Assembly: GCF_036373705.1 (NCBI RefSeq)
Contig: NC_089855.1
Coordinates: 5,866,001 to 5,930,000 of the forward strand
Source of the DNA: Amia ocellicauda
Lineage: Eukaryota > Chordata > Actinopteri > Amiiformes > Amiidae
Length of the DNA stretch: 64,000 nt
Direction: 5' to 3'
In this document: in pieces, positions 1-64,000 of the stretch
Layout of the letters: each line of letters begins with the position of its first letter
Numbering within the stretch: position 1 is the stretch's first letter
Position numbers and translations under genes: made by a program
The notes under the pieces: model-generated
What the model was told of the DNA's origin: nothing
Databases searched by the model: none
Seen by the model: only the letters and a program-made list of their open reading frames with translations

Positions 1-11916
<11,916 letters not shown>

Positions 11917-12833
11917 GGTGGAGGAGATGCGCGGACGGGAGTTTTCCTGGTCGGCTTCTGTACGACTCTAGTAGCACCACCCTCGACACTTGGAGGGACC
12001 ACCGCAAGAGACTAAACGTTCATCTGATCTCGAGTGACATTTCCAGCTCCAGACGTCGCCTCACGGACGGGATTCCTGCGAGGCGAGGCGCTCACTTTCC
12101 TGCTTTAAGACCCAGAACACTGAATGTTGCCTTAATTGAGGGGCTTAGTTTTAGTTTATACCTCATGGTGTTTGTATGTTGATGTGAATGAAGAATTCCC
12201 TTCGAGTTCCCTTCGTCTTTCGATACACATTGATGGCTTTTGCTACAGATTTATAAATGTATAAGTAATAAACAAAAGTTGTATTTTAGTTTTGTGATTT
12301 ATCTGCGGGTGAAAGCTATTTTCTCTTAAGTATTGAATCTACCAAATAGTCCTACCCATTCTTAATACGGAATTGAAATGTTTCAGCAGAAGGTCATTTA
12401 CATTGCTGCGGTCTTCTCCCTGTGTGTCTTAATTTGTTTAGTTTTTTGGGGTTGGGATATTATTTTTCTTCATGCTTTGATAATAAAATAAGCAATAAAT
12501 ACAAAATATTAATGCGGTTTTGAAATAAACAACCCAACAAAAAAAATCCGATTTTTGGAATTCGGTCCCAAGTTTATTTTACAGGTTAAAGAGAAACAGT
12601 TGGAAAATGTTACATTATCTTCTTTTGGGGGGTTAGTATTCAAAAGTAGTCACACTTACCAAAGTACTTCATTCTCAAATAGTTTGGGTGGGACTGTAAT
12701 CTCTGCTTGTGTTACAGATGAGCTGCTTTCTTGTCCTTTTGTTCATTTCCGTTAAATATCTGCTTTCTAGTTTAATTTGTGAGGGGTTACTTTTTATAAA
12801 AATAAGTAACCAGTACGTTTCATTCAAAATAAA
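11917..12833 (+). other. PRPS2: PRPS2 3' UTR
   Basis: Non-coding sequence after the stop. AATAAA hexamers occur at 12267-12272, 12482-12487, 12494-12499 and 12828-12833. The last is followed within 20 bases by a GT/G-rich stretch, so several 3' ends are possible. The region is T-rich. No other gene is seen. Confidence 0.6.
12828..12833 (+). terminator. PRPS2: Likely distal PRPS2 polyadenylation signal
   Basis: AATAAA followed by the GT-rich downstream element GAGTCTTGTTTTGTGGGGGGG. Earlier hexamers at 12267 and 12482-12499 are alternative sites. Confidence 0.5.
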
Positions 12834-13857
12834 GCTGGTTATGTGAAAGATTTGAGTCTTGTTTTGTGGGGGGGAAGTTTAAATCTCACCTGAGCTTTGC
12901 ATTGTTGGAACACTTACCTTTTCAAATTGCTTTGTAGTAGTCGGTGAAAATCTGCAGTCTCTGAATCTGACTCTTCACATCAATTTAAAGTTATCGGTTA
13001 GATGCTTCCTTATTGCCTCGGCTTTTGCACAGGGGACGTCTGGTTTTGTTATACATAAGTCTATGCTGTTGTAAGCGTAGAACAATGTCTTTTAAGATTA
13101 TACAAATAAAGATCTTAATTTATTACGTAATGTTAGATCTTCAAAGGATAAGGAGGCCTAAAAACATCCCTTAAAGTCTGCAGCATGAAGGGGTTTGATG
13201 CAGGTTACAGTTTAAAGGGCATTATTCAATGATCTAGGTATTTTATGTGAATGCCAGTTTCATTTCTCTTTCGGGTTGTTTTTTTTTGTGGCGCTATTTT
13301 CACAAGTTACTTGATATTTACATTTATATTTTGTTTGGAAGAAATCAATTGCATATGCCTAAGGAAATAAAAAATGAATACTACTGCAATTCAGTTTTTG
13401 TTTGTTAAAAGGATGCGTTTGCCCTCCACGTGTACTGGATCAGTTTGGTTTTAACTTGGGTTATATGAATTCTTAAGACGATGGCTTGTGAATGCAGCCA
13501 TGGTTTTGAGAGAGAAAAGATGTATAAAATGGAAAATTACCCAAAGTTAGCCCAAGATTCCATGTGAGCTTGCAGGCTTTGGCTAGCATTCGCAATTTGT
13601 TATATTCAGAGTTAAGAATACCACCCAAAGGGGGGTTGTGGTGCTGTATACCCATGCAAGGCAGGCCAGATCTGAGACTGCCGCCTGCTACAGATTCACA
13701 CATATGGGGCAAGTAGGAGTCCTCCACAGCTCTACCTGTGTGGTCAGGCCAAAGCACAGCATGAGTGATGTGTGCCCATCTGCACAGCAGCTGTGCAGGT
13801 CATGTAGCAGGGAAACTGAAGGAGATATAGTTATAGTATGTATAATAGGTATAGATG
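12834..13857. other. Intergenic, PRPS2 to first Tc1 element
   Basis: No gene is recognised. A further AATAAA is at 13105. A short (GT)n run at about 13857-13880 directly abuts the Tc1-like element. Confidence 0.6.
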
Positions 13858-13891
13858 TGTGTGTGTGTGTGTGTGTGTGTGGGTATATATA

Positions 13892-15115
<1,224 letters not shown>

Positions 15116-15119
15116 TAGT

Positions 15120-15345
15120 TAATAATTTAGTTTTATCTTCCAAGTTTTCGGCATATTGTTCAGTGTTTGGAATGAAAAGAACCCAAAGTTTTTTTATTCT
15201 GTGCCTTTGGCTAATACATTTTTTTCTTTCTTTTTTCTTTGTTGTGGTATCGAGTATTGTTTTGGTATCAAATATTGTGATACTAAACCTGGTATCGGTA
15301 TCAAAGTCACAATTCTGGTATCGTGACAACACTACACCAAAGTAT
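15120..15345. repeat. GGTATC-rich repeat-like segment of unknown family
   Basis: Contains the word GGTATC repeated in degenerate form (15245-15325: TGGTATCGAG, TTGGTATCAAAT, CTGGTATCGGTATC, CTGGTATCGTG). This directly follows the truncation point of the Tc1 element. It looks like part of another dispersed element, but I cannot name it. Confidence 0.35.
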
Positions 15346-17416
15346 ATATATGACACTGAGAATACGGAAATTTAAAACAAAGTGCAGCTCAGTGTGATGA
15401 CTGCCAAACCACATCACTTGAAAAGCAGTCCAGAGCAGTGCAAACATGCGCAGCCGCAGATGGAGGGGACTTTTCAGACAGCCAACCAGGCTTGAAATTA
15501 CAGTCTGCTACAGTCGAAAGGCTCTGTTGTAAAAGTGATCCATGCCGAAAGCAGATGGTGCCAAAACACTGTACTTCCCCACCGGGTGTTTTTGCAGGTC
15601 GTGTGACACGAAACTTACCAGGTGAAATTGCTCTCTGCTTGTACAGATAAAGGCAAGCAAATCACACAGTGGATTCAAAGCAAATGTTTTAAAATCAGAT
15701 TAATTGTATAAACCTTAGGATTGTATAAATGTTTCCCTTTTCGATACCTTTGGAATCTCCTCTCACAGACATCATAACCTTGTCATGATCACAGCATCTT
15801 AATGAGGAGAATGGGTGTGTGTATGCAGTAACGTGTGCAGCTCGTGATCAGAAATAATTGTTGTTTTTGTTCTGAAGGATCCGGGCCACACAGGCCTTTA
15901 AAAATGTAAATTATGTGACTTACGCCACCATTAATAAATTGCTGAGTATTGGGACTTTTGCCAGTATAGAGATAGTATTTTTTATAGGTGTTATTACATT
16001 GTGTACTTCTCCTGCAATTGGATCCACCAAATTAATTGTGTAAAAAAAAAAAAAAGTTAAAATCTGTGATACATTCACATTTTGATCTACAAACAAACAC
16101 TGGGGCCAACAGGGTACCTGCTCACTGCTGTTGCTTACCCCTTACCCTTACCCCCATCATGTGTGTCAATAATGGTTATTTCTGAACCTGTTACAATTGG
16201 AGTTTCAAGAAGTATGTTCAAAACAATAAGCACTCATTCAGCACCACCCAGGGGAGTGCATGACTGGACACGTGCTTGTTGGGGAAACCACAACACCTTA
16301 GTAATCAGTGGGTTTCACTTTCATTTTACTGAGAAATTGTAACTGAGAAATGTGAACCAACGATAATGCAAAACACTGAGAGTTGGTGTATCTGTTTATT
16401 TTATTATTCAATGCTCCACTGACTCTGAAAGAGCGCACCTTTGACTGGGGTATTTTTAAGCAAAGTTGACTTGGTGGAGTTTTTTGGATAACATTTTCGA
16501 ACAGCCATGAATTGGTGGATTTGCTTTAAAAGGAAAGAAAGATAAATAATGAAAAACATAGTTGTGTTGTGTGTACTATCTGTTAGTGAAGTGCTGTTAA
16601 TAACATTTTCACCTTTAAATATTGTTCAAACTGTTTAAAGGAAATGAAACTTTGGTTCCATCCAATCTAATGTGTTTAAATTAAAATATTTTCCAAACCA
16701 TGTCCAAATGTAATATTAACTAGGAATGTTATCCTAATTTTCTTAAACTATAGATTAATATGCATGCAGTTAATTTCATATAGCCATGTGTGGTAAAATC
16801 CAATACATGAGCAACCCTAATGAATAAAACCATAAAGCCTAAAAAGAACATTATATAAATATCTCTAGCCTACATGTATTCATCCTACTGAATTGTAAAA
16901 TAATTTCCCTTGTTAAGGATGTCACAAACTGTATTGTGTTATTGAGGCATTGGGTGCAGATCCTAAAACATTAAGACAAATAAATAAAAAACTGACCCAC
17001 CAGCTAGCTGTCAATTACAAGGCTAATGTTTTATCATGAGATTTGATTTGGTAGATTGGAGAATCCTCAGATAAGAAAGGGCAAAGTTTCAGTTTAATTG
17101 CACCGCAGAATAAAGCTGCTATAATGTCTTCAATGTTTAAAAACACAACCCACACATATTCAACAATAGCTGCTGTGCTCGGGTTTCAAGGTTTGCGGCA
17201 ATGGGGAAGTACGGCACTTTCACACGTCTGCACATTCATTCACTTTCCTATACTACTCAACCTCAAGCAAACACCCAGATGTCACAACCATGAGGGGAAA
17301 GCTCCATGTTGGCTGAGACTGGTCTGATGTCCACTGGAGTGGAGGATTGTTTGGAGAGCATTGGACTGTTAGCTAAAACCCAACACTGCTTGACAGAGGA
17401 ATATAATACATACATA

Positions 17417-17452
<36 letters not shown>

Positions 17453-18062
17453 CATATATGTATTTCAAAATAGATCTTCACCTGTTTTAAACCAGCGGCC
17501 ACAGTGAGTATCACTTCTACATTTACTTGTTTAAAAACTCTTCTAATATTTGTTCAGAATTAATATAAAGATTTAACAACTATTTTCAAATGGTGTAACT
17601 GCCATGTTGTGTTACTATGCATATGATTTGGACACTGTAGCACTGTATATTTTTATGCAGGACAGTGTGTATAATATCACAGATACGGATGTGCATGGAA
17701 GGGTCTCTAAAAATAGAGTCTCTAAAAAACCTTCAGATTGAAAGAATACACATGAACAAAGTCTTTCTCTTACTGGAAAACATATTGAAGTACACTTATC
17801 AATTAACTGCAAAGTCATGTTGACTCATTGTGTTTGTCCAAACAGCTATTGAGGGGTTTCCATCAGGTGGAGGCTTTTTTGGTAGTTGTAGCTGGAAAGG
17901 CTGAGGCTAATTTTGAAATAATAAGAACCTAAGAAAGTTTAAAAACAAGGCCATTCAATCCATGATGCTAACTGAAATTGTGGCTCAAATGTCGAATGTG
18001 CTCTAGGGGCATTATTAGGAACACTTACGCACTTATTCAACAGGTTCTACAATATAAAAACA
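15346..18062. other. Intergenic spacer
   Basis: AT-rich sequence with no recognised gene. Low-complexity tracts are an A run near 16038-16052 and a mixed (CT)n/(TA)n tract at 17417-17460. Confidence 0.6.
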
Positions 18063-18064
18063 TA

Positions 18065-18951
18065 CACCGATCAGCCATAACATTATGACCACTGACAGTT
18101 GAAGTGAGTAACACTGATAATCTCGTTATCATGGCACCTGTCAGTGGGTGGGATATATTGGGCAGCAAGTGAACATTTTGTCCTCAAAGTTGATGTGTTA
18201 GAAGCAGGAAAAATGGGCAGCGTAAGGATCTGAGAGACTTTGACAAGGGCCAAATTGTGATGGCTAGACGACTGGGTCAGCGCATCTCCAAAACTGCAGC
18301 TCTTGTGGGGTGTTCCTGGTCTGCCGTGGTCAGAACCTATCAAAAGTGGTCCAAGGAAGGAAAAGCGGTGAACCGGCGACAGGGTCATGGGCGGCCAAGG
18401 CTCATTGATGCACGTGGGGATCGAATGCTGACCCGCATGGTCCGATTCAACGGACGAGCTACTGTAGCTCAAATTGCTGAAAAAGCTAATGCTGGTTTTG
18501 ATAGTAAGGTGTCAGAACACACAGTGCATCGCAGATTGTTGCGTATGGGGTTGCGTAGCCGCAGACCAGTCAGGGTGCCCATGCTGACCCCTGTCCTCTG
18601 CCGAAAGCGCCTACAATGGGCACAAGAGCATCAGAACTGGACCACGGAGCAATGGAAGAAGGTGGCCTGGTCTGATGAATCACGAATTCAAGGTGTTGAC
18701 TTGGCCTCCAAATTCCCCAGATCTCAATCCAATCGAGCATCTGTGGGATGTGCTGGACAAACAAGTCCGATCCATGGAGGCTGCACCTCGGACTTAAAGG
18801 ATCTGCTGCTAACGTCTTGGTGCCAGATACCACAGCACACCTTCAGAGGTCTAGTGGAGTCGATGCCTCTACAGGTCAGGACTGTTTTGGCGGCAAAAGG
18901 GGGACCTACACAATATTAGGCCGGTGGTCATAATGTTATGGCTGATCGGTG
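18065..18951 (+). mobile_element. Internally deleted Tc1/mariner element with intact TIRs
   Basis: Terminal inverted repeats of 28 bp match exactly, starting CACCGATCAGCCATAACATT at 18065. The complementary copy ends at 18951. Each end is flanked by TA (18063-18064 and 18952-18953), the Tc1/mariner target duplication. The 887-bp unit retains both transposase termini but lacks the middle, so it is a non-autonomous deletion derivative. Confidence 0.92.
18257..18919 (+). pseudogene. Truncated Tc1/mariner transposase
   Basis: The N-terminal DNA-binding half is intact: an HTH ([20 protein letters not shown]), the GRPR AT-hook-like motif (GHGRPRL) and a second HTH. The frame reaches the first catalytic Asp (WSDES), then jumps directly to the region around the third acidic residue. 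That region is out of frame here: the nucleotides would read [11 protein letters not shown] in another frame. The segment with the second Asp is deleted. The reading frame is restored near the C-terminus ([12 protein letters not shown]). The protein is non-catalytic but could still bind TIRs if expressed. Confidence 0.85.
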
Positions 18952-18993
18952 TAGACAATATATACATCCAATATTTCAACTGTGTTTGCAGTT

Positions 18994-19130
18994 TATTTCT
19001 AAGCTTACACCCTTATCCAGGGCAACTTACAGTAACAATATACATATTACAATGGATATATGATGATGATGATGATGATGATTATTGTTGCTGTTATTGT
19101 TGTTATTATTGTTATTGTTGTTTTGTATTG
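18994..19130 (-). repeat. Short L2-type tail fragment and trinucleotide tract
   Basis: ACACCCTTATCCAGGGCAACTTACAG (18997-19032 region) is the antisense form of the L2-type tail also found at 19.7 kb. It is followed by (GAT)n and GTT/ATT-rich low complexity at 19060-19130. Confidence 0.5.
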
Positions 19131-19609
19131 CCATTGTATTGAGTATTTATTCATTATATCCCTCTGCTACATTCTAGGATTTGTTCACACTGTTCAGTTT
19201 CTGTAATTAGACATTTGTTTTCTATGGAAGGTATCGTAATAATTTCTAGTTTTGATCTGCAGCTAAATACTTAATATGCTATGCTAACAGATTAATAATC
19301 AACAAGTAGCTAATGAGTAGATATGTTAAACCCTCTGGTACATTTCTACTACCCCACTTATGTGACCCTGTGGACGACTCTCAGTAACGACAGGAAGGTT
19401 CGTTATCAATATAGCCATGTTTACCTCATCCCTGAAAGTGTCAAGGCCAGGGAAATCAGATTTTATGAGAACTGAGTGTCTCTGTCTGCTACAGACTTCT
19501 CAAGAGACAGAAAGAAAGGCAGATGCCCACAAAGGAAGTAATTTGGATAAGTTCAATATAGCTGCTGATCAATATTAGAAATTCAAGTACTGTTTTCCAA
19601 AAACTGTTA

Positions 19610-19703
<94 letters not shown>

Positions 19704-20165
19704 TTTTTTGCAGACACCCTTGTCCAGGGTGACTTACAAAATATAAACGCAATACAAAGTGCAATAATACAGTGCAATTCAAGATATAATACATTTAAAA
19801 AATTCACAGTTTACACAAGTGTATATGAGATATACAGTTAAAAAATATATAAGGTCTTACACCTAAAATGAAAAAGCTGATAAGCGCAGACAAGATGTTC
19901 AGTCAAAGTTAAGAGCTAAGGCAAGGGGAGCATAGGTATTATTAGATATCAAAATAAACAATACAAGTGCAAGTAATGCAAAGGCAAGCGTAAGACAAAA
20001 TGTTGTACAAGTGCAATCTTACAGGAGAATGACTAAATTACAAGTACAGTCTGAAAATATGCGTCTTGAGTAATTGCCGGAAGGAGGTCAGGGACTCTGC
20101 TGTTCTGACTTCAGTGGGAAGGTCGTTCCACCACCTAGGGGCCATATTGGTTGGTCTTAAATAAC
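19610..20165 (-). mobile_element. L2-clade LINE 3' end (ORF2 C-terminus, 3' UTR, tail)
   Basis: On the minus strand, 20142-20038 translates as PRWWNDLPTEVRTAESLTSF... to a TAA. This is the W(N).LP..(I/V)R...SL..F...LK motif ending ORF2 of L2/CR1 LINEs. It is followed by a 3' UTR and the stem-like tail AAGTCACCCTGGACAAGGGTG. The copy finishes in T/A-rich and (AAT)n microsatellite sequence (19610-19706 on the plus strand). It is 5'-truncated, as usual for LINE copies, and lies just upstream of TLR7. Confidence 0.8.
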
Positions 20166-20280
20166 AAAACACAAAAATTTATCTTCAGATATCATAAATG
20201 ACTGATTGGTTAAAGAAACAATGATTTATATTAAACCTGCTTGAACCAAACAAAATTCTGTGTTTGTTTCCAACCACAGA

Positions 20281-20299
20281 TTTTTTTGTACCTTTGCAG
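20281..20299 (+). promoter_or_regulatory. TLR7: TLR7 main-exon splice acceptor
   Basis: A polypyrimidine tract ending TTTGCAG directly abuts the ATG at 20300. The 12 codons further upstream in the same frame are therefore probably intron. Confidence 0.75.
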
Positions 20300-23200
20300 A
20301 TGGCATGTGAAAGACCTTCAAAGTGGATAATGATCATCCTTCTCTTGGGGTTTCTTACCTCCAAACTCTTGGCCATTGGCTGGTACCCCAAAAGTCTGCC
20401 ATGTAACGTAAGTCTCCAGAAGAACGGGAGTTCTGTAATTGTGGACTGTAATGAAAGAAGACTGACAGAGGTACCAAAAGGGGTGCCAGGAAATGCAACA
20501 AACTTGACAATGACCATCAACCACATCCCCAACATTTACAAGACTTCCTTTGTAGGCCTGGACAACCTCACAGAGATTGATTTCCGCTGCAACTGTGTGC
20601 CTATAAAGATAGGGCCCAAGGACCGCATGTGCACAAAAAGCCTGACTGTGGAGGATGGGAGCTTTTCTTCGCTGAAGAACCTGAGGGCACTGTACTTGGA
20701 TGGCAATCAGCTCTCCAGCATACCTAGGGGACTTCCTCCCAATCTGAAATTGCTCAGCCTCGAAGTGAACAAGATTTTCACCATTCTTAGGCAGAACCTA
20801 TCAGAACTGACAAACGTGGAGATTCTTTATTTCGGACAAAATTGCTACTATCGTAACCCCTGCAATACATCGTTTGAAATCGAGGAAGGCGCATTCCAGC
20901 AACTGGAGAAGCTGACTTTGTTATCGCTCAAATCAAATAACCTATCTTATGTTCCTCATAATCTTCCTTCAAGTCTAAAGGAGCTGTACCTTTATAATAA
21001 CAACATTCAAAGAATATCAGAAGACGATTTTAAAAATATGACCAATCTAGAAACACTGGATCTGAGTGGAAACTGCCCACGATGCTATAATGCCCCCTTC
21101 CCTTGTGACCCCTGTCCGAACGATTCCCCATTGCAGATAGATCTACTAGCATTTCAGACTTTAAAGAAACTAAAAATATTGCGCCTTCACAGTAATTCTC
21201 TACGCAAGGTCCCTTCGGAATGGTTTCAAAACATGAATGAACTTAAGGTTTTAGACCTTTCATCAAACTTTTTGGCGACAGAGATAACTGTGGCCATTTT
21301 CCCCAAATTCCTGCAAAACCTTGAAGAGCTTGACCTTTCCTTCAATTATGAAAGACAGCGGTACCCAGCTTCACTTAGCCTCAGTCAATCATTCTCTTCA
21401 TTAACTTCACTCACAGTCTTGAGGATCAAGGGTTATGTTTTCAAAGAGCTGACAAGCAGAGATTTAGAACCGTTAACGATGCTCCATAACCTGGAAGTAA
21501 TTGATCTTGGCACCAACTTCATAAAACTGGCCAACCTCAATATTTTAAGACAGTTAAGAAGTTTTCAAATAATAAATCTCTCAGACAATAAAATATCCAC
21601 TTCGTCCGAAGAAGGACCGAGTAATGGGCGGTCTTCCCTTTATTCTCCAATGGGAAGCAGTGTCCAGTACAATGATGGAGAAATCCATTATTTCAGGTAT
21701 GATGAATATGCAAGAAGCTGCAAATCGAAGGACAAGGAACCTGGGTCTTTCACCGTGTTTGTGAACAAAAAATGTAGCCAGTTTGGAAAAGCACTAGATA
21801 TTAGTAGGAATAATATATTTTTCATTGATCCCAAAGAATTTATATTACTCGGAGAACTTAGATGTCTCAACCTCTCCGGCAATGCCATGAGTCAGTCATT
21901 AAATGGCTCTGAATTTATTCACTTGACCAATCTGCAGTATTTAGATTTTTCATTCAACCGTCTTGATTTGCTGTATGCTACAGCTTTCCAGGAACTGCAG
22001 AATTTAGTCATTTTAGATATCAGTCATAACAGCCATTACTTTTTATCCGAGGGATTAACACACATGTTAAATTTTACAAATAACTTGCCCAAACTGCAAA
22101 AAATAATGATGAACTACAATAGAATTTCCACATCAACCAACACCGAGCTGGAAAGCAATTCCTTGGAAGTCCTGGAGTTTAAAGGAAACCGTCTAGATGT
22201 TTTATGGAGAGATGGAGACACGCGATACAGTCATTATTTTAAAAAATTATTCCGCTTAAAAGTCCTTGACATCTCTCACAACAATCTTAACTTCATCCCT
22301 GAGCAGGTTTTCCGAGGCATGCCAGACCAGCTCTCTGAGCTCTACTTAAACAATAACAGGCTGAAAACTTTCAACTGGGGGAAGCTACAATTACTCCCTC
22401 ACTTGCAGATCTTAGACCTCAGTAACAACAAGCTAACGACTGTGCCTCGTCAGCTCTCCAACTGTACCAGATCCCTGAAAAATCTTCTCTTGAGCAAGAA
22501 CCAAATCTCCAAACTGACCACGTATTTCCTGAGGGACGCATTTAACCTGAAGTACCTGGACATCAGCTACAACCAAATCAAATACATACAGCAGTCCAGT
22601 TTCCCGGAAAACGTTTTGAATAAATTAGATATGCTACTGCTGCATGGGAATAAGTTCATGTGCACGTGTGACGCAGTCTGGTTCACAGTGTGGATCAACC
22701 AAACGACTGTCAACATTCCTCGACTTGCTACAGACGTCACCTGTGCGGCCCCTGGGGCTCAGAGAGGCCGAAGTGTCATATTTCTGGATCTGCAGACGTG
22801 CCAGCACAACTCCATTTCCATCATACTCTACATCTTTCTAACTTCCTTCATTCTCTGCTTCCTCACGCTGTCAATTTCCAGTCATCTCTTCTTCTGGGAT
22901 GTCTGGTACATCTATCACTTCTGCACTGCCAAGGTGAGGGGCTACCATCCCCTGTCGTCACAAAACACGTGCTATGATGCGTTTGTCGTATACGACAGAA
23001 AGGACGAGGCAGTCTCCGAATGGGTTTTCCACGAGTTAAGATCTCACCTGGAAGAAGAGGGGGACACACACTTCCTGTTGTGCTTGGAAGAGAGAGACTG
23101 GATGCCTGGTTGCCCACTCATTGACAATCTATCCCAGAGCATACAGCAAAGCAGAAAGACTATTTTTGTGCTCACCAACAAATACATCTTGAGTGGGAGT

Positions 23201-23452
23201 TTCAAGACAGCCTTTTACATGGCTCATCAGCGGCTCATGGACGAGAAAGCTGATGTAATTATTCTGATTTTCCTCGAGAAATGCCTGAAGCAGTCCAAAT
23301 ATCTCAGGCTACGTAAAAAACTCTACAGAAGCTCTGTTCTTGAGTGGCCATCAAATCCCCAAGCCAAGCATTTGTTTTGGCTGTGTTTGCGGAATGCAAT
23401 GACTGCAAATGGCCACACACATTATAATCCGTTGTTTCAGGAAACTCTTTAA
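20300..23452 (+). CDS. TLR7: Toll-like receptor 7
   Basis: 1050 residues in one exon; human TLR7 has 1049. It is an endosomal receptor for single-stranded RNA and guanosine-type ligands, signalling through MyD88. In order: signal peptide (MACERPSK...LLLGFLTSKLLAIG), LRR N-cap with LPCNV, the TLR7-type insert FRCNCVPIKIG, about 26 leucine-rich repeats including the LSGNCPRCYNAPFPC insert near residue 260, the Z-loop (about 433-497), a C-terminal cap with CTCDAVWF, a membrane segment (about 838-865) and the TIR domain from about 891 (YDAFVVYD, LCLEERDWMPG, FW box 3). I chose the ATG at 20300, not 20264, because a splice acceptor (TTTTGTACCTTTGCAG) ends at 20299. A non-coding or initiator exon must therefore lie upstream. 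It lies between PRPS2 and the TLR8 genes, as in tetrapods. Confidence 0.96.
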   Translation: MACERPSKWIMIILLLGFLTSKLLAIGWYPKSLPCNVSLQKNGSSVIVDCNERRLTEVPKGVPGNATNLTMTINHIPNIYKTSFVGLDNLTEIDFRCNCVPIKIGPKDRMCTKSLTVEDGSFSSLKNLRALYLDGNQLSSIPRGLPPNLKLLSLEVNKIFTILRQNLSELTNVEILYFGQNCYYRNPCNTSFEIEEGAFQQLEKLTLLSLKSNNLSYVPHNLPSSLKELYLYNNNIQRISEDDFKNMTNLETLDLSGNCPRCYNAPFPCDPCPNDSPLQIDLLAFQTLKKLKILRLHSNSLRKVPSEWFQNMNELKVLDLSSNFLATEITVAIFPKFLQNLEELDLSFNYERQRYPASLSLSQSFSSLTSLTVLRIKGYVFKELTSRDLEPLTMLHNLEVIDLGTNFIKLANLNILRQLRSFQIINLSDNKISTSSEEGPSNGRSSLYSPMGSSVQYNDGEIHYFRYDEYARSCKSKDKEPGSFTVFVNKKCSQFGKALDISRNNIFFIDPKEFILLGELRCLNLSGNAMSQSLNGSEFIHLTNLQYLDFSFNRLDLLYATAFQELQNLVILDISHNSHYFLSEGLTHMLNFTNNLPKLQKIMMNYNRISTSTNTELESNSLEVLEFKGNRLDVLWRDGDTRYSHYFKKLFRLKVLDISHNNLNFIPEQVFRGMPDQLSELYLNNNRLKTFNWGKLQLLPHLQILDLSNNKLTTVPRQLSNCTRSLKNLLLSKNQISKLTTYFLRDAFNLKYLDISYNQIKYIQQSSFPENVLNKLDMLLLHGNKFMCTCDAVWFTVWINQTTVNIPRLATDVTCAAPGAQRGRSVIFLDLQTCQHNSISIILYIFLTSFILCFLTLSISSHLFFWDVWYIYHFCTAKVRGYHPLSSQNTCYDAFVVYDRKDEAVSEWVFHELRSHLEEEGDTHFLLCLEERDWMPGCPLIDNLSQSIQQSRKTIFVLTNKYILSGSFKTAFYMAHQRLMDEKADVIILIFLEKCLKQSKYLRLRKKLYRSSVLEWPSNPQAKHLFWLCLRNAMTANGHTHYNPLFQETL

Positions 23453-25002
23453 TGTATATATCTGTGTGGAAGCAGAAAAGCACACCTTTGTGTACTTTTG
23501 GTACAGTGACATTTGCATTTATTTTCACTCAGGTGAAATCAAAACTGATCCACTCGCTAGCAGCAAATCATCTGCAGGAGAATCATGGATTTGATTTGAA
23601 TTGATTTGATTTGATTTGAGCCTCGAACTTTAAGAATATTCTTGAATGCTTCAAAATCGAAGTGAAAAAAAAAAGCAGTGATGTCAGTTTTGAATTGTTT
23701 CTTTCTTGTATTGTAAATTTAAAATTCAATTAAGACTGAAAAAAGTAATAATAATGAATTATTGGTATATATGCAGTCTCATTGTCAGTCAGGCCAACAG
23801 CTCCCATTTCATACAATTTCTGTATTCTGTAGAGGTGTAATTATTAATCTGTTTTACATCAAGTATTCAATTGTAATGTAAAAATGACAGCCCATCTGGG
23901 TACAAGCAAAAAGTATGTACAGTAATTTCAGAGTAGTGCTTTTTATAAGGTTTTCCCCTATAGTCAGTTCCTATTATTAAAAGTTAATAGTAACAAGTAG
24001 TCATCTGAATAGCTTGGGTCATTTCCTGTTCCTACTAGACAAAGGACTTCACACTTGCAGACATACTGGTTTTGTTTTCTTTGATTATAATTATTATTAT
24101 TTGACTTGATCCTATCTGCCTGGACAATGGTGAGCTAACATAATCCTATATGTAAACATATACTTTTCTATAACTTTGTGATTTGTTTAATTAGTAAAAT
24201 ATATACTTAAAGAATGTACTGTATATTTTTAAGATCCAATTTCAGAATTAAATATGAAATATATTATTCCTAAAATGGTTTCATGCCATCTTTATTCTCG
24301 TTGTTTTCAGCAGTTCTGTCAAGGTAGAAGAAAGTGTTGAAATTCAAAATTGATGTTAAGCTTTGGGATGCTGTTGTTAGGGCTTTGCGTAAAGTCGTTT
24401 TACTTTAAGTCTATTATTTGTATGAGATGTATGGTGTGTAACTAATTAAAGGAACTGTGTTCATAAAAAGGAAGGATATGACTGTACAATATGCATCACA
24501 AGACAATATTCTATAGTATTCAATATATAATGGACATTTTGTCTTCCTTGTATAACTTTGTAAAGTATGTAACTGCCAAATAATATTTTCAAAACTTTGC
24601 TGAAGCAATGTGAGGTCTATAGCACTCTGCATGCACCATTGCGACATTAATGCCGAATTCAGGAACATGTTATAAATATCTGTGAGAGCGGGACAGTGAA
24701 AGAGTGCTCAACCTCTGTGGCAGAAGGCTTGATCTTTCTCCAAACATGTTTGACTTTTTACTTTAATTTCTAAATATATTTGCCATTTTACAACCATTTG
24801 TAGTTTCTTTCTTTCATGCAATAGATTGAAATTAAGACATGGTTGCAGTGTAACACATGCTTTAAAGGGTCAATCAATTTGTGCGACTTCCACAAAACTC
24901 TGTGAATGATCTGGCTTCAAAATCAGTGAGAGTCACAGATATTATCAGGTTATGCCTGTGCATTTTGTTCCATCAAATGTCTTTTATTTTTTAACTGTAG
25001 GT
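23453..25002. other. TLR7 3' UTR and TLR7-TLR8 spacer
   Basis: AT-rich. A TTGATTTGATTTGATTTGA short tandem lies near 23589-23618. No clear AATAAA follows TLR7, though ATTAAA variants occur (near 23975 and 24248). No other gene is recognised. An upstream leader exon of the first TLR8 probably lies here but cannot be identified. Confidence 0.55.
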
Positions 25003-25027
25003 CACCCATCCCTGACTTTGGCGCAAG

Positions 25028-28000
25028 ATGGTTTTATTCCTTCTTTTAATTTGGTTTACATCCAGCCTTCCTGCACATCGCTGGGTTTCAAGGTATCTGC
25101 CATGTGACGTGAATGTTAGAAATAACACTACTGTGAGCTTTGACTGCAGTTTTAGACGACTGACTGAAGTCCCGGCTGATGTCAACATGAATGCGACAAC
25201 CCTTAATCTGAAAGGAAATCAAATACAACATATTTCTAACACCTCTTTCCGGAATCTGAAGAACCTTAAAGTTCTAACCCTAAACTGGAACAATAAACAC
25301 AAACCTGGCCTCACCATTGCGAAGGACACCTTTGCCGCTTTGGCCAATTTAGAGATTTTACTTCTGGATGGAAATTTGCTCACTGACATACCTACTGGCT
25401 TTCCACCCGGGCTCAAGGTTTTAAGTCTTAATTCAAACAAAATAGCTTCCATTGGATCGGAAAACTTCACTGGTATCCCAAATGTCACAGAGATCAGGAT
25501 TAACAGGAACTGTTACTATCACAATGGTTGTAATGACTCTTTAGCTATACAGAACGGGACCTTCTCACAGCTCACACATTTGTTACGTCTGTCCTTGATT
25601 TTTAACAGGTTGGCCAGGGTACCCCTAGACCTGCCTACATCTTTACAGCTCCTTCGTCTTAGTTTAAATAAAATTGAGCATGTCGATCATCTGGACTTTC
25701 AGAATCTGTCCGAACTCAGGATGCTGGATCTTTCTGGAAACTGTCCAAGGTGCTCCAATGCCCCGTTTCCTTGTGAAACTTGCGAGACTGAGAAAGGCGC
25801 AATAAAGGTGCATCCACTAGCTTTTCATAACCTTACACAGTTGGAAGAACTGCGGCTTTCCGGAAACTCGCTCTTTAAACTCCATGCCTCATGGTTTCAG
25901 AATTGTCCTAAGCTAAAGTATCTGTACCTTTCCTTCAACTCTTTAATCAGTGAAATTGCCACCGGAGAATTTCTTACCGTTTTACCGCACGTCGAAGTTG
26001 TGGACTTGTCATTCAACTTCGATCCTAAGTCCTATCCGAGCAGAATGACACTCTCTCCAAACTTTTCCCAATTACTTTCGTTAAGGACTTTGCATTTTGA
26101 GGGTTATGTATTCAGAAATATCGAGGGCAATGATCTGCAGCCTCTCTTCAACCTCCAAAACCTTTCTGTGTTAAACTTCGGCACAAACTTTCTCCAGTAT
26201 GTTGATCTCACCCTGTTTCAAAACTTTTCTAATCTTTCCTTGATATATCTCTCAGAAAACAGACTTGCATCCCAGTCAAGGAGAACGAACCTGTCTTGCA
26301 GCAGCGAAAATGACGCACACCACATTTTAAGCAGACCACTGTTAAAAGACCGGGCCATTGATAAAAGAGATCAAAACTATATTGTTCATAAAGATGGAGA
26401 CTATCGTTTAAGTCTCCCATTTGTTAAGCCCAAATGTCTTCTTTACGGACCAGCTCTTGATCTCAGTAAAAACAATATATTTTATATCACCCCTGAACTC
26501 TTCGAAGGTCTAAAAAATTTGACATGTCTGAATCTTTCAGTTAATTCTATCGCAGATTCTTTCAACGGCACTGAATTCATTCACTTACCAAATCTCCGGT
26601 ACTTAGACTTGTCTCACAATAAAATAGACCTGGCATATGACTATGCTTTTTCTGAGTTAAGCTATCTGGAAGTGTTGGACATTAGTTACAATCCGCATTA
26701 TTTTTTGGTGGCAGGAGTGATACATAACTTAGGTTTCCTCAAACACCTCCACTTTCTGAAAGTGTTGAACCTCAGCTGGAATGAAATATTTACTTTAAGT
26801 AAAGATAAAGAGATGAGCAGTGAGTCTCTGAACAAGCTAGATTTTCAAGGAAATCGACTGGACATACTATGGAAAGATGATAAAAGATATATAGGACTTT
26901 TCGCAAAGCTGGTGAACTTGCAATATCTTGATCTGTCCTACAATAAGCTCCAGAACATACCATCAGCTGTTTATTATAATTTACCAAAGAACCTGACGCA
27001 TCTCAATTTAAACAACAATAAACTTAAATGTTTTCAGTGGGAGCATCTTATAAACTTATGGCATTTAGAAGTCTTGGATTTAAGCCATAATAACCTGGAA
27101 AATGTGTCTGAAAAGCTCACAAATCACACAAATTCCCTCATAAGGCTTGACCTGAGCTACAATAAGATCGCTCAGCTCTTTGATTATTTTCTTCAGGGCG
27201 CAAGAAGCCTCCATTTTCTATATTTGAATCACAATAATCTGAGACTCTTAAACGCGCATACGTTCCCCTCCGGGCCAGACACCTCCTTGAAAGTCTTATC
27301 CTTAAAAGGAAACCCATTTCAATGCACATGTGAGATATTTGACTTCAAAATGTGGATCAATAAAACTGACATTGAGATACCAAGGCTGGCCACAGATGTC
27401 ACCTGCGCATCACCTGAAAATCGGAAAGGAATGGGTATCATAACTTTTGACCTTCAGGAATGTATCAACGATAGTACATCTGCTGTATTGTTTTTGCTTT
27501 CTACCTTAACTATTGTTCTGATTATTACAGTAGCTATAATGCAGCATTTGTTTTACTGGGATGTCTGGTACATTTTCCATTACTGCAAGGCAAAGATTAA
27601 GGGTTACCGTTACCTGGCATCCACAGACAACATCTACAATGCCTTCATCACGTACGACACTAAAGATCCAGTCGTCACTGACTGGGTCTTCAATCACCTC
27701 CGAGTCCAGCTGGAGGAGAAGGGGGAAAAATTCCTCCCGATTTGCCTGGAGGAACGGGACTGGCACCCAGGGGCCCCTGTCATAGACAACCTGTCTCAGA
27801 GCATCCGGCAAAGTCGGAAGACCGTGTTCGTCCTGACGGAGAGGTATGTGAACAGTGGGAACTTCAGGTTAGCCTTCTACCTGGCCCACCAGAGGCTGCT
27901 GGACGACAACACGGACGTGATCGTGCTGGTGTTGTTGGAGCCCGTCCTGCAGTACTCCCAGTTCTTCAGGTTACGGAAAAGACTGTGTCGGAAGACCATC

Positions 28001-28123
28001 CTAGAGTGGCCGAAGAACCCTCACGCAGAAGACTGGTTCTGGCAGAGTCTCAGAAACGTCATACGGCTAGAAAACCAAGCTATGTACAACAAGCTGTACT
28101 CATGTTACTTTACAAACAAATGA
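25028..28123 (+). CDS. TLR8: Toll-like receptor 8, first tandem copy
   Basis: 1031 residues. It is an endosomal sensor of RNA degradation products that signals through MyD88. Layout: signal peptide MVLFLLLIWFTSSLPA, LRR N-cap (YLPCDVNV), about 26 LRRs including LSGNCPRCSNAPFPC, the Z-loop (about 412-470, with SRRTN and DKRDQ basic stretches where TLR8 is processed in other species), a C-cap with CTCEIFDF, a membrane segment (about 819-842) and TIR from about 870 (YNAFITYD, LCLEERDWHPG, FW). The acceptor AACTGTAG ends at 25000 and an in-frame TGA lies between it and the ATG, so translation starts inside this exon (AAGATGG, strong context). From 27585 to 28099 the sequence matches the second copy base for base. 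AATAAA at 28181. Confidence 0.95.
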   Translation: MVLFLLLIWFTSSLPAHRWVSRYLPCDVNVRNNTTVSFDCSFRRLTEVPADVNMNATTLNLKGNQIQHISNTSFRNLKNLKVLTLNWNNKHKPGLTIAKDTFAALANLEILLLDGNLLTDIPTGFPPGLKVLSLNSNKIASIGSENFTGIPNVTEIRINRNCYYHNGCNDSLAIQNGTFSQLTHLLRLSLIFNRLARVPLDLPTSLQLLRLSLNKIEHVDHLDFQNLSELRMLDLSGNCPRCSNAPFPCETCETEKGAIKVHPLAFHNLTQLEELRLSGNSLFKLHASWFQNCPKLKYLYLSFNSLISEIATGEFLTVLPHVEVVDLSFNFDPKSYPSRMTLSPNFSQLLSLRTLHFEGYVFRNIEGNDLQPLFNLQNLSVLNFGTNFLQYVDLTLFQNFSNLSLIYLSENRLASQSRRTNLSCSSENDAHHILSRPLLKDRAIDKRDQNYIVHKDGDYRLSLPFVKPKCLLYGPALDLSKNNIFYITPELFEGLKNLTCLNLSVNSIADSFNGTEFIHLPNLRYLDLSHNKIDLAYDYAFSELSYLEVLDISYNPHYFLVAGVIHNLGFLKHLHFLKVLNLSWNEIFTLSKDKEMSSESLNKLDFQGNRLDILWKDDKRYIGLFAKLVNLQYLDLSYNKLQNIPSAVYYNLPKNLTHLNLNNNKLKCFQWEHLINLWHLEVLDLSHNNLENVSEKLTNHTNSLIRLDLSYNKIAQLFDYFLQGARSLHFLYLNHNNLRLLNAHTFPSGPDTSLKVLSLKGNPFQCTCEIFDFKMWINKTDIEIPRLATDVTCASPENRKGMGIITFDLQECINDSTSAVLFLLSTLTIVLIITVAIMQHLFYWDVWYIFHYCKAKIKGYRYLASTDNIYNAFITYDTKDPVVTDWVFNHLRVQLEEKGEKFLPICLEERDWHPGAPVIDNLSQSIRQSRKTVFVLTERYVNSGNFRLAFYLAHQRLLDDNTDVIVLVLLEPVLQYSQFFRLRKRLCRKTILEWPKNPHAEDWFWQSLRNVIRLENQAMYNKLYSCYFTNK
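27585..28099 (+). repeat. TLR8: 515-bp block identical to 32866-33380 (TIR-coding)
   Basis: Compared line by line, every base from GCAAGGCAAAGATTAAGGG to AACAAGCTGTAC agrees with the second TLR8 copy at a fixed offset of 5281, with no indel. Identity begins in the codon before KAKIKGYR and stops five codons before the last sense codons. Sequence on both sides is clearly diverged. The block is visibly richer in G and C than the ectodomain DNA. Confidence 0.95.
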
Positions 28124-28180
28124 TTAGTTAGACTGTAAATACAATTCTGCAGAAATGTGATGATTGTAAATGCCTCTTCA

Positions 28181-28186
28181 AATAAA
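28181..28186 (+). terminator. TLR8: Polyadenylation signal of first TLR8
   Basis: AATAAA 58 bases after the stop codon. It would give a very short 3' UTR. No GT-rich element was examined beyond it. Confidence 0.5.
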
Positions 28187-29624
28187 TTCAGTTAAATGGG
28201 TGCAGAACTTCCTGTCTATAGTCCACGTCAAATACCTGGTGAGCAACAAACGATTACAGTACAATAAAACTCAGAGGGTCATAAAAAAAAATCCTTTTTT
28301 AAAACATTTGACACTCTTCCTCATTTCTATGACTTATATTATAAGTAGAGCCAGCTGACCTGTCATGTATTATACTGTAAATAGTATAATATTTTAATAA
28401 ACATTTTCAGTAAAATGTTTATAAATAGATTTACCATTGATACCCTCTCAGCGTCACTGTAGGGTCCCGTCACCAAAAATTGCAGGAGATGAGATCTCTG
28501 ATACGATACGATAGGCCTCTTTTGACATACGTCCTGGACACTGCATCTTGATTCTCTTGCATTATATTGGACTGGCATAGAAACCAGTACTGAGACATTT
28601 CCACCAACAGCCAAAAAATAAAAATAGATGTATAGATTCAACAAGTGAATGTGCTAGATGTAAAGCTACTGAAGCCAAGCTGTCAGCAGTAATTGCACAC
28701 ATCATGCATGTATAAAAGCATTTGTGAGCTCTGATGTTGGCAGGGCGATCTCTGCTGTATTATGTAAATACATGGTGCCAAAGAGGAAGCTTTCCTCACA
28801 CAGTAGCAACATTTAGTGGATGGATTTACCAGCATCCCATACGAACTAATAACAAAAGCAGAAGTTCTGGACACTTATTTCCTGTTTCAGATAATGAGTT
28901 TGTTTTCACTCAAGACCACACTACAGTTTTAGATGTACACTTAAGTTGATGTACTAGTTCTACTGCCCTTTGGATACACACAGCCAATACGTCTAACAAC
29001 TGTTGATTCTAAAATGGTACTGGTAAGTTACAAAATGGTTATTATTTATCTGGTTTATAATTTGTATTGCATAACAACTATGGGTTGTGATTTTATAAAT
29101 ATCAATTAATCAATAGTATTCCTATTTGTCTTTTACACTATAATGTAATAATAATAATCATAATAAACTTTATCTTTGGAAAGTGTGTTTCTCTGATTTG
29201 AAATGACATCACATTTCTCAATCTTAAAATGCCTTCCTGCATTAAAAGCAGAAGCAGCATTGAAATATTCTGTATCCAGTTCTGTAGTTGCAGTGTCCTG
29301 GAATGGAGGTTTGCATTCTTACTGTTTATACAATCCTGTGAAGCTTAGAGCCTTGGTCTTCAAATGGGCGACTGTGGGAAAATCCATCTACAAACATAGT
29401 AGAAAGACATAGTAGTAGTCTTTGTACAGTTGTATATATTTTAAATGTATGTTTATGAATATTGTAATTGATATTATAGTGCAATATGTATATCGCAGAC
29501 AAGATAAAATAATTTGATATATACTAGAGAAATGTTTTGGAACATTCCCCTCATATTTTGGATTGATGCCTTGTTGCTATATAGAGCGATATAGATAGGA
29601 GGATATTTCCATCATCACTAGCAC

Positions 29625-29625
<1 letters not shown>
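28187..29625. other. Spacer between the TLR8 copies (left part)
   Basis: AT-rich. The open frames have no recognisable similarity. A second AATAAA-like cluster occurs near 28264. No gene is recognised. Confidence 0.6.
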
Positions 29626-29684
<59 letters not shown>

Positions 29685-29755
29685 TGTATTTCTTGGCAGA
29701 CGCCCTTATCCAAGGCGACTTACAAAATAAGTGCAAACAAAGTGCAAAGTGCACA
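29626..29755 (-). repeat. L2-type tail with (ATT)n microsatellite
   Basis: About 57 bp of (ATT)n (29628-29684), then TTTCTTGGCAGACGCCCTTATCC and AAGGCGACTTAC, the antisense L2-type tail. A GTGCAAA-rich stretch similar to the 3' UTRs at 19.7 and 38.7 kb follows. Only the 3' end of the element is present. Confidence 0.7.
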
Positions 29756-30302
29756 GTAGGGCTGCATGTAAATAAAAAAGACTGAAAGGTCTAAACACAT
29801 AGATTCAACTGAATCTGCATGTTTGCATTCCCACAAAGCATGATTACTAACACATATACTCCCACCTACAATCATTGTCTGGCTCCGAAATCCTGCATGA
29901 GTCACAAAAGATACTTATGAGATACTGAGATAATCAAAACAGATGGACCCAAATTCGAAAACCAACTCTGTGAAATAAATGCTGCTTGTCTATTGTCAAT
30001 AACAATACAGATTTTTTTTTAATCAATTCTTCCTAGAACAATTCAAAACCTATATTTTGTAACTATATTTTAAACACAGCCACAATAATTACTGTATTAC
30101 CAAAGTACGAAATACATGTACGTAATATAAATAAAACTAGTGACATCACAAGGAAGCTTTCTCAAAGTCCAACGATACAAATGGTCTCACAACTGCCTAA
30201 CTAAATGTTTTCCTTTACTAATGTGCATGTTGTTAAACAGAATATTTATGTTATTGTTTTATAATTTGAAAAGGCCCTTGCAAATGTGTTTGTATCAATC
30301 TA
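29756..30302. other. TLR8: Spacer before second TLR8
   Basis: AT-rich, no gene recognised. The second TLR8 needs an initiator exon, and one may lie here or further upstream. I could not single out a convincing ATG-GT exon. Confidence 0.45.
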
Positions 30303-30320
30303 TATATTTTCTTCCTGTAG

Positions 30321-33300
30321 GTAACTCTTCCCTTCCACTGGCACGGCTCCTTAATCCTGTTTTTTTCTTATTTTGTACACGGAAAACTTGAATATCGTTG
30401 GACTTCGAGAACGCTTCCCTGTGATGTCACTGAAAATAAGAATAACAGTGACATCATTTTTAACTGCAGTGAGCGCCACCTGACGGAAGTGCCACAGGGG
30501 ATTTCTGCGAATGCAACTAAGGTGCTCCTTTTGGAAAACTCAATCCGTAATGTTTCCGTGCAGTCCTTCTTCAACCTCCAAAACCTCACATTAATAAACC
30601 TCAACTGGAATGGCAAAGACAAGGAGGTAAGCATTGCAGACAGAACATTCTCCAGGTTGACAAACCTACAGGAGTTGCATTTGGATGGCAATGGTCTTTG
30701 GAGGATTCCCAAATGGCTCCCACTGGCACTGAAACTCCTCAGTGTGAGAAAAAACAGCATCATCTCTGTTAGGAGAAACTATTTTTCTGAGCTGGACAAT
30801 CTGGAAGAAATCTATCTGGACAAAAACTGCTACTTCTGGAATCCATGCAATAAGTCCTACCACATAGACAATGGAAGTTTTGCCAATCTTACGCAGTTGC
30901 GCATTTTGTCGTTGACCTATAACAACTTAACCACTGTTCCAAAAAACCTGCCGCATTCCTTAGAAGACCTTTACCTCGGATCGAATCAAATACAGCGTGT
31001 CAATGAGCATGATTTCAGCAGCCTGCCAGGACTGCAGATTCTCGACCTCTCGGGTAACTGTCCTCGATGTCACAATGCCCCGTTTCCGTGTGTGCCCTGT
31101 CCCAATCACTCCATCGAGATCCATCCTCTGGCTTTCCACAATCTGACACATCTACAAGAGCTACATCTCTCGGGGAACTCGCTCCGCAGCCTCCCAAGCT
31201 CTTGGTTTGACAGTTTACAGAATCTGCAACAGCTGTTTCTTTCCTTTAATTTTCTAACCAGTGCAATTGCCGAAGGTAACTTTTTGGACAACTTAGCTCA
31301 ACTTAAAAAGATAGACTTGTCCTATAATTACAACTTCAAGGCCTACCCTGAGACCCTCACACTTTCACCCAATTTCTCAAAACTGGAATCCCTTAAAACT
31401 TTTCATATCGCTGGCTATGTTTTCCAAAAAGTATGTGAACGAGATTTAAGTCCACTTTTCAATCTGAAGAATCTCTCTGTGCTGAATTTGGGTACAAACT
31501 TCATCACATCCACAAAGTTGTCAGTGTTTCAGAAATTTGAAAACTTGAAATTGGTATATTTATCAGAAAACAGACTTGCACCTGCACCACACCTAAACGA
31601 TATGATTAATGGCCCAAACACAGGTCTGCGCTGGAAACCCCCAAATCTGGGCTATAGACTATCAAAGGAAAAGGAGTTTGACTATGAATTATCTCATCTA
31701 CTTGTGAAGCATGAGTGCTTTGTCTATGGTAAAGTGTTAGATCTCAGCTCGAATAATATATTTTTCATTTACCCTGAGCAATTCGAAGGTAATGGCAACA
31801 TCTCCTGTCTGAACCTCTCGAAAAACGGTCTCGCGACTGCCTTTAACGGTTCTGAATTCACCCATCTCCCGAGGCTTAAATATCTAGACCTCTCCTTCAA
31901 TAAGATTGATTTAGCCTACGATGCAGCGTTTTCAGAATTAAAGGAACTTGAAGTCCTTGACATCAGTTTTAATCCTCATTATTTTTCTGTGTCAGGAGTG
32001 ACACACAACTTAGGCTTCCTAAAACACCTGGAGTTTCTGAAAGTGCTCAACCTGAGCCAAAATAACATCTTTACTTTAACAAATAAGGAGTTGAGCAGCA
32101 AATCCCTTAAGGAGCTTCATTTTCAAAATAACCAACTACACGTATTATGGAAAGAGAACGACCATTCTTACTGGGGGATTTTCAAAAATCTTTTGAATCT
32201 GTTGCACCTTGACATATCGAATAATAAACTAAAAACTATTCCATCTGGAGTTTACAGCCATTTGCCCCAAAATTTAACTACATTTATTTTAAGTAAAAAT
32301 GAACTGATTAGTTTTGACTGGAAAAAGCTGAAACATTTTAAACACCTCAAGGTTCTGAATCTGGGGGGTAATAAGCTATCTTGTGTGACGGCACACCTCT
32401 CAAATTACTCAAAGACACTCGAACTTCTTGTCTTAAGCAATAATTATATTGCTCGGCTCACCGGTGGTTTTCTCCAGGGTGCAAAATACCTTTTCTACCT
32501 TGATTTAAGTTATAATAAAATGAAAATAATAAACGAGTCAGATTTGTTTACCGGACCAGACAGCAATTTGAAGACCTTCTCATTGAAGGGTAATCCATTT
32601 GACTGTACATGTGATATTTTAGATTTGATTCTGTGGATAAAGAACAATGATATTGACATACCGCTGCTGGCCTCAGATGTCACCTGTGCCATGCCTGCAG
32701 ACAGGAAAGGAAAGAGCATTATTACCTTTGACCTCAAGGAATGTGTTGATGACAGCATAGCAGCCATTATTTCTTTTCTCACCTCCTTTCTTATTTTGTG
32801 CACTATGGCCGTAGCTGTCATGATGCATGTTTTCTACTGGGATGTCTGGTACCTTTACCACTTCAGCAAGGCAAAGATTAAGGGTTACCGTTACCTGGCA
32901 TCCACAGACAACATCTACAATGCCTTCATCACGTACGACACTAAAGATCCAGTCGTCACTGACTGGGTCTTCAATCACCTCCGAGTCCAGCTGGAGGAGA
33001 AGGGGGAAAAATTCCTCCCGATTTGCCTGGAGGAACGGGACTGGCACCCAGGGGCCCCTGTCATAGACAACCTGTCTCAGAGCATCCGGCAAAGTCGGAA
33101 GACCGTGTTCGTCCTGACGGAGAGGTATGTGAACAGTGGGAACTTCAGGTTAGCCTTCTACCTGGCCCACCAGAGGCTGCTGGACGACAACACGGACGTG
33201 ATCGTGCTGGTGTTGTTGGAGCCCGTCCTGCAGTACTCCCAGTTCTTCAGGTTACGGAAAAGACTGTGTCGGAAGACCATCCTAGAGTGGCCGAAGAACC

Positions 33301-33404
33301 CTCACGCAGAAGACTGGTTCTGGCAGAGTCTCAGAAACGTCATACGGCTAGAAAACCAAGCTATGTACAACAAGCTGTACACGAGCTACTTTGCATCTAG
33401 ATAG
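30321..33404 (+). CDS. TLR8: Toll-like receptor 8, second tandem copy (main exon)
   Basis: 1027 codons from the splice acceptor (TTTTCTTCCTGTAG, ending 30320) to TAG. It is the same receptor type as the upstream gene. The exon opens VTLPFHWHGSLILFFSY, a hydrophobic leader, then RTLPCDVTE and CSERHLTEVP of the LRR N-cap. No in-frame ATG occurs before 30489. Starting there would remove the signal peptide and first repeat, and an in-frame TAG lies at the acceptor, so an upstream exon must supply the Met. About 26 LRRs follow with LSGNCPRCHNAPFPC, the Z-loop (about 418-468), the C-cap CTCDILDL, a membrane segment (about 812-835) and TIR from about 865. 32866-33380 matches the first copy exactly. 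No disruption is seen downstream. Confidence 0.92.
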   Translation, partial: VTLPFHWHGSLILFFSYFVHGKLEYRWTSRTLPCDVTENKNNSDIIFNCSERHLTEVPQGISANATKVLLLENSIRNVSVQSFFNLQNLTLINLNWNGKDKEVSIADRTFSRLTNLQELHLDGNGLWRIPKWLPLALKLLSVRKNSIISVRRNYFSELDNLEEIYLDKNCYFWNPCNKSYHIDNGSFANLTQLRILSLTYNNLTTVPKNLPHSLEDLYLGSNQIQRVNEHDFSSLPGLQILDLSGNCPRCHNAPFPCVPCPNHSIEIHPLAFHNLTHLQELHLSGNSLRSLPSSWFDSLQNLQQLFLSFNFLTSAIAEGNFLDNLAQLKKIDLSYNYNFKAYPETLTLSPNFSKLESLKTFHIAGYVFQKVCERDLSPLFNLKNLSVLNLGTNFITSTKLSVFQKFENLKLVYLSENRLAPAPHLNDMINGPNTGLRWKPPNLGYRLSKEKEFDYELSHLLVKHECFVYGKVLDLSSNNIFFIYPEQFEGNGNISCLNLSKNGLATAFNGSEFTHLPRLKYLDLSFNKIDLAYDAAFSELKELEVLDISFNPHYFSVSGVTHNLGFLKHLEFLKVLNLSQNNIFTLTNKELSSKSLKELHFQNNQLHVLWKENDHSYWGIFKNLLNLLHLDISNNKLKTIPSGVYSHLPQNLTTFILSKNELISFDWKKLKHFKHLKVLNLGGNKLSCVTAHLSNYSKTLELLVLSNNYIARLTGGFLQGAKYLFYLDLSYNKMKIINESDLFTGPDSNLKTFSLKGNPFDCTCDILDLILWIKNNDIDIPLLASDVTCAMPADRKGKSIITFDLKECVDDSIAAIISFLTSFLILCTMAVAVMMHVFYWDVWYLYHFSKAKIKGYRYLASTDNIYNAFITYDTKDPVVTDWVFNHLRVQLEEKGEKFLPICLEERDWHPGAPVIDNLSQSIRQSRKTVFVLTERYVNSGNFRLAFYLAHQRLLDDNTDVIVLVLLEPVLQYSQFFRLRKRLCRKTILEWPKNPHAEDWFWQSLRNVIRLENQAMYNKLYTSYFASR
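32866..33380 (+). repeat. TLR8: 515-bp block identical to 27585-28099 (TIR-coding)
   Basis: Partner of the block in the first TLR8. The following codons differ (TSYFASR here, SCYFTNK in the first copy), and the 3' UTRs are unrelated, so the match is not part of a longer segmental duplication. Confidence 0.95.
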
Positions 33405-34561
33405 ACATGATGTGTTACTGATGAAACCCAACTCGTACACCATGATGACAGCGAGGAGACCCTCCTGCTTCTGAAACGCACAGTGACATTATCTGTGAAT
33501 GGGAAATTAATTCCAACAAGCGAATCTGGACAGTGCAGCATGCGGTGCACCACCTAAAACTGTCAGCCTGATTAACCCGAGTGGCCAAGCACTGTTAGAC
33601 ACAAGGCAGGGCCGGTGGGGTCGCACCTGGCCTTTATTTTTGCACGTAAACTCATTCGTTTTTATGATGCAGCTGTATTTCTGACTTTCTGCATTTGTAT
33701 TTGGTTTTGCAAGATCAGCATGGAATATAGGACGAGAAACAGTCGACTTAATGCTAATTGTGAATATATTTAAGAATGTGATCGATCAAAAAATATATGG
33801 TGTGTACATAGTAATAGTAGCAACTATATTTTATATGTAAATATTTCATATGAATAAAGCTATTTATTGTGTGTTTATGTGTTTATTTTCTAGTTCTCTC
33901 GATTTAACATAATTTACCCTTTTCTTATTTTACATATCTGGCATCAAAGGAAAATACAGATCAATAAATTGCATTTCATTTAACCTAAAAAGAGTGTTTA
34001 TTTTTTCCAAAGTTGTAATTTCTCCCTGTCATTTTTCACTGATTTTCTGTTTTTTCCAAAATCAAAATTGTTGCAGTGGTCAATTTGCAGGAAAGAGGAC
34101 TTAAAAAAAATGGGGAAATGAAAGAAGTGGTATTGATTCACATGCTTCATAAGTGGTAGCAAACACAAATTTAGAGAAGCAATGACTTACAAAGTGATTA
34201 CATAAGGAACATTTATGTTATTCAGATTATGTTTAAAAATCAAAAAAGCTGTATCTGAAAAATGTACTTAATTAACATATACTGAAGAATTAAAATTGTC
34301 AAACTGCTCAGGGAATCACTATAGTTGTGATTATCTGGCAAGGCAAATGTAGATTTGTTATGTGATTTCTGACATTGTTTTGATACAATTAAATCCCACA
34401 AGGAGGGAAATAGCAAACATTTGAAAGTCTGAAAAACATACTTCTTTCATTTTTTAAAAGCTTGTATTTACGTTAATATATTTTACGATTTTGACCTTCT
34501 AATCCTAATATTATGGATAAGTAAACAAACGCAAATGTATTGCATTCCTATCCACGTTACT
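33405..34561. other. TLR8: Second TLR8 3' UTR and spacer
   Basis: About 450 bp of 3' UTR run to AATAAA at 33853-33858, which is followed by a GTGTGTTTATGTGTTT downstream element. The rest is AT-rich spacer with no recognised gene. Confidence 0.6.
33853..33858 (+). terminator. TLR8: Polyadenylation signal of second TLR8
   Basis: AATAAA within TGAATAAAGC, followed about 12 bases later by a GT-rich element (TTGTGTGTTTATGTG). This is a good match to a vertebrate poly(A) site. Confidence 0.65.
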
Positions 34562-34563
34562 TA

Positions 34564-36188
<1,625 letters not shown>

Positions 36189-36190
36189 TA

Positions 36191-38724
36191 TATTTTCAAC
36201 TGAAACAAAACATCTGTGCATTTCCACAGGTGTCCACTGGGTGTCACTGTAAGCCTAACTATCCCTTATTCTAAAACGACATTATCTCTCAAAGAGGAAC
36301 TAAAATGACAAGATTTTCTTGCACAGGAAATGTGATTTGGTTTGAAAACATGACGCAGCAACTGGAGAACATCAGTATCTGCACACATTAAAAACCCATG
36401 AACACCTGAAAACACCTTCAGGTGACTCGTTGATCAGTAAATACTGAGTCTGAAATAGAGAAGTGAAATCATAGTTCTCAAATCCCACATTTTGGTATGG
36501 ACGCCACATGCCCTGCTGCATTAGTGCCTGCAATCTGTGCTGTTTAATTTTCTGGAGGCCCACAGAGATTTTGTTCTTTTACTTTTTATTAGAATTAAGG
36601 TAGCAGTGTTTAATATGGATGGCTCAAGTCCTCGGCATAATATAGTCTTGGCAGGTGCCTTGTATTGGATCATAATCATATTTGTTACAGGCCTACTAAT
36701 TAAATAATACTAAGAATTAAGAATTAAAACGTGTGCCGGCTTCCACAGTTACTAAGCTGTGTGTGTTTTGATTTTGCCCTGCCCCTAGAGTTAGAATTTG
36801 GTTTGCCACAGCTGACTATAAGCAGTTATAAGTGTATTTTAAATATTAATTTCTCCAGATATAAACTCTTGCCTGTGTGGTTTGAATAAAATAAATAAAA
36901 TACATTAATCTGGTGCCTGGGAATCATGATTTATATGGATTCTGTACAGTGACTTAAAGGTTAAACTGATATTTCAATTTATATTTTAATTTAAGACTTG
37001 AAGGAACAAACTCACTAAGCCTTTTATTCCTTTCAATAAAAATTAGGCTAATAACAGTTTAAGTGGCTTTGCGAATGTTTTGCTAAGATCATTAAACATA
37101 TGGTTTAAAATAGCAGGAGCCTCACATCACCTTTTCATCTGAGCTCTTTCAGGGGCTTTATACCACCTCAATTGCGACAGCTCGTTTTAAATTACCATCC
37201 AGAAGAAGCCATCATTTTAATTGATTCTTTGTTGCTTCAAATAATGGATCATGAAGGAATCTGTTTTTCACTTCCAGACTCAAAGGCAAACCAAGATGGC
37301 GGCTGACTGGCTGTGAGAGACGGGGAATGTACCAAGAAAACCTAAACAAATCTAAAACAAACAAACAATAAAATGACAAGTAATCACTGAGTAATCAGTC
37401 ATTTCAAGGTACTTTCCGAGGAGTGTTATTGATAAGAATACCTCAGTTTTGCCTCATGTGTTTGAAGCTGGATATTCCCTGCCTAATTGTTTTCAAAACT
37501 AGAGACACTATTGTAATGTGAATTGAGTTTATGAATGAATATGCATATCTATCATTAAATATATCCACTTAAGGCAGATAACAGAGACAGTCTTATGCAA
37601 TAGACTCTGTACTTTTAACATATCTGCTAATACTGTTATTCTGGTTTATATTAGGTCCATAAATATGCGACACCTAGTTCTTCTAAAGTTTCCAAGTCTA
37701 TTACTAAAGGCTTTTTGACTCGTGTGTGCTTTTTATGGGTTTATTTTAATGGGAAGGCATGTCGGGATACCCAAAGCCAGTATTTGATTTGTACTGCCAA
37801 GAACATAATCAGATGATTGGCCAGGGAATGAGGGCAGTTCAGAATAAAGAGAGAGAAAGATATAAAACAAAACTCCAGGTGATTCCTGTTTGTATCCATT
37901 GAGGGAATTTTCCAAGAAGGGACACAAAGTAATACAATAGGCGATGTTGAAAGGAATGGTGTCTAGATGTTTGCGGGTTTGAAAGCACTGGGAAAGATCT
38001 GACGCTACAACCATAGCAAGAGGTATGGAAAAGAGAGATAAAATAAATATATTTATCAATTAAATGTGTTGTTGGGAAATCACTGGGTGTGTAATTGGCA
38101 TCAGAGAACATGTAAAAAGTTTCCCACAAGAGATATGTACAGCATCCCACTCCTGAGCTAAACAGGAAACTGTAAACATCTACTGCAAACATGAAGTGGA
38201 CATTTCATTAATATACAAGATATATCTTTCATATTCTTATATTGACCTTTATATAGACCTGAACATTTTAGTACTCTTCTATTCCTTTGTTTCAAGCACA
38301 TTCATACCAGTATTTAATTGTAAGGTGCACTGGTGTTGACATTGACCACCTTTTCATTAGTTGTGAACTTCCTTTTTTTAACAAGGCATAATTTATTCTT
38401 GGCCAGATTCAATTAAAGGGACAATAAGTGACTCTAAAGCAAAAACCTCCTTCCTCTCAGTTGAAGGGGTGCTGGGGATATCAAATAATTGTCAATACAA
38501 AAAAGAAACAAAAATGTCTTTCTATGCCACTGTTTTACACATACTGTTAAAGTTACATCGTTGGATGAAAGTACCTGAAGATTGTTACACTGGATTGTGC
38601 ACTGGAAAACAAATACCATTAAATGAGTTTATTCACACGCTGCCAAAACAAAGAACCAAAACCAGCAGGGCCATAACTGTCATTTAATATTTAACTCTGC
38701 ACACCAAAATGTATTATGTATTAT
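36191..38724. other. Intergenic spacer
   Basis: AT-rich sequence with no recognised gene. The stretch 37120-37320 looks less simple (mixed composition, few repeats) and might be a conserved non-coding element, but I have no comparison to show it. Confidence 0.5.
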
Positions 38725-38810
38725 GCCTTGAATTGCACTGTATTATTGCACTTTGTATTGCGCTTATGTTTTGAAAGTCACCCTGGACAAGGGTGTCTGC
38801 TAAGAAATAC

Positions 38811-38882
<72 letters not shown>
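38725..38882 (+). mobile_element. L2-clade LINE 3' tail with (AAT)n
   Basis: Sense orientation: CTTGAATTGCACTGTATTATT..., then AAGTCACCCTGGACAAGGGTG and TCTGCTAAGAAATAC followed by about 70 bp of (AAT)n. The 3' UTR part is almost identical to the antisense copy at 19707-19790, so both derive from the same young subfamily. 5'-truncated. Confidence 0.8.
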
Positions 38883-38886
<4 letters not shown>

Positions 38887-39077
38887 GGAAACACAGAAAA
38901 TAAAGCAGAGATGTACAGCATGAAATTCACAAGTTTAAAACATATCACAATGATGTTATTATCTGTATATGCATGCACATTTTTTAATAAGAAAGCTTTT
39001 CCCCAACACACTGAGAGCTCATAATGACAGACCTTCAATGAATAGCACAGTCAGTGAATAGGATAACATCCTGTTTT

Positions 39078-39456
39078 GTGTGTGTGTGTGTGTGTCAGTG
39101 TGTGTGTGTGTGTGTGTGTCAGTGTCAGTGCGTGTGTGTGTTTGTGTCTGTGTGTGTGTGTGCGTACGTGCGTGTCTGTGTGTGTGTGTGCGTGCGTGTT
39201 GTGTGTGTGTGTGTCAGTGTCAGTGTGTGTGTGTGTGTGTGTCAGTGTGTGTGTCTGTGTGTGTCTCAGTGTCAGTGCATGCGTGTGTGTGTGTGTCTCA
39301 GTGTCAGTGTGTCTGTGTGTGTGTGTTTGTGTGTGTGTCTGTCAGTGTGTGCGTGTGTGTCTCAGTATCAGTGCGTGTGTGTGTGTGTGTGTCAGTGTGT
39401 GTGTGTCAGTGTCAGTGTGTGTGTGTGTGTGTCAGTGTGTCAGTGTGTGTGTGTGT
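39078..39456 (+). repeat. TG-rich complex tandem repeat
   Basis: About 380 bp of (TG)n runs interrupted by TCAG, CGTGCG and TTTG units, with the pattern GTCAGTGTCAGTGTGTG recurring at irregular spacing. Frames across it spell Cys-Val repeats and are artefacts. Confidence 0.9.
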
Positions 39457-41150
39457 TAATGTTCCAGCTGCAGGGTGCAATTTTATATACCGCGATACAT
39501 CTTATGATTCTGAAACACCCTCAGTATAATTTCTATTATTACAAAGTCCCTGCAGGACGGTTAATAAAATAAAGCAGAGGTGTGAAAAGCCAGAGGTCAA
39601 GCACGATAAGAAATACATAAATAAAAGGATAGAAATTAAAGAGACGTCTACTGAATCATAAGAGAAGCTTCACTCTGATCTTCATGGAGAAACACTGAGG
39701 TACTGAATGTAGAATAGTAATCATCCAAAACAATCCAGGACGCTCAGGCACAGAGTCCATCCAAAAGTGTCTGCTTTGCTGAAAATCTACCTACAACTGG
39801 GAAACAATCATGTTTCCTACAAACAAGAAGCTGTAAATCATTGCTGCGCTGTACTGTGTCCTTGGCATTCCTCTGGCAATGAAATCAATTAATCATCATA
39901 TGGAATAAATTAAGTGTATTGAGGATATATGACATCCAAAATGAGAATGAGGTTATTCAGAGGCTTAGCACACCACAGAACATGATTTATAACTCAGAAT
40001 TAGAATTAGAATGTGAGGTACCATGATGGAAGTCTGTTCTGCTTGTATGTATACGCAGCGTTGTGTGCATCATCGTGTCCAGCCCTTACAATGGTTACTG
40101 TAGCTCAGTGTTGTACAGTGTGTGTCCACACTATAGACACTGTAGCAACAGGAAGCTGCAGTTTCTCAATGTGTCTTTGATATTGAGCTCCAAATTATAG
40201 CTTGGCCAGAGCTGGGTTCAGCCCCACCATTTTTTCCCTCCAATCAGATGCAAAGACATACCATGAGCAGGTGTTCAGCTGGGCTTCCATTGGATATAGG
40301 TCTCTTGGGGGGATCGGCTTAAAAAATGTCACATTCATACAGAACTGGGAAGTTATTCGGGCGGTGAAGGCACGGTTTAACCCGAGGGACGGATGTGATT
40401 GGCCACATCTCTATAGAGAAGAACACTATCCAATTCAGTCTGATTTGTATATCATTATTTTGTTGCGTTCACTCATTAAAATCCAAGTGTATAAAATGTG
40501 TAACCAGTTTATTTATTTTTATGTTAATTACTATATATGTTTCTATGTATGTGTATGTATGTATGCATCTATCTGTCTGTCTATGTGTCTGTCTGTTTTT
40601 CTGTCTGTCTGCAGGAGGTAGGAATGTAACAATTCACTTCTAAATAATCAAAATAATACAGTTCATATAGTTTATACTGTATAACCTCCCAATAACACAG
40701 CACAGAGACTCTCCTATTTAAAGAGTCTGGGTGGCACGCCTATCATTTTGTATTTTTAAGACAAATACATCCCAGGTTACTATGTCAGTCTTTTTCATGA
40801 GGCTGGGAGGGACCTTGTGCGCAACAGACTCAAGAGAAAGACATCAAATTGACACAGAAAAGGATCATTACACACATACAAGAAAAATTAGCTATTGTGT
40901 GGTACTTCTACCAATTATCTTTGAAGAGATACAGGAAACCGCCACCAGGTGTCGCCTTTGACGCCATATTGCAGAACAATGGGGGAGCTCAGCGGCATCT
41001 TTGATGAAACGGGGAAATTTATACGGATTTGCTTTATCTTTCTCTAATATATTCGCCAGTAAGAGGGGCTCACATTGTGCGGGGGCTGATAGTGAAGGGA
41101 AAGGTGAATATTGGTGTGCAGGAGTGCATATCGGGGCCTTTTTGTGCGCT
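39457..41150. other. Spacer upstream of TMSB4
   Basis: No gene is recognised. A TATG/CTGT low-complexity stretch occupies 40545-40617. GC content rises towards 41000 where the TMSB4 CpG-rich promoter begins. Confidence 0.55.
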
Positions 41151-41158
41151 CGGTGCGG

Positions 41159-41273
41159 TGACGTCACGGGGGTAATTTGCATATCTGGGGGTATAATTGC
41201 GTGGCTTGAGCGGCTGCTCGTCAGTCCGCCGCCGCGTCCAGACAGAGACTGATCTCCGCGCAGTCGCACCCTG
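41159..41273 (+). promoter_or_regulatory. TMSB4X: TMSB4 core promoter and 5' UTR exon 1
   Basis: A perfect CRE palindrome TGACGTCA (41159-41166), an octamer element ATTTGCAT (41175-41182) and a TATA-like TATAAT (41192-41197) lie in order within 40 bp. A GC-rich segment follows and ends in donor CTG|GTGAGT at 41273/41274. Transcription would start near 41220 if the TATA-like box is used, giving a leader exon of about 50 bases. Motif calls are by eye; promoter activity is inferred. Confidence 0.6.
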
Positions 41274-42467
<1,194 letters not shown>

Positions 42468-42911
42468 GGCGCGCCTGCGGGCTGCACTGTACATTCCACA
42501 AGCATTGCCTTCTTTTTTCACTTCTCTTAGCTGTAACTTTGTAACAAACTAAGTATGCGTTGTGATTGGACGAGACCAGATGACTGCGCTGCCCCCACCG
42601 CCCCCCCTACAGCACCAATTACAAGAAACTACTGACTGTCCGTCTGCGGGGGACTCGTCCGCCCGTCCCAGCGTCTTGGCTTTCTTTGATCCTCTCGTTG
42701 GCACCGACCCTCTGAACACGGAGGGGCTCCAGGGGGCGACCCACTCCTCCAGGGATCCACGTTAACATCTCCGTGCCGTGTGGCGTCCCGTGATCCGTAA
42801 AATGCTTTGAAAAAATCGAGTGCCATTTTTTTTTTTTATGATTTAAGTTCTTGGAATGCACAACCCATTTTTGTTTTGATATGCAAATAAAAGTTTAAAA
42901 CGTGTAGCGCT
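42468..42911 (+). other. TMSB4X: TMSB4 3' UTR with polyadenylation signal
   Basis: 3' UTR of about 440 bases with AATAAA at 42886-42891 (ATGCAAATAAAAG), followed by TGTAGCGCTTTGTGGTTC as a GT-rich element. A further AATAAA lies near 43243. Confidence 0.7.
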
Positions 42912-45900
42912 TTGTGGTTCTTTTTAATGGAATAATGCAGACCATCGACACTGGAGACTGGAAGAAGAAGGGATTCTGTGTTTGAGTGCATTTCGGGACT
43001 CCATATTCAAATTTAAGGTTCATTGGGATTTTTTTGGGGGGTGGGGGTAGTGGTATTTTTTTTTTTTTTTTTTTTTTTTCATCCTGTTTCAAGGCTTTCA
43101 GTAATGTGAGATGAATGTAAGAGATTTCAAGTTATAATAAACGTATTGCAGCTGCAATCTTCTGAATGTTACTGTAAAAAGCTGGAGCAACCGTATACTT
43201 TAGCACGAAACCTTTAAAGTAATGGAAACCAAAACTGTTTGAATAAAGTGGTTTATTTGCACAGTTGTGTCCAAACCTTTTCTTTTTTTTTTTTAATTGC
43301 CACATAGTTTTAGTCACCCTCCCTGGTTGCACTAAGTCTCCACAGAACATGTCTCTGTACCTAGGAGTAAGATGACTTCCACAAGAGCTTCTGTCTTAAT
43401 ACTAGTGTATGGTCTGAAATGAAGAACTGGCTGCATTGAAATGGGATATTCTCTCTGCATTGAGGAAACTTCTCAAGTAAGTCTGTTGATGGGAGGCCTG
43501 TGGATTGTCTGAAGTGATTCATGGTGGTCTGGGCTGTCTTTAATTTATATTTTTGGCTACAGCATGAAAAAGCATTACAAAATCCCATCTTTTGATCTTT
43601 CAAGATGTTTATACAGTATGTATAAGGGGCAGATTAAATTGAAAGTGCATACATCTCTTAGGAAGCATATATGAAGAAAAATATGGAAGGTAGTCAAGCA
43701 TATTGAGCAAAAACAATTTACGAAGATTATATTAAATCAGAAAGTGATGGTATTTTTTTTTTGTACGCGAGAAAAAAGCATAATATACATGCCAAAAAGC
43801 AGGAAATTGAGATTGGTAGTTGTAGTGTCTGGCATCTACTTCACACGGGGCTGATCCAGGCCTGTTGGAGGAAAGTGAATCGATACACAAACTGCACCCT
43901 GTATTGTCTGTCGAAGCCAGACTGCCCTGGCTCTGGGGGAGGGTGGGGGGGCTGCCACAGGAAGACCTCGACTGGAGGAATCCCAGGAACACAGGCGTCC
44001 CCTTATTACGTTCGATATGCAGACCGATGCAAAGAGCTACACTGGGATTTGAAACAAGCCCCAGCTGTCACTTTAAATTTGCCAAGTGACTGCTGCGGAG
44101 GAAGTCTGATCTGCTAACACACAAGCAGGCTTTGCATCACACTGCACAGGCCTAAGTGGATCAGGATTACTGGCCTCCAAACAGCTCTGTAGTGGCGGTC
44201 CGGCACAATCTACAGCAGGCCTAAGCTCCGATAATATTTCATTTGCAATTGACAAGTGACCTATAAACTGAAAGACACGGCAGTCTGTGCGAGTGTTTAT
44301 TCTGTGATTCCTTCAACACTGGGAAAGAATTGTACAAAATGGTGAGCGCAGACATTCACTTCTGTTTTACTTCAGCTGATGACTGAGAAGGAAGTTCGAC
44401 ACCTTTCAAATGTAGCTTTTTCAGTTCCTATAACACTAGATTAGTTATCAGTTGAAAGGTCTTCGAATCCTGTTCCTTTCAATTGGACTCTGATCTTTCT
44501 CAAGGCTTTTGTCTTTGAAAAATCATCCAGAGTGATTGTATTGTGTTTCAGTTTCAGACACGAGGAAATGTGATTTAAACTAGTGTCAGGTAATTCAAAT
44601 ACAATACAATAAGATCACATTTCAAAATCATATTTGTAGACCTGTACATTTCAAGAACTGAATACAGCACATACAAATTGGGGTGATGTCTGTAATTATG
44701 TATTAATGTATAGCTATTCGCACCGATCTGTTAATATAGGATGTAGCATTGATAATAGGGTTGATGCATTTAATAGCAGCTTATTTGATACTTCCTTACA
44801 AGCTCCCATAAGTCATCTGCTCTGCCTCACGTCACAGCGTACGTGTCTGATTAAATTCAAACATTGTGGGTATCACTTTTAGCTTCAGGAGTCCCACCAC
44901 AGATTTGTTTTTGGAAGCTTTTAGCCATTTACCTCAGCCAGACTGACCCCTGTAAAACTAAGCTTAACTAAGCTAAGTTTCTTGCACTTATTTGAAAGGT
45001 TTTTCTTTTTAAGTTGTATTTTTTTTATTTCATTTTAGAGACAGCATGGTTCCAAAGCCTGGGATCATTAACCCTTCTCCTAGCTACCATTCCCCTGAGT
45101 GTAAAGTGAGGGTAATACATAATTTTTTCCTCTATGTGCCACACAGTGTCTGCCATAGAGGACTGTATTAAAGCCCACCTCTCTGGCGAAGACATCTCAC
45201 AGCTTTATTGAGTAATTTAGTTATAAAATAATATCTTGACGCTTGATATCTTCTTTTTCTCCACAGTTTTAAAGTAAGATAACATCTCGAGTTACTGTCC
45301 CACTCACAGGATACTGGAGGAGAGTGTTAAGAAAATGGTGCACACAGACTTCTCGGCATTGTTTGCTAACCGAGAAGTTTGAAAAGCTCGGTACGGTCCT
45401 GAATCCAGATCACACACTTCTCTTCCTGTCAGGGTCTAAACACAGGAAAAGCTTGTCCTTCCCTAGTGATTGCCGTTTCACATCCCTCCGCCTCCCACTA
45501 AACTATTCTCGCAGCTGCCCGTTTCTCGGATCCCACAGACTCTTGTTTCGACCTCGTGCCATTGACCCAGCTGTCTTCTCTCCACCAGGCCGGTCTGAGC
45601 CAACTAATGTCTGAGAAAATTCGTGCAAACCTACCACACTGACTGAGGTTTTTGTCAGAATCTCTTGAAACCCAGTTTAACTCTTTATGTGTCATTGTGG
45701 ATGTTTACGTTGCTCCACCAAAGTACTGACAGAAATAAATAATGGTGGATGAAGGAGAGGGGTAATTAGACCAGCCGTTGGAATCGAGAGCTGAGGTAGG
45801 CATCGAACTTCACTTGGCACCATCCTCCTCAGTCGCAGTGCCGTCAACAATTAAATAATGGTTCCAAGAAGTTGCAGCCTTGTTTGGGCACCTGAAGGAC

Positions 45901-48900
45901 CATCTGTGGGGGCAACACAGAATCAAAAAGACAGACAAAAAAGTAATGGTGCACAATGCTGCTGCCAACACTTTATTGTGTGAGTAGTCTGATTTCATTA
46001 TCTACAAGACTTCAGAAGCCCTGGCCGCCTGGCACACAGGGCCCCAATCATCTGAGGGACTTGAGAAAGCTCTCGCTGTCAATGTGGCATCAATGACATT
46101 GACTTGGACTCCATGATAATATACTTTCCTGCAATCTTCAGCATCAGATTAACTGCTTTCTGACAGGTTCTTGGTGCCGGGCCTTGTATTGACCACCCAC
46201 TATAGTGCTCCAGAACTGGCACTGCTTTTCGAACAGGCTGTTAAGACAGGTTTAGTCATCTCTGAACTGTCTCGTGATGTAGCTGACAGATGGACGAAAA
46301 TGTGTCAGCTCTGAACTATAAGAAATTCATATTGCCCAATACGTTGATTTGCACTTATTCTTAAATGACTTGTTCTTACTCAGTTAAAATGCAGAAGAAG
46401 GAAGAAGAAGCTGGAAACACTTGCTTTCCTCTTATCGCCAATTATGAATTCAAAAGGAACGTCAGAAGAGTCCTTTTGAGATTCAAGTTCGCTCGAGGAG
46501 GAGAAAAGCATGCAAATGTTCACAATGTTTCTGAGCCACTGAATGCAACATTAGAGGAAAGGATTGAAAGCTTCACTGTATATATTTCATAAGCATCTGC
46601 TGGATGCCTCTTCAGATCGATTGAACCTCTTGATTGAGCTCAATAAATGCAGGGCCATCAATTATTTTGTTATTGCTGTTAAAGGCAAACATCACTAGGA
46701 CTAGCCTACAATATTTCTGCTGTTAAAACACCAGTTAATATTACAGGTTGCAATAAGTCATTATATAAAATACTCCAAACAATACATTTAATCAGAAAAT
46801 TGTTATCTCCAACACTATATTTCACCCATTGTTCGCATTACACATAATTAATCAAGCTAAAAAATGTTCTATTTTCTATTTTTGTTTTATTCAGATAAAA
46901 AAGAAAATGTTTCATCTAATGTTATGTCAACACCTGATTCAGAGATACATCAGGAAGTTACTTCAGCTGAATAAATTATATTTGAAATGCGAGTCTTTAA
47001 TATTTTTTATTCTTTCATAATATCCAAACGTATGAATGCAACCCACATTGCTAAAACTAATTGAGTAACCAGCAGACTTTGTACCATTCAGACACGCAAC
47101 TGAATAAAGATTTGTATGTTTTTGTGAGAATGTTGGTTTATGAATCTGCAGTTCATTCATGTGTATAATTCTTTAAAGAAGAAAGAGCAGGATGACAAAA
47201 CCGCAGGAGATACACTATGTGATTATAAATTAGTTCATCAGCAAAATGTTCATTTTAACCCCTATAGGTTTACTGCATATTCAATTTAAAGCTACTACAA
47301 AGCTCTGTGTCTGCAAAGTGTCTGCTTGAGTTGAGACAGTGTCTACCAATTCAATTGACATTACATTGAATAGCCTGCACTTACATTTCTGGAATTATTT
47401 AATGCGAATTTGTGATTTTTGTGGTCTTCAGATACGTACCGATCCGTGGGAGGAATGCATTTGGCCAGCCTGTGTTGGACACAATCCTGAGTCCAGCCAC
47501 CAGCTACTGCTACTGAAACACATCCAAATCACAAAGCACAACCACATTTGGTTTACAATGCATTGTCTCATCTGTGAGAAAGATTATATGGGATGATAAT
47601 AAGAAAGTTCAATGGCTGTTTGTTGGTTACTGCTTACATTACAGCTACTGTAAGTATAAAAAAACAGGACACGTTAAGGACTGAATTTAGAGCAGAAGAC
47701 AGGAATTTGAAAAAGAGGTTAAAACCGCAACATGCGGGAACGTTTTCTCTTTTTTTTTTAATTCACGTATATATACATTCTAATGCCAATATGTGTGTTT
47801 GTTGTTGTTTTAAACTGTTAGAGTGTGGGAATAAATGAAACAGTCTTACGTAACAGCTCTCATCGGTCTGAACAGATACACAATTGGCACCCAAAGCCCA
47901 TTTTGGAGAGGCCGCAAACACGTGGATAGACAGCCGGGGACAGGGCAGTCTGATGCAAATCTTCAATGCACTTACAGACAAGGATATGTTTCCATAAATG
48001 TGCACTTATTGAATCAGAATCCTGGTATTTGTCCGTAACTAAAACTAAGATAATGGTACATGTCATGATAAGTGGATTTCAGTTAAGCTGGTTACTCTTA
48101 ATAACTTAACTAATCCGATTAGGCAATGTTCGGCTCTCCAGTCATTGAGAGTGGGTGCAGCCAGCATCTTCCTCGGGAGGGTCCTCTTTATTGCGCAGCT
48201 TGACCTCGGCGATGAGATCAATACCACAGTCAAACATCGCATTTAAACCCACCTACCTTTTAATTCAATCAGTGTATTACTGGTCTTTCTGTTTCACACT
48301 GCACAAATGTCATCTCCTCTTCATTACTCAATTGTTTAAATACACAAATTAGTGACTCATTTATTTCATAAACATAACAAACATAACATTGAAAAACCAA
48401 GTCTCATGAGCAAACACTAGAGTGCCAATAAATGACAACCACCACAAACATTTAAACTATAAATCAGTATTTTGTATACTGTTGTAAATGTGTAGATCAC
48501 TAAAGAAACCTTCGGGATTATACATTAGTTCTTCTTTATATGTTTTTAGGTCTTTACACAAAATGTATCACAACCTTTACTTGTCTTCAGGCGTGCATGC
48601 ATCAGTCCCTTAATAAACACGGACATGCCATATGCTTAAAAATACTTTTTTGTTCCTCTTTTCTAAGAATGTGAAAAATAAAATGCCTTTGGGAGGATAG
48701 TAACATCATTCTGCTTGTTCACTAAAATATGCAATTTGTGTGCCAATTGTGTTTTATTTTTTAAAAAGGGGCACTTGTCCTAAAATAGATGAGGTCGATT
48801 ACCCGATGAATACTCGCACTCATGAGACAGATTAGAACCAGAAAATGTAAGTATTCTTTGTTCAGCCCAAATGGATCGATTATGATGCAGATCTGACCGT

Positions 48901-51900
48901 TAGTAACCCAACTTCAGTCCCCTCCATTATTTTGTATTTTGACATATTCCCCAAATATTCTGGTGCTTTTAAATTGGCCAGTGAGAAAGTCTGGGTTTAT
49001 TAGCTTGGACTCCGGATCCTAAATCTCTAGCGTCTGCAGCCATATCTCTCTTTCTCTTGTCGAGTTTGGTCATGATATTTCAGACATTTCCTGAGAGGTG
49101 ATGTTGAACCGAAGAGAAGACAAGATTGCATCTGATTTTAACAACAGCTCCTTTGTTCCCAGGAAAATATCAGGACATCGGTAAGAGAGGGATCTTCTAA
49201 AGAGATCAGTAACCTGTCAATGACCCTTGAGTACTGCCCTGTAGCAATATTAGAGAGAGCTTCCCAAGACCATTGCTGTAATTAAGTAGGGGGTTGAATT
49301 GAACAATGTGCGTATAAGCAAACACACAGAGCCGGCTTTTAACTCTGCGTTCCTGCCTTGACAGACATCTGACCTTTGAGGATACCGTTAACGGAAAAGG
49401 CTTTTAAATCGACTACAGCATATGTGTTTCCTTCATCAAATTCTGATTTAGTGGTGCCATCATCTTAATGTCAAGCTGTGAAATGACTCCATAAACAGCC
49501 TCACAATAATCCATAGTGCTTTCAGCAAATCTTTACACTTATATTTGTATATTATTAAAGCAATGGCTTCACGATCAATGACTAAGTCCACAGTCTTACT
49601 GCCACTGTCCCGCACTGACCCCCACAGAAGGTGCAAGCTGATATCCGATCTGGATAAATCAGGCACAATTACAGTCTCTCTGAAACCTCTTCCCTTCCCC
49701 CCGCCTGCCACAGACTTCCTCTCCCCCCTGCCTCCCAGAGCGCACTCGCTATTGTTCATTTCACTGAGATCCTATCAGATGCTGAGAGAAGTTGCCCTTC
49801 CTTGTGCTGCCGTTTCCAGCTGTGCTGTAGGTTTTGCAGACGGTCAGCTGACGCAGACACAAAGAGACGCTCTCAGCCACTGTCTCGACTTTCCAGTCAT
49901 CCTGACAGATTACCTTTACTGGTTACTGTCAGCTGTAGGATATCTGCCTGCAGTGTGCATCTCAGTCAAGCTAACTATGACAAACATGAGCAACTGTGCA
50001 GCCACCAGTGATAGAAAATAGCTGAAGAAATGTTTTGTTTTTTGTTTACATATATTATGAAAGGTTATTGCATTGTTTTATCTGCGGTCTGCATCTTTTT
50101 CTTCACTGCTGCATGAGGGCAGTATGTGATGCTCTCAGAGCAGCTTTAAAAACACATCATGAGTCAGTTTATTTGCTTGTTGAAATATCCATAATAAATA
50201 TGCATTTTTATAATGAACATTTAAGTACACTTTGCAAAGAATGTGAAAATTGAATAGTACGACATCTTTTCATCTGATTCACAATTTGAATATGCTTAGT
50301 CTTAGACACTATATGATTAAATTAGCAATGTGTAATGACTGACTTAAATATAATGATGCTTTGTGTTTCTGGTCCCATTCAAATGCTGTCTTTACTGTTA
50401 TACCATTTCTACCAATTGCACAGCATGTTGAAGCATCGTCTCTCATCTCCCGGCATTCCTGTGTGACAATGGGATGATTAGAGGCGTGCACAGCTAGTCT
50501 GTCTGGCAGATTCAGACTGCCCTGCCCTTTCACACCGTACACTATATATGTAGTATGAACCCTGAACAGAGCATCCACTTCACAGATGTTTTCCCCCTGA
50601 TTTATTCCCAGATTAAATCAAGACGTCAACACATCCTCCAAGTCACTTGATTGTGGCTGTTGGCTGTTGGCCAGAGGCTATTGGAATGCGGCCTTTAAGT
50701 GTGTGTCTAAGCCTGAATATAATATGGACCCCAACGTACACACAGATATCCACTAAATTATCAATAACGATTCCTGAGAAAGAGATTGCTGGTCATGCCC
50801 TCAAAAAGTAGGTCAGACAGCCTTTTCCATGAAGGAAGACATTGTGTCCTGAGGATGATGTTCAGCAAGTTAGGAAGAGCTGAGAAGTGAAATACGCCAA
50901 ACAGAAGCAATCGCTTTTTGGGGAAAAATACTGGAATGCAAACAAAACAAAACAAAACAAACTTTCTATACATATATAGATGGAAAGATAGATATTTCTT
51001 CCTGTACTTGAATAAAGCAATTCAGTTGCAGTTTGAGAGTGAGAACCTAAAGCCCTGAAGATGATATTCGGTCAGTCCCAAATGGAAAACAGTTTGAAGA
51101 AAGGTCATTTTAACCGTGGTAATATCACTGCCACTCCCATCAGAGGACCGGAAGATGAACACTGTGCCTAATGGGGACACCTTGGCAATGTAATGGTCTC
51201 TGTGTGATGTAGAGTTTCTGATCTCATCCTCAAAGGGCTGAAGAGGAACGCAATGGTGACCTAATATTTGGCTCTACATCATTCCACATAAACACTCATT
51301 CCTTAGCATGAAACCATCAACGTATAATTACATCTGGGGTTTGTATTATACAGTTACAGCACTCGGGTTACTTAAGTTCACTCCAGATTGAAAAAAATCA
51401 ACAACACAGCTCCAAAATGATTGCTTTCTTTCTTCGGAGTCGTCTGTGAGGCATTCCAGTCTTGGCAAAGTATTTTTAACTTCTTGTTTTATGTTAAGGA
51501 GAGTATATAATAAACAGAACAAAGGGTGCTGAAATGAAATCCCATTGTGTGTTGGTACAGAGATGCCACATGGCCATTTCTCCAAGGACGTCTCAGCGTT
51601 GGTGTGCTTTCAGTCTAATCTCCCGCTCTTATAATTTCCACCATGCAAACACTTTCCTCCACCTCGGAGAGCAGACAAGTATTCAAAGAATTTACAATTG
51701 TGTGGTTCGCGATGAGATTCCCAGATACAAGCACAATTGGCGAAGGAGAATTCTTTCACTGCTGTATCTTCTTAACGGTAACTCTGCTGTCAAAAGTGTT
51801 ATAGTAATCAGAACTGTGGTATGCCAAGATTATGATATTGTAAGGAAGGATGTACTACTAGCTAATGGTACATTTCTATTTCTCTGTGAAGGTCAACAAG

Positions 51901-54900
51901 GCTTAAATTTATTTATTTTACTCCAGTGGCAACATACGGAGGTTGGGAAAGCTGGGACATGATTGTGGAAGGGTTCATTAATAATCAAATTAAGGTTTCC
52001 ACAAAAATCCCCAAATATCTGCATAATTTCTTAAGATTTGACAGTTCTGAATTCACATTTTGTTGGCTTTCCTTTTTATTAGAAGAATACAACACATGTG
52101 TAGCATTTCTTTCTTTCTGTCTTTCGTTCTTCAAGCTGAACTGTCATATTGATTTGGCTCAGCTATCCTGTACAGTGGAAGCAGCTGAAAATAGCATCCC
52201 TGCCGTTATACACACAAAAGATTATCGATAATTAATGGAAAGTGAAGAGAGAAATATGAAGAACTTTGAGCTGTATTAGGAAACAAACACACACACACAC
52301 AATAGTCTGTTTTAAGTAACTGGTTGCAGTAATGCAATGTGACACATGTTGCCCTGCTGCACAGTCACTAGACTTCAGTAGAACATAATTGGACGTGACA
52401 GCTGGTGGCAAAGGGTCTTCCTTGATCACGTGCTTTAATGTACAGACAGAGCCTCAGAGGAAATGGGATTTGCTAGCAGACACTGGGAAAGTGAAGACAG
52501 TGAAGAACGAACATATAGTCATGTTGGGATGACTATACATTTCCAGGGCAGAGGAGCTCTAGAAGAACATTGCGGGCGTTTACTACATGTGACGGACTGA
52601 TGTGAAATGTATCTTTGCCTGTAAAATCATGTGCTGCATGTTGTTTTGTCTGAGGAACTACACATAATCAATGTTGTTGTTGCTATGGGTTCATTTGTAT
52701 ATGGGTGGGAAGGGGCCATCGAGCGTGAAGGAGTTGCACTGGTATTCCAGATAAGGACACATATCTCCAAAGACCTGTTAGATTAAAGAGTAGTAAGTGT
52801 ACACACACAACTATCTGCCTTCTAATTTTATCCCATAAGCTCTCCTGTCAAACACCTTCTGTCTTTGCATCAAGTCAATTCATACCACCTGCCCTGACTA
52901 ATCTGAACCTCACAGTACAAGAGCAGATAATGACCCTCCTCCATCAGATCTGAAGGTGGCTTTGTCCACATCTGAATGCTGCATTAAAAGACCACTTTGC
53001 CACTTTTACCCCTGACCATCCCATAGACATAGTCAAGAAAAAAGATGTTGAGATGGCATGGCATGTGGGAATTGATTTTTGCAGAATAGCTGCCGATACT
53101 TTAGATTACAATTCACAATTTCAGTTCTTCCACACAGTCCTTACATTGTTTACTGCCAAACTACTACCTGGAGAGAAACATATATCGTAGTCATCTTAAA
53201 TGCATTCTATAATATGCACCCTCCTGCTATGATCTATTATAATATTTTAAATAAACATGATGACTCAGGACAGAAAACATACTGAGACATGCTGAGTATT
53301 GCATTGTGTTTATATGTTCTGAATATCACTCTTCCTCTGTATATTTAATATACCCTATTGTAACTCACTTCTTTGCAAGGCAGATGTTGTTCATCATGCA
53401 AGTGTGCTCTATAATGTATAAAGTGATTATAGTTATCATATGGGTGGATGGATTGAGAACCTTTTAAGTCACTTATCAAGGAATTACAATGCTCCATCTG
53501 CACAAAAACCCACTTCCTTTGAAGGCCTCATGCTATTAAACATGGACACCATTAAGGTTTCTATCGCAGCCTGACATATCCTTAAAGAAACCACATCACA
53601 AACTGGAGTTCACCACTGAAATCAACTTTCAAATAAAACCTTGAATGGAATCAAGGCATCACACACATGAATGAGAAGGGTTTTATAACTAATAACCTTG
53701 GTAGAGGTTTTTAATATTTAAAATAATTTAGCATTATGTATGATGTTAAGATCAACTAGGTTAGACATACATATCACAGTATCCTGCTTTTTGTCTTCAC
53801 CCTAATTTGATAATTAAGTTGCATCTTAATAACTAATAAAACGCAATATATGTAGTAACATGGATTCATGTAGTAACATGAATCAAGTAATTGGTACAAC
53901 AGTTGTCCATTAAAAGAGGTGTCAGATAAAAATATTCAGGATTTCAAGATGTTTGATTGTGTCCTCATATTTACAAACAAAATGTATTGGCCCACGGTTT
54001 CTATTCCTACTTCCAAGTTTGAACAAAAGCCTATTAAAGCCCTTAAAGACCACGTTCTTCTTTTTCTCTGTAAATAAATGTTAAGTTCTAAGGGATGCGT
54101 GCTTTATGAACTATTTCCCCTTCATTCCAGGCATCGAGGTTCTTGGCTGGGGCTGTGAGTGACCACAGATCTTCCATTGTGAAGTAGTTTTGGCCCGAAG
54201 TGATGGTTCAGAAGTCAAGGTTCGATGCTGTGCAAGGGCGTTTGGAATGTGGCAATGGGGGGGCATTGAGTCAGCTGTGTGAATTGGTGATCAGTTGCAT
54301 TGACTTTGTCTTGGTCCCGCTGCGTGAAACAAAGCGTACGGAAGTGTATTGATTGACGATTGTGGGACGACTGTCAATTATGCGAACCATGTTCCCTCAG
54401 CTCTATTTTCCTTAAGCTGTCAGAGCACAGGTGAGATTTAGGGAAGGAATCAGATAATGGGAGATTGAGGGGTTTAGTGACAATTTAAGATGCCCCAAAT
54501 TATTTAATTCTGTTTAACTATATGTGTATTGCAACCACAAGTTAATAAAAACATATATATATTATAGACAGAAAACAGGATGAATTTTCCTGTCCTCATG
54601 TATTAAACAAAACATCCACTGTAACATTTCATCCAACGATGACAAAAATAACATGACTTTGAAACCCTTTATTGTCTTTTTAAGTGTGAATGCATTGTTG
54701 AAGGGTAACAAACAACAAGCACACCATGAGCCATTGCTTTCAGCTGTACATATCCCTGCGATGTCATATCAAATATATTTACATCTGTTTTCATGTTTGA
54801 ATTATTTTACCCCTTTTCCTAGATAAGCTGGTTATGGATGACAAAATTGAATTCAAGATAATTTCCAATTTCCAAGACTTCAGAAAAGTAAACGTATATA

Positions 54901-57900
54901 TACAATGATTATGTCCAGCTTTCAGAATGCGTACATCAATGTCTTTTCTCTATCTACATTTCTCCATCTGTCTATCTATCTGTCTATATTCATATCCAGT
55001 TTATTCCCAAGACCAGTTATTGTCTATAAAATAAAGGTAAACAGTCTTTCTGGCACCCAACCTTAGCGCCAACCACTACCCTGCACTGCTGGCCATGTGA
55101 TCTGCAAGTGTTAATTAAATGAAAAGTAAAAATATAGATATATTTGGAAGAGTGTTGTGTCTATATTTATAGCCTGTTATCTTGCAATCCTACAATTGCA
55201 AGGTTTCCCCCGCAAGGTCTTATATTACCACAGACCTGGTGCCATGATATATGTATATACGTTTTCTCTGGTTTTGGAAATTGTCCCAATCTCTTCTTCT
55301 TGAATGTGGTGAGTTTTCAGTAAGATCCTTTGAAAGTACATTCATTTGTTTGTTTGTTTGTTTGTTTATTGATTCTTTATTCTACACTGTCTTTAATCAC
55401 ATGATTGCATAAGCCTTACAGTTTGGCATGGTGGCAGTTTCCAGTCGCTAACTCATTACATTAATTGATTCTGAAAGGGTGGGAGGGTTATACCAGATTG
55501 GCTTGATCTGAGCCAATGAAGAGCTGCTCAGAAGGACAAACTCCTGCTTCACACTACCAGGTGTGCAGAAACCTGCAGAACTGTGTGTTCTTGCCATGTT
55601 GCCAGAGTGGGATCTGTTAATATATGTCTACAGTGCTTCCCACTCACCTGTCAAGGGCCGACATGTTTTTATTTGATTTAATTGAGATTAAGCAAATGAA
55701 CATCGCACTTCAGCACTGCAATCATGTGCTAAGCGTTATGCCATCACCCGGTGCACAGAAAAAGCTATAACAGATAAGGAAGCAAAGATCATTTGACATT
55801 ACTGTAGAAAACATGGTTTGAATTTAAATAAGCCCCCCAAAACACTTGAACTTTACGAATGCCTCTCTGTATGCATACTGATGCTATTTGGCAGGTTAAC
55901 TATAGGGATGTTCTAACATTACTGGGGCCGTGGTTTAATTGCAGCCATTTATAGCTCACAGAAAAAAGACCTTGGGCAATTCCTTTGTAAAACCCACCTA
56001 CTTATTATCCTGAAGGCCAAAGCTGCCAAGTGTGGAGCTTTTGTCAGGCAAAAGAGTAAAGGAGGAAACCACGGGCTTCAGGTGGCCAAATGTGATCAGC
56101 TGACACAGCCCTTTCTTTCCCCATGTCTTGTGTGTGCAGTCTGATTCTGCCCATGTTTGCAGTGAGGCGAAAACTAAATTGAATAATATGTCTCTGTGCT
56201 TTATCGTACACTTAATTTGTTGGCATTTATTTTATTGTGTTGGTTTGAGACCCATTTATTAGTGCCATCTCCAGTCGAGATTGTTTTGGCAGGAACCTCT
56301 TTTACCCGCCTTCCCCTTCGTTTGTATATTCTATCTCGTCTGACATTTTGTTGGGTATTTAATGAGCTTAGGGGGTGTGAATTTTGTATAAGAAAAATAA
56401 AATAATCCGATGGGAGCAGCATTTAACCGAAGCCAAGAAAATGAGGTCTAATCTGTGATGACTAAATTGCTTCCTTTTCCTCTCGCTCAGCCTCTCTGCA
56501 GCTGCAGCGTCTTTCGATCTCTGCACTCGTTACGTAACGTATATAGCTGAAGCTCTTCAACCGGACTGAGGAAGATAATCGTCGACGCAGGGTGCAGCAT
56601 ATTAAATCTTGCTCAGCCGTTTACAGAAAACAATGCAATCAAAAAATCCCATCCCACTAGTGCTTCAGCCGTTGCTCTACTTCTGTGATGGTTGCTTGTC
56701 TGCTCGGATGCATATTAGTGCTATTGCAGACTGGCAGACTTCCATGCAACACATTCTGAGAAACCTCATTTCCTGCCGCATTCGCCTGCACCGGGGACGA
56801 TACTACTGCATCAATCGTGTGCCCTTTTATTTCCCAGTGAAAGTGTTTCAATGTACATATAGTGAGTGTAAAAAACAACAACACTTGATTACCTAAATAT
56901 AAACACGCAGAACATTGATTCATTGTCTAGAAACATACACTCACAAGCCAATTGCCCACAGGAAATGAATGTCATCACATAAAGTTGTCTTCTTTTCCAG
57001 GAGTACTATAGCACTAGTTAGAGCAGGCATTGAAAACATACCTCTCAGCCATACTATGAAAGTTTACCGCAGTATATTTTCTTTGCACTGTTGCAGTTTG
57101 ATTTACCATGTGTATACTGTTCTTTTATGTAGGTTGTGTGCATCCTGCTTTATCAAAACCCTCAATGTTTACTATGTTTTCATTTGACTACAGTCAACTT
57201 TTGTGAGGATGGTTGGCATTTTTAAGTATCTACTGTAGAAGATGCTACTTCTCTGAAACATGCCCCTTGCTTGCTTTGCAAATCTGTATTTTGTTCCACA
57301 GCTGCTTCACAGACAGCTTTTTCATGTCTGTGGCCTGCGAGTCCGATGGAGGCATGCTCCTGGACGTTGTTTAAGTGTTGATGGCAGTCCGCTACAAGCA
57401 GGAAGTGCGTGTCAGAGGTGTCGAATGACCTTATCTCCGACCACAGAGGCCTCTCTTTCTTTCTGCAGCTGGCTTTTTTGGTCTGTACAAGTTTTATGCC
57501 TATCAGAGGCTAATAAAGGACAAAATCTTTCAGGTTTTCTGGATTGACATATACAGGATGAGCCAATTATATCTGTTTTAGTGTGATACCGTTTTCCATG
57601 CTTTCACTTCATTTTATTACATGATAAAAACATGCTTTTCTTTGTTCAGTTATGTTTTATTCGAAACATAAATGTCACATATAAATGATCCGCCCTGTAC
57701 AACATGGCTTCTAAATATGAGTTACCAAGTTGGTAAAGCAGGGTGATGTTTTCAGAACAATAGGTTTTAATTTGGTCTATTTAAATATATAGTTAAACAT
57801 GCTAAGCTTCCTGAAGACTCATCGAAGTACCAAACCCCTGAGACAGATATCTCTTGTGGGTTACTGAAAGACAACGCGGGCTCCAGTTTAATTAAAGCTT

Positions 57901-58979
57901 ACATTTAACAACTTAATAAGTACAACAGAGCCGGTCTCTTCTCTTGTGGTTTGAGATGTTAATTATCAAGGTATATTTAGCTTCGGATGTCTAGTGAGAC
58001 CAGTTTGAACTTCAATATTGTGTCATCTGTTTCTGTTCAACTTTTTAGCACTGTAATAACACAATATAGCAACAAAAATAACAATGCTAATTTCATTCCT
58101 ACACAACTACATTTCTTTATTAATAACTAGCCACTGGGTTTGATTGAAAAAAGCAGCCCTCAAAAATCGTGCTTCCAGACCTAAACGTATGACGTAGTTA
58201 TATAATGAGATGAGAATAAGAGACATATACATATTTTATTTTAAATGCTGCAAGAAAGCTGTTAGTATTGAAATAAATTGCTTGTAGATTAAATTTGAGT
58301 TCAAAGGGCCATTCACTCACATTTTTCATACACAGAAATATACATGGTTGTGAAAAGATTTATTATTTAGTTTCCTTTGGGAACAATAGGACATAATCAC
58401 AATGACATTGGTTTCTTTGGAAACAACTTAAAAGCATCTATTTGGCAGCACTATGCATGGTTAATCTAAATATCTGTTCATAACTTCCTCTTCATTTCCA
58501 TGTTAAGTGAAATCCCTGACCATGGGGACCCAAAAGATTCAAGGTCATTCCTTGTTTGGTTCGAGTAAAATGACTAAAGTAAAAAATAACTTGGCTATTC
58601 GAAGGTCAAATGTAAGAAATTTGCCAAATACAAACAACAATGCACAAATAAAACGAAAACATAGGACATATGTATTGAAAAATAAAAGATCAAACTGAAA
58701 AGGCTCATTGTTAGACACCCTGAGTTCTTATGTTACTGAAAATATGTACCCGAACCATTAAGAACATTTATTTTTATATGTTAATGTTGTGTAGGGGTGA
58801 GGCTGGCAGGAACTGAACGATTACATGTTTCCCTCCTCTGAGCAGAGATAATTAACAACCTTTCTTGTAGCCTAACGACAATGTCAGCCTTCCTTTGACT
58901 TGAATCCACTGTATTTGTATATGATGCAAGTGTGCAAGAATAGTCTGCAAAATCTAAGAGCACTGAAGTAGATCAAGGG
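42912..58979. other. Long region without recognisable genes
   Basis: About 16 kb in which no frame has recognisable domains or splice-linked coding structure. Low-complexity tracts are a T run at 43059-43079, (AAAAC)n at 50940-50960, short (AC)n near 52285-52300, a CTAT/CTGT stretch at 54958-54990 and (TTTG)n at 55346-55370. The region may hold regulatory sequence of TMSB4 or the next gene (EGFL6 side in other vertebrates), but nothing can be supported from this sequence alone. Confidence 0.5.
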
Positions 58980-59200
58980 ATACCTGAAGGAGTCAAAAGT
59001 TTTGTCTACATTGGACAACATTTCAGTACAAATGGAGATATTATGGAAGGAATCAAAAGAGTGAGAATAGGATGGGGTGCATTTGGAAGAAACAGCACCC
59101 TGTTGAATGGAAAATCAACCCACTTCCCTGAAGAGAAAAGTATTTGATAAATGCAGACTACCATTCACATCACTTATGGATGTGAATCCTGGTAACATAA
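58980..59200 (+). pseudogene. LINE reverse-transcriptase fragment
   Basis: Reads VKSFVYIGQHFSTNGDIMEG, then IKRVRIGWGAFGRNSTLLNGK, to a stop near 59148. It continues in another frame as TTIHITYGCESW. This matches the downstream end of a non-LTR reverse transcriptase (F.YLG..IS.DG....EI..RI..G..AF..L...L......LK....V.....YG.E.W). It is frameshifted and truncated. In a complete ORF2 this part would precede the kind of segment found at 7266-7450, so both may belong to one family. Confidence 0.7.
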
Positions 59201-60008
59201 TGCAAAAAATGTGACTTCCTTTCTGTGAACTGCACAGGAATGCAGGTAACATTTCAGGGCATATTTACTGCTTTTACTGAGTTCACTTCCACTCTGGCCT
59301 GGTGATACAACATGCCAAATACGTGTCACCATCTGCACAGTTTCTGTTTAGGAGACCAGAAACAGTGACGCCAGAAGTCTGCATTTAAATGGCTGCACAC
59401 AACAGGATATTATCTCCCACACAGAGCTGAATGAATGGACCAGGTGCTTGTGTATTTAGGGACAGGATATTGTGACCATGTTAAAATACTACTGATCTGC
59501 ACCGTCTGTTGCAAGTTATTTAGAGAGGAAAAAAACATTTGATTTAGATGATTTATTGACACATCTCGGGAACTCTGAAGCAAAGCTGCCCTTGATTTGT
59601 CAGGGTAGGTGATTGTCGCTGTTGATGTAATGCAACTCAGTGAGTAGACATGTCAATTAGTCCAGGCTAAGTCTGAAATCGAACTCTGAGAACTGAGGCT
59701 GAGAGAGCTCTACCCCTGGAAGATTTAAAAGCAGCCCATCTCATATTTTTCACATATACTGGCAAAAAAAACCTAAAAGATCATTACAAAGTTGATTTCA
59801 AATTCCCTTAATGTGGCGTTGCTTATTCCTTACGTTCTCTCTAGAGACACGTCTGTCTCAGGCTCCGAAACAACACAGGCATATCCCTGAGCCGCCCCAT
59901 GGCATGGAGCTACAGGACTTAAATAAAGCTAAAGTTAAACCCTATAGTACTCAGTGATCATACAAGACTGTTATAGTTAATTCCTTCTATACCATGGTTC
60001 CTGTTTAC

Positions 60009-60066
<58 letters not shown>

Positions 60067-63000
60067 TTTACATTTTTATTATTATGATGTCTTTAATTAG
60101 ATATAATCTGATGCCACAGTTAAAAAGCCAAACCTTTTCTGAGCGTTTTATGCCAGAGAAACCTGTAGTTTCTATGGAAACAGGCATGAATCATTCATCG
60201 AAGCCTTGGCCATTGTACTGCGCACAAAACTATTTTGAATGTGTACTATTCCACACAATAAATCATGCCTTCTACAGCGTGCCCTGCACTCCACATACCA
60301 TTTATCTGAAGGTAATTAAAGATCAATGGTGTGCTACTGCATTAAACAATGAACACACTCATCACACAAAGCAGTTTCCGTCAATTGTCTTTGGATAAGC
60401 TCACCGGTTACCTATTTCATGGGAATAAAATAATCTCGGCTCAGCAGCTTTCCTCAGCGTCTAATTAAATCAGGGACTCGGTGACTTGTGTACTGTCATA
60501 AAGATAGAAAAATGAACCTCAAATCAGTCTCATCACAAAGAAGATCGATGTAGTCTTACTGGACGTGCTTGGGAAAGCAAGGAATGCTATAGGAATGTAC
60601 TCTCTAGAGCAGCCTAAACAGTGATGTCATTCTGTTAGTCGGGAGGGGTGTATTTGTATTATAGAGTTTTTCGTACAGAACAAAACCTTGAATCCTTTCT
60701 TCCCCAAAACAACACTGTGGGACAGCACTCTGCAGGCTAACTTTACAAACTTTTAGGCCCAGCACGCAAGGGGGTGAAATAAAATATCCCGTGAACAGAT
60801 CAGGTAGCATGACAAATGCAAGTCCTATTGTTCTCTGTGTCCTTGCCCTTGTGAAAGCAAGGTTCGTACCCCAGGAGAATACTAATGACTCATACTTTAA
60901 TCACATTTGGGACTTTACCCAGAGTGATTTACACTCACTGTGGGCAGGAAAAGGGTTAAGCAAAGGTATGATTCATTAAGAAAATTAATCTCTTGACACG
61001 GGATAACACTATATCAGTAGAAGGGTGATGTAATCCCCTCGAGCTAGAACAAATGGGCTTTTACGATGCATACTTATCAGAGGCCATGAACATATTAGTA
61101 TTATTACTTTGATCATGTCTAACCAATGAATATTTTTCAGTCTGCAGTGGTCAGGATTTGAGATGATTGCTAAGAACAGAAGGATGCTTTATCTCAGATG
61201 TTAGCACGTGTGCTTTGTTGTAACTAAGGAAAAAACAGATGCAAACCTTATTTTTTATTCGATTCATTTTCTATGTGAATTGCACTGAAGTTATGATCAT
61301 TATTGGGTATTTTCTGTCACTCAAATTCACACATAAATACAACTTTATTTATTATGTATCACATACAAATGTATTTAAGCAGATTAAACAAATGGGCTAC
61401 AGTTTGTGTAAGTAACACACTTTCTTATCCGCAATGAGCATTAACTGTATTCATACTTATAAAAGACACTTAATGTAACTCCCCTTCCGATCACAGGAGT
61501 TGTGATGACGAATACATGACTCCCTGTTATTGTAGGATAATGTCTCTGAAAGCAGAGAAAGCGGGTTCATTGTGTGTATGAGCTGTGACATCACCGCCCC
61601 GGAGACCAGTCGTTTTGCGTTCCGGGTTTGTCACTCATCCGTGTGCCCAGAGGCAGGCCTGAGATGGCAGTTGTCTGATCTCACACTGTGTATTGTACCT
61701 GTATACAATAAAAAGATTATGACACAGCTTATATGAGAGCAACACTTTGTCTTGGAGTGAAAGCAAGAGGATGCAGGAAAAACTAAATTACTGGCCAGCT
61801 GTCATGGTTAGTTTTCAACAAATCGTCTACAGACAGCAGGTGTTTTCTTTAAATTTAAATCCATGCAAGTTCCTGTAAACGCCCAATGGCAGGAGGAACA
61901 GCAGGGTTGTTGCTTTGCTTTGACGTTCCCCTTTTGAAGCTTATTTGTGTGGCAGAGAAATTGGAGAACAATGTCTATGACAGAAGATTCATCCTGATAT
62001 GATGCTTTCATGCTGTACATTTATATATTGAGGTGTTGATTTAATCATTCAGAAAATAATCACAATAGGTAGGTATGGCTGCCACCAAAAGCACCTTGTC
62101 TGACCCTTGTCTGATTGTGATGCAAAAACCCTGGGCCTGCTGGCTGCCTTTTCCCACCACCAGCCTAGTCAGACCCAGTCTACCTCATACTTGGAGATGT
62201 TGGATCTGATGCACAGCTAGCGGACAGCCCTGGGACTGGGCGGGACCACGCTGGGAAAAGACACTCCTTTCATGTTCTGCCCATTACTTCTAATGATCTC
62301 AGCAGCGCCATTCCCACAGGGAAGGGGTTGCCAGTAAGTGGAAAGAAAAGACAATTAAAAGATGGAAAAAAAAAATCATGTTTTCCTTTTAGCGGCGAGT
62401 GCATGGACTTCCCCTGAGCATTCCCGAAGTAGTTTTCTTTAAATCGAGGTTTACATTAATATGTGTGTTTCCATTGAAGCTTTTACCTGTCGCTTTAAAT
62501 CAGTCGAGCTACAGGATTATATCACGGCAGATGTTAAACACATTTTGTGTATGCTAGTACAGATCTGTCGTAATTTACTCACTGATTAACACAATAATCG
62601 ATGGAATAAGCTCATTTCAACCGTAGGGTATTTAAGACTAATACCTTTTGTGCTGCATTTCTTAATTGTCATGTCATTTGCATTGGATTGAATCCACAGC
62701 CCTTTGCTGTTTTTTGGTGAGCATTTTTATTTTCAGAGGCAGGGTAAGCAGCTTAATTGTGTTATTCTTGTGGCCCTGGGAGGCACATCCTGCAGGAGGA
62801 GAGAAGGTATGCTAATGACATGCAGGCTGAGTGCTGACTGTGATGGATCTGGCCCGGAGTGCTGCTGCGCCATCTGCCAATGTTGTGACGGCCGCACTGC
62901 GTGACGCGACTCTGGGGGCCGAGGAAGCACCGTCAACACCCCCGGTTGCCTAGAAGTGCCTAACAGACCCTCTTAGAAGTTGAAAAAGCAACCCCCACAT

Positions 63001-64000
63001 CCCATCCCCCAATAACAAAAATAGAAATAGAAATATTGTGTGTGTCTAGTCAGATACTTGGTTTGGACTTGAGGTTTCTCAGAATATATTGTGTATTGCT
63101 GTATATGGTAAATTATTACAATATATTGTGACAATTGTTTAAAATTGACAACATCTTTTTGAAACAATTGAAATAAGATTGCAGTATGATTCAGATTATT
63201 ATATTTCATACACATATTTTCTTAATAATGAAGATTGAAATGTAAGTTTAAATCATGTCATTTGCATCTTTTCCTCAAATAATGCTGATTATTTTTCTGA
63301 TTATTTGATTGAAGTACATATAAGATTTAAAGACCACTCTTATAGTATCATCCCTCAGGTACTTTCTGTTTGAGACTGTTGTTGAGGATATATCTGCTAT
63401 AGCTATAACTCAACTGGGAACATCTACCTGATGAAAAGTACCTGATTTTGAAAAAAGAACCCAAATCCCCTGGTCAGACAGAGCAGGTGGAAACTGAAAC
63501 AAAGTGTGTCTGTTTAATTGAACTACCACAGAGTATCTTGGAGTTTGATCTTTGGTGTGGTGTTAAAAAAACACACCATGCTGTTGTCATCTTATAAATT
63601 GATTCTCAAGACAGTTAACCCAAAGGGGAGTCACAGGCTCAATGATCCATGTATAATGAACTGATAACTAGCATATACAGATCACTATATGTACAATATG
63701 AAACCTCAGTTCTCAATCTAACCCTCCAGCTGTCCTGTACACTATGATATCTCATCTCGTAAGGTTTCTGGCTGGCAGACACTCCTCTTCAATCCTCTTC
63801 TGACAATCTTGTAACACACATCCAGTATTATCTGGTTCCTCTGTATTTTTCTAATTGATTGACACTGGTGTAGGTATATTTTTTCACCTCTCTTATAAAC
63901 ACACAATCCTATTTATATCACTTCTCACCGATCTATGCTCTTCTTTATTAGGTATTATACTGAAACCCCATCTTCACACCTTGGGTGATGCAATACACAT
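59201..64000. other. 3' end of window, no gene recognised
   Basis: AT-rich. (ATT)n microsatellite at 60009-60064. A slightly CpG-richer patch at 61590-61640 and another at 62840-62945 contain no convincing exon. No gene is supported. Confidence 0.5.
60009..60064 (+). repeat. (ATT)n microsatellite
   Basis: About 18 uninterrupted ATT units. Unlike the tracts at 19.6, 29.6 and 38.8 kb, it has no adjacent L2-type tail. Confidence 0.9.

Follow-up and report, generated by a model that had tools for sequence, protein, structure and literature searches.

Conversion of the signalling end of TLR genes is already known as a kind of event, from mammalian TLR1/TLR6 and from avian TLR1 and TLR2. In mammals, a conversion tract of about 890–1030 bp was described for TLR1 and TLR6 in nine species (Kruithof et al. 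2007, PMC2077338). It covers LRR16–19, the transmembrane segment (TM) and most of the TIR domain, and the share of same codons, 56% for the N-terminal region, rises to about 96% within the tract. For TLR7 and TLR8 the same paper states, with data not shown, that there was no evidence of conversion. In birds, conversion between TLR1A and TLR1B and between TLR2A and TLR2B is supported by GENECONV and by codon usage (Huang et al. 2011, PMC3125219). According to a newt study (PMC4316619), duplication with conversion in mammals and birds is restricted mainly to the TLR1 family. Duplicated TLR8 genes have been described in salmon, carp and cod (PMC11524855, PMC4850435) and, as TLR8a1 and TLR8a2, in trout (a reference in PMC7721727). 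The cod paper places selected sites mainly in ectodomain loops, and the terms ‘gene conversion’ and ‘recombination’ are absent from its main text. No report of conversion in fish TLR8, TLR4 or TLR11-family genes was found in searches of open-access papers; in the passages of fish TLR papers that were examined for it, ‘gene conversion’ stands in reference titles, for other gene families or in a general statement.

The window, a stretch of 64,000 nucleotides of Amia ocellicauda (contig NC_089855.1, here C6), contains three TLR genes, the last two of which share an identical block at their signalling ends:

20264..23452, + strand: TLR7, the upstream neighbour, supported by an open reading frame and Pfam and used as in-cluster negative control
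25028..28123, + strand: TLR8A main coding exon, open reading frame of 1031 aa; Pfam LRR_8 (4e-64) and TIR (2e-13)
27554..28099, + strand: highest-scoring segment around the TLR8A block, 546 nt with 5 mismatches
27585..28099, + strand: identical block, TLR8A copy, 515/515 identical; tract dS 0, dN 0
30321..33404, + strand: TLR8B main coding exon, open frame of 1027 aa; Pfam matches on 30489–33401
32866..33380, + strand: identical block, TLR8B copy, 515/515 identical

TLR8A and TLR8B lie in tandem, in direct orientation and 5.3 kb apart, with TLR7 at about 5 and 10 kb from them. Pfam places an LRR ectodomain and a TIR domain in both, and in TLR8A these are separated by a membrane span placed by eye. 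The length of TLR8B was counted from a presumed acceptor splice site, the AG at 30319–30320, and a further exon upstream would supply its start codon. Against solved ectodomain chains, TLR8A scored higher with human TLR8 (682 bits) than with TLR7 (590 bits), TLR8B scored 679 bits with TLR7 and 666 bits with TLR8, and the upstream neighbour, at 1057 bits with TLR7 and 660 bits with TLR8, is clearly a TLR7 by sequence. In an ectodomain tree that included two TLR9-type genes, built with a quick method and midpoint-rooted for drawing, TLR8A and TLR8B were sisters (SH-aLRT 99) and adjoined TLR7, with the TLR9-type genes outside (SH-aLRT 84).

The block comprises the juxtamembrane part and the TIR domain of both TLR8-type genes. 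The first-pass annotation had reported identity at every base, without indel and including all third codon positions, from KAKIKGYR to a few codons before the stop. All of this was borne out: 515 of 515 positions agree, with a mismatch at either end (27584 and 28100 in TLR8A), 172 of 172 third positions are equal against 40.3% upstream, and in TLR8A the block runs from the second base of codon 853, within ...CKAKIKGYR, to codon 1024 of 1031. The 546-nt segment extends it by a conserved YWDVWY stretch. Where the two genes have the same amino acid, Met and Trp excluded, they also agree in codon at 165 of 165 residues in the block but at 180 of 412 residues upstream of it. Compared with TLR7, the TLR8 genes have the same codon for 30 of 88 shared residues in this region, which is no excess. 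Shuffling codons 2000 times gave identical runs of at most 44 nt over the full gene, and of at most 30 nt if the shuffle was confined to upstream codons. The segment score was 521, with null maxima of 57 (300 shuffles) and 44 (200 shuffles). Across all 385 contigs of the genome (988 Mb), a search with the block gave three matches: both TLR8 copies at 100% and one at 64% inside a TLR9 gene.

Outside the block the two genes are strongly diverged, as had been claimed for both the LRR side and the 3′ UTRs. Over the 839 codons before the block pS is 0.754, which is saturated, while the 171 codons within it show zero differences (dS 0 over 113.7 synonymous sites) and the seven codons past it are diverged again (pS 0.72). 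No blastn match was found between the 1500 nt of 3′ flank of each gene (plus strand, E 1e-3). In the stretch directly upstream (27140–27584) the same-codon share is 0.54, compared with 0.415 in the preceding part (permutation p 0.034, uncorrected for the choice of region), and the best upstream window for such an excess, 26699–26816, reached p 0.06; these values hint weakly that earlier conversions reached further upstream.

Like mammalian TLR1 and TLR6, TLR8A and TLR8B are tandem paralogues with a diverged N-terminal ectodomain and a homogenised C-terminal end. As in that system, homogenisation extends to synonymous sites, with the same codons inside but not outside the tract, and excludes the 3′ flank. 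Unlike the TLR1/TLR6 tract, which includes LRRs and TM, the TLR8 tract consists of the juxtamembrane part and TIR only; it begins past the membrane span as placed by eye, leaving the last LRRs and TM outside. The avian TLR1 and TLR2 tracts are likewise C-terminal and common to paralogues of one species, but they are confined to the TLR1 family, are longer and in TLR2A/TLR2B are N-terminal too. The presence of several TLR8 copies is shared with the fish named above.

Twenty TLR genes of this genome were compared in all 190 pairings by segment score against the maximum of a shuffle null, several genes by their main coding exon only. The 20 genes represent 20 of 37 genomic TIR matches, namely 17 of 19 fetched regions plus the three TLR genes in the window; a frame-broken copy (L035) and a truncated copy (L040) were excluded. 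The other 15 matches, whose open frames span 76–432 aa, stood outside the pair tests and may include TLRs with an intron-split TIR. Six of the 190 pairs scored above their null maximum. In three of these the ratio was 1.05 to 1.20; the other three reached 9.3 to 11.8 times the maximum and are all neighbours within 29 kb: the TLR8 pair (5 kb), a TLR4 pair (13 kb) and an inverted TLR11-family-like pair (29 kb). The TLR4 tract, on C9, is 678 nt long with 2 mismatches and reaches into the ectodomain (tract dS 0.014, flank dS 2.09 and 1.38). The TLR11-family-like tract, on C11, is 507 nt long with 29 mismatches (dS 0.197, dN 0.028), with one flank saturated and the other at dS 1.68.

No tract was detected in a TLR9-type sister pair 369 kb apart (score/null ratio 0.65) or in a sister pair on C21 at 8.4 Mb (0.95). 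The dependence on linkage is based on three close against two distant sister pairs, two more close pairs being recent duplicates at 98% and uninformative in this respect. TLR7 had no tract in common with either TLR8 gene (ratios 0.90 and 0.83) despite its closeness, so linkage alone is insufficient, which is what a further need for similarity would predict. Two short peptide patterns from the TLR8A/TLR8B/TLR7 alignment gave 58 matches on prokaryote contigs and 50 on viral contigs, none of which was confirmed.

Recent interlocus (ectopic) gene conversion, the explanation put forward in the first-pass annotation, is very probably the origin of the common block, because dS is 0 between flanks that are diverged on both sides, the ectodomains are sisters, and similar islands occur in two further pairs of closely linked TLR genes, whereas the more distant sister pairs tested have none. 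Perfect identity could also arise if an assembler or polisher had put one TIR into both genes. This is very unlikely: the window is free of N and lies within a contig of 50.7 Mb, and two other pairs of the same assembly carry the same kind of island with 2 and 29 mismatches. The TLR11-family-like island, with dS 0.197 and dN 0.028, does not resemble a copying error and indicates that such conversion occurs in this genome.

Formally, the same mosaic would result if the whole gene had recently been duplicated and one copy had later received a new ectodomain and new flanks on both sides, leaving the TIR as the original part. The upstream part and, separately, the last seven codons with the 3′ flank would then have to come from an old sister gene, and replacement would be needed in three pairs, where one short copied block is simpler; we consider this course of events highly improbable. 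Unequal crossing-over deserves just as little credence, even though the two TLR8 genes are arranged in direct tandem: a single crossover swaps everything on its one side, so the diverged sequence on both sides of the block demands two exchanges, and in the inverted C11 pair, which has an island nonetheless, a crossover would lead to an inversion instead of a common island. Purifying selection alone on two old paralogues, although the TIR is generally better conserved (amino-acid identity in the C21 pair is 0.78 for TIR and 0.57 for the ectodomain), is practically refuted, barring strong constraint on the DNA itself, by the equal third positions and unchanged synonymous sites of the tract, the lack of excess against TLR7 in the same region and the distant sister pairs without an island.

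The block is richer in GC than the window (53% against 40%), as had been noted, but the reading of this excess as a sign of GC-biased conversion was not supported. The TIR is GC-richer in all 20 compared TLR genes, including 10 of 10 outside close pairs, so the excess is not diagnostic and gives no evidence for GC-biased conversion of the TLR8 pair. The step in GC3 toward the TIR averages 0.15 in those ten genes and is 0.32, 0.34 and 0.21 in the converted pairs (one-sided Mann-Whitney p 0.056). Outside close pairs, C21 (0.34) lies above all three converted pairs and three lie above the TLR4 pair; L027 shows a small negative step under a cruder definition of the upstream region. Neither flanks nor GC gave a pointer to TLR8A or TLR8B as the donor copy.

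Under gene conversion, some 515–546 bp of TIR-coding DNA would have been copied from one tandem TLR8-type gene into the other, recently in relation to the history of these genes. The slowly evolving TIR-coding part presumably stays alike enough for strand exchange between neighbours closer than about 30 kb, and the ectodomains may be too diverged for exchange or may lose out after it. Since each conversion resets the similarity, the signalling end would be renewed repeatedly while the sensing ends diverge further. Selection may favour the common TIR, or may act solely by weeding out ectodomain conversions. A likely effect is a pair of receptors that may differ in ligand yet use the same adaptor through an identical TIR.

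Tentatively, and with slightly more doubt than confidence, we propose that the signalling ends of neighbouring TLR genes evolve in concert in at least three families (TLR8, TLR4 and the TLR11 family) while their sensing ends diverge to the point of saturation, both in this genome and perhaps across ray-finned fish as a whole. Heads and tails of these genes would then have different genealogies, and fish trees built on TM, linker and TIR would partly depict a history of exchange. This bears on published trees of that type, in the cod paper, whose family tree is built on the very part exchanged between TLR8A and TLR8B, and in a goby genome paper (according to its figure legend). With three further families in one genome, conversion of the signalling end would apply more widely to neighbouring TLRs; it also offers a direct test of how paralogous receptors diversify their ligands while keeping their adaptor coupling.

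Two TLR genes lie downstream of TLR7; each has an open main coding exon, an LRR ectodomain and a TIR domain.

20264-23452, TLR7 (1057 bits against the TLR7 ectodomain, 660 against that of TLR8)
25028-28123, forward strand, TLR8A, main coding exon of 1031 aa
30321-33404, forward strand, TLR8B, main coding exon from a putative splice acceptor
27585-28099 and 32866-33380, juxtamembrane and TIR-coding block common to TLR8A and TLR8B

An ectodomain tree built from 20 TLR genes, all from the Amia genome, placed TLR8A and TLR8B as sisters (SH-aLRT 99), with TLR7 next to the pair (84) and two TLR9-type genes outside, which indicates that both genes belong on the TLR8 side. Compared with solved ectodomains, TLR8A was TLR8-like (682 bits for TLR8, 590 for TLR7), and TLR8B was about level (679 bits for TLR7, 666 for TLR8). 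The two ectodomains have 53% of their amino acids in common and are saturated at synonymous sites (pS 0.754, 839 codons), so the split is old. The same region carries a Tc3-type transposase helix-turn-helix match in an open frame upstream of TLR7 (18257-18919), a short imperfect palindrome (about 77% across 60 bases) at 28380-28438, some 260 bases 3' of the TLR8A stop, and a low-complexity array of overlapping direct repeats, spaced mostly 8–14 bases apart, at 39037-39504.

The first-pass annotation had described the block as identical at every base, third positions included, running from just inside the membrane to a few codons before the stop within otherwise diverged genes, and this was confirmed. 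All 515 bases agree, with a mismatch at each end (27584 and 28100 in TLR8A), and in TLR8A the block opens at base 2 of codon 853, runs through the TIR domain and closes with codon 1024 of 1031. Third codon positions are the same in 172 of 172 cases, against 40.3% upstream. The longest identical run did not exceed 44 nt in 2000 codon shuffles of the whole gene, or 30 nt with shuffling restricted to upstream codons. The dS comparison proposed at the time went from saturated before the block to zero across its 113.7 synonymous sites and back to pS 0.72 in the seven codons past it; no match was found in the 1500 nt of 3' flank compared. Zero changes set an upper bound on dS of ~0.026 (95%, Poisson), and, if 5e-9 per site per year is assumed as the rate, the shared block would be younger than about 2.6 million years.

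A Pfam TIR search of the genome (988 Mb, 385 contigs) gave 37 matches. Nineteen gene regions were retrieved, of which a frame-broken (L035) and a truncated copy (L040) were excluded; the remaining 17 and the three window genes gave 20 genes and 190 pairs. The score of a pair was that of its top high-identity segment without gaps, counting +1 for a match and −4 for a mismatch, and 200 codon shuffles per pair served as the null. Six of the 190 exceeded the null maximum, three strongly (11.8, 10.1 and 9.3 times) and three by ratios that can be within chance for 190 comparisons (1.20, 1.10 and 1.05). The strong pairs are all neighbours:

TLR8A and TLR8B, 5 kb apart: saturated before the tract, 0 within, pS 0.72 after
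TLR4 pair on contig C9, 13 kb between TIRs: dS 2.09 before, 0.014 within, 1.38 after
Pair on contig C11, 29 kb apart: dS saturated before, 0.197 within, 1.68 after

The C9 ectodomains match TLR4 structures (3e-99 and 2e-91). For the C11 genes, TLR3 was the top solved match overall, its best stretch being C-terminal, and TLR13 was the match whose best stretch spans the ectodomain, which suggests the label ‘TLR11-family-like’. Two more close pairs, 35 kb apart on C20 and 11 kb apart on C9, are 98% identical; they arose by recent duplication and are uninformative for tracts. By the same scoring, no tract was found between the TLR9-type sisters L051 and L052 (C3, 369 kb apart; 37% ectodomain and 55% TIR amino-acid identity), between a sister pair on C21 (8.4 Mb apart), or between TLR7 and either TLR8 gene. 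The TLR9 naming is weaker for one of the TLR9-type genes (458 bits against TLR9, 426 against the TLR7 ectodomain).

All three tracts are bounded by diverged codons on both sides, and none of the pairs has a matching 3' flank, one C11 gene offering only 1117 nt to compare. Each of the three covers the juxtamembrane part and the TIR's first half; the ends vary. The TLR8 tract starts past the membrane span (placed by eye), the C11 tract near it and the TLR4 tract well upstream, in the ectodomain, ending about 60 codons short of the gene end. An assembly copy error as the source of such an island is argued against by the 29 mismatches of the C11 tract (dN/dS about 0.14), which fit an older event whose two copies have since diverged under purifying selection. 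The C11 genes are oppositely oriented, which counts against unequal crossing-over. Protein constraint was ruled out for the TLR8 block, since the block and TLR7 share the codon at only 30 of 88 common residues and constraint thus cannot yield zero synonymous divergence.

Between the C11 genes lies the frame-broken L035 (G000:C11:7627000-7635000), with pieces at 96% (1444 nt) and 97% (515 nt) identity to one gene and 95% (385 nt, in the TIR) to the other. On C20, the TLR copies L039 and L041 (G000:C20:23629000-23635500 and 23663500-23670000) are 96–100% identical outside codons about 332–453; within that ectodomain stretch amino-acid identity is 75–80%, with the same codon at >90% of common residues. 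The differences are mostly amino-acid-changing, a pattern expected either from diversifying selection or from a donor located elsewhere.

The higher GC of the block had been read as a sign of GC-biased conversion. The block is indeed GC-rich (GC3 0.75, 0.43–0.48 upstream), but the TIR was also GC-richer in 10/10 TLR genes outside close pairs (step 0.02 to 0.34, mean 0.15), one of which, L027, gave a small negative step with a cruder upstream region. In every one of the 20 genes compared, in close pairs or not, GC3 rises from ectodomain to TIR; the TIR of Amia TLR genes is GC-rich in general. The steps of the converted pairs (0.32, 0.34 and 0.21; one-sided Mann-Whitney p 0.056) therefore fit GC-biased conversion without demonstrating it.

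At 14 positions lining the human TLR8 ligand pocket, most residues are kept in both genes. TLR8A and TLR8B differ at four (A/B: 346 F/Y, 348 F/Y, 520 S/A, 574 I/T), which makes a different ligand preference with equal signalling plausible.

Events of the same kind are well described for mammalian TLR1/TLR6 (PMC2077338), again for TLR1/TLR6 in equids (PMC10998774) and for avian TLR1A/B and TLR2A/B (PMC3125219). Kruithof et al. report that TLR7 and TLR8 gave no evidence of conversion (PMC2077338). Amia likewise shows none between TLR7 and TLR8; its exchange is of TLR8 with TLR8. The vertebrate tree of the cod TLR paper was built on TM, linker and TIR because full-length sequences were not alignable (PMC4850435), and the goby genome paper relied on the same part (PMC6988351). 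Should exchange of the TM-linker-TIR part be widespread among fish, trees of this kind would blend gene history with exchange history.
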